Of a stretch of DNA of 64,000 bases, positions 1 through 64,000 are shown piece after piece. The stretch covers positions 6,091,635-6,155,634 of the forward strand of contig CP139021.1 of assembly GCA_034044135.1 (NCBI GenBank), given 5' to 3'. A program made the position numbers and the translations under genes. The DNA comes from Flammeovirgaceae bacterium SG7u.111. Lineage in GTDB: Bacteria; Bacteroidota; Bacteroidia; Cytophagales; Flammeovirgaceae. The first letter of the stretch is position 1. Every line of letters starts with the position of its first letter. The notes under the pieces are model-generated. The model ran no database searches. It was not told the DNA's origin and saw only the letters and a list, made by a program, of their open reading frames with translations.

Positions 1-1302
1 CCAGAAGCTGGGGTCAAAATCTCTCGGATCAAAAACTTGGAAGACGATATCGCCCTAAGTTTAGCTGCTTTAGGAATCAGGATCATCGCCCCAATCCCAG
101 GAAAAGGAACGATTGGTATTGAAGTACCAAACAAGAACAGGGAGATGGTGTCCATCCGATCTATTCTTTCTACCGAAAAGTTCCAAAATACCAAGAGAGA
201 GCTTCCCGTAGCTTTAGGGAAAACTATTTCCAACGAGGTGTTTATTTCCGATTTGAGCAAAATGCCTCACTTGCTTATGGCAGGTGCTACCGGTCAGGGT
301 AAGTCGGTTGGGCTGAACGTCATCATCGCATCGTTGCTTTATGCGAAGCACCCAGCCGAGTTGAAGTTTGTGCTGATTGACCCTAAAAAAGTGGAACTTT
401 CCCTTTTCAATAAGATCGAGCAGCACTATTTGGCTTCTTTACCCGATTCGGAAGAAGCCATCATTACCGATACTAAAAAAGCAGTTGGCGTCTTGAACTC
501 CCTCTGCAACGAAATGGATATTCGTTACAACTTGCTCAAAAATGCAGGCTGCCGAAACCTGAAAGAATACAATACAAAGTTCAAGCAAAGAAAACTGAAC
601 CCCGAAAGAGGTCACCGCTTCTTGCCTTATATCGTGCTGCTTATGGATGAGCTTGCCGATTTGATGATGGTGGCTGGCAAAGAAGTGGAAATGCCCATTG
701 CAAGGCTTGCACAGCTCGCTAGGGCAATCGGTATCCATTTGGTAATAGCTACACAGCGCCCTTCGGTAGACGTGATCACAGGTATTATCAAAGCCAACTT
801 CCCTGCCCGCTTGTCCTTTAGGGTGAGTTCAAAAGTCGACTCAAGAACTATTTTGGATACGAGCGGTGCAGAACAATTGATAGGTATGGGAGATATGCTC
901 CTTTCCAACGGATCGGAAATCATCCGACTACAATGTGCCTTCATAGATACTGAGGAAATTGACAGGATTTGTGACCATATTGGTGATCAGCAGGGCTACG
1001 ACACAGCTTACCAACTTCCTGAATACGAATCGGAAGATGAGGGTGGCGTAAAAGCGTTTGATATTAACCAACGAGATGCACTGTTTGAAGATGCGGCAAG
1101 GTTGCTCGTCCTTCACCAGCAGGGAAGTACTTCTTTGGTACAAAGAAAACTGAGCCTTGGCTACAACCGTGCGGGTAGAATTATTGACCAGTTAGAAGCT
1201 GCCGGAATTGTCGGTCCTTTTGAGGGGAGCAAAGCTCGTCAAGTACTTATGAACGACCAAGATCTGGAAATTTTCCTAAGTACATTAACCAATAGAGGCT
1301 AG
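1..1302 (+). CDS. ftsK: DNA translocase FtsK, C-terminal part (5' end outside window)
   Basis: This is the motor and DNA-reading part of the septal DNA translocase, which pumps chromosomal DNA and activates dimer resolution at division. The frame is open from base 1, so the N-terminal membrane part and start lie upstream; the first TTG at 37 is internal. Visible are the Walker A motif GATGQGKS (about 284-307), the Walker B stretch LLMDELADL (about 640-665), a RecA-like core with the motif ATQRPSVD, and a C-terminal winged-helix gamma domain (about 1070-1290) that reads KOPS-like sites. The beta and gamma parts look complete, with no frameshift. lolA follows in the same direction, a common Bacteroidota arrangement. 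Confidence 0.97.
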   Translation, partial: PEAGVKISRIKNLEDDIALSLAALGIRIIAPIPGKGTIGIEVPNKNREMVSIRSILSTEKFQNTKRELPVALGKTISNEVFISDLSKMPHLLMAGATGQGKSVGLNVIIASLLYAKHPAELKFVLIDPKKVELSLFNKIEQHYLASLPDSEEAIITDTKKAVGVLNSLCNEMDIRYNLLKNAGCRNLKEYNTKFKQRKLNPERGHRFLPYIVLLMDELADLMMVAGKEVEMPIARLAQLARAIGIHLVIATQRPSVDVITGIIKANFPARLSFRVSSKVDSRTILDTSGAEQLIGMGDMLLSNGSEIIRLQCAFIDTEEIDRICDHIGDQQGYDTAYQLPEYESEDEGGVKAFDINQRDALFEDAARLLVLHQQGSTSLVQRKLSLGYNRAGRIIDQLEAAGIVGPFEGSKARQVLMNDQDLEIFLSTLTNRG

Positions 1303-1485
1303 GGGCTCATTCTCTTAAAAAATCCTAAATAGGGAAAGATTCATAACTAAATACTTGTTGCCTCGTAAGAACAGTTTGTCATATTCAGAACCAATTGGGC
1401 AAATGCTTGTTCAATGAATACAATGCTTTCTTTTTCAATTAAAAAGTATAAAAAGGAAGCAAACCACATAAAAATTGAAAGTAAG

Positions 1486-2133
1486 ATGAAAAAAATATTA
1501 TTTACGCTCCAGCTACTCGCATTTATGTTCAGCACTGCTTTGGTGTACGGTCAGTACGACCCAAAAGCGAAGTCTATTTTGGATGCGATGAATAAAAAGT
1601 ATAGAGACTTTCCTGCATTTAAAGCAAACTTTAGCTGCACGCTTAGTAGCCCCGAAGGAGCAGATGATACGTTTGAAGGGGAAATTACCGTAAAAGACAA
1701 TAAGTACCGCCTTAACCTAGGTCAACAGGAAGTATACAATGACCTAAGCACAGTTTGGACGCTTTTTAAAGAAGAGCAAGAGGTAACCATCACCACTTTT
1801 GAAAAAGATCCCGAAGACTTACTCCCATCCGATATTTTCGATATCTACAAAGAAGGTTTCAAGTATGTATTTGTAGAAGAGAAAAAAATAGAAGGGAAAA
1901 CGTATGAAATTGTAGAGTTGAGCCCAGAAGATACAGATCTCAAGTTTTATAAAATCAGATTGGAGATCGCCAAAAATGACAAAACCCTCCGCAGCTACGA
2001 TATGTACGAAAAAGGTGGAAGAATTTACAAATACAAAATCACCAACTTCACACCTAAAAGCAATGTAGCAGATTCTTATTTTGTGTTCAATGCAAAGGAA
2101 TACCCTGACGTAGAAGTCATTGATTTAAGATAA
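1486..2133 (+). CDS. lolA: Outer-membrane lipoprotein carrier protein LolA family
   Basis: This is a periplasmic chaperone of the LolA family, expected to carry lipoproteins from the inner-membrane Lol exporter to the outer membrane. I chose the ATG at 1486 because it gives a clean signal peptide (MKKILFTLQLLAFMF, cleavage after VYG); an earlier in-frame ATG at 1414 would put a charged tail in front of it. The mature protein of about 195 residues has the family's regular beta-strand pattern (FKANFSC, EGEITVKDNKYRL, TVWTLFKEEQEVTI) and the usual length. It follows ftsK by about 180 bases. Assignment is by overall pattern and the ftsK-lolA neighbourhood; there is no catalytic motif to check. 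Confidence 0.85.
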   Translation: MKKILFTLQLLAFMFSTALVYGQYDPKAKSILDAMNKKYRDFPAFKANFSCTLSSPEGADDTFEGEITVKDNKYRLNLGQQEVYNDLSTVWTLFKEEQEVTITTFEKDPEDLLPSDIFDIYKEGFKYVFVEEKKIEGKTYEIVELSPEDTDLKFYKIRLEIAKNDKTLRSYDMYEKGGRIYKYKITNFTPKSNVADSYFVFNAKEYPDVEVIDLR

Positions 2134-2148
2134 CAACATCAAAATGTA

Positions 2149-2187
2149 TATATTTGCAGCCTTGAGAAATCGGGGCTGCTTTTTTTG
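2149..2187 (+). terminator. Rho-independent terminator after lolA
   Basis: Six-base stem GCAGCC (2156-2161) and GGCTGC (2174-2179) with a 12-base loop, followed directly by a run of eight T. It should end the ftsK-lolA transcript. The TATATTTG just before the stem resembles a -7 element but has no matching -33 box. Confidence 0.75.
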
Positions 2188-2297
2188 TTTTAAAAAACAC
2201 TAGACCGTAAATCCCTTACGATCTGCCAAGGTATATTAGTATTGTAAAACTTTAGAATCCAAATCAACGACTTTGAGTTCTATTTTTCACTTAAATA

Positions 2298-2723
2298 ATG
2301 CTGATGATTATAGGGACATTACAAACTATTATTGAACAAACTTCAACTGCTTACGAATTTTCTTTGGCTAGGACTAATTTCTTATTACTAGCTTCCCAAC
2401 ACGGTACCGCCATTGGTCGATCGGCTACTCTGATCGAAATCTGTTCATTTGTGATCGTTTCATTTGTGATGTTTGCTGGGCTAACGGCCTATACCAAAAG
2501 CTTGGAAACCATTCCTTGCGAAGAACCGCCTACTATGGAAGAGCAACTCTTGGAAAAAGTAGAACTCGAACAAGTTCACCCTTTCCTTAAACAAGGAAAA
2601 ATTTTGCTCCGAAAAGATGAAGAAGATAGCCACATGTTGGTTTCGATAGTGAAACTAGACGAACGCCTCTATCCTAAAAAGGAGCAACCTTGGTATGCTA
2701 AGCTTTTAGGAATAGAAAGTTGA
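2298..2723 (+). CDS. Hypothetical membrane protein, 141 aa
   Basis: I do not recognise a family. The N-terminal third is mixed. One hydrophobic segment at about residues 45-64 (IEICSFVIVSFVMFAGLTAY) is a likely transmembrane helix, followed by an acidic region with EEPPTMEEQLLEKVELEQ and a soluble charged tail ending near WYAKLLGIES. This suggests a single-pass protein with a cytoplasmic or periplasmic tail. Several Met codons lie at the start (2298, 2304), so the exact start is uncertain. It sits between the lolA terminator and a convergent esterase gene and appears to be transcribed alone. The frame is clean and codon use matches its neighbours, so it is probably a real gene. Confidence 0.6.
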   Translation: MLMIIGTLQTIIEQTSTAYEFSLARTNFLLLASQHGTAIGRSATLIEICSFVIVSFVMFAGLTAYTKSLETIPCEEPPTMEEQLLEKVELEQVHPFLKQGKILLRKDEEDSHMLVSIVKLDERLYPKKEQPWYAKLLGIES

Positions 2724-2756
2724 TAAATGAGAGACTGAAAACTAAAAAACAATTTC

Positions 2757-2793
2757 TTAGAGGCATCATGAAAGTGGTGTCTCTAATTTTTTT
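2757..2793. terminator. Bidirectional terminator between convergent genes
   Basis: Twelve-base stem (2757-2768 with 2775-2786, containing G-T pairs), loop TGAAAG, then seven T on the plus strand. The right arm contains the stop codon of the minus-strand esterase (2783-2785), so coding and terminator sequence overlap. Confidence 0.75.
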
Positions 2794-5700
2794 CTATCAA
2801 AAATTGTAACTGCTGTTCGAAGGTTGCCGCCGAATTTATTTTAAGGTTTCCAAAGGCTTTTTGCTTCGTATATTCCGAACGAATCCCCCTCAATTCTCCA
2901 CTCAAAATAGGCTTGTTCGCCGTGTCTTTTCCTTCGCTTAGGAACAAAGCCCTTGGTGCAATCAGCTCAGCTACATCGGGTACATCAGCAAATTTCAAGA
3001 TATTGGTCTGGAAAATGGCAAACGGCCAATCATGCCAAAAGCTTTCGGAAGTCCCTGCTGCTTTATAGGTCATGAGCGGTCTTGATATCACCGTAGTTTT
3101 TACCTGATCGTCCAAAGCTGCTACATAAATAGCAATCAGTGAGAATAAACTACTATCTGGAGACAGAAGAGCTATTTTATCCAAATCACAAACTTTCCTT
3201 CTAGTTTTGATGTAATCCAACCCTCGCAACACATCAAATACTTTTTGCCCAAAAAGTGGCTTTCCTAAGAAAACCCCACTAGAAAAAGTCAAATATTCTA
3301 GATCTATTTTGTTCCTACTTTTATTCCTTTCTCCATTATTTCCAGCCCGCGGTTCCATTTCAAAAACAGCAAATCCTTGCTGAACCAAAGAATCTTTTTG
3401 CCCTTCACTTCCTCCCAAAAGATAGACTACAGGATTGTTTTTTGTATTCTCCTTATAATAAAGTTCCCCTACCAACTGCACCTCTGGCTCAGTTTCCACA
3501 ATCACCCGCTCCTTTACCACCGAATCCTTGTTGTTCAGCTCAGGTGTGCTCGCCCTAATTTCCAAGCTGGGCTGATAATAGGTGGAAAAACCCAACACAT
3601 CTTTTATTTTTTCTTTCAGCGCATCGCCTTCCAGCTTGGTGTCAGGCAAATTTCTACTTCGATTATAGGCTACGGTCGAAAGCGTTGCAGCAGAATAGGA
3701 AGGCATCCCCACTGTTAAATTCTCAACTGCTTCTACTGTTATTTCAGGCTCGTTGCTAGGCGCATCTACATTGAAATTCTTATTGAAAAAAGCATTTACC
3801 GACTCTCGGTGTTGGGGTGTATAAACATGCCCTGTATCAATGGCTTCTATTTGCAGGTTCTCCCCTGCTCCATACAATTCATAAATTTTTTTCGCATTCT
3901 CGTAAGTTTCCATAGCAGCATCTATGGGAAAAAAATCTTGCTCGCCCACGCCCATAAAAACAGGTCGGGGAGCTATCAGGCTTAAGAGTTGCGATTGCTC
4001 AAAATACATTCTTGGGTGCACCACATAATTATCCATCGTATGAGCTTTGCTCGAACGGATCATGCCTTCATACGAGGCTATGTACATGATAGGAGCTGCA
4101 CATTTTATGCGCTCGTCTATGGCAGAAAGGTAAAAAGTGTGAAATGCTCCGCCCGAATGACCTGTTGCTGCAATTCGGGTAGTATCAACCAAATCGGTGC
4201 GAGAATGGAGGTAATCCACCGCCTTAACTCCATCTCTCACTTGCAAACCGCCTGGACTTGTTCCCGTGAGGTAAAGGTATGCTCCCGTCTGGCCTGTAAA
4301 CTTCCGTTCCCCTCCACCAAGCTCGTCTGGCCCTAGCACTACGTAGCCTTTCTTGGCAAAGCTGATCATGGCTTTTTGGTAATCTTCGGTAAACTTCCCT
4401 TCGTAAGTATGCCCAGCAAAATACACCACCGCCGGATAAGGAGCTTCCCCTTTTTTAGGAATATACAAATTTGCCGTCACCCAAAAACCAGTTTCTGCCT
4501 CGTATAGCAATTTCCTGATCTGATAATCAGGATAATCGAGTGGTGCACCAACAAACCTTGCCCGTACAGGTTTCGCCCCCGGCATATCTGAAGGACGCAA
4601 CCCAAGGGATTCCATTACTTTTCCACGGTAATAGTCCCTTTGACCTTTCCACTCTTTCAGATTTTCTGGTTGGGGAAGTGCCAAAGGAGGTACTTTAGCA
4701 GAAAGGTTTTCCATCGAACGATTGGCTACATCTACGGTATCGATACTTTCTTTTGGTAAAAAAGCTTGCCTTATATTCACCGAGTCGGTGATGCCTGGCC
4801 AGTCGTCGGTGCGAAAAGGGGAGGCAGGTAAACCTTCTTTATTTATCAAATTCGCTTCAGCGGGGTTTATAGCCCATGCATAGCGAACTGCCATCGGCTT
4901 GGAAATAGAATCATTAAAAACCACTAATTCATTTGCTGAAGTGATTTCCGCTTTCGCCCAGCTAAACTCTCGGTTTTCACCTGCTATGGAAAAACTCTTT
5001 AAGTAGCCATATTTATCCGTAGAAGCCAAACCTGAGCCTGTTTCTGTAAATCGGATTTTCATTTTATTTCCTTCTACCCAAGCCGAATCGTAAAGGGGAC
5101 CTGAAGAAACGACGTCCTTCTCGCCATAAGCCTGAGAAAGTGCTGCCAACCCAAGCCTTCGCCCTACTTCCTGTTTGTTTTTAGGATGAATATTAGTTGC
5201 ATCACCAATGTCGATGGTAACCGCCATTCCTGTTTTGGGCAACTCCAAAGTCTTCAATTGCGCTTCTCTCAACTCTGCCCAGCTATTCTCTTCTGGATAC
5301 TCGGCAGCTTTTTTGAAATTTGCCAACTGCACAAACAAAAAAGGAAATTCTTGCCCCCACTTTTCCCGCCAACTGCTGATAAGTGTGGGGAAAAGCGTTT
5401 GGTATTCGTACGATTCATTCCTGTTAGCATTCGCTTCACCTTGGTACCAAATCACTCCTTTAATCGTCATCTTGGAAAAAGGGGCAACCATGGCATTGTA
5501 GATCAGTGAAGGGTATTTGTTTTTATCGAGCGGCTTGCCTTGGCTTTTTTCAACTTCCTCTACCGTACCTGGTAAGCCTTTCGTAAGCTCAATGGGTGTT
5601 TTGTATTTCGGGTTATCAATCAGGCTCTCGGAAGGCATCCAGGCTTGTACATTCGTTCCGCCCCAGCTCACGTTAACCAGCCCAATGGGCACTTGCATTT

Positions 5701-6247
5701 TTTCATACAAAAACCGTCCAAAGTAGTAACCGACTGCAGAAAAATCACCAATAGTTTCTGGCAGGGTTTCTTCCCAAACCGCAGGAGGCATATCAGGGGC
5801 AGGGCGGAAAGATCGGGCAGTAGGAATATTGAGCAACCTAATGGCGGGGTAGCGAGCATTTTGAATTTCCTGCTCGGCATTTTTAGAATCTTTCACCCTC
5901 CAGCGCATGTTCGACTGCCCAGAGCAGAGCCAGACATCCCCTATCATTACATTATCTATGGTAATCAAATTTTTTCCCAACACATTGAGCTGAAAAGGAC
6001 CACCCGCTGGCAACGGATCCATCATTACTTCCCACTCCCCTGCCCTGTTCGTATAGGTCACATAGCTCCTTCCTCGAAGTGTTACCGCTACCCTTTCTCG
6101 TGGGTTTGCCCAGCCCCATACCCGCACTGGCATATCTCGCTGAAGCACCATATTTTCCTGAAAAACAGCAGGAAGGGTAACTTTGGCAAAAAGGGAGAAT
6201 GTTGATAAGCAAATAAAAATAACGAAGAATAGGATAGTTCGAAGCAT
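2783..6247 (-). CDS. Three-domain carbohydrate esterase: sialate O-acetylesterase fused to acetyl-xylan-esterase-like hydrolases
   Basis: A secreted 1154-residue protein, probably removing acetyl groups from acetylated polysaccharides. Residues 1-21 are a signal peptide. Residues about 22-485 are a SGNH-type sialate O-acetylesterase: GQSNM with nucleophile Ser112, the WYQGEAN block, and a late D-x-x-H region (DATNIHP). Residues about 505-815 are an alpha/beta hydrolase like acetyl xylan esterases, with G-H-S-G-G near residue 695 and a later Asp and His (EQDFF, DTGHVY). Residues about 825-1150 resemble a second hydrolase of the same type, but the nucleophile elbow reads SPDSSLF and looks dead. 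It is followed on the same strand by nothing obviously coupled. Substrate is inferred from family only. Confidence 0.85.
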   Translation of the reverse strand: MLRTILFFVIFICLSTFSLFAKVTLPAVFQENMVLQRDMPVRVWGWANPRERVAVTLRGRSYVTYTNRAGEWEVMMDPLPAGGPFQLNVLGKNLITIDNVMIGDVWLCSGQSNMRWRVKDSKNAEQEIQNARYPAIRLLNIPTARSFRPAPDMPPAVWEETLPETIGDFSAVGYYFGRFLYEKMQVPIGLVNVSWGGTNVQAWMPSESLIDNPKYKTPIELTKGLPGTVEEVEKSQGKPLDKNKYPSLIYNAMVAPFSKMTIKGVIWYQGEANANRNESYEYQTLFPTLISSWREKWGQEFPFLFVQLANFKKAAEYPEENSWAELREAQLKTLELPKTGMAVTIDIGDATNIHPKNKQEVGRRLGLAALSQAYGEKDVVSSGPLYDSAWVEGNKMKIRFTETGSGLASTDKYGYLKSFSIAGENREFSWAKAEITSANELVVFNDSISKPMAVRYAWAINPAEANLINKEGLPASPFRTDDWPGITDSVNIRQAFLPKESIDTVDVANRSMENLSAKVPPLALPQPENLKEWKGQRDYYRGKVMESLGLRPSDMPGAKPVRARFVGAPLDYPDYQIRKLLYEAETGFWVTANLYIPKKGEAPYPAVVYFAGHTYEGKFTEDYQKAMISFAKKGYVVLGPDELGGGERKFTGQTGAYLYLTGTSPGGLQVRDGVKAVDYLHSRTDLVDTTRIAATGHSGGAFHTFYLSAIDERIKCAAPIMYIASYEGMIRSSKAHTMDNYVVHPRMYFEQSQLLSLIAPRPVFMGVGEQDFFPIDAAMETYENAKKIYELYGAGENLQIEAIDTGHVYTPQHRESVNAFFNKNFNVDAPSNEPEITVEAVENLTVGMPSYSAATLSTVAYNRSRNLPDTKLEGDALKEKIKDVLGFSTYYQPSLEIRASTPELNNKDSVVKERVIVETEPEVQLVGELYYKENTKNNPVVYLLGGSEGQKDSLVQQGFAVFEMEPRAGNNGERNKSRNKIDLEYLTFSSGVFLGKPLFGQKVFDVLRGLDYIKTRRKVCDLDKIALLSPDSSLFSLIAIYVAALDDQVKTTVISRPLMTYKAAGTSESFWHDWPFAIFQTNILKFADVPDVAELIAPRALFLSEGKDTANKPILSGELRGIRSEYTKQKAFGNLKINSAATFEQQLQFLIEKN

Positions 6248-6346
6248 AGTCAGAGGTTCGTGAAAGTTTTTGATGAGGGAATTTAAGAATAAACTCAGAG
6301 ACTAAGCAGACCTTTGGCGTAAAGATTTGAAGACAATAAAATATAT

Positions 6347-6379
6347 GGCTCAATATCAGCAATATTCTGATATTGAGCC
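6347..6379 (-). terminator. Terminator downstream of the FtsX-type permease
   Basis: Perfect 13-base stem (6347-6359 with 6367-6379) and a 7-base loop. On the minus strand it is followed by an A/T-rich tail (ATATATTTTATTG). It lies just past the 3' end of the permease gene and before the esterase promoter region. Confidence 0.65.
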
Positions 6380-6407
6380 TCTGAAAATAGGGTCAAGATT
6401 GACTCTA

Positions 6408-8846
6408 CTACTCATCTCTGAGTGCATGTATGGGGTCTGAAGTTGCTGCTTTTACGGTTTGAAAACTAACGGTCAGTAGCGCTATGCACAAGATAAACAG
6501 CCCTGCGAATACAAAGACAGCCCACCCCGTTTGGATATGAAAGGGGAACGATTCCAACCACCTTTCCAACACAAACCAAGCAGGTGCCCAAGCCAACAGG
6601 TTGGCAATGAGGATAAGGCGGATAAAATCTCTGGACAAGAGCATGAAAATCCCTCCCGCTGAAGAACCTAACACTTTTCGGATGCCAATTTCCTTGGTGC
6701 GCTGGATGGCAGTATATGCCGAAAGACCAAATAGCCCTAAGCAAGCAATAAATATGGCCAAACCTGCAAAAATGCCGAAAACACTTCCAAACTGCTGGTC
6801 GTTTTCGTATTGTTTGTTGAAAAACTCATCTAAGTAAAAATAGTCGAAGGGATTACCAGAAAAAAATGCATTCCACTGGGATTGAACATCTTCCATCACG
6901 TTGGAAAATTCTCCATTTTCTAGTTTAATAGAATAAAAGCTCCTCGCATCGGGTCGCAACTTAAATAAGATGGGAGCTTGTGTGTTTTTGAGCGACATTT
7001 GGTGATAATTTTCCAACACGCCCACTAGCTGCAAAGTATCTCCGCCGTTTACCAAATACTCGCCAATTGCCTCTTCGGCTGACTCAAACTCCAGGATTTC
7101 AATTGCCGCTTCATTTAAAATGATTGCAGAGGAATCGGAAGGATAATCGAGAGAATAGTTTCTTCCAGCAACCATTTCGAGCTGGAAAGACGGGACGTAA
7201 TCGTAATCCATGCCCACATTGTACATCACAATATGGCTCTCAGGTCCGCCATGCAGCCGCTTTATCCCGTTCGTCCAGTAAATTTCATCGCCAGGTACAT
7301 TACTCGAAGCCGTTACACTTTTTATTTGGGCATTGCTTCGCAAAAGCTCATTTTTGAATGTTTTAAACTGAGAAACATAGGTAGAATCTACCACTTCAGG
7401 CGCTTTTACCACCAACGTTTTATTCATATCGAACCCCAAGTCTTGATCCATCATGAAGTCAAGCTGGCGATACACGGTGACAGTCCCCGCGACCAACACA
7501 ATGGTGGCGGCAAATTGGAAAATCACCAACCCCTGCCTCAAAAGCACGCCTCCTTTGGAGCTAGAAAATTTTCCCTTCAGCACCGCAACTGGCTTATAAG
7601 ACGAAAGCACCAAAGACGGATACCAGCCCGACAAAACTGCTCCAATGAGGAACAGCGTTGGCAAGGCTACCCAAAACCAAGTTTGGCTGAACACGGCAAA
7701 TGAAAGTGGCTTTTGGGTAAGCTCTTGGAAATAAGGCAAAAGCAAACTGACCAATGCCAGAGCTATGAAAGTGGCCAGCAAATTGAGCAAAACAGACTCG
7801 AACATAAATTGCTTTACAAGCTGCCCTCGGTACGCCCCCATGGCTTTTCTCACTCCTACTTCGTTGGCTCGCTCAGCAGCCCTTGAGGTAGAAAGATTCA
7901 CATAATTCACCCAAGCTATCAGCAAGATAAACCCTGCTATTATCATCAAGAACTTCACAATATCACCGTCCCCTTGCTCTTGTGGCTCAGACTCTTGCAA
8001 AAGGTTGGAATACAAATGAATGCTCGTGAGCGGCTGAAGCTCAAACCTTGACTTGGAATTTCGTTTTTCCCACTCCTCCTTTTTTTCGTTTTCGAGCCAA
8101 GCATCCCATTTTTCTTGGAAAGCAAACGGGTCAACCCCTTCTTCCAGCTCCACGTACGTATTGAAATCGTACCAACCCCAAGCTGTTTCCGCAGCATTAT
8201 CCGTTCGATCGTTGAGTGCTTGGTAAGAAATGAGGAAATCAAATTTGATGTGGGAATTTTCTGGCACATTTTCCATAACCCCCGACACACTTAGGTTTAT
8301 CTCATTATCGGAAAGCCCGCCCAAGTCAAGGATTTTCCCAATTGGGTCTTCTTCTCCAAAATATTTCTTGGCAGCCCGTTCGGAAAGCACCACTTTATCC
8401 GAGCCTTCCAATGCTGTTTCGGGGTTGCCCTTCAGCAATTTGAAGGAAAACATGGAAAATACTGAAGGTGTGGCAATTTGCATTTTTTCTTCCCGTAAGG
8501 CAATGGAGAAGCCATCGGGGCGCACATACGTCATCACTCCGCTTATGGGAAATAAGCGGGCGTACTCCTTGACTTCAGGGAAATTGTCTTTCATGGCCGG
8601 GCCTACGGCAGGCACAGCCGCCGCACATTCTATGGTTTTCTTTCCATTTTGCCATACATCGTAGCGCACCCTGTATATCTGATCTGCTTTTGCATGGAAA
8701 GTATCGTAGCTGTACTCGTAAAAGACATATTGTAAAATCAATAGAAAGCCAGCTATGCCAATGGCAAGCCCCATGACATTGATCACCGTAAAAACTTTTC
8801 TTTTCCAAAGGTTGCGAAGTGTGATGAGGAAGTAGCTTTTGAGCAT
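6408..8846 (-). CDS. ABC transporter permease, MacB/FtsX type
   Basis: An inner-membrane permease of the MacB/FtsX family, 812 residues from the chosen ATG at 8846. I preferred this start to an upstream frame extension to 8975 because MLKSYFLITLRNLWKRK is the standard N-terminus in Bacteroidota homologs. The order is: TM helix (about 20-42), a large periplasmic MacB-type domain, three TM helices with the FtsX signature EVGVRKAMGA, a second periplasmic domain, and a second FtsX repeat with EIGIRKVLGSS near the C-terminus. Such proteins work with a separate ATPase, transmitting force across the membrane rather than forming a channel. No ATPase gene lies beside it, so its partner and substrate are unknown. 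Confidence 0.92.
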   Translation of the reverse strand: MLKSYFLITLRNLWKRKVFTVINVMGLAIGIAGFLLILQYVFYEYSYDTFHAKADQIYRVRYDVWQNGKKTIECAAAVPAVGPAMKDNFPEVKEYARLFPISGVMTYVRPDGFSIALREEKMQIATPSVFSMFSFKLLKGNPETALEGSDKVVLSERAAKKYFGEEDPIGKILDLGGLSDNEINLSVSGVMENVPENSHIKFDFLISYQALNDRTDNAAETAWGWYDFNTYVELEEGVDPFAFQEKWDAWLENEKKEEWEKRNSKSRFELQPLTSIHLYSNLLQESEPQEQGDGDIVKFLMIIAGFILLIAWVNYVNLSTSRAAERANEVGVRKAMGAYRGQLVKQFMFESVLLNLLATFIALALVSLLLPYFQELTQKPLSFAVFSQTWFWVALPTLFLIGAVLSGWYPSLVLSSYKPVAVLKGKFSSSKGGVLLRQGLVIFQFAATIVLVAGTVTVYRQLDFMMDQDLGFDMNKTLVVKAPEVVDSTYVSQFKTFKNELLRSNAQIKSVTASSNVPGDEIYWTNGIKRLHGGPESHIVMYNVGMDYDYVPSFQLEMVAGRNYSLDYPSDSSAIILNEAAIEILEFESAEEAIGEYLVNGGDTLQLVGVLENYHQMSLKNTQAPILFKLRPDARSFYSIKLENGEFSNVMEDVQSQWNAFFSGNPFDYFYLDEFFNKQYENDQQFGSVFGIFAGLAIFIACLGLFGLSAYTAIQRTKEIGIRKVLGSSAGGIFMLLSRDFIRLILIANLLAWAPAWFVLERWLESFPFHIQTGWAVFVFAGLFILCIALLTVSFQTVKAATSDPIHALRDE

Positions 8847-9113
8847 GGCACTTTTTAATAAGAGGTTAACAATTAACCATATTAAAGACTTTAGCTCAAA
8901 AAAACTGATGTTTTTACACGGGTGGTTGGATTTTGAAAAGAATAGTTTATTTCCTTTAAAGCCCAAAGTCGTCAAAAAATGAGCTATAGATTTTATTTAC
9001 CTAATATTATACGTTAATAAACCACCTACTGAATAATGTTTATAAAGATATCATTAAACTAAAATTCACTTACTGTTTTTGGAGATTGTTATTTTTGTTA
9101 CGTTATTCGTCGA

Positions 9114-9548
9114 ATGAAATATCTACTATTTTTTATTCCGTTATTTGTTTTTTTTTCTCCTTGCTTTTCTCAAATACAATTCAAAAACAATACATCTGTG
9201 TCCTCAGCAGTTTTTGTGGGAAAAAATCAAAATTCGTATTCTGGTGTTATTGGTAACATCTACACTTTTAAAAAAAGTAAGAATTCCAGCAAAAATATTG
9301 ATGTTCAATTCAATGAAAGTAAATTAATTATTTACCCTAATCCATCTTCTGAATATATACAGGTAGGTATTCAGAATTGGACATTACCCTTTAAGTATTC
9401 TATTATAAACAGTAATGGCAAGAAAGTATTAGACAACTTAATTTATACCCCTCAGATTCAAATAGATATATCCAACTTTCCTTCTGGGATATATTATTTT
9501 ATAGTAAACTCCGAACACAAACTATACGCTAAATTTTTTAAATATTAA
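9114..9548 (+). CDS. Small secreted protein with type IX secretion C-terminal domain
   Basis: A 144-residue exported protein. A signal peptide occupies about residues 1-19 (cut after CFS). Residues about 66-144 are a type A T9SS sorting domain, recognisable by IYPNPSSEYIQV, SNGKKVL and a final beta-rich stretch with FPSGIYYFIV. That leaves only about 45 residues of cargo, rich in Ser, Asn and Lys, with no recognised domain. T9SS cargo is normally moved across the outer membrane and attached to the surface or released. The gene is three bases from the next and both are much more AT-rich than their neighbours, suggesting one transferred or fast-evolving unit. Confidence 0.85.
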   Translation: MKYLLFFIPLFVFFSPCFSQIQFKNNTSVSSAVFVGKNQNSYSGVIGNIYTFKKSKNSSKNIDVQFNESKLIIYPNPSSEYIQVGIQNWTLPFKYSIINSNGKKVLDNLIYTPQIQIDISNFPSGIYYFIVNSEHKLYAKFFKY

Positions 9549-9551
9549 GAC

Positions 9552-11450
9552 ATGAAAATCAATATGCTTTTTTTCAGCTTTTTTCTTATGCTGAGTATTA
9601 CTGTTATGGGCCAATCGCCTAAAATGTTTAATTTTCAGGCCTTAGCAAACCCAAATGGGAATCCCATTATAGAAAAAAATATACAAGTAAAAGCTAGTAT
9701 ATTAGAAGGAGGTCATTCAGGAGTAGTCGCATATCAAGAATTAATTGATTCCGAAACAGATGATCAAGGCTTTTTTAATGTACAAATTGGTTCTGGAGCT
9801 ACTATTTCTGGAGTTTTTGCTCAAGTAAAATGGGAGAACGGAGTATTTTTCATTAAAGTAGAAGTGAGTGAAGACAACGGTAGTACTTTTCAACTATTAG
9901 GTGTGACTCAGTTACTATCTGTTCCCTATGCTTTTTATGCTGATAAATCTGAAAGTCTTTCAAATATTCATTTTTATAGCTCCTCTAGTGAGATGTCCTT
10001 TGATCAAACATTGACAGAAGGAGAAATAGTAAAAACATTAGGTTTTTATGAAGCTGGAGATGGTGGAAATGCAACCTATAAAATAACAACAAATGGAGGG
10101 GCAGGGACAATAGGATTGGAAAATGGTCTCAAAGCATCTTTAGTTGTAGAAAAATCAACTGTTGATGTGAAGCAATTTGGAGCGATGCCAAATAATGGAA
10201 ATGTATATGGATTGCTTTCAGAAGCATTAGAATTCTCTTCAAACAATAACTACACCTTGTTTTTTCCAAATGGAACATACAATATAGACCAAACCCTAAC
10301 TATTGCTGGAACTAACATTAATTCTTCTCTTGCAGATAAACCTGTTACAATTAAAGGTGAGAGCGCATATGGAGTCATGATCAATATGCTTGACAGCCAA
10401 ACAACTTCTATAGACTTTTCCAGAAGCAAACAAGTTAATATTGAGAACATTTCTTCAAATACGCTAATTAAATTAGTGGAGTATGGTGAAGAGTTTATCC
10501 CTCTCTCACAAAAAAGAGAAGTTTTTGCTAAAAATGTGTACACAAATACTTTAACAGAGGAAGATATTAATTGGGGATTATTAATCAATACCCCAAAACC
10601 TGCTCAATATGCAGATAATAGTGGAGGAGCTTACGCAAGATATCCTGTAGAGATTATTAATAATAGTGGATATAATGCTCTAATGATAAATAATTTTGCT
10701 GTTAATGAAGCTGGAGATGTCGAATCACCAGTAGACAATAGTGCTATTGGTATCATAGATAAAGTAAAAAATAACGCTGGTTCTTTTTTAATTGAAGGAG
10801 GGTATCGTCCTTTTCTGGTTTTTAAAAATGAAAATAGTTCATTGAAAAGCAGTGTAATAGAGGGGAGCGTTTTTTCAATATCTCCTGAAGGAAAAATCGG
10901 GATCAATGCCAGTCATTATTATAGTGACGAGCAAGCTCCTGGGACTTACACAATGAAAATAAGAGATAACAGACCATCAATAGCATTATACGATGCTACT
11001 GAAAATAACAAATCAGTACAATTGAGTTATGCAGGTAAATATTTTACTATTTCAGATAGCCAAGGGGATGTGTTAATGAAACTTGGTACACACGCAAATG
11101 TATTTGAACAACTTGGAAGTGGAGGTTTTGCAACAAGCCTTATTATTAGAGACGCCGCATATAATAGAGGTCTAAGGTTTTGGCGTCTTCCATCTTCACC
11201 AAATGGCGAGAAACATAGAATCATCTACACGGATAGCAACAACTACTTAAGAACATACCCTTGGGCAAGTGCACCAGAAGATGAAAGTGGCGAACTACTA
11301 CTGACGAATAAAAATGGATATTCCAACCAAAGACCAAACTTGGATGATAGTGAAAACGTTATTGGATTCATGTTTTTTGATAGAACCTTAAATATTCCAA
11401 TATGGTGGAATGGCAGCAAATGGGTTGATGCCAGTGGCAATGAAAGATAA
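9552..11450 (+). CDS. Secreted protein with Bacteroidota N-terminal module and pectate-lyase-like beta-helix
   Basis: A 632-residue protein with a signal peptide (about 1-20, cut after VMG). Residues about 22-135 match a module common at the N-terminus of Bacteroidota surface proteins (start FNFQALANPNGN, end LLSVPYAFYA). Residues about 205-330 look like a pectate-lyase-3 style parallel beta-helix (KQFGAMPNNG, FFPNGTYNIDQTL). The extreme C-terminus (FFDRTLNIPIWWNGSKWVDASG) is a motif also seen in tail-fibre-like proteins. No T9SS sorting domain is visible, so it may depend on its small partner upstream for surface placement. No catalytic residues can be assigned; adhesin, glycan binding or lyase are all possible. 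Confidence 0.75.
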   Translation: MKINMLFFSFFLMLSITVMGQSPKMFNFQALANPNGNPIIEKNIQVKASILEGGHSGVVAYQELIDSETDDQGFFNVQIGSGATISGVFAQVKWENGVFFIKVEVSEDNGSTFQLLGVTQLLSVPYAFYADKSESLSNIHFYSSSSEMSFDQTLTEGEIVKTLGFYEAGDGGNATYKITTNGGAGTIGLENGLKASLVVEKSTVDVKQFGAMPNNGNVYGLLSEALEFSSNNNYTLFFPNGTYNIDQTLTIAGTNINSSLADKPVTIKGESAYGVMINMLDSQTTSIDFSRSKQVNIENISSNTLIKLVEYGEEFIPLSQKREVFAKNVYTNTLTEEDINWGLLINTPKPAQYADNSGGAYARYPVEIINNSGYNALMINNFAVNEAGDVESPVDNSAIGIIDKVKNNAGSFLIEGGYRPFLVFKNENSSLKSSVIEGSVFSISPEGKIGINASHYYSDEQAPGTYTMKIRDNRPSIALYDATENNKSVQLSYAGKYFTISDSQGDVLMKLGTHANVFEQLGSGGFATSLIIRDAAYNRGLRFWRLPSSPNGEKHRIIYTDSNNYLRTYPWASAPEDESGELLLTNKNGYSNQRPNLDDSENVIGFMFFDRTLNIPIWWNGSKWVDASGNER

Positions 11451-11720
11451 TAAACATTATAAAATATATTAAAGTGAGCCACCTTTACAGGTCAAAGGTG
11501 ATTTATTTAGTTATAGAGAATGAGTGATTAAAAAGGCATACCTCAGCAGAATTTGATGTAGACCGCCCTTTACATAATGAAAAGCCTTTCTCTTAAATTA
11601 ATACTTATGCCATATCATTGTGACAAATAACTACCCAAAGAGTATTAATACGTTCCCACTACTTTATTTTTTTGAAATATCTGCATATGATAAGGTCATT
11701 TTAAAGCTCACCCCAACCTG

Positions 11721-11758
11721 ATTTGAAGCTTAAAACCTTACACAAATGAGCTTCAAAT
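11721..11758. repeat. Inverted repeat (possible operator) upstream of argH promoter
   Basis: ATTTGAAGCT at 11721-11730 is repeated inverted as AGCTTCAAAT at 11749-11758, a perfect 10-base match with an 18-base spacer. It ends five bases before the -33 box of argH, a suitable place for a regulator. It does not match the classical ARG box spacing. A role in arginine control is only a guess. Confidence 0.45.
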
Positions 11759-11763
11759 ATTTC

Positions 11764-11796
11764 TTTGCTTTATTTTCGTCTAGAAAAGTAACTTTG
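11764..11796 (+). promoter_or_regulatory. Bacteroidota-type promoter of argH
   Basis: TTTG at 11764-11767, then 21 bases, then TAACTTTG at 11789-11796, matching the -33 TTTG and -7 TAnnTTTG consensus of the Bacteroidota primary sigma factor. Transcription should begin near 11802, giving a leader of about 35 bases before the argH ATG. Confidence 0.75.
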
Positions 11797-11835
11797 CGAG
11801 CAAGTGAAGAAATTAAAAACAAATCACCTTGATAT

Positions 11836-13170
11836 ATGAAACTTTGGCAGAAAGGATTTTCCATAGACAAAAAAATTGAAGACTTTACCGTAGGTAGGGA
11901 CCGAGAGCTGGATCTCAACTTGGCGAGGTTCGATGTGTTGGGTTCCATTGCCCACATTACCATGCTCGAAAGCATCGACTTGTTGAAAAAAAGCGAGCTA
12001 GATATTCTGACCAAAGAACTTAGGAAAATCTACGAAGAAGTAGCCGAAGGGAAATTTGAGATTGAAGATGGAATAGAAGATGTGCACTCGCAGGTAGAAA
12101 AATTGCTAACCGAAAGGCTGGGCGATGTCGGAAAAAAAATCCACAGCGGTCGCTCACGCAACGACCAAGTTTTGCTAGACCTTAAGCTCTACATGCGAAG
12201 CGAGATCATGCAAATCAGCCAGATGACGAACGAGCTTTTTGAAACGTTGCAAGCTCAAAGCGAACGCTATAAAAATGTGCTTATTCCAGGCTATACGCAC
12301 TTACAAGTTGCCATGCCGTCATCATTTGGACTGTGGTTTGGGGCTTACGCCGAAAGTTTGGTGGACGACATACTGTTGCTCCAGTCTGCATGGAAAGTTG
12401 CCAACCAAAATCCCCTTGGATCGGCTGCTGGCTATGGATCTTCTTTCCCTCTCAACCGAAGCATGACCACCAAGCTGCTAGGCTTCGACGACCTGAACTA
12501 TAATGTGGTCTATGCCCAAATGGGACGAGGAAAATCGGAAAAAATATTGGCTTTTGCCCTCAATTCAATTGCCGCTACGTTGGGGAAACTGGCAATGGAC
12601 ATCACGCTTTATATGAACCAAAACTTTGGTTTCCTTACCTTCCCCGACCAGCTCACCACAGGCTCTAGCATCATGCCGCACAAGAAAAACCCTGACGTAT
12701 TTGAGCTAGTAAGAGCAAAGTGCAACAAGGTTCAAGCTTTGGCTGGGGAAATAATTGCCATCACATCCAACTTGCCATCGGGCTACCACCGAGATTTCCA
12801 ATTGGTGAAAGAATCGTTTATGGATGGAATAGCCGACCTGAAGTCTTGCTTGGAAATAAGCGAATATGCCCTGCAACAGGTAAAAGTAACTGAAGGAATT
12901 ATTGAAGACCCTCGCTACCGTTTCTTGTTCAGCGTAGAAGCCGTGAACGAGGAAGTGTTGAAAGGCGTACCGTTCCGTGAGGCATACCAAAAAATAGGCA
13001 AGCAAATAGCTGACGGTTCGTACCAAGACAAAACTGATGTAAACCACACGCACGAAGGAAGCATCGGCAACCTCTGCACGGCAGAAATTGGGGCAAAAAT
13101 GGAAAAAGCCTTGGCAAGTTTCAACTTCTCAAAAGTGATGGCAGCAGAGTCTGACCTATTATTAGGATAA
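11836..13170 (+). CDS. argH: Argininosuccinate lyase
   Basis: Cytoplasmic enzyme of arginine synthesis that splits argininosuccinate into arginine and fumarate. The protein has 444 residues, the length usual for Bacteroidota. The fumarase/aspartase-superfamily signature GSSIMPHKKNPD lies at residues 276-287, with the catalytic serine loop. HSGRSRNDQ near residue 105 and the GYTHLQ block (about 153) are the other conserved regions. The ATG at 11836 is preceded by a well-formed promoter. Other arg genes are not in the window. The acyltransferase-aminopeptidase gene follows after 35 bases, so co-transcription is likely. Confidence 0.97.
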   Translation: MKLWQKGFSIDKKIEDFTVGRDRELDLNLARFDVLGSIAHITMLESIDLLKKSELDILTKELRKIYEEVAEGKFEIEDGIEDVHSQVEKLLTERLGDVGKKIHSGRSRNDQVLLDLKLYMRSEIMQISQMTNELFETLQAQSERYKNVLIPGYTHLQVAMPSSFGLWFGAYAESLVDDILLLQSAWKVANQNPLGSAAGYGSSFPLNRSMTTKLLGFDDLNYNVVYAQMGRGKSEKILAFALNSIAATLGKLAMDITLYMNQNFGFLTFPDQLTTGSSIMPHKKNPDVFELVRAKCNKVQALAGEIIAITSNLPSGYHRDFQLVKESFMDGIADLKSCLEISEYALQQVKVTEGIIEDPRYRFLFSVEAVNEEVLKGVPFREAYQKIGKQIADGSYQDKTDVNHTHEGSIGNLCTAEIGAKMEKALASFNFSKVMAAESDLLLG

Positions 13171-13205
13171 GCAAGTTTCAGGTTTGACATGAAAACAAAT
13201 TCCAA

Positions 13206-14825
13206 ATGCTCATTCGAATAATTTGCCGGTTCTTTTTGTGGCTTTTTGGCTGGAAGGTAAAAGGAAAAGTGCCCGACGGCACCAACAAATACCTTGTGGT
13301 AGTGATGCCCCATACTAGTACTTGGGATTTCATTGTGGGCATCATGATCAGGCCCTTGCTAAACATGCCCGAGTGCCACTACCTCGCCAAAAAATCACTT
13401 TTTGATTCTAAACTTGGCTTCTTGTTTTACTGGCTGGGTGGCACTCCCGTCGACCGTAGCCGAAACATGGGTTTGGTGGACCAAGTGGTGGAGAAGTACG
13501 AAGAGAGGGAACGCTTTGGCATTGCCGTCACCCCAGAGGGGACAAGGGCACTTGTCCCTACCTTGAAAACGGGATTTTACCACATTGCCTTAAAGGCAAA
13601 TGTCCCGCTGGTGTTGGGGTATTTTGACTTCAAAACCAGAACTGGAGGCGTAAGCGAAGAACTTATTTATCCAACAGGCGACTATGAAGCCGACTTGAAA
13701 AAGATAAAAGCTTTTTATCAAACCATTGGCGCAAAGCATCCTGAAAAATTCCTTTGGCACCAAAACTGGAAAAGTAAAATCCCATGGTTTGCCAATCCTT
13801 TCAAATTCACGCTCAAACTGCTCCTTGTTTTCATATTAAGCTATTTACTCATCAACTTCAAGCTGGTTCATTATGGGCTGAAGCAAGGCTATGGCCAATT
13901 GGAAATTTTGGTGAAAGCCAAGCCTATCGAAAACTTTTTGGCAGACCCAAATTACCCCGATTCGCTGAAGCAACGCATCAACTTGGTACAGGAAATAAGG
14001 CAATATGCCTTCGACTCGGTCGGGCTTGACCAGAGCAATAGTTACACTAAAATGTATGACCAAAAGGGCAAGCCAATACTTTGGGTAGTAACCGCTTGTA
14101 AGCCTTTTGCATTGAAAAATAAAGTATGGGATTTCCCCGTGCTAGGTCGGGTTTCTTACAAAGGTTTTTTCGATTCTTTGGCATTGAAAAAAGAAGCCAA
14201 GGCGCTGAAAGAAGAAGGTTGGGACACTCGGGTGAGGCAAGTGAATGCTTGGTCAACCTTGGGGATTTTGAACGACCCCATCCTTTCTAACATGCTCTAT
14301 CGCAGCGAGGGCTACCTTGCCGAGGTGATCATTCACGAGCTTACGCACGGCACGCTTTTCATCAAAGACAACTTGCAGTACAACGAGAACTTGGCAAATT
14401 TTGTGGGAGAAGAAGGAGCAAAACGCTTTCTGTTACATAAATACGGGATGGATTCGCCTGAATATAAAAATTATCAGCAATCGCAGCCCGACTATGAGCA
14501 ATTTGCCAATTATACGCTGAACTTTACCAAAACACTCGATTCGCTCTATAACACCTTTGATGAGCAGATGACTTATAAGGAAAAATCAACACTTAAAAAC
14601 AAATATATTGAACGTTATATACAAGGAATAGATTCTTTAGAATTTACTAACCCGAGGTATTATGGTTATTTTAAAAATTTCCATCCAAACAATGCTTTCT
14701 TTATGGCATTTGTAAGGTATAGAGCCAGCAAAAACCAGTTCAGAGAGCAATTTGAAAACGAGTTTGAGAGTAATTTTGTAGACTACATTACGTATTTAAA
14801 AGATACTTACCCTTCTATTTTCTAA
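13206..14825 (+). CDS. Fusion protein: PlsC-like acyltransferase plus COG4324-type zinc aminopeptidase
   Basis: One 539-residue frame joins two unrelated domains. Residues about 1-190 are a lysophospholipid-acyltransferase (PlsC) fold: HTSTWD with His36 and Asp41, GGTPVDRS, and TPEGTRA. A hydrophobic helix spans about 198-216. Residues about 220-539 match the predicted aminopeptidase family COG4324, with WSTLGILNDP, zinc motif HELTH (His377, Glu378, His381) and NENLANFV with Glu394 as likely third ligand. I see no stop or frameshift between them. If the acyltransferase is cytoplasmic, the peptidase would lie across the membrane. Standalone versions of both are known; whether the pair modifies lipoproteins or lipopeptides is speculation. 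Confidence 0.85.
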   Translation: MLIRIICRFFLWLFGWKVKGKVPDGTNKYLVVVMPHTSTWDFIVGIMIRPLLNMPECHYLAKKSLFDSKLGFLFYWLGGTPVDRSRNMGLVDQVVEKYEERERFGIAVTPEGTRALVPTLKTGFYHIALKANVPLVLGYFDFKTRTGGVSEELIYPTGDYEADLKKIKAFYQTIGAKHPEKFLWHQNWKSKIPWFANPFKFTLKLLLVFILSYLLINFKLVHYGLKQGYGQLEILVKAKPIENFLADPNYPDSLKQRINLVQEIRQYAFDSVGLDQSNSYTKMYDQKGKPILWVVTACKPFALKNKVWDFPVLGRVSYKGFFDSLALKKEAKALKEEGWDTRVRQVNAWSTLGILNDPILSNMLYRSEGYLAEVIIHELTHGTLFIKDNLQYNENLANFVGEEGAKRFLLHKYGMDSPEYKNYQQSQPDYEQFANYTLNFTKTLDSLYNTFDEQMTYKEKSTLKNKYIERYIQGIDSLEFTNPRYYGYFKNFHPNNAFFMAFVRYRASKNQFREQFENEFESNFVDYITYLKDTYPSIF

Positions 14826-14846
14826 CAACCACCACTTACTTAAACC

Positions 14847-15653
14847 ATGAAAATAAATCAGGCTGAAACCATTGAAGAAGTTATTAGCGAACTAGATAAG
14901 ATCATTCTTTGGTCCTTGGAAAATAAAAGTTCTTTGGGCTATTTTCCAAGTCTTTACAAGCAGGTGACCGCCCGAGTAAAAGAAGGAGTTGAACAAGAAG
15001 AGTTTGCCGATAATCACCGAATGGAACGGTTAGATGTAGCTTTTGCCAACCGCTATTTGGAAGCCTTTGCTGCATATCTAGAAAATGAAACGCTTACCAA
15101 ATCTTGGCAATTGACTTTTGATGCCCAACGACAATGGTGGCCCTTGGTCCTTCAGCATTTATTGGTAGGAATGAACGCACACATCCACCTTGACCTTGGA
15201 ATTGCTGCAGCCCAAACTTCTCCAGGAGATAGCGTTCACCACCTTAAAGAAGACTTCAATGCAATTAATGCTTTACTCTGCTTAATGATAGACCAAGTAC
15301 AAGAAGCTCTTGTATTTGCATGGAAACCGCTAAAATTGATTGATGCGGTAGCGGGGCAACTAGACGAAGGAATTGCTGGTCATGGTATCCGTTTTTCCCG
15401 TGATTTTGCTTGGGGAAATGCACTTCGGTTTTCAGGAATGCCTTATGGTGCTTCGGTGTGGGGTGAGGAGATTCTAAAGCTGGACGGAAAAGTTTCTAAA
15501 TGGGGAAACAAAATGATAAAACCAGGAGGTCTGTTTGGCTTAACAGCGAAATGCATCCGAATTATGGAAAACAAAGATGTTGTGAAATGCATAGAATCAC
15601 TGAATAACAATAAGGTAGTATTGAAAAAGCAAAGCCTATCCAAATCTGAATAG
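14847..15653 (+). CDS. DUF5995 family protein
   Basis: A 268-residue soluble protein of the DUF5995 family, function unknown. It is mostly helical. Conserved-looking blocks are FADNHRMERLDVAFANRYL (about 52-70), HLLVGMNAHIHLDLGIA (about 108-124) and HHLKEDFNAINALL (about 135-148). The several His and Asp residues in these blocks could bind metal, but that is inference. It follows the acyltransferase-aminopeptidase gene by 21 bases and probably shares its transcript. No signal peptide or membrane segment is seen. Confidence 0.8.
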   Translation: MKINQAETIEEVISELDKIILWSLENKSSLGYFPSLYKQVTARVKEGVEQEEFADNHRMERLDVAFANRYLEAFAAYLENETLTKSWQLTFDAQRQWWPLVLQHLLVGMNAHIHLDLGIAAAQTSPGDSVHHLKEDFNAINALLCLMIDQVQEALVFAWKPLKLIDAVAGQLDEGIAGHGIRFSRDFAWGNALRFSGMPYGASVWGEEILKLDGKVSKWGNKMIKPGGLFGLTAKCIRIMENKDVVKCIESLNNNKVVLKKQSLSKSE

Positions 15654-15745
15654 GCTTCTGATAACTTATGGTGGTTCCATAGGTTAGCCGTTCTGTTAAA
15701 ATTAAGCCTATAATAACAGCAGCTAATTTTTTAACCGTTCACCTT

Positions 15746-16153
15746 TTACCTCCCCACTGTCGTTTCCACCACTTCTCCTTTTATTACTAATACGGCAACA
15801 GGTGTAGTCGAATTACTATACACCCTGATACTTTTGTGGAAAACTCCTTTGTTGGCTGCATTATAGGTCGCTTTTATACTCGCAGTTTCCCCTTTTTGCA
15901 GCGGCTCTTTGGGCCAAGAAGCAATGGTACATCCGCAAGTTGGCTTCACTTCGGTGATAATGAGCGGTGCTTTTCCCTCGTTGGTAAACGTGAACACAGC
16001 TTCGGCAGGAACGCCTTTTTTGATTTTTCCCAAATTCACTTCTTGGGCTTTCCAACTGAAAGTAGCTGCTTCTGTACCAATAACTTGTGCCTGCTGAGCA
16101 TAGCTTGCTGCGGCAAAAAATAACATGAGCAGGGGAAGAATTACTTTTTTCAT
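15746..16153 (-). CDS. DUF1573 (MSP-like) secreted protein
   Basis: A 135-residue exported protein with one DUF1573 immunoglobulin-like domain, typical of Bacteroidota. I chose the ATG at 16153 because MKKVILPLLMLFFAAAS is a normal signal peptide; an ATG at 16201 would add 16 polar residues. Diagnostic motifs are VNLGKIKKGVPAEAVFTFTN and PTCGCTIASWPKEPL, with the paired cysteines of CGC. The function of these proteins is not established; they are usually thought to be periplasmic or surface scaffold proteins. A second member with the same layout lies at 60947-61330. It is divergent from the histidine kinase gene. Confidence 0.9.
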   Translation of the reverse strand: MKKVILPLLMLFFAAASYAQQAQVIGTEAATFSWKAQEVNLGKIKKGVPAEAVFTFTNEGKAPLIITEVKPTCGCTIASWPKEPLQKGETASIKATYNAANKGVFHKSIRVYSNSTTPVAVLVIKGEVVETTVGR

Positions 16154-16331
16154 AAGTAAGTTATTTTTTTGGTTTGACGAATAAAAAATTTCTTGTACCA
16201 AAAATAGCTTTCCACCCGATGCAGTTGAGTTAACGAAAACCCAAGTGCTGTTAATGAAAAGTTAAAGGAAAGAAATGGATGGGCTGGAGCGTCAGAATGA
16301 AGTAATTTCAGGAAAGGAAAAGTAAATTGAA

Positions 16332-17609
16332 GTGGAACGAAAAGCTTTACGTGTATTTGTGGTGCTGGCCTTGCTCTCCATTAGTGGAATAGTGGTAGTT
16401 CAAGTATATTGGTTTCGGCAGGCTTTTGATGTAGAACAGAAAAACTTTGAAGAACAGGTGACGCATGCACTTTCCAGCGTACACAAAAGGGTGCTGAATT
16501 ACCAACAACTCGATGCTTCGATACTAAAGCCCGTCCAGCAGGTTTCGCCAGGGTACTATGTGGTAAATATTTCGGAAGAAGTCGCCCCTAGCGTGTTGAA
16601 GGAGCTTTTGAAACAGGAATTTTCTCGCCACCATGTAGAGCATGACTTTGAGCTAGGCATGTACAATTGTTCAGAAAAAGACATTTCCTACAAGCAATAC
16701 GTCTGCCTCAGCGAAGAATGTGATCCACATCAACTCGCCTCTTTTCCATTTTCTAGCTCGGGAATTGACCACAATTACTTTGGTATTTATTTTCCAAACA
16801 GAATAACCAGTGTGGTTTCTAATATGGATATTTGGCTATTTTCCTCTGCGGTAATCTTCATTGTCCTTCTCTTTTTCTTCTATTCCTTATTTTTTATTTT
16901 AAAGCAAAAAAAGCTTTCGGAGATACAGGCCGATTTTATCAAAAACATGGCCCATGAATTTAAAACCCCAATTTCTACCGTAGCTATTTCGAGCAAAGTA
17001 CTCATGGAAAGCGAAGCAAGTGCATCAGCAGAAAGGCTTTCGACCTATGCGGAAATTATACATAGGGAAAATGGTAGATTAGAAGCCCAAGTGGAAAAAG
17101 TATTGCAACTGCTTACGGTAAACAAAAGCAGCCAGCAGCTCCAGTTTGAAGAGGTAAATGTGGTGGAAATAGTTGGAGAATTAGAAAAAAGCGCACAAGC
17201 AGCACAGTTAGGTACAGGCTTTTCTATTGAGGTTGATTGCACAGAAAAAGCAGTAATAATTTGGGCAGATAAGCTACATTTTTCGAATATCCTCCATAAT
17301 TTGTTGGACAATGCGGTAAAATACCGAGGTGAAGCCCCTCCCCAAATTGTGGTCGGGATTCGATGCATTGACAAAAAGGCGCAGGTTACCATAAAAGATA
17401 ATGGCTTGGGGATCGCTCCTGACCAACAAAAGAAAATATTTGATAAATTTTATAGGATCTCTACAGGCGACGTCCATAATGTAAAAGGGTTTGGACTTGG
17501 GTTGAGCTATGTAAAAAAGATGGTGAAAGCCCATGGGGGAAAAATATCATTAAAAAGCGAATTGAGAAAAGGGAGCGAGTTTATATTATATTTTGATAGA
17601 AAGGCATGA
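16332..17609 (+). CDS. Membrane sensor histidine kinase
   Basis: A 425-residue kinase, the sensor of a two-component pair. TM helix 1 is at about residues 6-28 and TM helix 2 at about 168-192, enclosing a 140-residue periplasmic sensor domain that I cannot assign to a family; it contains three or more cysteines (YNCSEK, VCLSEECD). The H box is MAHEFKTPIST with His208 as phosphorylation site. The ATPase part shows the N box LLDNAVKY, DNGLGIAPDQ and GFGLGLSYVKK. The design resembles Bacteroides RprX. Its stop overlaps the start of the response regulator by four bases, so the two are co-translated. Confidence 0.93.
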   Translation: MERKALRVFVVLALLSISGIVVVQVYWFRQAFDVEQKNFEEQVTHALSSVHKRVLNYQQLDASILKPVQQVSPGYYVVNISEEVAPSVLKELLKQEFSRHHVEHDFELGMYNCSEKDISYKQYVCLSEECDPHQLASFPFSSSGIDHNYFGIYFPNRITSVVSNMDIWLFSSAVIFIVLLFFFYSLFFILKQKKLSEIQADFIKNMAHEFKTPISTVAISSKVLMESEASASAERLSTYAEIIHRENGRLEAQVEKVLQLLTVNKSSQQLQFEEVNVVEIVGELEKSAQAAQLGTGFSIEVDCTEKAVIIWADKLHFSNILHNLLDNAVKYRGEAPPQIVVGIRCIDKKAQVTIKDNGLGIAPDQQKKIFDKFYRISTGDVHNVKGFGLGLSYVKKMVKAHGGKISLKSELRKGSEFILYFDRKA

Positions 17610-18301
17610 CAAAAGCAAAGTTACTTTTGGTGGAAGACGACCCGAGTTTGGGGTTTGTGGTAAAAGATAATTTGGAACGGGAAAACTTTGAGGTAAAGCT
17701 TGCCACAGATGGGCAAAAAGCGGTGGATTATTTCCGAGCCATCCCATTCGATTTGTGCCTGCTCGACATCATGCTACCCAAAAAAGACGGATTTTCCGTA
17801 GCAGAAGAAATGAAAGCTGAGCAACCCAAATTCCCCATCGTTTTCCTAACTGCCCGCAACATGAAAGAAGACAAAATCCGTGGGTTCAAAACAGGCTGCG
17901 ATGACTATGTGACCAAGCCTTTCAGCATAGAGGAGCTGGTGTTGCGAGTGGAAGCCGTGCTGAATCGCTGTTTGCCCAATGGAAATTCAACTCCTATTTT
18001 GAAGCAATTCAATCTTGGAAACTACCTTTTCGATAGTAAAAACCAAGTATTGGCTTTGGGAAAAGAGACAAAAGGCTTAACCAAGCGGGAAAGCGATTTG
18101 TTGGTAATGCTGGCTCACAACCAAGGTGAGCTAGTACCAAAAGGCGAAATACTCGAAAAACTATGGGGGAAAAATGATTATTTCAACGGAAGGAGCTTAG
18201 ATGTTTTTGTATCGAAACTCAGGAAATACCTCAGCCAAGATGAGAAAATCAGTATAGAAAATGTGCATAGCTCGGGGTTTAGGTTGGTGGTAACCAGATA
18301 A
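17606..18301 (+). CDS. OmpR/PhoB-type response regulator
   Basis: Partner of the preceding kinase, 231 residues. The receiver domain (about 4-120) has the acidic pocket Glu10-Asp11-Asp12, phosphorylation site Asp54 (LLDIMLPKKDG), a Thr in FLTARN and Lys in VTKPFS. A winged-helix DNA-binding domain occupies about 133-229 (LTKRESDLLVML, GRSLDVFVSKLRKYL). It should be a DNA-binding transcription factor resembling Bacteroides RprY. The start overlaps the kinase stop. Targets cannot be read from this window. Confidence 0.94.
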   Translation: MTKAKLLLVEDDPSLGFVVKDNLERENFEVKLATDGQKAVDYFRAIPFDLCLLDIMLPKKDGFSVAEEMKAEQPKFPIVFLTARNMKEDKIRGFKTGCDDYVTKPFSIEELVLRVEAVLNRCLPNGNSTPILKQFNLGNYLFDSKNQVLALGKETKGLTKRESDLLVMLAHNQGELVPKGEILEKLWGKNDYFNGRSLDVFVSKLRKYLSQDEKISIENVHSSGFRLVVTR

Positions 18302-18302
18302 A

Positions 18303-18329
18303 AAAAGCCAGCTCAATGAGCTGGCTTTT
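18303..18329. terminator. Bidirectional terminator between response regulator and htpG
   Basis: Thirteen-base perfect arms (18303-18315 and 18317-18329) around a single base, with A run on the left and T run on the right. It serves both convergent genes. Confidence 0.85.
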
Positions 18330-18352
18330 CGTATATAAAAATTGCTTCAGAA

Positions 18353-20179
18353 TTATTTTTCGTCAGCAATCATGGATATGCTTCTTTCTATAAAAGTAGT
18401 AAGCGATTCTCCTTTCAGCATATTTTGCGAAAGCAAAGCCAAATCGTAAGCTTGCTTAGCTACACTAATTTGCTCTTCCTCGTTTTCAGCTTTTACTATT
18501 TTGCCTATAAGCGGGTGGTTTCCGTTGATAGTAACCGCCTGCATGCCCGGCATATCTCCGCCAAACATCATATTTCCTTGCATCTGTTGCATTTCTTGCA
18601 TCCTGCGCATGAACTCAGGTTGGGTAATCACCACTGGCATAGCATCTGCCGACATGGCCGTTACCTCAGGTGCAACATTTTCCTTAGCTATCGCTTTTTT
18701 GAAAATTTCTACCACTTTCTCCTCTTCTTCTTTGCTCAGTACCGATTCTATTGCCTCGTCTTTTTCTATCAGCTTTTCGGCAACATCGGCATCTACACGC
18801 TTCAAGCTCGTTTTTTCCAGTTTTTGCTCCAACGTACTGATGAAGTGGCTATCGAGCGGACCGTCCAATATCAAAATATCATACCCTTTCTTTTGCGCAG
18901 CTACTATATAAGAATGGTGCAGCTCTTGGTCGTTGGTATAAAGGAATACCTTGTTCCCGTTTTTATCCGTTTGGGCTGCTTCCACGTGTTTCCCATATTC
19001 CTCAAAGGTGTAGAATTTACCCTCCAAGTTTTTCAGCAAGCCAAACTTCTTAGATCGGTCGTAGAATTTCTCATCGGTAACCATTCCGTATTTCACAAAC
19101 AAACCAATGCTTTCCCATTTTTGCTCAAATGACTCTCTATCACTTTTAAACAAGTCACTTAATTTATCGGCTACCTTCTTGGTGATGTAAGAGTTAATCT
19201 TCTTCACACTGCTATCCGACTGCAAGTAGCTTCTTGATACGTTGAGCGGGATATCTGGTGAGTCGATGACGCCGTGCATGAGCGTAAGAAACTCTGGCAC
19301 AATCTCTTTCACCTCATCGGTGATGAACACTTGGCGAGAATACAGCTGTATTTTGTCGCGGTGAAGCGTGAGATCGTTTTTCACTTTTGGGAAATATAGG
19401 ATTCCCGTAAGGTTGAATGGATAATCAACATTGAGGTGAATCCAGAAAAGTGGTTCTTCTGAGAACGGGTAAAGCGTTTTGTAAAACTCTAGGTAATCTT
19501 CGTCCTTGAGGTCAGTTGGGTTTTTGACCCAAATTGGGGCTGTAGTATTTATTACCTTTTCTTCAAACTCGATTTCGATAGGTAAGAACTTGCAGTATTT
19601 GTTCAAAATACCACCAACCTTTCCGCTTTCAAGGTAATCTAAGGAATCTTCGTTTACATGGAGGATGATATCTGTACCCCTTGTTTCCTTTTCTCCTGCA
19701 GTAATTTCAAAATCGGTACTGCCTGTACAAGACCAACGAGCTGCCTCAGAGCCTTCTTTATACGATTTGGTAATGATTTCTACCGTATCGGCAACCATAA
19801 ATGCCGAATAGAAACCCAAACCAAACTTACCTATTATCTGGTTCGCATCTTTTACATCCTTGAATTTCTCAACAAATTCGGTAGCGCCTGAAAAAGCGAT
19901 TTGGTTGATATATTTCTTGATTTCCTCGGCAGTCATCCCGATTCCGCTGTCGCTTATCGTGATTTTCTTGTTTTCTTTGTCAATACTTACCTTGACTTTT
20001 ATTTCGCCAAGCTCCTCTTTAAACTCTCCGATCGATGCAAGTTTCTGAAGCTTTTGTGTAGCATCTACTGCATTTGATACCAATTCCCGTAAAAATATCT
20101 CTTGGTCAGAATAGAGAAATTTTTTAATAATTGGGAAAATGTTTTCGGTATTGACCGAAATCGTACCTCTCTCTTCCAT
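18353..20179 (-). CDS. htpG: Molecular chaperone HtpG (Hsp90)
   Basis: Bacterial Hsp90, a cytoplasmic ATP-dependent chaperone dimer, 608 residues. The N-terminal GHKL ATPase shows ELVSNAVDAT (catalytic Glu and Asn near 33-37), DSGIGMT and GKFGLGFYSAFMV. The middle domain includes LNVSRSYLQ, and the C-terminal dimerisation domain is shorter than in many homologs but within the Bacteroidota range. A Met-rich stretch (RRMQEMQQMQGNMMFGG) sits near residue 530. The start ATG at 20179 is the only plausible one. It is divergent from the LysM gene. Confidence 0.97.
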   Translation of the reverse strand: MEERGTISVNTENIFPIIKKFLYSDQEIFLRELVSNAVDATQKLQKLASIGEFKEELGEIKVKVSIDKENKKITISDSGIGMTAEEIKKYINQIAFSGATEFVEKFKDVKDANQIIGKFGLGFYSAFMVADTVEIITKSYKEGSEAARWSCTGSTDFEITAGEKETRGTDIILHVNEDSLDYLESGKVGGILNKYCKFLPIEIEFEEKVINTTAPIWVKNPTDLKDEDYLEFYKTLYPFSEEPLFWIHLNVDYPFNLTGILYFPKVKNDLTLHRDKIQLYSRQVFITDEVKEIVPEFLTLMHGVIDSPDIPLNVSRSYLQSDSSVKKINSYITKKVADKLSDLFKSDRESFEQKWESIGLFVKYGMVTDEKFYDRSKKFGLLKNLEGKFYTFEEYGKHVEAAQTDKNGNKVFLYTNDQELHHSYIVAAQKKGYDILILDGPLDSHFISTLEQKLEKTSLKRVDADVAEKLIEKDEAIESVLSKEEEEKVVEIFKKAIAKENVAPEVTAMSADAMPVVITQPEFMRRMQEMQQMQGNMMFGGDMPGMQAVTINGNHPLIGKIVKAENEEEQISVAKQAYDLALLSQNMLKGESLTTFIERSISMIADEK

Positions 20180-20571
20180 GTGTATTTTCGTTAATAAAAG
20201 TTACTAAAATTAATATTTTGATTGCTTTCCAAACCTTTTGCCAAAATCTGTTCCAGTTGTTTTTTTAAGACAAATTGTCAGCAAGACAAAGACAAAACAT
20301 CACTTAAAAACCATTGATAGTCACTACTTTTCAGGAAAAATAAGCCTTTTTGTCTGTTATAGATGACATTTAGAGAAGGTAAACATTGTAACCTATTTTT
20401 TTTTTAGAGCGTAAGAAACAATTCAAAAAAACAGGATGTCTATGCACGACAGGCATGATTCATGCAATATTTAAATTATTGTTGCAAAAATGCAATAAAC
20501 TATTAGATTTGTAATATCACTTTTGTGATAAACATTACAACCAAAACAATTAAACCAAACCGCTCAATAAA
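20180..20571. other. 392-base divergent intergenic region (htpG / LysM gene)
   Basis: No gene seen. It contains a 13-base interrupted palindrome (GCATGA, T, TCATGC) at 20453-20465, a plus-strand promoter at 20481-20511 and a small hairpin at 20515-20530. I found no complete Bacteroidota promoter for htpG; the best -7-like sequence is TAACTTTT near its start. Confidence 0.5.
20481..20530 (+). promoter_or_regulatory. Promoter and 5' hairpin of the LysM gene
   Basis: GTTG at 20481-20484 and TAGATTTG at 20504-20511 are separated by 19 bases, as in Bacteroidota promoters (the -33 box is GTTG, not TTTG). A hairpin TATCAC-TTTT-GTGATA at 20515-20530 falls at the expected transcript start and could stabilise the mRNA or act as an operator. 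Confidence 0.55.
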
Positions 20572-22107
20572 ATGACTACTAACTCAAAAGGATTAGTCCA
20601 TGGAAATGGACTGTATCAACATTTCCTTACCTCAACTAAAGAGGAAAACACTTGCGCCGCTCTTGGCAACAAGACTTCTTACACCAGACTTGCACTGGTT
20701 ACACTCGCATCTATTTACTTTCTTTTCTTATTTAGCGCCTCTACATTATTTGCTAATAATGATAATGAACGCTACCACAGGGTAAAAGAAGGAGAAACAA
20801 TACAAAAAATAGCCCGTAGATATGGTATCCCTGAAACCGTGTTGATGAAAAACAACGATTTGTATTCAGGAACACTCCACGCAGGACAATTGTTACTAGT
20901 ATCTATAGAAGCTTCTACAACTACTATAGCTTCTAATACTGGAAGACAAAGCAAGCTAACAGGTCTTTCTGGAGGTATGACTAGCACTTCTACTGCATAC
21001 GATCCGGCTAACCCGATGGTAAGGAGAGAAGCACCACGCAAGCAAATCACCAATAAGACCATCACTTCACAACCTGAAAACAATGCTGTAGCTTATCAAC
21101 AAGTGATCGCTAATGAAACACCTAGCAAAATACAAAAACTACCAGGGCTCACTACAGAAACTCAATTGACTTCTGAAGTGCCAAATGGAATCAATGATGC
21201 TAGAGAAATATTTAAAGTAGAGCAAGAGACCACAAACCAGCCTTGGTTCAACCTTTATTTCAGGACTATGAGAATAGCAAGGTTCAGAGATAATGTTCCT
21301 AGTAAATACACAAAAAGAAAAGACGGTATCCAATATAGTGGAGGAACAAAAGTAACAGAAGATTTGATTTCTAATTTTGGTTACCCTAAGGAAGCTGCTG
21401 CTGCTTTGTCCTTCGTATCTTCGAATGAAGGCGGTGTGAGCGACTTGAACTTTTACGATGGCGCTGGTTCTTTTGGATTTATCCAGTTCACTTTGAAATA
21501 TGGTTCACTAGAAAACTACTTGGCTATTGTAAAAAACGATAAGCCAGAAATTTTTCAAGCTTGCCTAGCGCAGTATGGTTTTGATTTGGAAATATCTACT
21601 GACAGATATGGAAAAGTGAAAAACACATTGGTAGTTTATGCTCCTGAAGGTTTCAAGGGCAAAACAAAGCTTCAAGGCGATGACCTAATGGACTATCTTT
21701 TGGCAAACAAACAATTGTTCGGTCCATTGATCCTTTTGGGCGAGCAAACTAAAGGTGAGCAAATCAAAGCTGCTTACGAAATGTACTACTTGGTTGCCAA
21801 AAACATCAACTTACCTGTAAATGGTATCAATATGATTACTGGCGATTTGTTCGATACAAAAGCTGGCGTAACTGCACTTACCGATTTGTGTGTGAAACTT
21901 GGTGCAACTGGTGCAAGCAACGAACTTGCTACTGCGGTAGCAAAGGTAATGAGCGATAATGGCATCAATTCTTATAATGACTTGAAAGGTTTTGATGAAT
22001 TAGCCATCATCAAAACTCTTACCATGACTACTTCTAACGATTTGGTAAAAAGAAGAATGAGCAAGCTTTTGGCGGAAAATCAAATGAGCGCATTGGTTGG
22101 AAGATAA
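20572..22107 (+). CDS. LysM protein with lysozyme-like C-terminal region
   Basis: A 511-residue cell-envelope protein. A hydrophobic helix at about 39-60 follows a 38-residue polar start and is either a signal peptide or anchor. One LysM domain (about 66-113: YHRVKEGETIQKIARRYG to GQLLLV) should bind peptidoglycan. A linker rich in Thr, Ser and Gln runs to about 240. Residues about 245-420 contain SSNEGGVSDLNFYDGAGSFGFIQF, which resembles the Glu-bearing active-site region of lysozyme-like and transglycosylase-like folds, with Glu286 as the candidate acid. Peptidoglycan cleavage is therefore an inference. It has its own promoter and is followed by a terminator 200 bases on. Confidence 0.75.
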   Translation: MTTNSKGLVHGNGLYQHFLTSTKEENTCAALGNKTSYTRLALVTLASIYFLFLFSASTLFANNDNERYHRVKEGETIQKIARRYGIPETVLMKNNDLYSGTLHAGQLLLVSIEASTTTIASNTGRQSKLTGLSGGMTSTSTAYDPANPMVRREAPRKQITNKTITSQPENNAVAYQQVIANETPSKIQKLPGLTTETQLTSEVPNGINDAREIFKVEQETTNQPWFNLYFRTMRIARFRDNVPSKYTKRKDGIQYSGGTKVTEDLISNFGYPKEAAAALSFVSSNEGGVSDLNFYDGAGSFGFIQFTLKYGSLENYLAIVKNDKPEIFQACLAQYGFDLEISTDRYGKVKNTLVVYAPEGFKGKTKLQGDDLMDYLLANKQLFGPLILLGEQTKGEQIKAAYEMYYLVAKNINLPVNGINMITGDLFDTKAGVTALTDLCVKLGATGASNELATAVAKVMSDNGINSYNDLKGFDELAIIKTLTMTTSNDLVKRRMSKLLAENQMSALVGR

Positions 22108-22309
22108 TTTGACTAGACTTTAGTAACCGTTCGTCACTACATACTTTTTGAGATATTTAAACAATACCCTTCAAGTTTTGTGGCGTACCCTTACGAGTCG
22201 TGTTCGAATAAAAATTAACTAAACTTCAGATGAGCGTAAAGAAAATAGTTATGGAAAACAACATTTCTTTCAACCAACTATCAAGGTAAATACTCCAGAA
22301 CAATAAACG

Positions 22310-22347
22310 AAGCCCTGTTTGGTATAAAATCCACTCAGGGCTTTTTT
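22310..22347 (+). terminator. Terminator downstream of the LysM region
   Basis: Eight-base arms AAGCCCTG (22310-22317) and CAGGGCTT (22336-22343) with an 18-base loop and a T run. On the minus strand it also lies just past the helicase stop. Confidence 0.7.
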
Positions 22348-22351
22348 ATGG

Positions 22352-23776
22352 TTAATCTTTAAAAAAATCGGGCTCAAAATTGACAAGGAAAAGTTCGTCC
22401 GTTGAACGGGTAATCGCTGTATAAACCCAACGCATCAGCTCCACATTTTTCATCTCATCGTTGAGGTAGCCCAAATCGACAAATACAGCTTTCCACTGGC
22501 TACCCTGTGATTTGTGGCAAGTAAGGGAATAAGCATATTTTACCTGCAACGCATTTATGTAGGGGTTTTCTCTTAACAGAGTTTCTACTTCCTTCGGGTT
22601 TTCAAATGGTCCATTATCCTCTATCACTTGCTCTTGAATTTTATTTAAGTCCTCCATGGGTAAATTAGGGGTGAAACTATGAAGCGTATCCAAAAGCACT
22701 TTCGCATCAAATGGCGTCTCATCTGGATAATCGATCAATTGCAAACGGAGGTTGGCAAACCGAAACCCTCCCATCTCTTCTACCGAACCTACTCTCATTA
22801 CCTCGGCAAACTCACCATTGGCAAGAAACCCCGCCCTAGATTCATCATCCAACCAGAAGTAATTGTTTTTGACCACCATCAAAATATCACCTGCCGATAG
22901 TTCTTCTTCGTAGTACAATATCTGTTTGCGGATGAACTGGTTGTACAATGTAGCCGAACGGTTGGATCGGCAAATCAGGGAAGTGTTTTCAACACCATAT
23001 TTGTCATAGGTATAGCGCAGCCCATTTTCTAACTTCTGACTAGGCATCCTAAAAATATCCTTGTACTTTTTGGTATTGAGGTTGATTTGAAAATTCCGCT
23101 TTGCTATTTGGAGACGAATCGCTGTAGCATTTTCCAAAATCCCAGAAGCTTGTTGCTGCCTCACCACATCTGTAAGCATATGAGGCATTACCTTCAACAT
23201 ACACTCTTGCTCCAAGTGCAAAACATCTAAAGCAGGGCTAATATCTTTATGCACTGGAGGAAGCTGAGCAGTATCCCCCACCAGCATTAACTTGTTTCCC
23301 GAATTAGGTTTCTCAAATACATAACTAACCAGCTCCGTAAGCAACCCATTACGATAACCATAATCACTTCCATCGTCTATCATGGACGCTTCATCTACTA
23401 TAAAAACCGTATTCTTACTCTGGTTAGGCTGCTTTTTGAAAACGATTCGTCCCGAGGCAGGGTCTTCGGTTGGTTTATAGATAATCTTATGGATGGTAAA
23501 AGCTTGCCTTTTTGCATAAAATGAAATTACTTTCGCCGCTCTGCCAGTAGGAGCTAGCAAAGCATATTTGTAATCGAAATGCCTCAAGGTCTTTACCATG
23601 GCGCTGATCACCGAAGTTTTTCCCGTACCCGCATATCCTTTAAGCAAAAAAGTGAGCCTATTTCGCTTTTTTTCTACAATAAACTCACCCAGTTTATCAA
23701 AAAGAGTTGCCTGACCAGGAGTTGGCTCATGGGGGAAGTACCTATAAAAAAGATCTTTAGGGTCGGACTTTTGCAT
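22352..23776 (-). CDS. ATP-dependent DNA helicase, RecD/Pif1-like superfamily 1B
   Basis: A 474-residue helicase. Walker A is GYAGTGKTSV (about 43-52) and Walker B FIVDEASMIDD (about 132-142). GDTAQLPP, the SH3-like insertion region and the C-terminal motifs YSLTCHKSQGSQWKAVFVD and YTAITRSTDELFLV complete the SF1B set. It resembles the short RecD2/Dda-type helicases widespread in Bacteroidota, which unwind DNA 5' to 3' and displace bound proteins. It lacks the long RecD2 N-terminal extension. The gene starts 12 bases after the kynU stop and is probably co-transcribed with it; I see no functional link. Confidence 0.9.
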   Translation of the reverse strand: MQKSDPKDLFYRYFPHEPTPGQATLFDKLGEFIVEKKRNRLTFLLKGYAGTGKTSVISAMVKTLRHFDYKYALLAPTGRAAKVISFYAKRQAFTIHKIIYKPTEDPASGRIVFKKQPNQSKNTVFIVDEASMIDDGSDYGYRNGLLTELVSYVFEKPNSGNKLMLVGDTAQLPPVHKDISPALDVLHLEQECMLKVMPHMLTDVVRQQQASGILENATAIRLQIAKRNFQINLNTKKYKDIFRMPSQKLENGLRYTYDKYGVENTSLICRSNRSATLYNQFIRKQILYYEEELSAGDILMVVKNNYFWLDDESRAGFLANGEFAEVMRVGSVEEMGGFRFANLRLQLIDYPDETPFDAKVLLDTLHSFTPNLPMEDLNKIQEQVIEDNGPFENPKEVETLLRENPYINALQVKYAYSLTCHKSQGSQWKAVFVDLGYLNDEMKNVELMRWVYTAITRSTDELFLVNFEPDFFKD

Positions 23777-23788
23777 CCTGTAAGTAAT

Positions 23789-25075
23789 TTACAAGGTTTT
23801 GAATGTATCTTTGAGCACAGTATAAAACTGAAAGATTTCCTCAAAGGTATTATATAAAGGTACTGGTGCAAGCCTTATTACATTTGGTTCTCTCCAATCA
23901 ACCACAATTCCCTTTTTAATCAGATTATCAAAAATCTTCTTCCCCTGTTCCACTACCAAAGATAGTTGTGCTCCACTTTCACTCGGGCTTTCTGGAGTAA
24001 CAATTCGTATTGTCTCCTCACCAATTGCTTTATTTATGTCATCGATCAAAAACCGCAGATAGGCAACCATTTTTTTACTTTTCTCTACCAATTTTTCCAT
24101 TCCCACCTCTTCAAAAATATCTAACGAAGCATGCAAAGCCGCCAATAATAATACGGGAGGAGTACTCAATTGCCATCCGTTAGCCCCAATTGCAGGCTGA
24201 AAGTCTTTTTGCATAAGAAAACGGGTCTTTTCATCGTTTCCCCACCATCCCGACAAGCGTGCAACACCTTTATCTTTTCCATGGGTTTCATGCACAAATA
24301 AACCTCCGATTGTACCTGGTCCGCCATTCATGTATTTGTAATTACACCAAACGGCAAAGTCTACACCCCAATCGTGAAGCTTTAGTGGCACATTCCCTAC
24401 TGCATGCGCCAAATCAAACCCAACAACAGCACCAACTCCGTGAGACACTTTTGCTATTTTCTCTAATTCAAACAACTGACCAGTATAATAATTAACCCCT
24501 CCCAACAATACCAATGCGAGCTCTTCTGCATTTTCTTCTATTACAGAAAGAATATCTTCGGTCCGCAGTGTTTCTTCCCCTTCTCTTGGTGTAAGTTCTA
24601 TAAGCCCATCTTCTGGAGAACATCCATGAGATTGTAATTGAGATGCCATTGCATACTGATCAGATGGAAAAGCTCCTGCCTCCATCAAAATCTTATACCG
24701 CCCTTGGCTCGGTCTATAAAAAGATACCAACAAAAAATGTAGATTGACTGTGAGTGAGTTCATCAAAGCCACTTCACTAGGCTGTGCGCCTACAATAGGA
24801 CAAAGCTTTTTTGATAGCTTATACTGGTATTCCATCCATGAAGGCTCACCTTCAAATGCATTGAAAAAACCTTCTACTCCCAAATCTTGCCAACGGCTTA
24901 ATTCCCTTTCAATATGGGAAGCCGTTTTACTTGGCTGTAAACCAAGTGAATTGCCACAGAAATATATATCTATAGGAGATTGGGAAGATGGTAGTAGAAA
25001 TTCGCTTCTATATTTTTTTAGCCAGTCCTCTTTGTCTAGATTCTTGGCGGTTGATAAAGCACTCGTAAAACCCAT
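23789..25075 (-). CDS. kynU: Kynureninase
   Basis: A PLP enzyme of 428 residues that hydrolyses kynurenine or 3-hydroxykynurenine to anthranilate or 3-hydroxyanthranilate plus alanine. Seen are IYFCGNSLGLQP (about 37-49), SWMEYQYKL, a PLP aspartate region GFDLAHAVGN (about 219-228) and WCNYKYMNGGPG with the Schiff-base Lys247. Length and motifs fit the family well. Other kynurenine-pathway genes (for example kmo or tdo) are not in the window. It has a perfect Bacteroidota promoter and is followed by the helicase gene after 12 bases. Confidence 0.95.
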   Translation of the reverse strand: MGFTSALSTAKNLDKEDWLKKYRSEFLLPSSQSPIDIYFCGNSLGLQPSKTASHIERELSRWQDLGVEGFFNAFEGEPSWMEYQYKLSKKLCPIVGAQPSEVALMNSLTVNLHFLLVSFYRPSQGRYKILMEAGAFPSDQYAMASQLQSHGCSPEDGLIELTPREGEETLRTEDILSVIEENAEELALVLLGGVNYYTGQLFELEKIAKVSHGVGAVVGFDLAHAVGNVPLKLHDWGVDFAVWCNYKYMNGGPGTIGGLFVHETHGKDKGVARLSGWWGNDEKTRFLMQKDFQPAIGANGWQLSTPPVLLLAALHASLDIFEEVGMEKLVEKSKKMVAYLRFLIDDINKAIGEETIRIVTPESPSESGAQLSLVVEQGKKIFDNLIKKGIVVDWREPNVIRLAPVPLYNTFEEIFQFYTVLKDTFKTL

Positions 25076-25100
25076 TTATTACCTAGTTTAAATAAAAACA

Positions 25101-25131
25101 CAAATTTATTACACTTTATCTACTCAGCAAA
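25101..25131 (-). promoter_or_regulatory. Promoter of kynU
   Basis: On the minus strand TTTG (25131-25128), 19 bases, then TAAATTTG (25108-25101): a perfect TTTG-N19-TAnnTTTG promoter. The leader to the ATG at 25075 would be about 20 bases. Confidence 0.75.
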
Positions 25132-25207
25132 TAATACTGATAATGAGAGGATAAGGCTATATAGCAAATAAATATTTTAAAGACGTTGTGAAATTTTATT
25201 TAAAATA

Positions 25208-25238
25208 TTTGAACTTATAAAAAAAGCGTATAGCTTTG
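25208..25238 (+). promoter_or_regulatory. Promoter of the tRNA-Tyr/Gly/Thr-tuf operon
   Basis: TTTG at 25208-25211, 19-base spacer, TAGCTTTG at 25231-25238: full match to the Bacteroidota consensus. It lies 39 bases before the first tRNA. Confidence 0.8.
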
Positions 25239-25277
25239 CAGACCAATTCAGAAAAAATGTCGGACACAGACATTTAG

Positions 25278-25358
25278 GGGGAGGTTCCAGAGCGGTCAAA
25301 TGGGACGGACTGTAAATCCGTTGCTTCGGCTTCGCAGGTTCGAATCCTGCCCTCCCCA
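25278..25358 (+). tRNA. tRNA-Tyr (GTA)
   Basis: Class II tRNA with a long variable arm. The acceptor stem GGGGAGG pairs with CCTCCCC (25351-25357), the T arm is GCAGG/CCTGC, and the anticodon GTA lies at 25312-25314. Discriminator A at 25358 is followed by encoded CCA. It is the first of three clustered tRNAs ahead of tuf. Confidence 0.97.
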
Positions 25359-25431
25359 CCAAAAGGTAAGTTGTTTGGTTATTTAATTGCTACATAGCGA
25401 TTTAATAGCCATTCATGCTGTTAAAACATAA

Positions 25432-25504
25432 GCGGGAGTAGCTCAGTTGGTAGAGCGACAGCCTTCCAAGCTGTAGGTCGCGGGTTCGAGCCTCGTCTCC
25501 CGCT
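25432..25504 (+). tRNA. tRNA-Gly (TCC)
   Basis: Acceptor GCGGGAG (25432-25438) pairs with CTCCCGC (25497-25503). The anticodon loop CTTCCAA gives TCC at 25465-25467. The discriminator is T, and CCA is not encoded. Confidence 0.97.
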
Positions 25505-25515
25505 CACTGTTTTAA

Positions 25516-25587
25516 GCCGATGTAGCTCAGGGGTAGAGTGCTTCCTTGGTAAGGAAGAGGTCACGGGTTCAAATCCCGTCATTGGCT
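25516..25587 (+). tRNA. tRNA-Thr (GGT)
   Basis: Acceptor GCCGATG (25516-25522) pairs with CATTGGC (25580-25586) with one G-T pair. Anticodon GGT is at 25548-25550 in the loop TTGGTAA. It lies 73 bases upstream of the tuf ATG, in the same order as the E. coli tyrU-glyT-thrT-tufB cluster. Confidence 0.97.
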
Positions 25588-25660
25588 CTGAGTAATTCAC
25601 TTTGTATTGAAATCATACACACATATAAGAATAGGTTGTTAATTTAATAATTGGAAAAAA

Positions 25661-26848
25661 ATGGCTAAAGAAACCTTTGACCGTTCCAAGCCTCACTTGA
25701 ATATTGGAACTATAGGTCACGTTGACCACGGAAAAACAACTTTGACTGCTGCTATCACTAAGGTGTTGGCAGATGCAGGTCTTTCTGAATCTCGTTCATT
25801 CGACTCGATTGACAATGCACCAGAGGAAAAGGAAAGAGGTATTACTATTAATACGTCTCACGTTGAGTACCAAACTGCTACTAGGCACTACGCTCACGTT
25901 GATTGCCCAGGTCACGCCGATTACGTTAAAAACATGGTAACTGGTGCAGCTCAAATGGACGGGGCAATACTAGTTGTTGCTGCTACTGATGGTCCTATGC
26001 CACAGACAAGGGAGCACATTCTTTTAGCTCGCCAAGTAGGTGTGCCTGCTTTGGTAGTATTCATGAACAAAGTTGACATGGTAGATGACGAAGAGCTTCT
26101 AGAACTTGTTGAAATGGAAGTTCGTGAGTTATTGTCTTTCTACGAATTCGATGGTGACAATATTCCTGTTATCCAAGGATCTGCTCTTGGCGGTCTTAAT
26201 GCCGAGCAAAAGTGGGTTGATACTATCATGGAGTTAATGGATGCAGTTGATAACAGCATTCCAATTCCTGAGCGTTTGGTTGACAAAGATTTCTTGATGC
26301 CTGTTGAAGATGTATTCTCTATCACTGGTCGTGGTACTGTAGCTACTGGTAGAATCGAAAGAGGTGTAATCAACTCAGGTGATCCAGTAGAAATCATCGG
26401 TATGGGAGCTGAGAAGCTTACTTCAACTATCACTGGTGTTGAAATGTTTAGAAAAATTCTTGACAGAGGTGAAGCTGGTGATAATGTTGGTCTTCTTTTG
26501 AGAGGTATTGACAAAGAAGCTATCAGACGTGGTATGGTAATCTGTAAGCCAGGTTCTGTAACTCCTCACACTAAATTCAAAGCTGAGGTTTACGTATTGT
26601 CAAAAGACGAAGGTGGTCGTCACACTCCATTCTTCAAAGGTTATAACCCTCAGTTCTACTTCAGAACAACAGACGTAACAGGTGAGATATCTCTTCCTGA
26701 TGGTGTAGAAATGGTTATGCCAGGTGACAACATCACCATTACTGTTGACCTTCAGAAAGAAGTTGCAATGGAAGCTGGTCTTCGTTTTGCAATCAGAGAA
26801 GGTGGTAGAACAGTTGGTGCTGGTCAAGTAACTGAAATCTTAGCGTAA
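25661..26848 (+). CDS. tuf: Elongation factor Tu
   Basis: The GTPase that delivers aminoacyl-tRNA to the ribosome, 395 residues. G motifs: GHVDHGKTT (about 19-27), a threonine in [17 protein letters not shown] (about 81-88) and NKVD (about 136-139). Domains 2 and 3 are complete, ending [12 protein letters not shown]. The coding sequence is enriched in frequently used codons, as expected for a highly expressed gene. It is transcribed with three tRNAs in front and ends in a terminator before tRNA-Trp. Confidence 0.99.
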
Positions 26849-26869
26849 TTTACGCTTGATAATAAATTG

Positions 26870-26900
26870 AAAGCTCTGCCTTGTGCAGGGCTTTTTTTTT
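26870..26900 (+). terminator. Terminator after tuf
   Basis: A stem formed by AAGCTCTGC and GCAGGGCTT around a short loop, followed by nine or more T. It separates the tRNA-tuf unit from the tRNA-Trp-secE unit. Confidence 0.85.
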
Positions 26901-26966
26901 GAAGAGGTCTTTTTAGGCAAAGAAGAGTATTTATCCTTCTTTTGATCAAATATTTTATCCGATAAA

Positions 26967-26997
26967 TTTGATAATGTTCATATAGTTCATACCTTTG
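26967..26997 (+). promoter_or_regulatory. Promoter of the tRNA-Trp-secE-nusG-rpl operon
   Basis: TTTG at 26967-26970, 19 bases, TACCTTTG at 26990-26997: full consensus match with the same spacing as the tRNA-Tyr promoter. The tRNA begins 26 bases downstream. Confidence 0.8.
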
Positions 26998-27023
26998 CAC
27001 ACCAATTAGAAATCTAATCATAC

Positions 27024-27096
27024 ACGGGTGTAGCTCAGCTGGTAGAGCAACGGTCTCCAAAACCGTAGGTCGTGAGTTCGATCCTTACCGCCCGTG
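27024..27096 (+). tRNA. tRNA-Trp (CCA)
   Basis: Acceptor ACGGGTG (27024-27030) pairs with CGCCCGT (27089-27095). The anticodon loop CTCCAAA gives CCA at 27057-27059, and the discriminator is G at 27096. It lies just ahead of secE, a conserved Bacteroidota arrangement. Confidence 0.96.
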
Positions 27097-27155
27097 CTAG
27101 TTATACTGGCTTTTGTCAGTATAATTTTTTTTTACTGGTTAATCAGTATTTAGCA

Positions 27156-27350
27156 ATGTTTACTAAGATAAAAAATTTCATTAAGGAGTCTTACAACGAG
27201 ATGATCCATCACGTGACATGGTCGAAGTATGATGAACTCCAAAGTAGTTCAGTGCTGGTTTTGATCGCATCATTCATTTTTGCCTTGCTTATAGGCTTGA
27301 TCGATACTGTGTTCAAATACGGCTTGGACTTGTTTTATGGTTCCTTCTAA
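27156..27350 (+). CDS. secE: Preprotein translocase subunit SecE
   Basis: Small essential subunit of the SecYEG channel, 64 residues. The ATG at 27156 gives MFTKIKNFIKESYNEM, the usual amphipathic start; an upstream ATG at 27072 lies inside tRNA-Trp and can be dismissed. The conserved VTWSKYDEL precedes one TM helix (about 33-55). It sits directly upstream of nusG. Confidence 0.95.
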   Translation: MFTKIKNFIKESYNEMIHHVTWSKYDELQSSSVLVLIASFIFALLIGLIDTVFKYGLDLFYGSF

Positions 27351-27368
27351 AAAAAGGCTTTAAAAATT

Positions 27369-27941
27369 ATGAGCGAGTTAAATTGGTATGTGGTAAGGGC
27401 TGTGAGCGGGCAGGAAAAAAAGGTGAAAATCTATCTGGAAAAAGAGATATCCTTGAACAACTTGGATGAACATATTCCGGAAGTGTTAACACCCACTGAA
27501 AAAGTGTACCAAATTCGCAAGCTTAAAGATGGCAAAAGCAAAAAGATAGCTGTAGAAAAGAATTTTTACCCTGGATACGTGCTAGTTCAAGCAAATATCG
27601 AACACGGTGAAGTGTTGCACACTATCAAAAGCATTCCTGGTGTTATTGGCTTTTTACAAGTTGATGGTAAGGGACCTAACGCCAAGCCTACCCCTATGCG
27701 CGAAGCAGAAATCAACCGTATTTTGGGTAAAGTAGAAGAAACTGCCGAAGGCGAAATTACAGATGAAGCTACATTTATAGTAGGAGAAACCGTGAAGGTC
27801 ATGGACGGGCCCTTCAATGGTTTTACCGGAACCGTTCAAGAAGTGTTCGAAGAGCGTAAGAAACTTAATGTCATGGTTAAGATCTTTGGTAGAAATGCTC
27901 CAGTCGAACTTAATTATGTTCAAGTAGAAAAAGTAGATTAA
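27369..27941 (+). CDS. nusG: Transcription termination/antitermination protein NusG
   Basis: Binds RNA polymerase and links it to Rho or ribosomes, 190 residues. The NGN domain starts [15 protein letters not shown] and includes NFYPGYVLV (about 61-69) and [14 protein letters not shown]-terminal KOW domain (about 135-190) shows [16 protein letters not shown]. It lies 18 bases after secE and 7 before rplK, so one operon. Confidence 0.98.
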
Positions 27942-27948
27942 AAACAAA

Positions 27949-28392
27949 ATGGCAAAAGAAGTTACCGGATTTCTAAAATTGCAGATTAAAGGAGGACAGG
28001 CTAATCCGTCTCCTCCAGTGGGACCGGCACTGGGTAGTAAGGGTTTGAATATCATGGACTTTTGTAAACAGTTCAATTCAAGAACCCAAGAAAAACAAGG
28101 AGTACTTACTCCAGTTGTTGTTACTATTTATTCTGATAAATCGTTTGATTTTGTAATCAAAACCCCTCCAGCGCCAGTATTGCTGAGAGAAGCTGCAAAA
28201 GTAGCAAAAGGTTCTTCTGAACCTAATAGGGATAAAGTTGGATCAGTATCTTGGGATCAGGTAAAAGAGATCGCAGAACTTAAGATGGCTGACTTAAATG
28301 CTTTTACAGTAGAATCGGGCATGAAAATGGTCGCAGGAACAGCTAGAAGCATGGGTCTTACAGTCTCAGGTGATGCCCCTTGGGCCGAGTAA
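27949..28392 (+). CDS. rplK: 50S ribosomal protein L11
   Basis: GTPase-centre ribosomal protein, 147 residues. [20 protein letters not shown] (about 15-34) is the conserved N-terminal proline-rich region, and the C-terminal rRNA-binding domain carries GTARSMGL. The start follows nusG by 7 bases. Confidence 0.98.
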
Positions 28393-28468
28393 ATTTAATT
28401 TTAGACCTTATGTGAAGTGTCTTTTTCTAACCATTAGGAGCAAGGCTTTTCACTAAAAAAATAAAACA

Positions 28469-29164
28469 ATGGCGCTTACAAAAAATCAAAAAGCTGTTCT
28501 AGCTAAATACGATAAAGAAAAAGATTATGCTATAGCCGAAGCGTGCTCTCTTGTAAAAGAAATTACTTATACAAAGTTTGACGCTTCTGTTGACTTGGAT
28601 ATCAAACTTGGTGTTGACCCAAGAAAAGCAGATCAAATGGTGAGAGGTGTGGCTGTATTGCCACATGGTACTGGTAAATCACTTAAAGTTTTAGTTCTTT
28701 GTACTCCTGACAAAGAAGAAGAAGCTAAAGCTGCGGGTGCTGACTACGTTGGTCTCGACGAATATGTTGACAAGATCAAAGGTGGATGGACTGATATTGA
28801 TGTAATTATCACTATGCCTACTGTTATGGCTAAAGTTGGTCAGTTAGGTCGTATTCTTGGACCAAGAGGCTTAATGCCTAACCCTAAAGCAGGTACTGTT
28901 ACACTTGAAGTGGGAAAAGCAGTAAACGAAGTAAAGGCTGGTAAAATCGATTTTAAAGTTGACAAGTTTGGTATCATCCACGCTAGTGTAGGTAAAGTCT
29001 CTTTTACTTCTGAGAAATTAAAAGAGAATGCTGAAGAACTTATTAACGTAATCAACAGATTGAAGCCTTCAGCGGCAAAAGGAACTTACATGCAGAGCAT
29101 AACGCTTTCAAGCACGATGAGTCCAGGTATTAAAATCGAAAAATCTTCAATTTCAGGTATATAA
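28469..29164 (+). CDS. rplA: 50S ribosomal protein L1
   Basis: L1 stalk protein, 231 residues, with [16 protein letters not shown] (about 129-144) as the family signature. The 76-base gap before it is larger than others in the operon and contains a weak complementarity (GTGAA and TTCAC ends), which might be a site for L1 self-control; this is not certain. Confidence 0.98.
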
Positions 29165-29166
29165 TC

Positions 29167-29703
29167 ATGACTAAAGAAGAAAAAATCCAATACGTTGGTG
29201 ATTTGACGGAAAAGTTATCAAACACTGACAATTTCTATATAACTGACTCATCTGGGATGAGTGTTGCTCAAATCAACGAATTTAGAGGCGAATGCTTCAA
29301 AAACGGTCTTGAGTACAAAGTAGTTAAGAACACATTAATAAAGAAGGCTTTAGATAATCTTGAAGTTGATTACGAAGAGTTTTCTAGTGAAGTATTAAAA
29401 GGCTTTTCTGGTATCATCTTTTCTCCTGAGACTGGTAATCTTCCAGCTAAGGTTCTTAAAGATTACCGCAAAAAAGCAAACTCTGTAAGACCAATTCTGA
29501 AAGGAGCTTCAGTTGATAGCGCTACGTACGTTGGTGATGACCAACTTGATACACTTAGTAAACTTAAGTCCCGCTTGGAGCTTATCGGAGAAGTTATTGG
29601 CTTACTTCAATCGCCTGCTAAGAATGTTATTTCTGGCTTGCAAGGTGGAGGTCAAAAGCTTGTTGGAATCCTTAAAACCCTTGAGGAAAGAGGAGATAAC
29701 TAA
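29167..29703 (+). CDS. rplJ: 50S ribosomal protein L10
   Basis: Stalk base protein that holds L7/L12 dimers, 178 residues. The N-terminal rRNA-binding part shows EYKVVKNTLIKKAL (about 51-64), and the C-terminal helix binds L12. Two bases separate it from rplA. Confidence 0.97.
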   Translation: MTKEEKIQYVGDLTEKLSNTDNFYITDSSGMSVAQINEFRGECFKNGLEYKVVKNTLIKKALDNLEVDYEEFSSEVLKGFSGIIFSPETGNLPAKVLKDYRKKANSVRPILKGASVDSATYVGDDQLDTLSKLKSRLELIGEVIGLLQSPAKNVISGLQGGGQKLVGILKTLEERGDN

Positions 29704-29805
29704 GATAACGCCCTTTTTAGTTTTTTTTAAATCGAGTTACGCACGATACATATATTGCTTCCACAATTTTTGTATTATTAATTTTATTGTTAAAGAGGTA
29801 TTAAA

Positions 29806-30183
29806 ATGGCAGAATTAAAAGAATTCGCAGAACAATTAGTTAACTTGACTGTAAAAGAAGTTAACGAATTAGCACAAATATTAAAAGACGAGTACGGCAT
29901 AGAGCCTGCTGCTGCTGCTGCAACTGTAGTTGCTGCTGCTGGTGGTGGTGATGAAGCTGCTGCTGCTGAGCAAACTGAGTTTGACGTTATTCTTAAAGCT
30001 CCAGGTGGTGCTAAGTTAGCCGTTGTTAAGCTTGTGAAGAGCTTGTCAGGTCTAGGTCTTAAAGAAGCTAAAGCTCTTGTAGATGAAACACCATCTACTA
30101 TCAAAGAAGGTGTTTCTAAAGAAGAAGCTGAAGATTTGAAAAAGCAGCTTGAAGAAGCTGGTGCTGAAGTTGAATTGAAGTAG
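29806..30183 (+). CDS. rplL: 50S ribosomal protein L7/L12
   Basis: Stalk protein that recruits translation GTPases, 125 residues. It has an N-terminal dimer domain, a hinge very rich in Ala and Gly (about 36-57, encoded by GCT/GGT repeats) and the C-terminal domain starting [11 protein letters not shown]. Here it is the last gene of the operon; a terminator follows and rpoB is missing. Confidence 0.98.
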
Positions 30184-30204
30184 TAATTCACTTTAAGTAA
30201 ATAG

Positions 30205-30240
30205 GAAAAAGGCTTTGCATCATGATGCTTAGCCTTTTTC
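30205..30240 (+). terminator. Terminator after rplL
   Basis: Ten-base arms GAAAAAGGCT (30205-30214) and AGCCTTTTTC (30231-30240) with a 16-base loop. It closes the ribosomal operon where rpoBC would normally continue. Confidence 0.75.
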
Positions 30241-30257
30241 TTTGTTTATAGGACTTT

Positions 30258-30282
30258 AAGAAAACCTCCATTAAGTTTTCTT
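30258..30282. repeat. Inverted repeat upstream of the M50 protease gene
   Basis: AAGAAAAC (30258-30265) and GTTTTCTT (30275-30282), perfect 8-base arms with a 9-base loop, ending 35 bases before the M50 start. It could be an operator or a 5' leader hairpin. Confidence 0.4.
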
Positions 30283-30317
30283 GTTATTCCATAAGGTCAT
30301 AACCTATCATATCAGTT

Positions 30318-31442
30318 TTGAAAAGAAATCTCATACACCTACTACTTTTCATCATTACCATAATCACCACTACTTTTTCGGGAGCCGAGTGGATGTTTGG
30401 AAATATTTTCTTTTTTTCCAATGCCCCATTAGATTATGATAATTTTCTAGCTGGATTTTACTTTTCAATTCCTTTTTTATCCATCCTAACAGCTCATGAA
30501 TTTGGGCATTACTTTACCGCAAAATATTACAAACTCAAAGTCACCCTTCCCTACTACATCCCCATGTGGTTTTTGGGCTTTGGTCCTAGCATAGGAACTA
30601 TGGGAGCATTCATCCAAATCAAAAGCCCTCTCCATACTAGAAAACAATTTTTTGATGTAGGGATCGCAGGACCATTAGCAGGCTTTATTTTGGCTATCGG
30701 TGTCATTTTTTATGGCTTTACACACCTTCCCTCCCCAGAACAGATATTTGAGATTCATCCAGAATATGCTCAATATGGATTGGATTACGCCGACTATGTT
30801 TATGAAGATATGCCTGAAGGCTCAATAGTAATGGGAACAAACCTACTCTTTGAGTTCTTTAAAGAATTTGTGGTTGAAGACCCTTCTCTTATTCCAAATG
30901 AATATGAGATTATGCACAGTCCTCTTTTACTTGCAGGCTTTCTTGCTTGCTTTTTTACCGCACTAAATTTAATTCCCATAGGTCAACTCGACGGAGGACA
31001 TATTCTGTATGGCTTGATTGGACCACGCCTTCACAGATGGGTTTCTCCAGCTTTATTTATACTGTTTATATTTTTTGGTGGGTTAGGTCTCTTTTCCGCT
31101 CAAGATTTTCATGTAGACTGGAGTCATAACCTTGAAATGACGCTAATTTACCTAGTATATCTTTACTTCACATTCAGTAAAATAACTAAGGATCCAAAGT
31201 CTATTGCATTAATAGCAGTTTCTGTGTATACGGCTCAATTTTTATTTAAATCGATGGTTCCAACGGTTGAAGGATATACAGGCTGGCTAGTATTTGGCTT
31301 TTTAATAGGTAGGTTTTTGGGGGTATATCACCCCCCTGCAATTTATGAACAGCCAATTGGGTGGAAAAGAAAAGTGATAGGCTGGCTATCACTCATCATT
31401 TTCGTTATTTCTTTTTCTCCTACGCCTTTTATTATAAAATAA
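30318..31442 (+). CDS. Site-2 protease family (M50) membrane metalloprotease
   Basis: A 374-residue intramembrane zinc protease. HEFGH (His60, Glu61, His64) is the zinc motif, and NLIPIGQLDGGH near residue 220 supplies the third ligand Asp. Six or more TM segments are visible. No PDZ domain is seen, which places it nearer to the plain site-2 proteases than to RseP. The start is a TTG at 30318; no in-frame ATG fits. It should cut membrane-bound substrates inside the bilayer, but none can be named from context. It follows the rplL terminator and is transcribed separately. Confidence 0.85.
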   Translation: MKRNLIHLLLFIITIITTTFSGAEWMFGNIFFFSNAPLDYDNFLAGFYFSIPFLSILTAHEFGHYFTAKYYKLKVTLPYYIPMWFLGFGPSIGTMGAFIQIKSPLHTRKQFFDVGIAGPLAGFILAIGVIFYGFTHLPSPEQIFEIHPEYAQYGLDYADYVYEDMPEGSIVMGTNLLFEFFKEFVVEDPSLIPNEYEIMHSPLLLAGFLACFFTALNLIPIGQLDGGHILYGLIGPRLHRWVSPALFILFIFFGGLGLFSAQDFHVDWSHNLEMTLIYLVYLYFTFSKITKDPKSIALIAVSVYTAQFLFKSMVPTVEGYTGWLVFGFLIGRFLGVYHPPAIYEQPIGWKRKVIGWLSLIIFVISFSPTPFIIK

Positions 31443-31474
31443 GGAGATGAGAGTATTAATCAGGAAGGTTTATA

Positions 31475-32272
31475 CTATGAACCCTGCTGCATAGAACGGT
31501 CGTAAATAACTTCTCTTGCTACTTCTTCAACAGATGCCATATCTAACATACCAAAGCCATTTTCTGTCAATTCGCCAAACCCACAATTGTATATAAACTC
31601 CTGTACTCTTGGATCAGCATATAATGAAAATGGGAATGTATACCCTCTTACTTCTTTGATTTCTCCTTTGGTTATTGTCGTATAAATACGGGCAAATTTC
31701 TTGTCTTGACGAGCAATCTTATCGAGATAGATTTTATCTGGTACGATTTGAAACCTAAAGAATGACTCTATCTCTTTTGCGTCGTACAGCCCTGAATATT
31801 CCATCCTCTCCATCGTAGATTCATACAAATAATCAGAAAATGTATCATTTGTTGGATGGATAAATTCTTTATTCTGCTCACTACTTTCTTCATTAATTAC
31901 CACCAAAGGTGATAAACAAAGATATCTACATGAAGATGTGAGAGGCTTGGTAAGTTCTTTTTCTACATATTCTGGTTCTAAAATAAGATCACCCAAAAGC
32001 ACATGTTGGTTTTTGAAAAGTTTATCAATAACTGTATTGATAAACTTTTCATCCATTGCAGAAAAAACAAGCGTTACTCTTTTTGAAAAGTAATGCAATC
32101 CCTCTCGACCAACCTTAGTTTGGCCCTTCAGTCCAGAGTAGTTAAAAAGGTTGGTGCTATTCAATAGCTCATCTCCCAACACTTCTTTAAGCAAAAAACG
32201 AATTTGCTTTTGGTGATGAAAGGGCAAGATAGCGCCTTTGTTCTTTAGCTTAAAAATTATTCTTATCCTCAA
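31475..32272 (-). CDS. cas6: CRISPR-associated endoribonuclease Cas6 (orphan)
   Basis: Cas6 cuts CRISPR precursor RNA within each repeat. This 265-residue protein has the paired ferredoxin-like design: start RIRIIFKLKNKGAILPFHHQ, with His19/His20 as candidate catalytic residues, CLSPLVVI near residue 122, FPFSLYADPRVQEFIYNCG (about 223-241) and the Gly-rich loop GFGELTENGFGMLD at the C-terminus. The start codon is TTG at 32272. I see no other cas gene and no repeat array in the window, so it must act on an array elsewhere or have another RNA target. It is convergent with the M50 gene. Confidence 0.88.
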   Translation of the reverse strand: MRIRIIFKLKNKGAILPFHHQKQIRFLLKEVLGDELLNSTNLFNYSGLKGQTKVGREGLHYFSKRVTLVFSAMDEKFINTVIDKLFKNQHVLLGDLILEPEYVEKELTKPLTSSCRYLCLSPLVVINEESSEQNKEFIHPTNDTFSDYLYESTMERMEYSGLYDAKEIESFFRFQIVPDKIYLDKIARQDKKFARIYTTITKGEIKEVRGYTFPFSLYADPRVQEFIYNCGFGELTENGFGMLDMASVEEVAREVIYDRSMQQGS

Positions 32273-32594
32273 AGTGTAAAATGTTTTAAGGTAAAAACAT
32301 GAAAAAGGAACGAGTACAAAGCTGATTTTAACAGAATGAGTAATTCATAGAATTAAACATGCCCCATTTAGATATATTGTGCCTGTCCTATTTATGGTTT
32401 ATAACTATAAAAATGCCATAAAGTTAAAACTCAAAGAAAGTGTTTCTTGAAACCTCAACTTTTTTGACTAAGATATTGTATGATAATATTGCCTGAAAGG
32501 GCAATGACCTTATTAATACTATACTTCACAAATCGACTCATCAAAACAATTCACTTCACTTAAAAAGTTTTAAGCCTGATTTGTTTGGGTATAA

Positions 32595-32623
32595 CTACAT
32601 AAAACAAACTTTGTTTTATGTAG
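32595..32623. repeat. Perfect 29-base palindrome between cas6 and the VTT pseudogene
   Basis: Two 14-base arms (32595-32608 and 32610-32623) are perfect inverted copies around a single C. There is no T run on either side. It could form a cruciform or RNA hairpin, or be a dyad protein-binding site. Confidence 0.7.
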
Positions 32624-32673
32624 CTGACCAAATTGAAACATATTCTATTTAGGCATAAAAAAATACTCTAATC

Positions 32674-33201
32674 TTATATTAGATCAACATTCCTAAGTAC
32701 CCAGTCGTATAAGCAAAATCTTAAAAACCGCGCACTAGCAAAAAGTATATATTTCTTAAATTCAAAGCTCAGGAAACCTGATATAATACTAACCAACGCA
32801 AAGGGTAACGACGTTATGGCAACTAGTAAAATAAGTATTCCCTCATATTTTTATAGCGTAAAACATATTTCTGCGGGCTTTTACTCTTTAATAGCTTTCT
32901 TAAATAAGAGAGCTGTACTGAAATATTTACCCAAGCTAAATGCAGGTGCAAGATATAATATTTACTTGGCTCACCTATAATCAACATCATAAAAAACTCA
33001 GGAGGGATAACTCCTAAACATATTTCGGAAATAAAAAACATTAAACAGACTAAAACCGGTCTAGATGATAGAGGCGAAAGCCACTCCAAATAATTCCCGA
33101 AACATATGTTGGATTAGAACTACTACTATAAGGATAAATATAAAGTACACTATAGATTGCCAAAGTGAGGTTTTCACAAAACTATAATCATCACTTTCCA
33201 T
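32674..33201 (-). pseudogene. Decayed VTT/DedA-type membrane protein gene
   Basis: Pieces of one VTT-domain (SNARE-associated/DedA-like) protein can be read in order on the minus strand but in different frames. The first begins at ATG 33201 (MESDDYSFVKTSLWQSIVYF) and stops at 33061. The second covers about 33089-32823 and contains FFISEICLGVIPPEFFMML, a family hallmark. The third (about 32845-32674) carries GILILLVAITSLPFALVSII and ends FLRFCLYDWVL. At least two frameshifts and probably one deletion, after about 32945, separate them. Intact members of this family are four- to six-helix inner-membrane proteins. The order and matches make chance unlikely, and the breaks make function unlikely. 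Confidence 0.75.
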
Positions 33202-33352
33202 CTTTTATAAAGTAGCTAGCAAAATATTTAACCTAAGGTTTCAAAAAGATACTACTTTTACAAATAAGCTATCAATTATATAAAGTATTAACTGAAAAAT
33301 AGGCTCAATTGCAATTATTTATAGCCTTTTTGAAGAAATTCAAGCATTTTTA

Positions 33353-34087
33353 TTGAAAACTAAGTTCTCATCTCACCAAAACCCTTCTTCTGTGAAGTTA
33401 TTTCTCATTCCAAGCCCTCTTGCCGATACTAATTTAAACTGGGTTTCTCCCCAACTGCGTGAAGCGGTTTCATCATGCGATTATTACTTGGTGGAAAAAG
33501 AAAAAACGGCTAGGAGATTTTTGGGCTCGTTAAGCATTAAAGAGAGTATAAGAGATCTTAATTTCTTTGTCCTAGATAAAAAAACAAAGCTTAGAGAAAT
33601 CGAACTTTTCTTCAATAAAATCCCTACTACCGAAAATGTGGGGGTGATCTCTGAAGCTGGATGCCCTGGCATAGCCGATCCTGGGGCGATGGCTGTGGAA
33701 TACGCTCATAAAAAAGGAATAGAGGTGGAGCCTATAGTAGGACCTTCCTCCATTTTCCTAGCATTAATGTCTTCGGGGCTTTCTGGGCAACGGTTCGTGT
33801 TCCATGGTTACTTGCCCATTGATAAAAGCAAAAGGCTGGCATACATAAAGAAAATGGAGCAAGCTTCTGTTAGAAATAGGGAAACTCAAATTTTTATGGA
33901 AACCCCCTATAGAAACAATCACTTAATGACGGACTTAATCGCTACATGCCAAATCGATACCAAAATTTGCATTGCAGCAAACATCCATCACCCCGACCAA
34001 ATGATTAAAACAAAAACAGTAAATGGATGGAAAAAGACGACAGTAGAACTTCATAAAAAGCCTACTATCTTCCTTATAATGGCTTAA
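33353..34087 (+). CDS. SAM-dependent methyltransferase, RsmI-related tetrapyrrole-methylase fold
   Basis: A 244-residue member of the tetrapyrrole (corrin/porphyrin) methylase superfamily, closest in pattern to RsmI, which methylates the ribose of C1402 in 16S rRNA. Seen are LFLIPSPLAD (about 17-26), VEKEKTARRFL, VGVISEAGCPGIADPGA (about 96-112) and VGPSSIFLALMSSGL. It differs from classical RsmI in its first loop and in having no C-terminal extension, so a related substrate is possible. The start is a TTG at 33353; no ATG is available upstream in frame. It is convergent with the next gene. Confidence 0.8.
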   Translation: MKTKFSSHQNPSSVKLFLIPSPLADTNLNWVSPQLREAVSSCDYYLVEKEKTARRFLGSLSIKESIRDLNFFVLDKKTKLREIELFFNKIPTTENVGVISEAGCPGIADPGAMAVEYAHKKGIEVEPIVGPSSIFLALMSSGLSGQRFVFHGYLPIDKSKRLAYIKKMEQASVRNRETQIFMETPYRNNHLMTDLIATCQIDTKICIAANIHHPDQMIKTKTVNGWKKTTVELHKKPTIFLIMA

Positions 34088-34092
34088 GAGGC

Positions 34093-34743
34093 TTAGCCTA
34101 CTTTCCTAACTTGCAGAGCTTGGTACTTCTTTATATGTTCTACGTCAGATCTTTTTAAGATCTCGTACCTTCCATCGCTATATCTTAAATGATACAGACA
34201 TAGGTTTTTGTGCTCAAATTGATCCATATCTTTTAGCTCAGTTCCTAAAAGGAAGCACAAAAGAATCCGAATAGCTCTACCATGCATGCAAACAAGCACT
34301 TTACTCTCATGCTCATTTGACATAATATATTTCCATGCTTTTTTCTGCCTTTCCTGCACTTCGTAAGGACTTTCACCGCCTTTGGGTTTTCTATGGTAAT
34401 CGCCACTTCTCCACCCTATGAGCATGTTTGCATAATCCTCATCATCTTTACTAGTGAGTGGTCTCCCCTCTTTGTGCCCCCAAGAAATTTCGTTCAGGCC
34501 TTCTAGCTGCTGCCAAGGCAAGCTTTCATCAATGAAGCTCCTAACAGACTGATGAGTCCTCTTTAGCTTTGATGTATAAATCTTATCAAACCCCACTTCT
34601 TGATAGTGATGAAAAAATGCTTTTGCCTGCATCACTCCTGTCTCATTTAAGTCAGAATCGATTCCACTTCCCTGAACAAGTCTTTTGTTATTATAGTCAG
34701 TCTCTCCGTGTCGTATTATGTAAATATCTTTATCCATACACAT
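34093..34743 (-). CDS. Histidine phosphatase family protein
   Basis: A 216-residue phosphatase of the phosphoglycerate-mutase superfamily. YIIRHGETDYN supplies the catalytic His (about residue 12) and Arg, and CMHGRAIRILL (about 152-162) the second His; Glu in LEGLNEISWG is the probable acid. Members dephosphorylate sugar phosphates, nucleotides or phosphoproteins, and the substrate cannot be told here. Two ATGs (34743, 34737) are possible starts. Confidence 0.9.
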   Translation of the reverse strand: MCMDKDIYIIRHGETDYNNKRLVQGSGIDSDLNETGVMQAKAFFHHYQEVGFDKIYTSKLKRTHQSVRSFIDESLPWQQLEGLNEISWGHKEGRPLTSKDDEDYANMLIGWRSGDYHRKPKGGESPYEVQERQKKAWKYIMSNEHESKVLVCMHGRAIRILLCFLLGTELKDMDQFEHKNLCLYHLRYSDGRYEILKRSDVEHIKKYQALQVRKVG

Positions 34744-35047
34744 TCATATTGATGCACCTTGTTAAATAATTCTGCAAATTTACCTTATCTATATTAGACT
34801 TGTACATAACAGCCTAAATAATTAACGTAATATTTATAATTCCTTAGTTAGGACTTGATTATATATAAACATTAAGGCAACAACCATACTACTTTAACAC
34901 AATTGCAATTTGCGAAGTTCTTGACTAGCATAAAGGAGTCAAATACAGAGCCGAAAAGCATTGTTACAAAATAAGCTAGCCCTCTGTTCTGTATATTTTA
35001 CAAAAGGCTAGCTTTCACAATTAAGTATCTGTATAATGTATATATAC
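34744..35047. other. 304-base intergenic region
   Basis: No gene seen. It contains AAGCTAGCC (34973-34981) and its inverted copy (35006-35014) with a 24-base loop. This lies just past the minus-strand HAD gene and could be its terminator, though the T tail is poor. Confidence 0.5.
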
Positions 35048-35668
35048 CTAAATAAGACCTAAATCGAGAATAGTAGTAGGTAATTGGAGGTGAATAGCTT
35101 CCAAACCAGCTTTTCTAGCACCTTCTACATGTTGCAAGGTATCGTCGATAAAGACGGTTTCACTAGGTTTCAACTCGTTTTCATGACAAACCATTTGAAA
35201 GATACTCACATTTGGCTTGCGATCGTGTGAGGTATGTGAATAGTATGCTTGTTCAAATAACTCTTCTATATCCCCTCCACCCACAGTATCTGAATAGACT
35301 TTGTCGAAATAGGTTTTGTGTAAAGCATTTGTATTACTTAGTAAAAACACCCTTTTCTCCTTTCCTACTTTTTTTACAAACTCGATTCGTTCTTTAGGAA
35401 TATCGCCTAGCATAGCATTCCAAGCCTTATCAATAGCATCATCTGCTAATTGAGGCAGCCCAAACATTTCCCTCAATCCGTCTCGAAATTCTTCGGTGGT
35501 TGAACGACCTGTTTCGTACTGATCTATTACTGGATCTTGTTTGTGTTGGGCAAATATCTCTTTAAAATCTTGACCGATCAACTCATTAAAAGCATCGTAA
35601 GTTCGGTCAAAATGGAGGTTCATTATCACCCCTCCCAAATCAAATATTACATTCTTGATGTGCTGCAT
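35048..35668 (-). CDS. HAD-superfamily hydrolase (YihX-like)
   Basis: A 206-residue HAD phosphatase with a small helical cap. Motif I is VIFDLGGVIMN (nucleophile Asp near residue 10, with Gly at the +2 position where an acid Asp is usual), motif II LLSNTNA, and motif IV FIDDTLQHVEGARKAG. The pattern fits the YihX/epoxide-hydrolase-N-terminal-like group, some of which dephosphorylate glucose 1-phosphate. The substitution at +2 is common in this group and may alter turnover. The substrate here is unknown. Confidence 0.88.
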   Translation of the reverse strand: MQHIKNVIFDLGGVIMNLHFDRTYDAFNELIGQDFKEIFAQHKQDPVIDQYETGRSTTEEFRDGLREMFGLPQLADDAIDKAWNAMLGDIPKERIEFVKKVGKEKRVFLLSNTNALHKTYFDKVYSDTVGGGDIEELFEQAYYSHTSHDRKPNVSIFQMVCHENELKPSETVFIDDTLQHVEGARKAGLEAIHLQLPTTILDLGLI

Positions 35669-35700
35669 AGAATTAGATGGAATTTATTTTTGAAGCCAAA

Positions 35701-36456
35701 TTACATCTTCGACTTCAATTCTTCCATTTTTTTTCCAGCTTGTTGGCTTCCTGCTTCATAAGCAAGCTTATAAAGCTGGTAGGCTTCTTGGTAGGCTTCT
35801 TTTTTCTTTTTAGGGGCAAACTGTGTTCTATTGGCAAGTTCTTCAGCAGCAGCAGCTTTTTCCATATAAGAATCAGCCTTGGCTATTGTCATTTTTTTCG
35901 AAAGAGAAGTGATACTATCTTTTAACCGATCCAACTCCTTCTCTTTTTCATTTATTTCATCTTCAAGGCTTGTGATCTCTTGCCTCTGCAGATCTATTTT
36001 TCGGACCAACTCATCATTTTTTCCCTTGTACCTTACTACTTGCTCAGAAAGTCTTCCTATTACCGAATCCTTTACTTCAAGCTCCTCATGATATTGCGCA
36101 ATGATCTGCTGTAAAAGTTGATTTTGCCCATCACTACTCCCTAAGTCATTCTCTAGTTTTATCAACTTTTGACGAGTGTATTCTACAAATGCTTCAAACC
36201 CTCGGATACGGTCTAGGTGATCGATGAATTTAGTACCATCGTTTAACCTTTCTTCAATAAGGCTTTCAGTTATGGCCACAGAGTCGAGCAAATAGGCTAC
36301 TTGTTCAAACCTTTGCTGATATCCATTAGGAATTTCTACTTCGCTCAAAGTAATTTTGGAAGAGACCTTCTGTTCTTTGGTGTTTCCGCAACTCCATACG
36401 CCAAAGGCTACCCAAAGGAGGACGAAAAAAGTGGTTTTTGACATTTTTTGGTTCAT
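35701..36456 (-). CDS. Putative lipoprotein with long coiled coil
   Basis: A 251-residue protein of unknown family. From the ATG at 36456 the N-terminus is MNQKMSKTTFFVLLWVAFGVWSCGN, a lipoprotein signal with Cys in VWSC. Residues about 85-185 are heptad-rich (KDSVIGRLSEQV, ITSLEDEINEKEKELDRLKDSI) and should form a coiled coil. The C-terminal 50 residues (KKKKEAYQEAYQLYKLAYEAG) look like one TPR-type helical pair. It ends 33 bases before the HAD gene start. A structural or scaffold role in the envelope is a guess. Confidence 0.7.
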   Translation of the reverse strand: MNQKMSKTTFFVLLWVAFGVWSCGNTKEQKVSSKITLSEVEIPNGYQQRFEQVAYLLDSVAITESLIEERLNDGTKFIDHLDRIRGFEAFVEYTRQKLIKLENDLGSSDGQNQLLQQIIAQYHEELEVKDSVIGRLSEQVVRYKGKNDELVRKIDLQRQEITSLEDEINEKEKELDRLKDSITSLSKKMTIAKADSYMEKAAAAEELANRTQFAPKKKKEAYQEAYQLYKLAYEAGSQQAGKKMEELKSKM

Positions 36457-36745
36457 TTTCGTTGATGTGAATGGATTGATTGTTAAATCAGTTTCATTAA
36501 TTTTTTTATATACCAAACAGTACTATTCAGCTAACCAAACCATTAAAATCAAAAGATTATTTGGAATAGCCTGTTAAAAAAGAATTAATGCAGTTGCTCG
36601 TTTGTGGAAAGTAATGAAAGTAGCGGTGAAAAGCACCATTTGAATTTCTAGTAGCTTCCAAAAATAAATATCAAAACTAGATTTACAAAAGTTATGATTT
36701 TAATTTTTTGAAAGTGAGAGGATTGAGTCGAAATAAATACGTCCA

Positions 36746-37723
36746 TTATTTTTCGCGGTTGATAATTTTCTCCACAAAAGCGATAAGTTCAGACCTCTTA
36801 TCTTCGGTTGTATCTATTTGCTCAATTAGCTGGAAAGCTTTTGAAAAATACAACTCCATCTTTAACTCTGTAGTATACTTGATTTCTAAATTATTATAAA
36901 TTTTTGTGACAGCCTTTACTTTCTTCTCGTTATCAAAGTCCTTTGCCGCAAGCCAATGCGCCAGTTGTTCGGCATCTTCCCCTGTTGCTTTTTCCAAAGC
37001 TTTTATCAAAAGAAATGTCTTTTTGTTGGCTATTATATCGCCACCAACCTGTTTGCCAAATTTAGATTGGTCTCCAAATACATCTAAGAGATCATCTTTA
37101 AGCTGAAAACCCATTCCCAAATTCACCCCAAACTCTCTCAATAAATCCGCATTTTTATCATCTGCCCCTCCTACTATTGCTCCCATCTGTAGGCTCAACC
37201 CAAGTAAAACAGCAGTTTTGAGCCGAATCATGTTCAGGTAATCCTCCTCAGAAATACGATCAATTTTTTCAAAGTTCATGTCAAACTGCTGTCCTTCACA
37301 AACTTCACATGCACAGCGGTTAAAAAGTTTAGCCATTTTACCCATATGGGGCACGTCATTTTCTAACAATAACTCATAAGCCTTTACCAACATCACATCT
37401 CCCGATAGGATAGCTACATTATTACCCCATTTTTCATGCACGGTCTCATTTCCCCGCCTGAGAGGAGCATTGTCCATTATATCATCGTGCATCAGGGTAA
37501 AATTATGAAACACTTCAATAGCTAAAGCTGGATAAAGGGCTTTGGAATAATCATTGGAAAATAAATGACAACCTAGCAAAGTAAGAACAGGGCGCATCCT
37601 TTTCCCTCCCAAATCAAGTATGTACCTAATCGGTTGATAAAGCTCTACTGGCTCTACTTCTAAATTGATCTTATTAATTTCTTCAGCTAAAAAAGACTGC
37701 GCTTCACTAATTTCGAATTTCAT
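36746..37723 (-). CDS. Polyprenyl (trans-isoprenyl) diphosphate synthase
   Basis: A 325-residue enzyme that chains isopentenyl diphosphate onto an allylic diphosphate. The first Asp-rich motif is HDDIMDNAPLRRG with Asp80, Asp81 and Asp84, and the second is QLKDDLLDVFGD near 208-219. The residues upstream of the first motif are aromatic and Leu (FHNFTLMHDD), which is compatible with a C15 to C20 or longer product; chain length cannot be fixed from sequence alone. In this phylum the product would feed menaquinone or carotenoid synthesis. Confidence 0.93.
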   Translation of the reverse strand: MKFEISEAQSFLAEEINKINLEVEPVELYQPIRYILDLGGKRMRPVLTLLGCHLFSNDYSKALYPALAIEVFHNFTLMHDDIMDNAPLRRGNETVHEKWGNNVAILSGDVMLVKAYELLLENDVPHMGKMAKLFNRCACEVCEGQQFDMNFEKIDRISEEDYLNMIRLKTAVLLGLSLQMGAIVGGADDKNADLLREFGVNLGMGFQLKDDLLDVFGDQSKFGKQVGGDIIANKKTFLLIKALEKATGEDAEQLAHWLAAKDFDNEKKVKAVTKIYNNLEIKYTTELKMELYFSKAFQLIEQIDTTEDKRSELIAFVEKIINREK

Positions 37724-37952
37724 AAAAATAAAAAGTGGTTTGATTCAAATCGTTTGGCAATGGAGTTTACCTTCCAAATTTATACTTTAGCGGCGATACT
37801 TCTCCCGAAAAAAAATGCTTTCTACTTTTGACCATAGATAAGAAGCATATTTTTTCACCAAACTTCCTATTTTGATATGGGTTAGAACCCAAAAATCAGA
37901 ACTAGGTTATAATAATTCTTAAATTGCTTTTAGAAAAAGCTAAAAAAGCCAC

Positions 37953-38867
37953 ATGACGAGTAAATTAAAAATTCTTATTGGGATCAATATTGCTTTAGCC
38001 ATTGGAGTTGTTCTATCATTCCAGACCTCTGAAAGTTCTAGCACTCTCGATATGAACACAAGGGTATTTTCCCTTAACGATACGACCCTCACTATCACCA
38101 AAATTCAGTTAGGCGAGGATATACTAGAAACAAAAGGCCCTGAACAATGGATGCTGAACAGCACCTATCCTGTAAATGCTCAGCGGATAGAATCATTGGT
38201 TCAGTTATTTCAAAAAATTGAGGTAAAGCGCCCCGTTGGCGATTCTTTTAAGGCTGAAGTGGAAAAAGAACTAGCACGAAATCCCATAGACATCCATGTG
38301 TTTTCTGGTCCGACCGAAGCCTTGAACTATAAAATAGCCAAGCAGGGAAACGAAACTTATGCATCACTTCCCGACGGACAATTGTTCAGTATTTATGTAC
38401 CAGGCACATATCTGGATTTGTACACTATTTTGGATATAGACGAGCAAGACTGGCGCGACAAGCGAGTACTTCTCACCAGTTGGAGAACCCTTAAGAGGAT
38501 GGAGGTAAAATACCCAGGGGATACTGAAAACAGCTTTACCGTAGAATTTGACTCTGTATTTTATAAAGTACCAGGTATCCAACAACTGGACTCTGCAAAA
38601 CTCTACGCCTATATCCAACAGTTCCAAACCTTTAGGGTAGAAGAATTTGTACAAAGAAGCTCTTTGAGAGATAGTCTTAGAAGACAGCAAGCCATGTGTA
38701 TAATCACTCTTAACGACCTTTACCGAGAGCAAGACAACGAACTATTACTCTACCCAGGAAAAGATGTTTTTTATGGAATATCTCAAAAAACAAACGAAGC
38801 TGTAACCCTCAACCGAAATATGCTACGAAACTTTTTAGTGAGCCGAAAAGAGTTTATAAAACAATAG
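37953..38867 (+). CDS. DUF4340 domain protein
   Basis: A 304-residue protein with one N-terminal TM helix (about 7-23) and a large extracytoplasmic part, matching the DUF4340 family (WMLNSTYPVNAQRIESLV, YLDLYTILDIDEQDWRDKRVL). In Bacteroidota, DUF4340 domains often accompany GldG-like ABC export genes, but no such gene is beside this one. The C-terminal 100 residues are less characteristic. It is convergent with the TPR lipoprotein gene. Function is unknown. Confidence 0.75.
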   Translation: MTSKLKILIGINIALAIGVVLSFQTSESSSTLDMNTRVFSLNDTTLTITKIQLGEDILETKGPEQWMLNSTYPVNAQRIESLVQLFQKIEVKRPVGDSFKAEVEKELARNPIDIHVFSGPTEALNYKIAKQGNETYASLPDGQLFSIYVPGTYLDLYTILDIDEQDWRDKRVLLTSWRTLKRMEVKYPGDTENSFTVEFDSVFYKVPGIQQLDSAKLYAYIQQFQTFRVEEFVQRSSLRDSLRRQQAMCIITLNDLYREQDNELLLYPGKDVFYGISQKTNEAVTLNRNMLRNFLVSRKEFIKQ

Positions 38868-39045
38868 GCTATATCTTGTTTGTGACAAGAAAGATATTTC
38901 CAAATAACTACTAGCGGGTACGGTTTAGACCAAAGCCGAATAGGGAAAAGCCAAAAAACAAGGCTGTTTTCGATTGGTTCGGTTATCAATTCCCATGGGA
39001 AGAAAGTTTAAATAGTGAGAATTCTTCAGAAGCTTTTGCGCTATT

Positions 39046-40113
39046 TTAAAATGTACCAGAAAACTCTCTGAAATTAATTTTTCGTATGACCCTTCTGATG
39101 TTCCACGAGATACGTGTATTGGTGCTGTCAACTGTTGCGGCTTGCTTATAAGAAACTAATGCCTCATCTAGGTCATCCAGATAGTATTCATAAATATATC
39201 CTAACTCAAAGTACCCATTTTCAATATCTGGTTTTTGGACTAGGGCCCGTTTGTAGTACGTTTCTGCTTGGGAAAAAGCACCTTTCTTGAGTTCGTACCG
39301 TGCTTTTTTAATATTCGCTTCCCACATTTGCTTATTCATCCTAAGTGCCTGATCGTACCAATAATTGGATGAATCGATCCCAAAAACCTTCTCAACAGCT
39401 TCGCCAGTTTGGTAGTAGAACAAATCGTCGGGCTGGGCCAAATCTAGGCCCTTATTCGCATACTCCAATGCTATCTTAGGTGCTTGATATTTATTGTACA
39501 ATCCTATAAGCTGATTGTAGGTAGGGGTATTGCCTGGATACAATTCTAATGCATGGTTCAACTGCTGAACTGCTGCCGTAGTATCTTCCATTTCGACTAG
39601 GATACTTCCAATATAATGTGGGATTTGATAGTGACTGGGAAGGCTACCTTGCGCTTTCCTCAAATAGGCTAAGGCATCTTCTCTGTTGCTGTCCAAGTAA
39701 CAAAGTTCTCCCATAAGCATGTCTAATTCAGGCAAAATAAACCCCTTCCTCTCCGCTGCTTTTGCAGCTGCCAATGCCTCGCCATACTCTTCTTGCTCTT
39801 TTAACACCTTGGCCTTCACGAAAAAGTACTTCCCTTCACTGCTCTCTCGCTGAATAGCTCCATTTATATCTCTCAATGCGGCATTTATCCTTTCTGCATC
39901 TAGGTTCAGTAATGATCTTTTGTAATAATAGTAATCGTTATTTGGATTACTCCGAATCACATCGTTCATAAACTGAATTTTTACCACTAGCTTATTATTG
40001 GCTTCGCTAGGCAAAGGTGCAATGTAATCATCTTTGAGCCTTGCAGGTCCGCATGACCACAATCCAATTCCAGCAACAGCTAATAATAGGTATGAATAAA
40101 AACGTATCTGCAT
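39046..40113 (-). CDS. Tetratricopeptide-repeat lipoprotein
   Basis: A 355-residue TPR protein. I chose the ATG at 40113, which gives MQIRFYSYLLLAVAGIGLWSCGP, a lipoprotein signal with lipobox LWSC; the frame extends to 40167 without adding a better start. At least seven TPR-like pairs run through the rest (for example ALRDINGAIQRESSEGKYFFVKA; YKRALVQKPDIENGYFELGYIYE). Such proteins hold complexes together in the periplasm or outer membrane. It lies 57 bases after the small membrane protein and probably belongs to its operon. Confidence 0.85.
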   Translation of the reverse strand: MQIRFYSYLLLAVAGIGLWSCGPARLKDDYIAPLPSEANNKLVVKIQFMNDVIRSNPNNDYYYYKRSLLNLDAERINAALRDINGAIQRESSEGKYFFVKAKVLKEQEEYGEALAAAKAAERKGFILPELDMLMGELCYLDSNREDALAYLRKAQGSLPSHYQIPHYIGSILVEMEDTTAAVQQLNHALELYPGNTPTYNQLIGLYNKYQAPKIALEYANKGLDLAQPDDLFYYQTGEAVEKVFGIDSSNYWYDQALRMNKQMWEANIKKARYELKKGAFSQAETYYKRALVQKPDIENGYFELGYIYEYYLDDLDEALVSYKQAATVDSTNTRISWNIRRVIRKINFREFSGTF

Positions 40114-40170
40114 AAAGTAAAACAATATAAGGGAAAACCGTAACCTCCGATAAGTTACTAATACCACTTG

Positions 40171-40632
40171 TTAAAAATAAAAAAAATAGCCCAAAAGCCC
40201 CATTACCGATACAATTATAAAATAACCCGGCAATGTGATAAGGTAATGCTCAACTTTTCCCGTTGGGTTTCTGATTGAAGCCTGACCTTTCAACGCTTTT
40301 CGCTGCTTACGCCCCGACAAATATAGGTAAGACGAGCATGGTATTACCCAACTCAGAAACAAGGTAACGGAAGAATAAAGTAATATCCTACTGATTCCCC
40401 ACAATTTGTCTACAGGTAGCATCTCTCCCAAACCCCACAAAACTGCACAAATAACTAAAACGATTACTGTTGCCGACAATACTGAAGCCCAACCGACTTT
40501 CACCTTGTTTTTTGCACTTCGGATGGGGTCTCTTTGGGGCAAAAGCATTGCTAAGGCTAAGCCCAATAGTACAAAAAGCCCTGGAACTACAACTATGTTC
40601 AAGGTAAAATAGATGAGTAACTTCATCAGCAA
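40171..40632 (-). CDS. Hypothetical membrane protein, 153 aa, four TM helices
   Basis: No family recognised. Four hydrophobic helices can be seen (about 7-29, 48-70, 81-102, 128-150), with positively charged loops RDPIRSAKNKVK and SGRKQRKALKG between them. It starts one base after the sulfatase stop, so it is translationally linked to that gene. A role with the sulfatase is possible but unsupported. Confidence 0.7.
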   Translation of the reverse strand: MLMKLLIYFTLNIVVVPGLFVLLGLALAMLLPQRDPIRSAKNKVKVGWASVLSATVIVLVICAVLWGLGEMLPVDKLWGISRILLYSSVTLFLSWVIPCSSYLYLSGRKQRKALKGQASIRNPTGKVEHYLITLPGYFIIVSVMGLLGYFFYF

Positions 40633-40633
40633 T

Positions 40634-42430
40634 TTATTCCGTTTTGATTAGTGTCAAATTTTTAAACTCGCCAACTTGGCTTGTAGGCACTTCCGTTGCC
40701 CTAATGGTAAGCTGCCTAACTCCAGGAGATATTTCTATCTCCCCTAACTCTACAGTCTCCCAATCTTTCTCGTAAACTTCCTTTCTAGAGATTCGATCTG
40801 GACTTGGGTAATAACTTGGATCAAAGGGTTTTATAATTTTCCCTACAACCTTATTTTCCCCTGCCGTAAGTTGTATCTGCGAACCAATATTCTCTTCTGG
40901 GCAAGTATAAGAAATATATGCTTTGTACTTACCATATGCTGCTACTTCCACCTTCCAATATAATTGGTCTGAAGTAGAAGTCCAGTTTACGAGCCAATCG
41001 TGAGCCCAACCATGCCCTTCCTTGAATTTGAGCCCTCCTTCAAAATTACTCTCATGAGCAGGTAGTACTATTTTTTGCTGATCTTCAAAACCCATGGGAA
41101 TACTTCGCAAATCATATACTTCGGCAGACACATCCGCAAACCAAGTTAGGTATTCACCTTTTAGACTATCGAGTAAACCAGGCTTTTCTTCTGAAAGGTC
41201 ATGCTGCTCTCTTGGGTCTTCTAGCATGTCGAAAAGCTCGCCACCTTTATTGCCTTCAAACACCAAGCGATATCTACTATTCCTTAAAGCCCCTTTTTTG
41301 AACGGATCTAATTCTCTATCAGATTGTTGGGTGAAAATTATTCGATCTGGCCAGCCTTCCTCTTTCCCCATTAACAAAGGAGAAATATCTTTTCCATCTA
41401 GCACTAACCCTTTGGGCAAATCAATTTGGCAAAGAGACGCTAACGTAGGTAACACATCAATATGAGCCGCAAGCTTTCCCGATTTGACACCCTTAGGAAA
41501 ATGACCTTTCCATTGGGCAAAAAATGGCACTCTTACCCCACCTTCATGTACAGAACCTTTTATTCCTTTCATGCCTGCATTGAACCTATGACCATTGGGT
41601 CCATTATCTGTCAAATAAATGATAATCGTATTTTCTGACAGCCCCAACTTTTCTACTTCAGTAAAGATTCGACCAACATTCTCATCCATATTTTCACACA
41701 TTCCATAAACCGCAGCAGCCTTTCTACGCTCTGCCTCATCTTCAATGGCTGTGAGATTATTATAATACTTATCGTAATACTTATCAGGAACTTGAAACGG
41801 GCTGTGAGGAACATTATAGGGAATATAGCATAGAAACGGCGCATTTTTATTTTCTTTAATAAAAGAAATGGCTTCATCCGTTAGCGCGTCAGTAATAAAA
41901 CCCTTTGTTGAAAAAGGCTCTCCATTTTTTTCAAGTTTTGTTCCGAAGTAGTTATTCCAATGACCTGCACAAAACCCTATAAACTCATCAAATCCTTGCT
42001 GATTTGGGTGGTAAGGAAAATGAGCTCCATTATGCCACTTCCCAAAGCATCCAGTTTTATATCCTGCGTTGTTAAAAACTTCCCCTATGGTAATTTCTTC
42101 CCCTCTCATATTTTCCAAACCATCTGAAACCCAACGAGTACCTGTCCGGAGGTTATACCGACCAGTTAGAAGACTTGCTCTTGTTGGTGCACATAAGGGA
42201 GATACATAAAATCTATCCATCCTCACCCCATCTATTGCCATCTTATCCAGTACTGGAGTATGAATACTTTCATTTCCATGGATACCCAAATCCCCATAGC
42301 CCTGATCATCGGTAAGGATTAATATTACATTAGGACGAGTAGTTGCTTTTTCAGGGTTCCTCTCCTGATCTGAGCAAGAAAAAAGTATAGGTATATAAAT
42401 TAAAAATAGTAAGAGGTTTTTCATCTTCAA
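40634..42430 (-). CDS. Lipoprotein sulfatase with C-terminal accessory domain
   Basis: A 598-residue arylsulfatase-type enzyme, likely active on sulfated polysaccharides such as those of algae. The N-terminus is a lipoprotein signal (lipobox LFSC, Cys19). Metal ligands DD at 41-42 (ILTDDQGYGD) and the signature CAPTRAS starting at Cys80 mark a Cys-type sulfatase that needs formylglycine activation by a separate enzyme; no such gene is in the window. Residues about 33-430 are the sulfatase domain. Residues about 450-595 form an extra beta-rich domain (YWKVEVAAYGKYKAYISYTC) that looks like a carbohydrate-binding module. It follows a sugar isomerase gene. Confidence 0.92.
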   Translation of the reverse strand: MKMKNLLLFLIYIPILFSCSDQERNPEKATTRPNVILILTDDQGYGDLGIHGNESIHTPVLDKMAIDGVRMDRFYVSPLCAPTRASLLTGRYNLRTGTRWVSDGLENMRGEEITIGEVFNNAGYKTGCFGKWHNGAHFPYHPNQQGFDEFIGFCAGHWNNYFGTKLEKNGEPFSTKGFITDALTDEAISFIKENKNAPFLCYIPYNVPHSPFQVPDKYYDKYYNNLTAIEDEAERRKAAAVYGMCENMDENVGRIFTEVEKLGLSENTIIIYLTDNGPNGHRFNAGMKGIKGSVHEGGVRVPFFAQWKGHFPKGVKSGKLAAHIDVLPTLASLCQIDLPKGLVLDGKDISPLLMGKEEGWPDRIIFTQQSDRELDPFKKGALRNSRYRLVFEGNKGGELFDMLEDPREQHDLSEEKPGLLDSLKGEYLTWFADVSAEVYDLRSIPMGFEDQQKIVLPAHESNFEGGLKFKEGHGWAHDWLVNWTSTSDQLYWKVEVAAYGKYKAYISYTCPEENIGSQIQLTAGENKVVGKIIKPFDPSYYPSPDRISRKEVYEKDWETVELGEIEISPGVRQLTIRATEVPTSQVGEFKNLTLIKTE

Positions 42431-42504
42431 TTTCGTAAAACACGGTAACTCTTAGTAATCGACAAAGATAGCCTCCTTATCAAGTCAGAGTTTGGTTGAT
42501 AGTT

Positions 42505-42538
42505 TTAAAAGAAAAGGCAACCTTTTTACAGGCTGCCT
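42505..42538 (-). terminator. Terminator after the sugar isomerase gene
   Basis: Eight-base stem (42515-42522 with 42531-42538, one G-T pair) and on the minus strand a T-rich tail TTTTCTTTT. It suggests the sulfatase has its own promoter or depends on read-through. Confidence 0.65.
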
Positions 42539-42559
42539 AAAATGTCATAATTCTGTAAC

Positions 42560-43600
42560 TTATGAATATTGAGGAGTTAACTCTTCCCTTACTCTTTCAA
42601 GTAATTGCTTAGTTTGGAGAATGCCTTCTTCTTCGGGAAGGTTACTTCCTTCAAACTCAATTCCAACATATCCCCTGTAACCTGCATCTAGCACTATTTT
42701 CATCATCTTGTGATAATCAATATCTACCTCATTTCCATCGGGATTAAAATCATAGGCTTTAGCACTCACTGCCTTTGCATAAGGCATAAGCTCAGTAACA
42801 CCTTGATAACGATCGTACATTTCCGTTTCGCTAATTCTAAAGTTACCGAAATCAGGTAAAGTACCCACCCTAGGGTGATCAGCCATTTTCATCACTTCAA
42901 CCAACCACTTTCCATTACTTGAAAAGCCTCCATGATTCTCCACAATTACATTTATACCATGTCCATCCGCAAACTCACCCAACATTCTTAACCCTTCTGC
43001 CGCTCCTTTTTGTTGTTCTTCATAAGTACCAGAACTTTGAGCATTAACTCTTATGGAATGACAACCTAAAAACGCTGCAGCCTCTACCCATTTATAATGG
43101 GCCTCTACCGATTTTTTACGTTCTTCTGCATCTGAATTCCCAATTGCCCCTTCATTGTCACACATAATCAAAAGGCTTTGTATCCCTTCACCCTCACACC
43201 TATTTTTGAGCTCTGCCAAATACTTAGTGTCCCTTGCTCTATCAAAAAAGCAAGTATTCACATATTCTACAGCATCAAAGCCTAACGAGCGAGCTTTGGC
43301 TGGAAAATCAATATTCTTGAGAGAGCCTTGTGATATTATGGATTGATAATCATTTTTCATCCGGTAGGCGAAATCTTGCCAATCAGTTATATTTTTTATG
43401 GAGTCACCAAAAATCGCATTATGAAATGACCATTCTGCAAGGGAAATCTTAAATATTGGTGCAGCAACAGTAGCTTTTCCCTCAGTAACAATTTCTTTAG
43501 CTTCTTCTTTTTGGGTACTTGTAGAGCAAGCTGTAAAAGTACCAACACTCAAGCTTGCCGAAACAGCAGCAGTCGTTTTAATAAATTTTCTTCTCTTCAT
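42560..43600 (-). CDS. Sugar phosphate isomerase/epimerase (TIM barrel), exported
   Basis: A 346-residue protein of the xylose-isomerase-like TIM-barrel group. The N-terminus MKRRKFIKTTAAVSASLSVG fits a twin-arginine type signal in relaxed form and is followed by TACSTST, a possible lipobox. Motifs include FDAVEYVNTCFF, NVIVENHGGFSSNG (metal-binding Glu and His near residues 220-223), LPDFGNFR (metal Asp) and YVGIEFEGSNLPEEEG (metal Glu). Such proteins isomerise or epimerise sugars, and the substrate is unknown. Placement before a sulfatase suggests polysaccharide or sulfated sugar use. Confidence 0.85.
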   Translation of the reverse strand: MKRRKFIKTTAAVSASLSVGTFTACSTSTQKEEAKEIVTEGKATVAAPIFKISLAEWSFHNAIFGDSIKNITDWQDFAYRMKNDYQSIISQGSLKNIDFPAKARSLGFDAVEYVNTCFFDRARDTKYLAELKNRCEGEGIQSLLIMCDNEGAIGNSDAEERKKSVEAHYKWVEAAAFLGCHSIRVNAQSSGTYEEQQKGAAEGLRMLGEFADGHGINVIVENHGGFSSNGKWLVEVMKMADHPRVGTLPDFGNFRISETEMYDRYQGVTELMPYAKAVSAKAYDFNPDGNEVDIDYHKMMKIVLDAGYRGYVGIEFEGSNLPEEEGILQTKQLLERVREELTPQYS

Positions 43601-43714
43601 GTTTTGGTAGAATTAGGTTCTTTTAAAAAAATCTAAAGTAAGTTAAAAAAGAATCGGGAAAACCTCTAAACCTAAATTCAAAAAGCCATATACTCCTGTA
43701 AAATATAAATGCAA

Positions 43715-43743
43715 TAAAAAAGGGAGTGGCTAAGCCACTCCCT
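43715..43743 (-). terminator. Terminator after the 142-aa secreted protein gene
   Basis: Eleven-base perfect arms (43721-43731, 43733-43743) around one base, with a T run on the minus strand (43720 downward). It marks the 3' end of the block that begins with the cheR-like gene. Confidence 0.85.
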
Positions 43744-43766
43744 CTGATAAGTATAAAAACTTATTT

Positions 43767-44195
43767 TTACCGTCGAAAAGCAAGTACAGCTGCTCCACAG
43801 TAACTTTTCGAATTCTTAAATGTAAAACTCAAATAATAAATCCCAGTAGAACGGCATTTGAAATTCCACCCCTCCAAAAATTTGTTATTATAAAAGTTAG
43901 ATACCATACGAGTTCTTTTAGAATCATACAATGTCCCTATAAGACCTTGAGCCCCTCCATCTTTTCCACTAATCTTTATCTCATAATTGGTATCCTTACT
44001 GAATACACAAGTATATTCTATTTTAGGTCTTCTACCTCCTCTGCCGTCTATTCTATAACTTTTGGAAAATTGAAACCCTGGAGATAGTGATTTCATACTT
44101 TTATTTACATATAACTCTGCATTACATTGAGAATATGCCACAGAACTAGTTAATATTAGAAGAATAAAAAAAGAAAATTTATATATTTTTTTCAT
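43767..44195 (-). CDS. Secreted Cys-containing protein of unknown family, 142 aa
   Basis: The ATG at 44195 gives signal peptide MKKIYKFSFFILLILTSS (cut after AYS). The mature part has four cysteines (QCNAEL, YTCVF, FKCRS, SYCGA) that could form two disulfides, and a repeated beta-strand pattern (NYEIKISGKDGG, GIYYLSFTFKNS) suggesting a small beta-sandwich. No family is recognised. It is the last gene of a minus-strand run that begins with the CheR/CheB/Sia-like genes, about 65 bases after a lipoprotein gene, and it ends in a strong terminator. It may be an exported product of that system, but this rests only on position. Confidence 0.65.
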   Translation of the reverse strand: MKKIYKFSFFILLILTSSVAYSQCNAELYVNKSMKSLSPGFQFSKSYRIDGRGGRRPKIEYTCVFSKDTNYEIKISGKDGGAQGLIGTLYDSKRTRMVSNFYNNKFLEGWNFKCRSTGIYYLSFTFKNSKSYCGAAVLAFRR

Positions 44196-44260
44196 GGTAG
44201 TTATCAATAATCAAACGGTCCAAACTTGATTAAATAAGTGGAGATAATATTTTTACAAGC

Positions 44261-45172
44261 TTAGTTTATAATCTTTCTTCTGATCGACTTTAAAAGACTT
44301 GTAATACTATCTATATCCCTATCTGTAATTTTAACAACACTTTTTGTGTTATCAACAACTACTAACATACCATCTTTTTCAACCATTGTAGGCTGACCAT
44401 ACACTGTTTCTATTTCTATTTGGTCATAGATCTTTTGAAGCTCTTTCAAATCATTTATCAATTCAGGAAAGTCTCTTCTATCCTTATAGACATCAAGAAC
44501 TAATAAAATCCTATCTAGTACGATTTTTTGTTCGCCTATTTTTTCTCTCAAGACTTCATTTTTGGTTCTATCATGAACCATAGTAGTCAAATAAAGAGCC
44601 TCTACCCATCCACCAGTAAGCAAAAGAATACTCAAGTATTCACGTTTTTGTTGCCTAAGATGGTAGTTGATCTTTTCAAAGTTAGCTGTAGTTGTTCTTA
44701 ACAACTCATCAAGATTTTCGTCAGCACTCTCTGCCAACTGCTTAAGTGTATTGTAATCGAAAAACTGACCAATACTGATTCCTTCAGCTAGTTTCTGAAC
44801 AGAATTTAGATAACTTAAAGCATCTTGATTTTTGTTATAAATGTTTGCATACCCTAAATCTGTACCATAAATACCTAAGTTTAAAGCTTGCTTAAAACTT
44901 GAGTTATATCTAGATACATTATTATAGTCATTCAAATCTGACTTTTGATACACAGTACCAACCTCTTTGATCAGTAAAGAAATTTCAAGTGGTGAAGGTA
45001 TTGATTGTAATATATCGTTGATGATATCATCTGATAATTGAGGCGCCAATTCCTCCACAACGACTTCTTTATCATGTTTGACTTCATTGCCCTGCTCTTC
45101 ATTAGATGCATTATTATCTCCGCAACCAAGTAAAAAAGCGATTGTAAATATACTTAGATACAATGTTTTCAT
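44261..45172 (-). CDS. Lipoprotein of unknown function, 303 aa
   Basis: The N-terminus MKTLYLSIFTIAFLLGCGDNN is a lipoprotein signal (lipobox LLGC). After an acidic linker (EEQGNEVKHDKEVVVEEL) the protein is mainly helical, with SLLIKEVGTVYQKSDLNDYN, YGTDLGYANIYNKNQDALSYL and LTGGWVEALYLTTMV as the most structured-looking parts. I do not recognise a family with certainty. It lies about 140 bases downstream of the ABCG-like transporter gene on the same strand, and similar alpha-helical lipoproteins can serve as periplasmic partners of exporters; that is inference. Confidence 0.65.
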   Translation of the reverse strand: MKTLYLSIFTIAFLLGCGDNNASNEEQGNEVKHDKEVVVEELAPQLSDDIINDILQSIPSPLEISLLIKEVGTVYQKSDLNDYNNVSRYNSSFKQALNLGIYGTDLGYANIYNKNQDALSYLNSVQKLAEGISIGQFFDYNTLKQLAESADENLDELLRTTTANFEKINYHLRQQKREYLSILLLTGGWVEALYLTTMVHDRTKNEVLREKIGEQKIVLDRILLVLDVYKDRRDFPELINDLKELQKIYDQIEIETVYGQPTMVEKDGMLVVVDNTKSVVKITDRDIDSITSLLKSIRRKIIN

Positions 45173-45312
45173 AAGGTATTATATCTATTAGATTTAAGAA
45201 TAGTTAAAAATGGATTCAAGAAAAATATTGATACGATAAATTAGTGATTTTTTAAACGAATCTAAAACAATCCCTCTTATTATAGCATCTTAAAAACGAT
45301 TGGTTCTCAAAG

Positions 45313-48300
45313 TTATTTTGATAACGGTCTCTTTGTATTCATTCTACTTATAAGTTTTGAAGCTTTAGTCCAAACTTCATAATATAAAGTAATATACAGT
45401 ATTAGGGTCATGAACCAAATAGCACAAAGGTTAAAGTAATACGTATTGAAATATACACCAAACAGATGTTTTTTAGGAGCAAAAAACTGAGCCCTGTAAT
45501 TTAAAAGTTGACCATTGTTATAAGGTAATTGAAATACAGGATCTAGTATTTGGATGATTTTTCCGTCTACAATATCAATCCTCTCTTCTGCGGAACTATT
45601 AGTTAGAACACTTTCTAGCTGATCATTAAAGTGCTTGTCTTTAAACTCTGTTAAGGAAACCCCTTGAGGCAAGCTATTTTCCATACTATATAATACTGAA
45701 TCTTTAGCATCATTTGCCCTTGCAAGCAAAAGGCTATAGTAACTAGATGCATTCTCCAAATGCTCCCAAATCAAGCTGACATCCTCCGCATTAAATGAGT
45801 CAAAATCTTTATCCTTAAATGTAATATCCAAATTTGCTTGGCTATAGGAATCTTTAATCAACTCATACTTTATAATTTCATACTTAGTCTTTAATTCTTC
45901 ACTGAGTGAGTCAGAAATAACTTCTTGCTCTAAAATAGTTCCTGATGACATAAGTAATTCTTGCATCTTAGGAATCCAATAAGCGACCTTGAAGTTATTC
46001 GTACTTTCTTCAGCCTCATATTCAAATATGTGCTTTTCAAATTTATTTGATTTGAATTGCTGAACAGCTATTGCCTCATAGCCCCACCTAGATGACATAA
46101 TATCAGCTATGATCGGTACTTGTCCTCTTCCAGAAATAGAGTTATTTAGCTTGCTAAAATCAAAGATCACACCGCTAAATATCATTTGTGGAATAATTAA
46201 TAGCGGGATAATTATATAGACAGTAACTGCAGAATTAAATGCCGATGAAATATTCAACCCTAAAACATTCGCATTACATGAAATAGTAAAGAGAACAAAC
46301 CAGTACATTATATTAACACCCTGAATTTCAAGTACTGTGTTACCAATTAAGACAAATGTTAGGGTCTGAAGAGCAGATAAACCAAATAGAATTAAAAGTT
46401 TGGATATTAAATAACTACTTCTACTAAGGTTCAAAAACTTCTCTCTCTTTAATATTTTTCTATCCCTAATAATTTCTTCAGCACTGACTGTTAATCCCAT
46501 AAAAAGCGAGACCAAAATCGAAATCAAGATATAAGGAGGGATATTATCATTATGCCTAAAAATATAGCTATCGTCTCCTGAAGCTACATACCTAATTACT
46601 AGTGAAAGTAAAAGAGCTAATATAGGAGCTTCAATTAAGTTGATTATGAGGTACTGTTTATTACTGACCTTAGACAGAAAATCCCTAATCGTAAAGATGG
46701 ATGCTTGAATTAACTTAGAAGGAATTCTAAGGTTTTTAGGAGGAGCCTCTTCTATGTCATCATTTCTATTTAGGCTAAAGTTCTCCTTAAAGAGTTTGTT
46801 CCAATCTTCAGGAGCAACTTTTCTTTTGTTTGTGAATTCACCGTATTCATCAACTACCCTTGCCTCAATAATATTAAATAACTGCTCTGGATTAACATTA
46901 CCACATGTATTACACTGCCCTTTCTCGCTACCTACCTGACCAGTTACAGATTTAAAATATACAACTGCTTCAACAGGATTTCCATTAAATATTGGATAAC
47001 CACCTGTATCCATCAAAATCATTTTATCAAACATTTTATAGATGTCTGACGATGGTTGGTGGATAACCACAAAAATCAGCTTTCCTTTAAGTGAAAGCTC
47101 TTTTAATAAATCTATAACATTTTCTGAATCTCTAGATGAAAGACCTGAAGTAGGCTCATCCACAAAAAGAACAGATGGCTCCCTTATTAACTCGAGAGCT
47201 ATATTTAGCCTCTTTCTCTGACCACCACTTATTTTTTTATTAAGGGCATTACCAACTTTTAGATCCTTTATTCTATCTAAACCTAAGTTCGCCAAAGCTT
47301 CCATCACCTTTCCATCGATAGCCTCTTCACTTAAGCCTTTGAAACAAAGTTTGGCATTGTAATATAAGTTTTCATAAACAGTTAAATCTTCGATAAGAAG
47401 GTCATCCTGAGAAACATAACCAATTACACCCTCTACTTTGTCTTTTTGTTTGTTGATATCAAACCCATTAATCAGAATACGACCCTTAGAAGGCTGCTCT
47501 ATACCTGCCAATACATTTAATAAGGTAGTTTTGCCAGCCCCACTTGCTCCCATTATACCTATCAACCTTCCAGTATTTTCTGAAATATTGACATCATTCA
47601 AACCTATCGCTCCATTTGGAAACTTAAATTCAATATGATCGGCATTAAAAGAAATCTTATCAAGTTCACCCTCACTGTTATACTTGCTAACTAGGTCACT
47701 ATAATAAAGAGGAGCTCCTTTAGGAGTTTTAAATACACTTCCAGGGGTAAATTGGAGAATGGTATCTTTCTTTACTTGTTGGTTGTTTAGTGAGATTTCA
47801 TCTTCACCTGTATATTTTGTAAAATATAAACCAACGCTTTTGACCCTTACAAATATTATTTCACCATCCAATAGACCTGAATCAATATACCTGATATTGC
47901 TTCCTTCTGGTGGTTTTTCATCATCGAAGATTAAAATATCATCATTATCCAAGCGAGATGAATGCTCCTCAATGACAAAATCTTCAATCTTTTTATACTC
48001 CTCACTAGGAACATTAAACACAGTAGACACTGTGTTAATTATTTCCATCCTTTGAGGAGTGAAAGATCTGTCAGATGCTAATAACTCAAGCAGCTTAACC
48101 AATACAATTGTTTTCTGCTTCTGGTTAAGTGTTTTATTGATTTTTCGGCAAATCCCCAAAGTACGAACCGAATCTCGAACGTTTGTCAGCTTCTTTTTAG
48201 CCTTTTTCTTCTGAGAATCGGACAGATCTTCATTACTTTCAACTCCATAATCAGCAAATTTATCATATAGCGCTACGTACTCAGCAACACTCTTGCGATC

Positions 48301-48417
48301 TAGCTCTTGTCTAAAAAAGCTAATAACGAAATTGCGTTCCCCTTCCGTAACTCCACCATCTTGCTTACAGATTATGGCGAATAGTTGCGTTAAAGCTTTG
48401 AGTATTTCTTCACTCAT
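45313..48417 (-). CDS. ABCG-like transporter with N-terminal TerB-like and FHA-like regions
   Basis: A 1034-residue half or full transporter. Residues about 1-150 are helical with a TerB-like look (ICKQDGGVTEGERNFVISFF). Residues about 175-240 look like a degenerate FHA domain (EISLNNQQVKKDTILQFTPGS, APLYYSDL). The ATPase covers about 262-490: Walker A GASGAGKTT (290-298), Q loop YVSQDD, signature SGGQRKR (397-403), Walker B LFVDEP, H loop VVIHQPSSD. A C-N-T-C motif follows near 508. TM helices of the ABC-2/ABCG type occupy about 590-780, then a 190-residue loop and a last helix near 990-1015. It follows siaB and siaC homologs and is the probable output of that system. Confidence 0.85.
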   Translation of the reverse strand: MSEEILKALTQLFAIICKQDGGVTEGERNFVISFFRQELDRKSVAEYVALYDKFADYGVESNEDLSDSQKKKAKKKLTNVRDSVRTLGICRKINKTLNQKQKTIVLVKLLELLASDRSFTPQRMEIINTVSTVFNVPSEEYKKIEDFVIEEHSSRLDNDDILIFDDEKPPEGSNIRYIDSGLLDGEIIFVRVKSVGLYFTKYTGEDEISLNNQQVKKDTILQFTPGSVFKTPKGAPLYYSDLVSKYNSEGELDKISFNADHIEFKFPNGAIGLNDVNISENTGRLIGIMGASGAGKTTLLNVLAGIEQPSKGRILINGFDINKQKDKVEGVIGYVSQDDLLIEDLTVYENLYYNAKLCFKGLSEEAIDGKVMEALANLGLDRIKDLKVGNALNKKISGGQRKRLNIALELIREPSVLFVDEPTSGLSSRDSENVIDLLKELSLKGKLIFVVIHQPSSDIYKMFDKMILMDTGGYPIFNGNPVEAVVYFKSVTGQVGSEKGQCNTCGNVNPEQLFNIIEARVVDEYGEFTNKRKVAPEDWNKLFKENFSLNRNDDIEEAPPKNLRIPSKLIQASIFTIRDFLSKVSNKQYLIINLIEAPILALLLSLVIRYVASGDDSYIFRHNDNIPPYILISILVSLFMGLTVSAEEIIRDRKILKREKFLNLSRSSYLISKLLILFGLSALQTLTFVLIGNTVLEIQGVNIMYWFVLFTISCNANVLGLNISSAFNSAVTVYIIIPLLIIPQMIFSGVIFDFSKLNNSISGRGQVPIIADIMSSRWGYEAIAVQQFKSNKFEKHIFEYEAEESTNNFKVAYWIPKMQELLMSSGTILEQEVISDSLSEELKTKYEIIKYELIKDSYSQANLDITFKDKDFDSFNAEDVSLIWEHLENASSYYSLLLARANDAKDSVLYSMENSLPQGVSLTEFKDKHFNDQLESVLTNSSAEERIDIVDGKIIQILDPVFQLPYNNGQLLNYRAQFFAPKKHLFGVYFNTYYFNLCAIWFMTLILYITLYYEVWTKASKLISRMNTKRPLSK

Positions 48418-48493
48418 CTAAAACAAATCTAAGTAGCTATTAATAGCTTATGGTTAGGATAATTACTTCTTTTCAACCAAAATATTTGGTTGT

Positions 48494-48535
48494 AAGAAAA
48501 GGGATCACAGCTTCAAAACCGCAATCCCTTTTCTT
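48494..48535 (-). terminator. Hairpin between siaC-like gene and ABC transporter gene
   Basis: Twelve-base perfect arms (48494-48505 and 48524-48535) with an 18-base loop, and on the minus strand a U-rich right arm (CCCTTTTCTT). It can work as a terminator or attenuator, lowering transporter expression relative to the regulators. Confidence 0.65.
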
Positions 48536-48550
48536 GAGATTATTCTTGGA

Positions 48551-48913
48551 CTAGTAGATTTTAAATTCAAAATCCACTTCCACAAGCTCAGAAAACTCTT
48601 CGCCTGCTTCTTCCATATCTTCATCATCTTCGTGATAATACCACAAAATATCTACCCCATCAATTTCTTCTAGTTGAGATAACACATCCAAAATCAATTT
48701 AGAAGAAGCTGTGTTAAAGTACTCAAGTTTAAATACAAATTGAGTTTTTGGGTTTGGCTCTAAGCTGTATTTACTAAGCCAGTCAAGTATGGGTTGATAA
48801 AATTCTGCTGCATCTTCAGGTAAAGACCTTCCTGATAATTCAAAAATTTCATTCCCTTTATCTAACAAGACACTCGGAGTATCTTCAGTACCTTCAAGGT
48901 TTAATAATTCCAT
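48551..48913 (-). CDS. siaC: SiaC-family regulatory phosphoprotein (DUF1987)
   Basis: A 120-residue protein of the SiaC/DUF1987 family. In Pseudomonas, SiaC is phosphorylated on Thr68 by SiaB and dephosphorylated by SiaA, and in its free form binds the next protein in the path. Here LEYFNTASSK places a Thr at exactly residue 68 within the conserved N-T-x-S-S. The fold is STAS-like, with an acidic tail (WYYHEDDEDMEEAGEEF). It starts 22 bases after the SiaB-like gene stop and precedes the ABC transporter. No SiaD-type cyclase is nearby. Confidence 0.88.
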   Translation of the reverse strand: MELLNLEGTEDTPSVLLDKGNEIFELSGRSLPEDAAEFYQPILDWLSKYSLEPNPKTQFVFKLEYFNTASSKLILDVLSQLEEIDGVDILWYYHEDDEDMEEAGEEFSELVEVDFEFKIY

Positions 48914-48935
48914 CGCTTTATATCGTTTTTTTGTA

Positions 48936-49484
48936 TTAGATTCTTGGTATTGTAGTCTGTAGTGAGAAAAATGTCAATTTATCATTGATTGGCTCAAAAT
49001 CAAAAATAAGTTTCTGTCCGGATTTCCTAGCCATATCTACAAAGCCAAGTCCAGCTCCTCCTTTGTCAGAAATTGAACCATTTCTTATAATACTTTTGTA
49101 AAGATCTTTTAGCCCTGCTTTATCAAGACTATTAATATTTTCGAGCTTTGAAGCCATATCAGGCACATACTCCGATAATATAGCATTACCAGAAGTGATG
49201 AAGTATACAGAATCTTGTTTCCCTATCATGAATATAGCATTAGCCATTCCTTTACCATATTCACTTTCATCGAAACTTTCTGCGTGTTTACAGATATTCT
49301 GCAAACACTCTACCATCACGTTAAAAACTTTGCGCTTAATATTGGACTCTTCTCCGAAGGAATCCATATTCCTCTCAGCCATTGATAAAACCGACTTGGT
49401 TATTTCTTGGGTAAATTCTCCCTCATAAACCAATATCAGGTTTTTTTTCAACATTGTTTTGTGTAAATCATATATATACTTCAT
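48936..49484 (-). CDS. siaB: SiaB-family protein kinase (GHKL ATPase fold)
   Basis: A 182-residue GHKL-type kinase of the SiaB/DUF6272 family, expected to phosphorylate the SiaC-like protein encoded next. The N box is VMVECLQNICKHA (Glu and Asn for magnesium, about residues 57-69), and the ATP lid region is SDKGGAGLGFVDMARKSG (about 138-155). It has no sensor or receiver domain, so its activity is probably balanced by the SpoIIE phosphatase upstream. The gene follows the phosphatase by about 50 bases. Confidence 0.87.
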   Translation of the reverse strand: MKYIYDLHKTMLKKNLILVYEGEFTQEITKSVLSMAERNMDSFGEESNIKRKVFNVMVECLQNICKHAESFDESEYGKGMANAIFMIGKQDSVYFITSGNAILSEYVPDMASKLENINSLDKAGLKDLYKSIIRNGSISDKGGAGLGFVDMARKSGQKLIFDFEPINDKLTFFSLQTTIPRI

Positions 49485-49533
49485 GACAAGCTGTTTTTTT
49501 CTGAGTCAATTCGGAATTTTAAAAATTACTGAT

Positions 49534-52500
49534 TTAAATATTTTGAAACTTCAACCCTATAAGAAGGATGTCGTCAGTTTGCCGTTTATCACTTTTCCAG
49601 GTTTCAAATGAAGACTCAAACAACCTCTTCATTTCACCCATATTCTGATGATTACTATTTAGGATTAAATCCCTTATTCTTTGGTTACCAAACTTCTTAT
49701 TGTCAACACCTCCAAATTGGTCTGGCAAACCATCTGAAAAGAAATACACTTCATCTGAAGGGGTAATTTCAACTTCGCTCGTTTTGAAATTCGTCCTCGT
49801 CTTGTATTGACCTCCACCTATTGGGAACCTATCTCCCCTAACCTGCTTTAATTCACCATTTGAAACGTGGTACAAAGGTCTGTGCGCTCCTGAGAACTGG
49901 ATGATATTACTTTTCTTATTCACTTTTACAAGAGCTATATCCATTCCATCTCGTGTCTTAGAGCTAACATCTTGACGCAAAGTTTTGGTAACTCCATCAT
50001 TCAATTGGTCTAGTACCTCTCCTGAGCTTAATGAACTGTTACCGCTATTGTTTATTATATCATTTAGAATAAAATAACCGATTAGAGATATCAATGCTCC
50101 AGGAACACCATGACCTGTACAGTCTACTGCAGCTATATACACATCATCGCCTTTCTGAAAGAACCAAGGAAAGTCTCCACTTACAACATCTCTAGGTCTG
50201 TAAAAGATAAACGAATCTGGGAATACGGTTCTGATAGCTTCATCATCTGGAAGTATAGATGTTTGAATTCGTTGAGCATAGTTAATACTCTCCGTAACCT
50301 TTTTATTGGTTTCCCTAATTTCTATTTCCGCCTTTTTACTTTCAGTGATATCATGCGATACCAAAAGCACTGACTCTAAAGCATTTTCTTCGCTGAACTC
50401 GGGTATTGCATTTACTTGCATTATCCTGTTCTCAAAACCTTCTTCTTCTATTTTAACCTCTATTTCGGTAGAAACCTTTTCATTTTTAAGAGAAACCTCT
50501 TTAAAAATCTCTATCCACGCCTCTTTTAAAGATGTATCTATATCTACTTCATAAATAGATTTAGATAAGAAGAACTCAGTAGGCTTTCCTGTAATCTGTT
50601 TAATAGTAGGGTTCACATAGAAGAATATACCTTCACTATTTACTCTTTTAATAAGGTCTGGAGAGTTTTCAGAGAGCGCCTGCATTTGACTTCTCATTCG
50701 CTCTTCTTTCTCAGCCCTTCTTCTCTCTGTAATATCCCTAGAATTAATTACAATCCCTTGTATTGCGGCATCACCTAATAGGTTTGTACCTGTAGCTTCC
50801 AGCCAGACAGTCTGACCATCTTTTTGTTTGTACTCATATTGTCTGGTAACCCTATAATCAGGCGTCTCCAACAACTCATCAAACATCTTTCTGAAAGTAT
50901 CCGTACTATCCGAATGAACATTACTGATGTCATTCACTCCAATAAGCTCGTCTTGGGTATATCCTAAAATAGGCTCTACAGATGGACTTATATATCGTAC
51001 CCTTCCATCTTTTTCATAAATAGTGATTACTTCCGAAGCATTTTCAAGTAAAACTTGTAATCTCTTTTGTGTCCTATTTACCTCTAATATTTGATCTTCT
51101 AACCTATGGTTCGTTCTCTTAAGCTCTTCTTGAGTGGCTTCCATTTCCTCAGCATTCTGCCTTAGAATTTCTTGCTGAAGCTTAAGCTCCTCGCTCATTT
51201 TTTGTGACTCTTCAAGAAGCTTTACAGTTCTTTCGTTTACTTTGATATTGAAAATAGTCCTTGCTACAATAACACTAATTTCTTGGACAAATTCAATTTG
51301 GGTTTTCGTAAACTCTTCAAATCCAGCAAACTCTAAAACCCCGTAAACTTTTTCATTCGTAATTAATGGAACTAGCAACAATGAACTTGGCTTCTGTTCA
51401 CCTATTAAGCCTGAAGTTACTGTTACATAACTATTTGGTATTTCAGTCCTATAAATTACATCCTGCTCTGCGGCACATTGACCAGGAAGTCCTTCGGCAA
51501 ACTTGAAACTCGCCTTTAGATATTTTTTCTTTTGATAAGCATAACTAGCTTTCATTTCCAAGGTAGGAGTACTGCTGTTATCATCATCTACGGTGTAGAA
51601 CGCACCCTGAATTCCGTGAATTTTATCAGTTATAAACCCTGTGATTTCATCACCCAAATCTTCAAGGTTATTATGAGACCTTAATATTTGACCAATTTCG
51701 GCAACTCCAGTTACAATCCAGTTACGTTCGCTATCTTTTTGCTCAGCCTCTTGAATGCTATCACTCATTGTGATAAGTGCATTTCCTAGCATATCATCAT
51801 CACTCATTGGCTTAAAATCAGCATCGTGATTTCCCCTACCAATTTGAGAAGCAAAATCTGCAGTTCTTTTAAGCGCCCCTACCAACTCTTGTACAGCTGA
51901 GGCCATTTGCCCAATTTCATCATTGGTTGTTTTCTCTATCCTATCAGGCAAAATTCCCTTAGCCACTAAATTCATCTTAGACTTTAAGGACATAATAGGA
52001 TTTGTCAGTAGCCTAGAGAAGATTATTGCTACTAGTATTGAAAACAGAACGATGATAGCACCTGACTTCACAAAAGTCCAACCTAATGTATTTAATGAGT
52101 ATAAGATCTCATCCTGATCCATTTTCACTACAATACCCCAATTAACACCTGGTACTGTAGACCAATATGCTACCGTCACTTTCTCTCTATAATCAACATC
52201 TTCAACTACACTAGGCTCTTCATTTGAGGCAGCCTTCTGCATTGCAACCGATGCCTTATCTTTTAACAAAACACTATAAGAGAGAGGCGAAATATCTAAG
52301 TGTCGTAATGGACTAATAAAGTCAATTTTTAAACCTGATCTTTTGGATAACAAAATTTCTCCAGTAGCTCCAAGACCAGTTCTATCTTCAACAATAGGAT
52401 AAATATTGCTTTTTACATCATAAACTAAACCTAAATAACCGGAAAGCATTCCGCTTTCATCTGTAAGGGTTTTGATAGCATTTATATAAACTCCACCAGC

Positions 52501-53034
52501 ATCTACATATAAATCTGAATAAAAGACAGAGTCAGTTTTTATTTCACCTTGGATATATTCGAAATCAGGAAAAACCGCACTTTCTTCTATATTGGAAACA
52601 CTTGGTTTACTAAGGTAAGTAACTTCCCCGCTAGAAGAAATTAGAAAAATACTGGAATAACCATAACCTTTTTCTACAGACTTGAATTTAGAACCATACT
52701 GGTTTTTAATCTCACTCTTTACCGAATCCTGAAGATCATAATCTGCATCCATCGAATACTCAGACAAAAGCGTTGGCAAGCCTTCAGTACCACTTAGGAT
52801 TTCAATATTAGACTCTAAGTTGTTGAAAATTGCACGCAACTGCTCCGCTTTCAACGAACCAAGGGCAGCAAAGCTTTCTGCATACCTTTTCTCAGTGGAG
52901 TCTTTAATCTGGACATATGCCAGATAGCTGATTGCGGAAACGGACAATACAACAACTGAGAGCAGTAGTGTTGTGATTTTAGTCCCTATTTTAATTTTTT
53001 TGAACATTGTATTAGCGTAGTTATTAATCTTCAA
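49534..53034 (-). CDS. Membrane receptor phosphatase: dCache-like, HAMP, GAF, PAS, PAS, SpoIIE (SiaA-like)
   Basis: A 1166-residue signal protein. TM1 (about 20-42) and TM2 (about 320-342) enclose a 275-residue extracytoplasmic region with the look of a double Cache ligand domain. Next come HAMP (about 340-395), GAF (about 455-605), a coiled coil (about 610-660), two PAS domains (about 660-780 and 790-915) and a PP2C/SpoIIE phosphatase (about 950-1166) with metal motifs AAVDCTGHGVPGA, DGMDIALV and FFSDGLPDQ. The last domain should dephosphorylate the SiaC-like protein, as SiaA does in Pseudomonas. A start at Met10 (53007) is also possible. It begins four bases after the GAF gene stop. Confidence 0.9.
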   Translation of the reverse strand: MKINNYANTMFKKIKIGTKITTLLLSVVVLSVSAISYLAYVQIKDSTEKRYAESFAALGSLKAEQLRAIFNNLESNIEILSGTEGLPTLLSEYSMDADYDLQDSVKSEIKNQYGSKFKSVEKGYGYSSIFLISSSGEVTYLSKPSVSNIEESAVFPDFEYIQGEIKTDSVFYSDLYVDAGGVYINAIKTLTDESGMLSGYLGLVYDVKSNIYPIVEDRTGLGATGEILLSKRSGLKIDFISPLRHLDISPLSYSVLLKDKASVAMQKAASNEEPSVVEDVDYREKVTVAYWSTVPGVNWGIVVKMDQDEILYSLNTLGWTFVKSGAIIVLFSILVAIIFSRLLTNPIMSLKSKMNLVAKGILPDRIEKTTNDEIGQMASAVQELVGALKRTADFASQIGRGNHDADFKPMSDDDMLGNALITMSDSIQEAEQKDSERNWIVTGVAEIGQILRSHNNLEDLGDEITGFITDKIHGIQGAFYTVDDDNSSTPTLEMKASYAYQKKKYLKASFKFAEGLPGQCAAEQDVIYRTEIPNSYVTVTSGLIGEQKPSSLLLVPLITNEKVYGVLEFAGFEEFTKTQIEFVQEISVIVARTIFNIKVNERTVKLLEESQKMSEELKLQQEILRQNAEEMEATQEELKRTNHRLEDQILEVNRTQKRLQVLLENASEVITIYEKDGRVRYISPSVEPILGYTQDELIGVNDISNVHSDSTDTFRKMFDELLETPDYRVTRQYEYKQKDGQTVWLEATGTNLLGDAAIQGIVINSRDITERRRAEKEERMRSQMQALSENSPDLIKRVNSEGIFFYVNPTIKQITGKPTEFFLSKSIYEVDIDTSLKEAWIEIFKEVSLKNEKVSTEIEVKIEEEGFENRIMQVNAIPEFSEENALESVLLVSHDITESKKAEIEIRETNKKVTESINYAQRIQTSILPDDEAIRTVFPDSFIFYRPRDVVSGDFPWFFQKGDDVYIAAVDCTGHGVPGALISLIGYFILNDIINNSGNSSLSSGEVLDQLNDGVTKTLRQDVSSKTRDGMDIALVKVNKKSNIIQFSGAHRPLYHVSNGELKQVRGDRFPIGGGQYKTRTNFKTSEVEITPSDEVYFFSDGLPDQFGGVDNKKFGNQRIRDLILNSNHQNMGEMKRLFESSFETWKSDKRQTDDILLIGLKFQNI

Positions 53035-53038
53035 AAGG

Positions 53039-53857
53039 TTATGAAACAGTCACATCCTCGGTTTCAAGCAAGCCTATTATGATCTTTGAAGTCTCGCGAA
53101 TAAACTCAACATCAACATGGGAAAAAGTGGTAAATGAAGCGATTTCAACCACTCCTTTAACGAAATCTTCCTGTTTTATTGGGAGTATTATTAAATTATT
53201 TGGAGTACTTTCCCCTAAGCCCGAAAACACTGTTATATACCCGTTAGGAACAGACGATGTTTGAAGCTCTTTTCCCGACTTCGCAGCTTGACCTGCTAAG
53301 CCTTCACCGAACTCGTATCTTATCTTTTGGCTATCAGGTTTTTGAAAGGCAAACCCACCTACAAACTCTAAAAAATTCAAGCCATCTTCGGTTATAGTCT
53401 TGTAAATAGCACCAGTACTAGCCTGTAGTTCTTTACAAAGAGCACTAATAGCTTTGTCCAGCACTTTCGATTCATCATCTCCTGTGATAGCATCAATTTG
53501 CTCTCTAAACCTTTCTAGCCTTTCTAATAAAAGAACCTCATCATAATTAGACGATTCAGCCTCACTCTTCTTCACGGTAACATCTTTCTCCACATAGACT
53601 ATATTTTCTGCCTTATGATTTAAATTATAAGTCGAAAACATAAATATCATCAACATGATAATGAGTAGGTCTAACCCTAAAGCCCAATAAGCTTTTTGAG
53701 TGACTTGCCGTGCAACTTCAACTTTTGAAGTTTCGTTAATATCAAGTGCTTTCAAAATATCAGTCGGAAGACCGAAAAGTTCAAAAGCTGCGTAGATCGT
53801 CACTAAAATAAATGACACTACCAGTAAAATGCTAAAGCTTCTTGTTATTGATTTCAT
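53039..53857 (-). CDS. Two-TM membrane protein with cytoplasmic GAF domain
   Basis: A 272-residue protein. TM helices lie at about 7-27 and 55-75, with a short periplasmic loop, followed by a coiled coil (about 95-120) and a GAF domain (about 125-268) containing GEGLAGQAAKSG and PNGYITVFSGLGESTPNNLIILP. This part closely resembles the GAF of the large phosphatase next door (EGLPGQ, IPNSYVTVTSGL), so the two probably arose by duplication and may sense the same signal. No output domain is present. It overlaps the cheB-like stop by four bases (ATGA). Confidence 0.85.
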   Translation of the reverse strand: MKSITRSFSILLVVSFILVTIYAAFELFGLPTDILKALDINETSKVEVARQVTQKAYWALGLDLLIIMLMIFMFSTYNLNHKAENIVYVEKDVTVKKSEAESSNYDEVLLLERLERFREQIDAITGDDESKVLDKAISALCKELQASTGAIYKTITEDGLNFLEFVGGFAFQKPDSQKIRYEFGEGLAGQAAKSGKELQTSSVPNGYITVFSGLGESTPNNLIILPIKQEDFVKGVVEIASFTTFSHVDVEFIRETSKIIIGLLETEDVTVS

Positions 53858-54483
53858 GCGATTCTGAATTGTTTGTCCAATTCCAGTAGAAATTTTATAA
53901 TTTGATCTGTCTGTAAAACATAATCTATCTGAGTCATAGCTTGTGCCGCACTCGGCATAGTATTGATCATGCTTTCCTCAGGATCTTGTATTACTGTCGT
54001 CCCTCCCCTTTCCTTAATCCTCTTCATCCCATAAGCACCATCTTTATTGGCACCTGAAAGCAAAATCCCTATCAACTTATCTCTGTAGGCATAGGCCGCA
54101 GACTCAAGGGTAATATCAATGGCAGGTCTCGAGTTGTTTACCAACTCTTCTGTGGTTAGCGAAAAAGAGTTACCGAGTTCGATTGACATATGATAATTGG
54201 CCGGAGCTAAATACACCAACCCTCTTTTGATCATTTCTTTATCATAAGGCTCACTCACCGGCTTCACACTTTTGATCGTCAATGCCTCCACAAACCCATG
54301 CCTGACGTGTTTTAAACGGTGCAGGCATAGAAATATTGGCAGAGGGAAGTCTTTTGGCAAAGATGCCAATATCTTCGTGATTGGCTGGAAACTTCCCGCC
54401 GACCCTCCTATTGCTATGGCCTTATATTTATTATGTAGTTTGAATCTCATTTGCAGTCTTTCTAGCGCATACAAACTTCTCAC
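53854..54483 (-). CDS. CheB-type methylesterase without receiver domain
   Basis: A 209-residue protein consisting only of the CheB catalytic domain, which removes methyl groups from glutamates of receptors. The triad is visible: Ser in IGGSAGS (about 27-33), His in FLCLHRLKHVRHG, and Asp in LLSGANKDGAYG (about 140-151). There is no N-terminal receiver domain, so it is not controlled by a CheA-type kinase in the usual way. Start at 54483 or at Met12 (54450). It is coupled to the GAF gene by a four-base overlap. Confidence 0.9.
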   Translation of the reverse strand: MRSLYALERLQMRFKLHNKYKAIAIGGSAGSFQPITKILASLPKDFPLPIFLCLHRLKHVRHGFVEALTIKSVKPVSEPYDKEMIKRGLVYLAPANYHMSIELGNSFSLTTEELVNNSRPAIDITLESAAYAYRDKLIGILLSGANKDGAYGMKRIKERGGTTVIQDPEESMINTMPSAAQAMTQIDYVLQTDQIIKFLLELDKQFRIA

Positions 54484-54515
54484 TTAAGTTCTAATAGTAT
54501 TGCTCAGAGTAGTTA

Positions 54516-55343
54516 CTACTCCTTTATTTTCTTATACACCTTCTCTTCATTGTTCACCACAATGAACTTGTTGGCTATATCGCACCATATAAGAGACTCC
54601 TTCGAGCCTATGGCCAAATAGCCATATTTGAAAAGACTTTCGTGAAGTTTGTACAGCACATCATTTTGCAATGTCTGGTTGAAATAGATCATCACATTTC
54701 TACATAGAATTAAATCGAACTTAGAAAAGACGATACCCTGAACTAAATCATGCTTTCTGAAAGACACCGGCGCAAGTAGCGAAGGATCTAAAATAGCTTT
54801 ACCATTCTCTTCGGTATAATACCTGTCCATTGTGTACCTTCCTTCAAATCGGATATAGTTCTTCGAGTTCAGGTCCATATTCTTCATATTGATCACGCCT
54901 TTTTTAGCACGATCGATAATCTCTGTATCCACATCTGTAGCCACTATATGAGACTTGTCTAAAATGTCCATTTCCTTGAGCAAGATAGCCATAGACATCA
55001 CTTCCTCTCCAGAGGAACAGCCAGCATGCCAAATACTGATCTTATTATGGTTCAGTAATATATTAGGGATTATCTGATCTCTCAGCACTTTCCAGAAAGA
55101 CGGATCCCTGAACATCTCTGTCACATTCACAGTAATCTCAGAAACAAACTCTTCAAAGAAAGAAGGAGTGGTTTCAAGTTTATCAATTAATGCATCAACC
55201 GATTTGAACTTATATAACTCTGTTATACGCTTAATCCTTCTTTTGAAGGAAGACATCGCATAATTTCGAAAGTCAAAATCATACTTTTCCTTTACGAGCT
55301 GTGTCAGCTTTCTCAAATCTGCTATTTCAATTTCTTGCTGCAT
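54516..55343 (-). CDS. CheR-type methyltransferase
   Basis: A 275-residue SAM-dependent enzyme that adds methyl groups to receptor glutamates. The N-terminal helical domain is followed by VTEMFRDPSFW (about 71-81), the SAM motif WHAGCSSGEE (about 104-113), ATDVD, and LCRNVMIYF (about 215-223). It has no TPR extension. It is the first gene of the run and lies 32 bases ahead of the CheB-type gene. No MCP, CheA or CheW is present in the window; the most plausible local substrate is the HAMP/coiled-coil part of the large phosphatase, which is inference. Confidence 0.93.
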   Translation of the reverse strand: MQQEIEIADLRKLTQLVKEKYDFDFRNYAMSSFKRRIKRITELYKFKSVDALIDKLETTPSFFEEFVSEITVNVTEMFRDPSFWKVLRDQIIPNILLNHNKISIWHAGCSSGEEVMSMAILLKEMDILDKSHIVATDVDTEIIDRAKKGVINMKNMDLNSKNYIRFEGRYTMDRYYTEENGKAILDPSLLAPVSFRKHDLVQGIVFSKFDLILCRNVMIYFNQTLQNDVLYKLHESLFKYGYLAIGSKESLIWCDIANKFIVVNNEEKVYKKIKE

Positions 55344-56108
55344 TGTCTCTTTTGTTCTAATAAGTATTGTGTTGCTCCAATTAGATTGCCCTGTGGTAAA
55401 ATATAAAGTGATGGCTACCTATACAGAAGTTTTTAATTTTTTGTGTTTTTGAGTTACCAATTCCCAAATACCCCTCACAACTTTACACGAATTGGTTTTC
55501 CAGACTGCCAGAAAAACTCTTTCTTACTACGATGGAAGTCCTAAAAATGGTATTAGCATTTCTTTATTTATTCTAGAAAAATCAAATAATAAAAATATGG
55601 ATAGTAAGGTAATAAACCCTTTATCTTAGATTTCAATCAATTCACCTAAGTTTTAAGCCTTTGTAGAAAAGCTTCCTTATAGACTCAAAAAGTTTTATTC
55701 TGGTACTTTTTATTAGCTGGGTATGAAGTAATGTTGGGCAATTGCAATTCTCAAAAAAAGCTCTTCCAAAAAAAATAATCAAAGAAGGTAATTCATTTAT
55801 CAGGGAAATACCTAAAGCTAAATAAGCAAAGAATAACCCATGGCTTAAGCCAAAACAAACAATAGCGAGTGAAATAGGTAACTAAATTAGCTGTGGTTGA
55901 GAGTGCACTTGACCTAGAAATGTGCGACCCAATTTACATTTTATCTTCAAATATCCGAACCTCTTGCTTAAAAACTCTCCTCCAAACAACTAAGAAAATA
56001 TTTTAGTCCAAAAAAAAGCTGCCTCTAAATTGCTTTTTGTTATTTCTATTACCTTTGTTCTCAACAATAAAAGATATTTCATTTTTCTAAAACAACCTAT
56101 CTACTGAA
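55344..56108. other. 765-base intergenic region
   Basis: Divergent region between the cheR-like gene and the DUF4199 gene. I see no gene, repeat or RNA structure, only frames of 15 codons or fewer. TACCTTTG at 56050-56057 is a likely -7 box for the plus-strand gene, with ATTG 17 bases before it as a weak -33 box. No full consensus promoter for the minus-strand run was found. Confidence 0.5.
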
Positions 56109-56654
56109 ATGGAAGATAATTTACTTGATTACCAGCAAGAGCCAGTTTCCTCTAAATCTATAGCTATAAAATATGGACTGATTTTAGGTGTGGTAAATAT
56201 TATTTTCACCTTGATCATCCTTTATACAGGTTTGTTGGGAAATACTATCATTGGTTTTTTAGGATATGGTATCTATTTCGCATTCCTTTTTTTAGGAATG
56301 AAAGAGTTTAAGGGTGACAACAACGGGGTTATGACTTTCGGCAAAGGGTTTGGCTTAGGCACACTCGCCTCGCTCATTGCAGGGTTGTTCATGTGTGTAT
56401 TCTTCTATGTATATCTTTCATTTATAGACGACTACTTGTTGACTTTTATGCTCGATTTTACAGTTACTCAACTTGAAGAATCGGGTACGGTAGACCAAAA
56501 TGCCATAGATATGGCCATGAGTATATATGAAGATTATCTTTTCACTCCTTTGGGCTATTCTATATTGGCTTTAGTTTCAGGTTTTTTTGTAGGAATGATC
56601 ATTTCTTTGATTACTGCCGCCATAACTAAGAAAAACCCGGAAGTACCTTATTAA
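56109..56654 (+). CDS. DUF4199 membrane protein
   Basis: A 181-residue inner-membrane protein of the DUF4199 family, which is almost confined to Bacteroidota and has no known function. Four TM helices: about 23-43, 46-64, 83-105 and 150-172. The family-typical GLILGVVNIIFTL, KGFGLGTLASLIAG and MIISLITAAITKKN near the end are present. The gene precedes a GT2 glycosyltransferase gene by 34 bases, which is a frequent arrangement in Bacteroidota and suggests a joint transcript. Confidence 0.88.
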   Translation: MEDNLLDYQQEPVSSKSIAIKYGLILGVVNIIFTLIILYTGLLGNTIIGFLGYGIYFAFLFLGMKEFKGDNNGVMTFGKGFGLGTLASLIAGLFMCVFFYVYLSFIDDYLLTFMLDFTVTQLEESGTVDQNAIDMAMSIYEDYLFTPLGYSILALVSGFFVGMIISLITAAITKKNPEVPY

Positions 56655-56688
56655 ACAATCATTTTTTTGAGTAAGCTAAACAACACTT

Positions 56689-57660
56689 ATGATTACCCCA
56701 GAAATAGACATCTCTATCGTCGTCCCGCTTTTTAATGAAGAGGAATCTCTGCCCGAGCTTGCCGCTTGGATTGATCGCGTTTTGAAAAAAAACAATCTTT
56801 CCTACGAAATTATAATGGTAGATGATGGCAGTACAGATACTTCTTGGGAAGTGATCAAAGGCTTGAAAAAGGACTTTTCGTCTATTCGAGCGTTTAGCTT
56901 TCTCAGAAATTATGGCAAGTCCGCTGCCCTCCAAACAGGCTTCCAAGCTTGTAAAGGGAAAGTGGTGGTAACGATGGACGCCGACTTGCAAGATAGTCCA
57001 GACGAGCTCCCCGATTTATATAAAATGATCACTGAAGAAGGCTATGACCTTGTATCGGGATGGAAAAAAGTACGCCATGACCCCATCATGAAAACAATCC
57101 CTTCCAAGTTTTTCAATTACGTGACCAGGGTGTTTTCAGGCATCAGACTCAACGACTTCAACTGTGGGCTCAAAGCTTACCGCCTTAAAGTGGTCAAAAC
57201 CATAGAAGTTTATGGTGAAATGCACAGGTATATCCCTGTGATTGCCAAATGGAATGGGTTCAAGAAGATTGGGGAAAAAGTAGTAGAACACAGGGCAAGA
57301 AAATATGGAGTGACCAAGTTTGGGCTCGAAAGATTCATAAATGGTTTTTTGGACTTACTTTCTATCACCTTTGTGAGCCGGTTCAAAAAAAGCCCCATGC
57401 ACTTCTTTGGCACGTTAGGTTCACTTTCATTTTTACTAGGTTTTATCTTTTCCGCCAAAATCCTCATCGAAAAAGTATATACTTCCAATGTATTGGGAAT
57501 CCAACTTGAAAGAGAAGTAGTAGAGCAGCCTATATTTTTCCTTGCGCTCGCCGCACTTATCATAGGTACTCAACTCTTTTTGGCAGGCTTCCTTGCCGAG
57601 CTAATCTCACGAAATGAACCTAAAAGGAACGAATATCACATTGAAGAAGAAATAAAATAA
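56689..57660 (+). CDS. Glycosyltransferase family 2, polyisoprenyl-phosphate sugar transferase type
   Basis: A 323-residue GT-A enzyme like GtrB and dolichyl-phosphate mannose synthases. Motifs: VVPLFNEEESLP (about 10-21), VDDGSTD, the DxD-type MDADLQDSPDEL (about 96-107), and SGIRLNDFNCGLKAYR. Two C-terminal TM helices (about 240-262, 278-302) anchor it. It should move a sugar from a nucleotide donor to a lipid phosphate on the cytoplasmic side for later use in envelope glycans. It is preceded by DUF4199 and followed after one base by an NAD(P)-binding protein gene. Confidence 0.93.
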   Translation: MITPEIDISIVVPLFNEEESLPELAAWIDRVLKKNNLSYEIIMVDDGSTDTSWEVIKGLKKDFSSIRAFSFLRNYGKSAALQTGFQACKGKVVVTMDADLQDSPDELPDLYKMITEEGYDLVSGWKKVRHDPIMKTIPSKFFNYVTRVFSGIRLNDFNCGLKAYRLKVVKTIEVYGEMHRYIPVIAKWNGFKKIGEKVVEHRARKYGVTKFGLERFINGFLDLLSITFVSRFKKSPMHFFGTLGSLSFLLGFIFSAKILIEKVYTSNVLGIQLEREVVEQPIFFLALAALIIGTQLFLAGFLAELISRNEPKRNEYHIEEEIK

Positions 57661-57661
57661 C

Positions 57662-58309
57662 ATGGGTAAAAAGGCAGCTATTATTGGGGCAACAGGACTT
57701 ATTGGCTCACACCTTCTTCAGCTACTCGAACAAGACAAAAGCGTTGACGAAGTTGTGGTGCTGGCCAGAAGAACTTTCAAGGCTTCTAGCCCAAAAACGG
57801 TTATTCATGAAGTTGATTTCAATAACCCAAAAAGCTATGGCAGCCTCCTGAAGGGTTGTACCCACGCCTTTTGCTGCCTTGGCACTACTATGAAAAAAGC
57901 AGGCTCAAAAGAAGCTTTTTACCAAGTTGACCACGAGTATGTCCTCAGCTTTGCCCGCCAGACCCATCTTCAAAACTGCACTTCTTTCTCCCTCGTTTCT
58001 TCACTGGGCGCCGATGCAAGCTCTGTATTTTATTACAACAGGGTAAAAGGGAAAATAGAAAAAGCCATCCAAGAAATTCCATTCAAAACTATCCACATTT
58101 TCCGCCCATCATTGCTCTTGGGCAACAGGAATGAAAAACGACAAGGAGAAAATTTCGCCAAATGGGCAGACAAAACTTTTTCGTGGCTTATTCCCAACAA
58201 ATACAAGGGAATAGAAGGAGCTAAAGTAGCAAAAGCAATGCTTGAAAAAGCAAATAACCCAGTGCAGGAAACTGCTATTTACGAATCTGAAGAAATCAGA
58301 AAAATGTAA
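57662..58309 (+). CDS. NAD(P)H-binding short-chain-type protein (HTATIP2/TIP30-like)
   Basis: A 215-residue Rossmann-fold protein of the atypical SDR group. GATGLIGSHLL (about 9-19) is the dinucleotide loop. CCLGTTMKKAGS (about 77-88) and YYNRVKGKIE (about 121-130) with the Y-x-x-x-K pair match the HTATIP2-like family. The reaction is unknown. The gene starts one base after the glycosyltransferase stop and is convergent with the hydrolase gene, ending two bases from it. Confidence 0.88.
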   Translation: MGKKAAIIGATGLIGSHLLQLLEQDKSVDEVVVLARRTFKASSPKTVIHEVDFNNPKSYGSLLKGCTHAFCCLGTTMKKAGSKEAFYQVDHEYVLSFARQTHLQNCTSFSLVSSLGADASSVFYYNRVKGKIEKAIQEIPFKTIHIFRPSLLLGNRNEKRQGENFAKWADKTFSWLIPNKYKGIEGAKVAKAMLEKANNPVQETAIYESEEIRKM

Positions 58310-58310
58310 A

Positions 58311-59201
58311 TCATTCCCTACTCAAAAATGCCCATATTTTTCTATTTATAGCTTCTTTCTCCTCTTCCATCACGAAATGCCCACTGTTTTCGAAAGTATA
58401 ATAATCAGCATTGATAAATGCCCCTTTCATTTTTTTAAAATAATATTCACCCAAAAATGGGTCTTTCATCCCCCACAAAAACAATATTTCCTTCTCGGAA
58501 ATCACCTCTATTTTTTTCCAAATTTCCTCAAACCACTCTTGCTCATACAGTAAACTTTGGGCAAAGCCCAACGTGCCCATTCGCTCTTTGGGCAACCCAA
58601 AAGGTGCGGTATAATGTGCATGTACTTTGGGGATAAGCACCTTCTTTTTAGCATAGCCTTTTGGTAACAGATACTTCGCAGAAAAATTAAATTGCTTGTA
58701 CAAAAATGGAAGGAAAGGGTTTCGCAAAACCTTCTTGACTTTATTAAAGCTCGGGTCTTCTTCCATAGAAAACGACCAAGTATTCATACAAATAATCCGA
58801 TTGATCCGATGCGGATTATTTACGGCATAATTCAACCCTATCGGTCCTCCAAAATCATGTACGATCAAATCAAATTTTTCTACCCCAAGCTTATCTACAA
58901 ACTTTCCGAAATTTTCCGAGTGCTTCTCAGCAGAATAAGGATAATCCACTGGCTTATCAGAAAGCCCAAAACCAATATGGTCAGGTGCAATGCAGCGTAC
59001 ATTGTCCGAAAGAGCTTTGATCAAATGACGATAAACAAATGACCAAGTAGGCGTGCCGTGCACCATCACCGCAGTAGATGCCCCGTGTTGGCTATCTATA
59101 AAGTGCATTTTTTGCCCATCAATTTCAGTATAATGAGGGCGAAATGGATACGATTTTATATTGAGCCATTTGGGCTTAGAAGTAATGCTCGACACTTTCA
59201 T
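58311..59201 (-). CDS. Alpha/beta hydrolase, haloalkane-dehalogenase-like
   Basis: A 296-residue hydrolase. HGTPTWSF (49-56) is the oxyanion region typical of haloalkane dehalogenases, and HDFGGPIG places an aspartate nucleophile at Asp116. The acid is probably in LWGMKDPFLG and the base His in ENSGHFVMEE near residue 280. In true dehalogenases the residue after the nucleophile is usually Trp, which holds the halide; here it is Phe117. An epoxide hydrolase or a divergent dehalogenase is therefore equally likely. There is no signal peptide. Confidence 0.83.
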   Translation of the reverse strand: MKVSSITSKPKWLNIKSYPFRPHYTEIDGQKMHFIDSQHGASTAVMVHGTPTWSFVYRHLIKALSDNVRCIAPDHIGFGLSDKPVDYPYSAEKHSENFGKFVDKLGVEKFDLIVHDFGGPIGLNYAVNNPHRINRIICMNTWSFSMEEDPSFNKVKKVLRNPFLPFLYKQFNFSAKYLLPKGYAKKKVLIPKVHAHYTAPFGLPKERMGTLGFAQSLLYEQEWFEEIWKKIEVISEKEILFLWGMKDPFLGEYYFKKMKGAFINADYYTFENSGHFVMEEEKEAINRKIWAFLSRE

Positions 59202-59341
59202 TTTATAATTAGGCTATCTTTTTCAAGTAATTTACTTGATTCAAATTTCATTAAAGAAAAAATCTATTCTCGTATTTCAAAAAAAACAAGGCGATTAAGG
59301 CTTTTCCTGAGCAACTTTTCCCTTTTTGTTTAACTTTGCGA

Positions 59342-60871
59342 ATGGAACAGAAAATTTTAATCTTTGACTTTGGTTCCCAGTACACACAGCTCATCGCCAG
59401 ACGAGTAAGGGAACTAAATGTATATTGCGAAATACACCCCTACAACCACCTTCCAAAGGTTGACAAAGACGTAAAGGGAATCATCCTTTCGGGCAGTCCA
59501 CATTCCGTACTCGACGAAGATGCGCCTATGATTGAGCTAGATTCTATCAGAGGCGAGTTGCCGATGCTAGGAATATGCTACGGTGCTCAGATGACTGCTT
59601 TTGAAGCAGGCGGAGAAGTAATGCCTTCCAAAATAAGAGAATATGGAAGGGCCAAACTGAGCTTCATGAACGACCAAAGCCCGCTCATGAAACACATCAC
59701 CAAAGACACGCAAGTGTGGATGTCCCACGGAGATACCATCAAGGAACTTCCCGAAGACTTCGAGATCATTGCCAGCAGCGACGACGTACAAGTAGCAGCC
59801 TTCCAAGTAAAAGGCGAGCAGACCTTTGGCTTGCAGTTCCACCCAGAGGTAACCCATTCTACCGAAGGTAAGCAAGTTCTCAAAAACTTCTTGGTCGATA
59901 TTTGCGGTTGCGACCAAAGCTGGACTCCAGCCCATTTCGTAGACCAAACCGTTGACGAGCTCAAAGAAAAGCTAGGAGACGACAAAGTAGTGATGGCACT
60001 TTCTGGCGGAGTGGATTCTACCGTAGCCGCAATTTTGGTGCACAAAGCCATCGGAAAAAACCTTTACTGCATATTTGTAGATAATGGCTTGCTCCGAAAA
60101 TACGAGTTTGAAGAAGTTCTCCAGTCGTACAAAGACATGGGGCTGAACATAAAAGGTGTAGATGCCAAAGAGAAATTTTACACCGCCTTGGCAGGAATTT
60201 CAGAGCCAGAAGCCAAAAGAAAGGCAATTGGCAACGCATTTATAGAAGTATTTGACGATGAGGCGCACCTCATCCAAGACGTAGTTTGGCTAGGTCAGGG
60301 AACAATTTACCCCGACGTAATCGAATCTATCTCGGTGAAAGGACCTTCGGCTACTATCAAATCTCACCACAACGTAGGCGGACTTCCCGACTTCATGAAG
60401 CTGAAAGTAGTTGAGCCGCTCAACACGCTGTTCAAAGACGAAGTGAGAAGAGTTGGTAAGGAATTGGGAATCAAGCAATCGATCTTAGGTCGCCACCCAT
60501 TCCCAGGTCCAGGCTTAGGCATCCGAATTTTGGGCGACGTTACTCCTGAAAAAGTGCGTATCCTCCAAGAAGTAGATAATATCTTCATTAAAGGATTGAA
60601 AGATAGCGGACACTACGACGACGTGTGGCAAGCCCTAGCCGTGCTTCTGCCTGTACAGTCTGTGGGTGTAATGGGCGATGAAAGAACCTACGAAAACGCC
60701 GTTGCCCTCCGAGCAGTTGGCAGCCTCGATGGCATGACCGCCGATTGGAGCCACCTTCCCTACGAGTTCTTGGCAGAGATCAGCAGCAAAATCATCAACC
60801 AAGTGAAAGGTGTAAACCGAGTGGTGTACGACATCAGCTCCAAGCCACCAGCCACTATTGAGTGGGAATAA
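59342..60871 (+). CDS. guaA: GMP synthase (glutamine-hydrolysing)
   Basis: Makes GMP from XMP, ATP and glutamine; 509 residues. The glutamine amidotransferase domain has the triad Cys79 (LGICYGAQM), His167 and Glu169 (QFHPEVTHS). The ATP-pyrophosphatase domain starts near 200 with the P-loop [10 protein letters not shown], and the C-terminal dimerisation domain ends with [10 protein letters not shown] chose the ATG at 59342; a TTG two codons earlier (59336) is inside a promoter-like element. A strong terminator follows. Confidence 0.98.
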
Positions 60872-60877
60872 AAAATC

Positions 60878-60915
60878 AAAGCCCTCATTTCTCTATGAAA
60901 TGAGGGCTTTTTCTT
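60878..60915. terminator. Terminator between guaA and DUF1573 gene
   Basis: Fourteen-base perfect arms (60878-60891, 60897-60910), five-base loop, A run on the left and T run on the right. It works for both convergent genes. Confidence 0.88.
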
Positions 60916-60946
60916 TAAGAATCATCATTTACACCAAACCATCAAC

Positions 60947-61330
60947 CTAAGGCACCACATTCGCTTTAATCTTTATCCGCACCTGAGGCTCTGTTCCATT
61001 GGTATAAACCGTGATGATTTTATTCTGAATCCCCATTTTCCCCTGTGTATTAAATACGATAGTCACCTCTCCAGTTTCATTTGACATAATCGGTTCCTTA
61101 GGATAAGAAGGCGCAGTACATCCGCAGGTAGTTACTATGTTTGAGATCAACAAGGGAGCTTTGCCCTCATTGGTAAAGCTAAAAACATGGGTAACTTTTT
61201 CTCCCTGCTTCACATCCCCAAAATCATGTTCGCTCACAGCAAATTTGATAGATGCACCTTCAGCATCTTGAGCAAGGGTTGGCAAAACCATCACCAAACC
61301 TAAAAACAAACTCAACACTATTTTTTTCAT
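60947..61330 (-). CDS. DUF1573 secreted protein (second copy)
   Basis: A 127-residue exported protein with one DUF1573 domain. The ATG at 61330 gives signal peptide MKKIVLSLFLGLVMVLPTLA. Motifs EHDFGDVKQGEKVTHVFSFTN and TTCGCTAPSYPKEPI parallel those of the gene at 15746-16153, and both proteins have the paired Cys of CGC. The two share about the same length and layout but differ through much of their sequence, so the duplication is old. It is divergent from the GmhB-type gene with only 50 bases between starts. Confidence 0.9.
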   Translation of the reverse strand: MKKIVLSLFLGLVMVLPTLAQDAEGASIKFAVSEHDFGDVKQGEKVTHVFSFTNEGKAPLLISNIVTTCGCTAPSYPKEPIMSNETGEVTIVFNTQGKMGIQNKIITVYTNGTEPQVRIKIKANVVP

Positions 61331-61380
61331 GGTCAATTATTTTCTCTTTATTTGAACGTAACAATTGCAAGACAATAAAC

Positions 61381-61911
61381 ATGCAAAGAAACGATATAAA
61401 AACAAAATGCGTCTTTTTGGACAGGGATGGAGTCATCAATCACGACCCAGGACATTACACGTTTGAAGTAGACAAATTCGATATAATTGAAGGCGTGCCC
61501 GAAGCCATTGCCAAGTTCAAAGAAGCTGGCTATTTGGTCATTATCATCACCAACCAAGCGGGGATAGCCAAAGGGCTGTATACAGAAAAAGAAGTAATGG
61601 CTTGCCACCAAAAACTCCAAGATGCATGCGGAAATTTGGTGGATGACATTTACTTCTCGCCCTACCACCAAAACTTTACCAACTCACTTACCCGAAAACC
61701 TGGCTCGCTCATGTTCGAAAAAGCCATAGCCAAATACCATATCGACCCAGTCCAATCATGGATGGTGGGCGACAGCGAACGGGACATGACTCCTGCAATA
61801 AAGCTTGGTATCCGAACTGTTCGCATCGCTCCAGAAGGAACGGAAACCGAAGCAAATTATATTTGCCAAAGCCTATGGCAGGCTACAGAGCTGTTTATTT
61901 TGGGGAAATGA
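61381..61911 (+). CDS. HAD-IIIA phosphatase, GmhB type (heptose bisphosphate phosphatase)
   Basis: A 176-residue phosphatase of the HAD-IIIA subclass. Motif I is FLDRDGVINHDPG (nucleophile and acid Asp near residues 13 and 15), then ITNQAGIAKG (about 58-67) and MVGDSERDMTPAIKLG (about 131-146). It matches GmhB, which removes the C7 phosphate of heptose 1,7-bisphosphate for lipopolysaccharide core. Zinc-binding cysteines expected in classical GmhB are not evident (SPYHQNFTNSL in their place), so the substrate may differ. The ATG at 61381 was chosen because upstream sequence belongs to the divergent gene. Confidence 0.85.
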   Translation: MQRNDIKTKCVFLDRDGVINHDPGHYTFEVDKFDIIEGVPEAIAKFKEAGYLVIIITNQAGIAKGLYTEKEVMACHQKLQDACGNLVDDIYFSPYHQNFTNSLTRKPGSLMFEKAIAKYHIDPVQSWMVGDSERDMTPAIKLGIRTVRIAPEGTETEANYICQSLWQATELFILGK

Positions 61912-61987
61912 AAAATACTTTTCTAGCAACCATTTCAAAGGGAATAGGTTAAGTACTCCAACACTTCAACCAGTATTTATACCATTT

Positions 61988-63469
61988 ATGAAGAAAAAAT
62001 ACTTCATCGGATTTTTTGCAGTACTGCTCATTTTCGGTCTAGCCCTTCCTCCTTTATTCATTCATTTTCTGAAAAAAGAGCTTTACAAACAAGCTGAGGA
62101 AAATACTATATTCAATATTTCTCTGGGTGAAGTATCTGTTGAGCTTTTTCCATTAAGCATTCTCTTGGATGATGCCCGCATCACAACAAATCCAGCCGAT
62201 TCTTCAAGTAGTTTCCCTCAGCTCGACGTGAAATTCCCAGCTATTTCGCTCAAACAGATCAGCTTATGGTCTTATCTTTTGGATGAACAAATCCAAGTTG
62301 GAACACTCAACCTTTCCCCTGCCTCAGTTCAGGTAAACTTTACAGCGGATACTTCTTCCTTATTCGATTCGCTTTCTTGTCTCCTCAGCCTCCAAACAAG
62401 CAACCTTTCTTTTGACAAAAAGCATCCTGAAAACATTCAGCTAGAAAACCACCAATTGTCTATAACCCAATTGAAAACCAACACTTCGGATGGGTTTTAT
62501 TCCTTCACACTGGAAGAGCTAAAAAGTGAAGGGAAAGAACAATTACAACTAGAAATGAGTGGGCTCAACATGACTCCCAACTACTCAAAAGCCGAATTTG
62601 CCCAACGGAAAAAGTACCAAACTGAACAAGCCAAGCTCTTCATAGAAAAAGCAATTTTTACCGATTTTAATCTTGCCAAAGCCATTAAGGAAAAGTATAT
62701 TGACCTCAGCTCTATTCAATTTCAAGGACTTAACCTAGAACTGTTTAGAGACAAGCACTACCCTCGCAAACCTAATCAGTTCAAGCCCTTGCCCCAAGCC
62801 ATCCTTCGCAACTTACCTTGGAAATTTGCCATCGGCAACACCGAATTTGCCAACTCTTTTCTACAATACGAAGAACTCATAAAGGAAGCTGAAAACCCGG
62901 GCAGCTTGTTTTTTGAAAGCATAAATGCAAATATCTTGAATATAACCAACGATTCTCTCGTGAACCCTTCTGGAAAGTTTTCTATGAAGGCAAAAGCTGA
63001 TTTTATGGGAGAAGGGAAACTGGACGTAGCGTTCAACTTTGACATGTTCCGAGAAGATAATCAATTTGATTTTTCAGGAAGTCTCAGCACCATGTCCCTT
63101 ACCAGCATCAACCCTATTCTCGAAAATATCGCTTTGGTGCACATAGAAAGTGGTAAAATGGAAAAAATGGATTTTTTCATCACCGCTGACGAAAGCCAAA
63201 GCATCGGCAACCTCCACTTTTATTACTCCGACCTTAAAGCCAAGCACCTCCCTCCAACATCCCATGCAAATGCCAACATTTTCAAGAAAGTACTTTTCGA
63301 CCTAATGGAAAGCATGCTAATACCCAAAGAGAACCTTGCCGGTAAAAAATTTAGGAAAGGCAAAGTCAATTTCCAACGGGATAAAGAAAAATCAATAGTC
63401 AACTATTGGTGGAAATCTATTTTCAGCGGACTCAAATCAACCGTTGGCATTAAGAAACCTGCCCAATAG
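61988..63469 (+). CDS. Large membrane-anchored protein of unknown function (AsmA-like layout)
   Basis: A 493-residue protein with one N-terminal TM helix (about 6-27, after MKKK) and a long beta-rich extracytoplasmic part. I chose the ATG at 61988; the frame is open upstream but that part overlaps the GmhB gene. Repeated short strands such as LSPASVQVNF, IQLENHQLSITQL and FMGEGKLDVAFNFDMF resemble the layout of AsmA/DUF748 proteins, which move or shape outer-membrane lipids, but I cannot confirm membership. The C-terminal 60 residues are rich in Lys and Arg and end with VNYWWKSIFSGLKSTVGIKK. It lies 76 bases after the GmhB gene. Confidence 0.65.
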   Translation: MKKKYFIGFFAVLLIFGLALPPLFIHFLKKELYKQAEENTIFNISLGEVSVELFPLSILLDDARITTNPADSSSSFPQLDVKFPAISLKQISLWSYLLDEQIQVGTLNLSPASVQVNFTADTSSLFDSLSCLLSLQTSNLSFDKKHPENIQLENHQLSITQLKTNTSDGFYSFTLEELKSEGKEQLQLEMSGLNMTPNYSKAEFAQRKKYQTEQAKLFIEKAIFTDFNLAKAIKEKYIDLSSIQFQGLNLELFRDKHYPRKPNQFKPLPQAILRNLPWKFAIGNTEFANSFLQYEELIKEAENPGSLFFESINANILNITNDSLVNPSGKFSMKAKADFMGEGKLDVAFNFDMFREDNQFDFSGSLSTMSLTSINPILENIALVHIESGKMEKMDFFITADESQSIGNLHFYYSDLKAKHLPPTSHANANIFKKVLFDLMESMLIPKENLAGKKFRKGKVNFQRDKEKSIVNYWWKSIFSGLKSTVGIKKPAQ

Positions 63470-63691
63470 GGAAAATATTTGCCCATTCGCCCGCCAAATG
63501 TGTGGCTTTTTTTCCTCAACAGTTCTTTTCTACAGGTAAGTCGTAAAATCATTAGATTTATTTCACACAAACATAACACCCTCATTTAAAGTAGAATAAC
63601 ACTTATAATCCACACATCCTGTAAGCCACTGACAACTTGTTGGTACAAATCTTACAAATAGGTAAGTACGTTTAACCAAACCAATCTTACC

Positions 63692-63844
63692 ATGTCAAAC
63701 ATACTCTATTTAATTGCAATTATTCTTGTTATAGGCTGGCTACTAGGATTCTTCGTACTCAACTTAGGTAGCCTCATCCATGTACTTCTTGTCATCGCAC
63801 TAGTGGCAGTTATTTTCAGGCTTATCAGAGGGCAGCGGATTTAG
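63692..63844 (+). CDS. lmo0937-type small membrane protein, 50 aa
   Basis: A short frame encoding 50 residues: start MSNILYLIAIILVIGWLLGF, then VLNLGSLIHVLLVIALVAVIF and the basic end RLIRGQRI. Two TM helices with a short loop containing Gly and His match the lmo0937/DUF5670 family found widely in bacteria, often linked with stress response. No clear promoter is seen; a small inverted repeat (CTTAC, GTAAG) lies just upstream. Function unknown. Confidence 0.8.
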   Translation: MSNILYLIAIILVIGWLLGFFVLNLGSLIHVLLVIALVAVIFRLIRGQRI

Positions 63845-64000
63845 CGAAAACTCATATCCTTATTCAATATATAAGGGGAAAGAACCACGAAACCAACACT
63901 AAGCTCTAATTCTCAACAACTAACAACAATTAGAACACGTAATTGACACAACCAACTTCTTTCCCCGCTCATTTTTTAAACAGACTAACTGAACAACATA

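Follow-up and report, generated by a model that had tools for sequence, protein, structure and literature searches.

A short PlsC-type acyltransferase fused to a PF10023 putative metallopeptidase, with one probable membrane helix between them, in Flammeovirgaceae

Introduction

The protein studied here is encoded in a stretch of 64,000 nucleotides from Flammeovirgaceae bacterium SG7u.111 (hereafter the window) and combines an acyltransferase (AT) with a peptidase (PEP) domain. For the first of these, the closest described proteins are PlsC and the other 1-acylglycerol-3-phosphate O-acyltransferases (PF01553; solved structure 5kym), which have HX4D and PEGTR blocks in common with it; motif I of the AT agrees with the description given in passages of PMC9541089. 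However, this AT is short, divergent and fused to a peptidase, and the fused protein stays far from the NCBIfam cut-offs of the AGP acyltransferase (PlsC) equivalogs, with 41.2 of 102.95 bits for TIGR00530 and 27 of 501 for PRK15018. Mycobacterial PatA (7ojt, 5f31) provides the best fold matches (E about 4e-4) of a predicted model of the whole protein, with 13-17% identity, a TM-score of about 0.4 by target length and rmsd of 5.6-8.6 (further matches were taken as noise). Unlike the fused protein, PatA has no peptidase.

A protein that combines two activities on membrane lipids is already known from Bacteroidetes. According to passages of PMC11631085, the aminolipid pathways reviewed there rely on an N-acyltransferase together with an O-acyltransferase. 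In some Bacteroidetes a single protein, the ornithine-lipid synthase OlsF, performs both acylations; of its two halves, the C-terminal one resembles OlsB, and the N-terminal one is described as distinct from OlsA. OlsF resembles the fused protein in this double activity but it has no peptidase, and it has no match in the genome of the window.

The 'putative aminopeptidase' family PF10023 corresponds to COG4324, as given by the initial annotation of this DNA, and M1 aminopeptidases are recognized by a G-x-M-E-N motif and by HExxH-x18-E. In the passages of PMC3650047 that deal with it, PF10023 (formerly DUF2265) is included in a survey of HExxH zincins as one of the zincin-like families, leukotriene A4 hydrolase being the nearest structure given; a fold related to M1 is therefore possible. 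Among the papers listed when open-licence full texts were searched by family names, there was no functional study of PF10023. Free-standing proteins of this family carry a lipobox or an N-terminal hydrophobic segment, whereas the copy in the window sits behind an acyltransferase. Both domains belong to known families; their combination and their predicted topology are new to us. We found no description of the AT-PEP architecture among the papers listed from the open-licence full-text literature, which is not proof of its absence. The papers listed on glycine lipids and on PlsC paralogues, and the passages of PMC9541089 and PMC11631085, likewise showed nothing on such a fusion. PF10023 peptidases being widespread in some groups, their natural fusion to a lipid acyltransferase offers a concrete lead to the context in which they work.

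Results and Discussion

Architecture and topology of the fused protein

The fused gene (13206..14825, + strand) starts with ATG and encodes 539 aa. Both domains lie in this single reading frame and exceed the Pfam gathering cut-offs: PF01553 matches residues 27-136 (E 3.1e-10; 40.4 bits for a cut-off of 23) and PF10023 residues 223-520 (E 5.8e-73; 246.5 bits for a cut-off of 25), the latter alignment spanning profile positions 2-297 of 322. This bears out the fusion proposed by the initial annotation. The AT domain (13206..13760, +; residues 1-185) contains H36-x4-D41 within HTSTWD (36-41), G78, R84 and PEGTR (110-114). It is followed by a linker with a probable transmembrane helix (13761..13868, +; about residues 186-221; hydrophobic core 203-221) and then by the PF10023 metallopeptidase domain (13872..14822, +; residues 223-539), which carries H377, E378 and H381 in HELTH (377-381), N393, the second-site Glu394 and A397 in NENLA (393-397), N496 and Y505.

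The helix joining the two halves had been described as single, and only one segment is strongly hydrophobic: the 19 residues from residue 203 have a mean hydropathy of 2.11, and weaker peaks occur within the AT domain (1.52 at residue 30 and 1.21 at residue 1). On the N-terminal side of the helix, the 15 neighboring residues include three K/R and no D/E, and the C-terminal side has one of each kind. In alignments, segment 203-221 coincides with the hydrophobic segment at the N-terminus of free-standing PEPs, which in Bacteroidota as a rule begin with a basic N-terminus followed by such a segment. Export signals were compared between the Bacteroidota, the class of G770 (genome of L015, Gammaproteobacteria) and the Gemmatimonadota of the set around G771 (genome of L016, Gemmatimonadaceae). 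As a sequence signal, a Cys near the mature start is found in 30/30 PEPs from the class of G770, 16/22 from Gemmatimonadota and 23/82 from Bacteroidota. The strict lipobox pattern matches 24/30, 8/20 and 5/84 of them, respectively, the 84 Bacteroidota rows including two Gemmatimonadota and four fused proteins. The PEPs from the class of G770 look like exported lipoproteins. Since free-standing PEPs carry export or anchor signals, the fused PEP is probably periplasmic and the AT cytoplasmic, with one helix between them. The location of the two halves on opposite sides of a membrane, already suggested by the initial annotation, is consistent with these signals (Cys and lipobox, N-terminal hydrophobic segment and charge).

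The window protein has no ATG between codons 88 and 283, and in codons 150-300 the sole GTG or TTG ahead of the helix is TTG 164; its peptidase half is therefore probably produced solely within the fusion. The same may not apply to all relatives. The partial copy of genome G523 has an in-frame ATG 37 codons ahead of its helix, which would permit production of a separate peptidase in this strain and counts against the reading of the fused protein as two tethered enzymes that we prefer below.

Identity of the two halves

The AT family profile matches the solved PlsC structure 5kym (E 1e-8). Since the model of the fused protein is also PatA-like, the AT half is an acyltransferase by descent. A lyso-lipid is its likely acceptor; action on a lysophospholipid is predicted from the family, and the low scores with the AGP acyltransferase models weigh against the explanation that we favor below. 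No paper on the AT sub-family was found under its CDD name. The genome of the window has seven PF01553 matches, one of which (L197) is more PlsC-like than the fused AT (TIGR00530 96.4 bits, narrowly below 102.95); the fused AT thus need not be the sole LPA acyltransferase of this strain.

In the peptidase half, HExxH is followed by a downstream NExxA, and the spacing from the last H to the E is 12 in 134/134 PEPs. This combination points to a zinc metallopeptidase. In the term 'zinc aminopeptidase' used by the initial annotation, 'aminopeptidase' is only a label, since GxMEN is found in 0/134 PEPs and the spacing of 12 replaces the 18 of M1 enzymes in all of them. Compared with solved structures, the fused protein (P0001) gave no sequence match below E 0.2. 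With the PEP profile, the matches were ATP synthase b chains (best E 0.005), explained in our view by coiled-coil similarity, the SprT-like Spartan at E 0.3 and two weaker ones; no PF10023 structure was identified by sequence in this comparison. Predicted models are poor in the peptidase half, with a mean pLDDT of 61.4 for the whole protein, which was the model used for the fold search, and of 53.2 for the PEP alone (alignments of 8 and 4 rows). The poor models and the failure to find a PF10023 structure by sequence count against the explanation favored below as well.

Distribution of the fusion and of its separate halves

The fused protein was searched in 390 genomes of the order, 353 of which gave some match. 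The top full-length matches (G567 and G552) have 60% identity over residues 2-539 without any internal stop, and both domains exceed the curated cut-offs in each of the corresponding ORFs (L018 and L019). The G523 match begins at residue 81, where its contig ends. When the 18 genomes of the family were searched with the AT half, residues 2-75 turned up at the start of a second G523 contig, and we regard the two pieces as a single split gene (L020 + L076). PF10023 passes in the truncated L020 (252.3 bits), and its partial AT, cut by the contig end, scores 21.1 bits, just below the cut-off of 23. Overall, the fusion is present in 4/18 genomes and 3/8 genera of the family. Outside the family, none of the matches listed in the order spans both domains; the same is true of the matches listed for 150 genomes around G771, 138 of which responded to the fused query.

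The halves are also found apart. PF10023 is above its cut-off in 8/395 genomes of the phylum, all of the same order, in 90/274 genomes of the class of G770 (G770 itself having no match) and in 137/150 sampled genomes of the phylum of G771. No AT was found in any of the 50 PF10023 loci inspected in the draws from these last two groups and, apart from the fused genes, no inspected locus contains both AT and PEP. Within the family, two of the 18 genomes (G410 and G473) have a PEP without any AT match, and in G543 the PEP is accompanied only by an AT of the type named AT-2 below. Conversely, G072, G166 and G387 match the fused query and have no PF10023 match, so that only the AT half can account for what was matched. 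The long open frames around the AT in L016 and L017 contain the AT domain only. In viral contigs, there was no PEP relative among 75 candidate stretches, and three AT-only loci (39-40% identity) were found; the 15 plasmid records found correspond to one PEP (Bernardetia) and 14 AT-only matches, none of which spans 80% of the query. As AT and PEP occur apart, these domains are not obligate partners.

Origin of the fusion

The AT tree was built from 34 ATs, after 12 duplicate loci of the 46 matches had been dropped. It shows a split (100/99) between two types that we name AT-2 (16 rows) and AT-1 (18 rows). On the AT-1 side, the four fused ATs cluster together (99/96), without a clear closest sister (84/85 for the remaining rows). 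A separate AT-2 gene is present in the genome of the window (L002) and in G523 (L058). The AT-half search in the 18 genomes of the family gave 30 matches in all; they include no second AT for G552 and G567 (the latter 84% complete) and no free-standing AT-1-type gene for any of the four genomes with the fusion. The fused AT stands in for the free-standing AT-1, one of the two paralogue types.

A quick tree of 83 PEPs, built without duplicates and without loci L077-L091 (and hence without the PEP of G410), also groups the four fused PEPs in a clade (SH-aLRT 99), which lies beside ten free-standing PEPs of the family and is joined to them at 90. The fusion looks like a single event, by which one gene took over from a free AT-1 and a free PEP. 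No intermediate was found among the loci and regions examined. Several homologue matches (G714, G681, G767 and G535 among them) extend upstream, across stop codons, and enter query residues 142-190, which hinted at an adjacent AT gene. An origin from an operon with adjacent AT and PEP genes was considered and dropped, as the loci of these four genomes (L101, L115, L117 and L026) and the other inspected loci have no AT beside their free-standing PEP; most of these loci have flanks of 1.3-1.5 kb and some end at contig ends.

Conservation and selection

After dereplication (157 PEP segments reduced to 107; 43 AT segments of at least 150 residues reduced to 22, three shorter ATs being dropped) and removal of the window's own copy, 106 PEPs and 21 ATs were available for comparison. 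In the PEPs, H377, E378, H381, N393, E394, A397, N496 and Y505 are identical in 106/106 relatives. In the ATs, H36, T37, D41, K62, G78, R84, P110, E111, G112 and R114 are identical in 21/21, with slight variation at S38 (19/21) and W40 (20/21). Both active sites had been described as intact, and these alignments agree: neither domain lacks its conserved residues.

Nei-Gojobori counts on one closely related pair, L018 and L019, gave dN/dS of 0.047 (AT), 0.045 (PEP) and 0.065 (linker). Purifying selection thus acts on the two halves in this pair and has maintained them ever since they were fused, at least within that genus. Between L018 and L020, the ratios are 0.102 (AT) and 0.355 (linker); synonymous sites are saturated in the PEP of these two copies and in all parts of the comparison of the window with L018.

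Possible functions of the fused protein

We consider it probable that the fused protein is a pair of independent enzymes tethered across the inner membrane, the outcome of a clade-specific fusion. This fusion placed a short PlsC-type AT of the AT-1 type ahead of the N-terminal anchor of a PF10023 metallopeptidase, giving a protein predicted to cross the inner membrane once. The AT half, facing the cytoplasm, would acylate a lyso-(phospho)lipid of the inner leaflet, and the peptidase half, facing the periplasm, would hydrolyze peptides or envelope proteins. Each half most likely retains the activity of its free-standing relatives, and the link would serve to produce them together and to hold them at the membrane, not to carry out a single joint reaction.

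The two halves could instead act as a coupled enzyme, in which the peptidase would process or sense a lipoprotein, a peptide or another envelope substrate in the periplasm and in this way control or feed lipid acylation at the inner face. Retention of the fusion in three genera, together with selection on both halves, can signal functional coupling and to this extent speaks against simple tethering; constraint is equal on both halves in the pair measured, and the fused AT replaces a free-standing paralogue type. However, AT and PEP each occur without the other, no inspected locus beyond the fused genes has both, and no adjacent gene is common to the window and the other loci compared. On balance, coupling seems rather unlikely. 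Its more specific form, a single-pass bifunctional enzyme that links periplasmic proteolysis to acylation at the cytoplasmic face, for instance as a lipopeptide or lipoprotein recycler or as an envelope sensor adjusting acyl composition, is more doubtful still. If the halves are coupled, the protein would represent a new kind of trans-membrane bifunctional enzyme; if they are not, it would be an instructive case of simple tethering.

The initial annotation had suggested an aminolipid or a lipopeptide as substrate, and the protein could make or remodel such lipids if its AT esterified a lyso-aminolipid and its peptidase trimmed the amino-acid part. The pairing of N- and O-acyltransferases in the reviewed pathways, and its realization in one protein by OlsF (passages of PMC11631085), would fit this idea. 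The genome of the window was searched for OlsB/GlsB-type and OlsF enzymes. The model PF13444, which we take to be the family holding OlsB and GlsB, has no match in this genome and is positive in the control Bacteroides ihuae, but it is not specific, since E. coli is also positive. The OlsF model NF052615 has no match either; it has matches in four control genomes but exceeds its cut-off in 0/14 of the controls, which makes this test weaker. As no N-acyltransferase of a known type was found and AT and PEP also occur apart, the proposed substrate is unsupported, although N-acyltransferases of other families may be present. Moreover, the predicted topology puts the two active sites on opposite membrane faces, and we regard this activity as very unlikely.

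It is equally hard to credit that the peptidase alone matters and that the AT now serves to anchor the protein at the membrane surface, with little or no catalytic activity. The hydrophobic N-terminus could aid membrane binding, but the catalytic residues of the AT are intact, its dN/dS is as low as that of the PEP in the pair measured, and no second AT-1-type copy was found in the genomes with the fusion. Finally, an assembly error, a frameshift or chance, which would have confined the fusion to this genome, deserves practically no credence, because the same architecture recurs in two further genomes as full-length homologues about 60% identical without internal stop (G552 and G567) and as a split copy in a third (G523).

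Gene neighborhood

The fused gene lies between an argH-like (argininosuccinate-lyase) gene (11836..13170, +; 35 bp upstream; TIGR00838 323 bits, cut-off 279.5) and a DUF5995 gene (14847..15653, +; 21 bp downstream; PF19458 E 3.1e-64), both of which are possibly co-transcribed with it. A scan of 11500-15900 gave no terminator-like site for the + strand, and promoter-like matches were about as numerous as expected by chance (nine found, 7.2 expected). When the window was compared with 18 Bacteroidota regions of 4-18 kb (three fused and 15 free-standing), close relatives were found to have neighbors in common with one another. Conserved neighbors were nevertheless abandoned as a functional clue, as the argH-like and DUF5995 genes have no relative in these 18 regions. 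Outside Bacteroidota, a cca-like tRNA nucleotidyltransferase gene adjoins the PEP in 20/30 loci from the class of G770 (L144-L173), and SPFH-like and leuS-like genes are each found in 8/20 loci of the set from the phylum of G771, all these genes having been named by eye.

Other features were observed in the window and elsewhere in this genome. Upstream of the argH-like gene, a 632-aa ORF (9552-11450, +) without any Pfam match up to E 1 adjoins a short ORF (9114-9548) whose C-terminus, judged by eye, resembles a secretion-sorting tail. A protein of 1154 aa (2783-6247, - strand) carries a SASA acetylesterase domain at its N-terminus and an AXE1/glucuronyl-esterase-like domain at its C-terminus and is apparently a two-esterase protein. 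The segment 25278-27941 (+) is an ordinary translation cluster, with tRNA-Tyr, tRNA-Gly, tRNA-Thr, the EF-Tu gene, tRNA-Trp and then the NusG gene. Elsewhere in the genome, a 339-aa gene (L201, 2059-3075) without Pfam or NCBIfam match at E 0.001 directly follows the AT-2 paralogue. The same genome also carries another acyltransferase fusion (L198, 667-3357; C1 near 428408), a long open frame cut by the end of the locus that combines part of an MMPL-type transporter with acyltransferase and methyltransferase domains.
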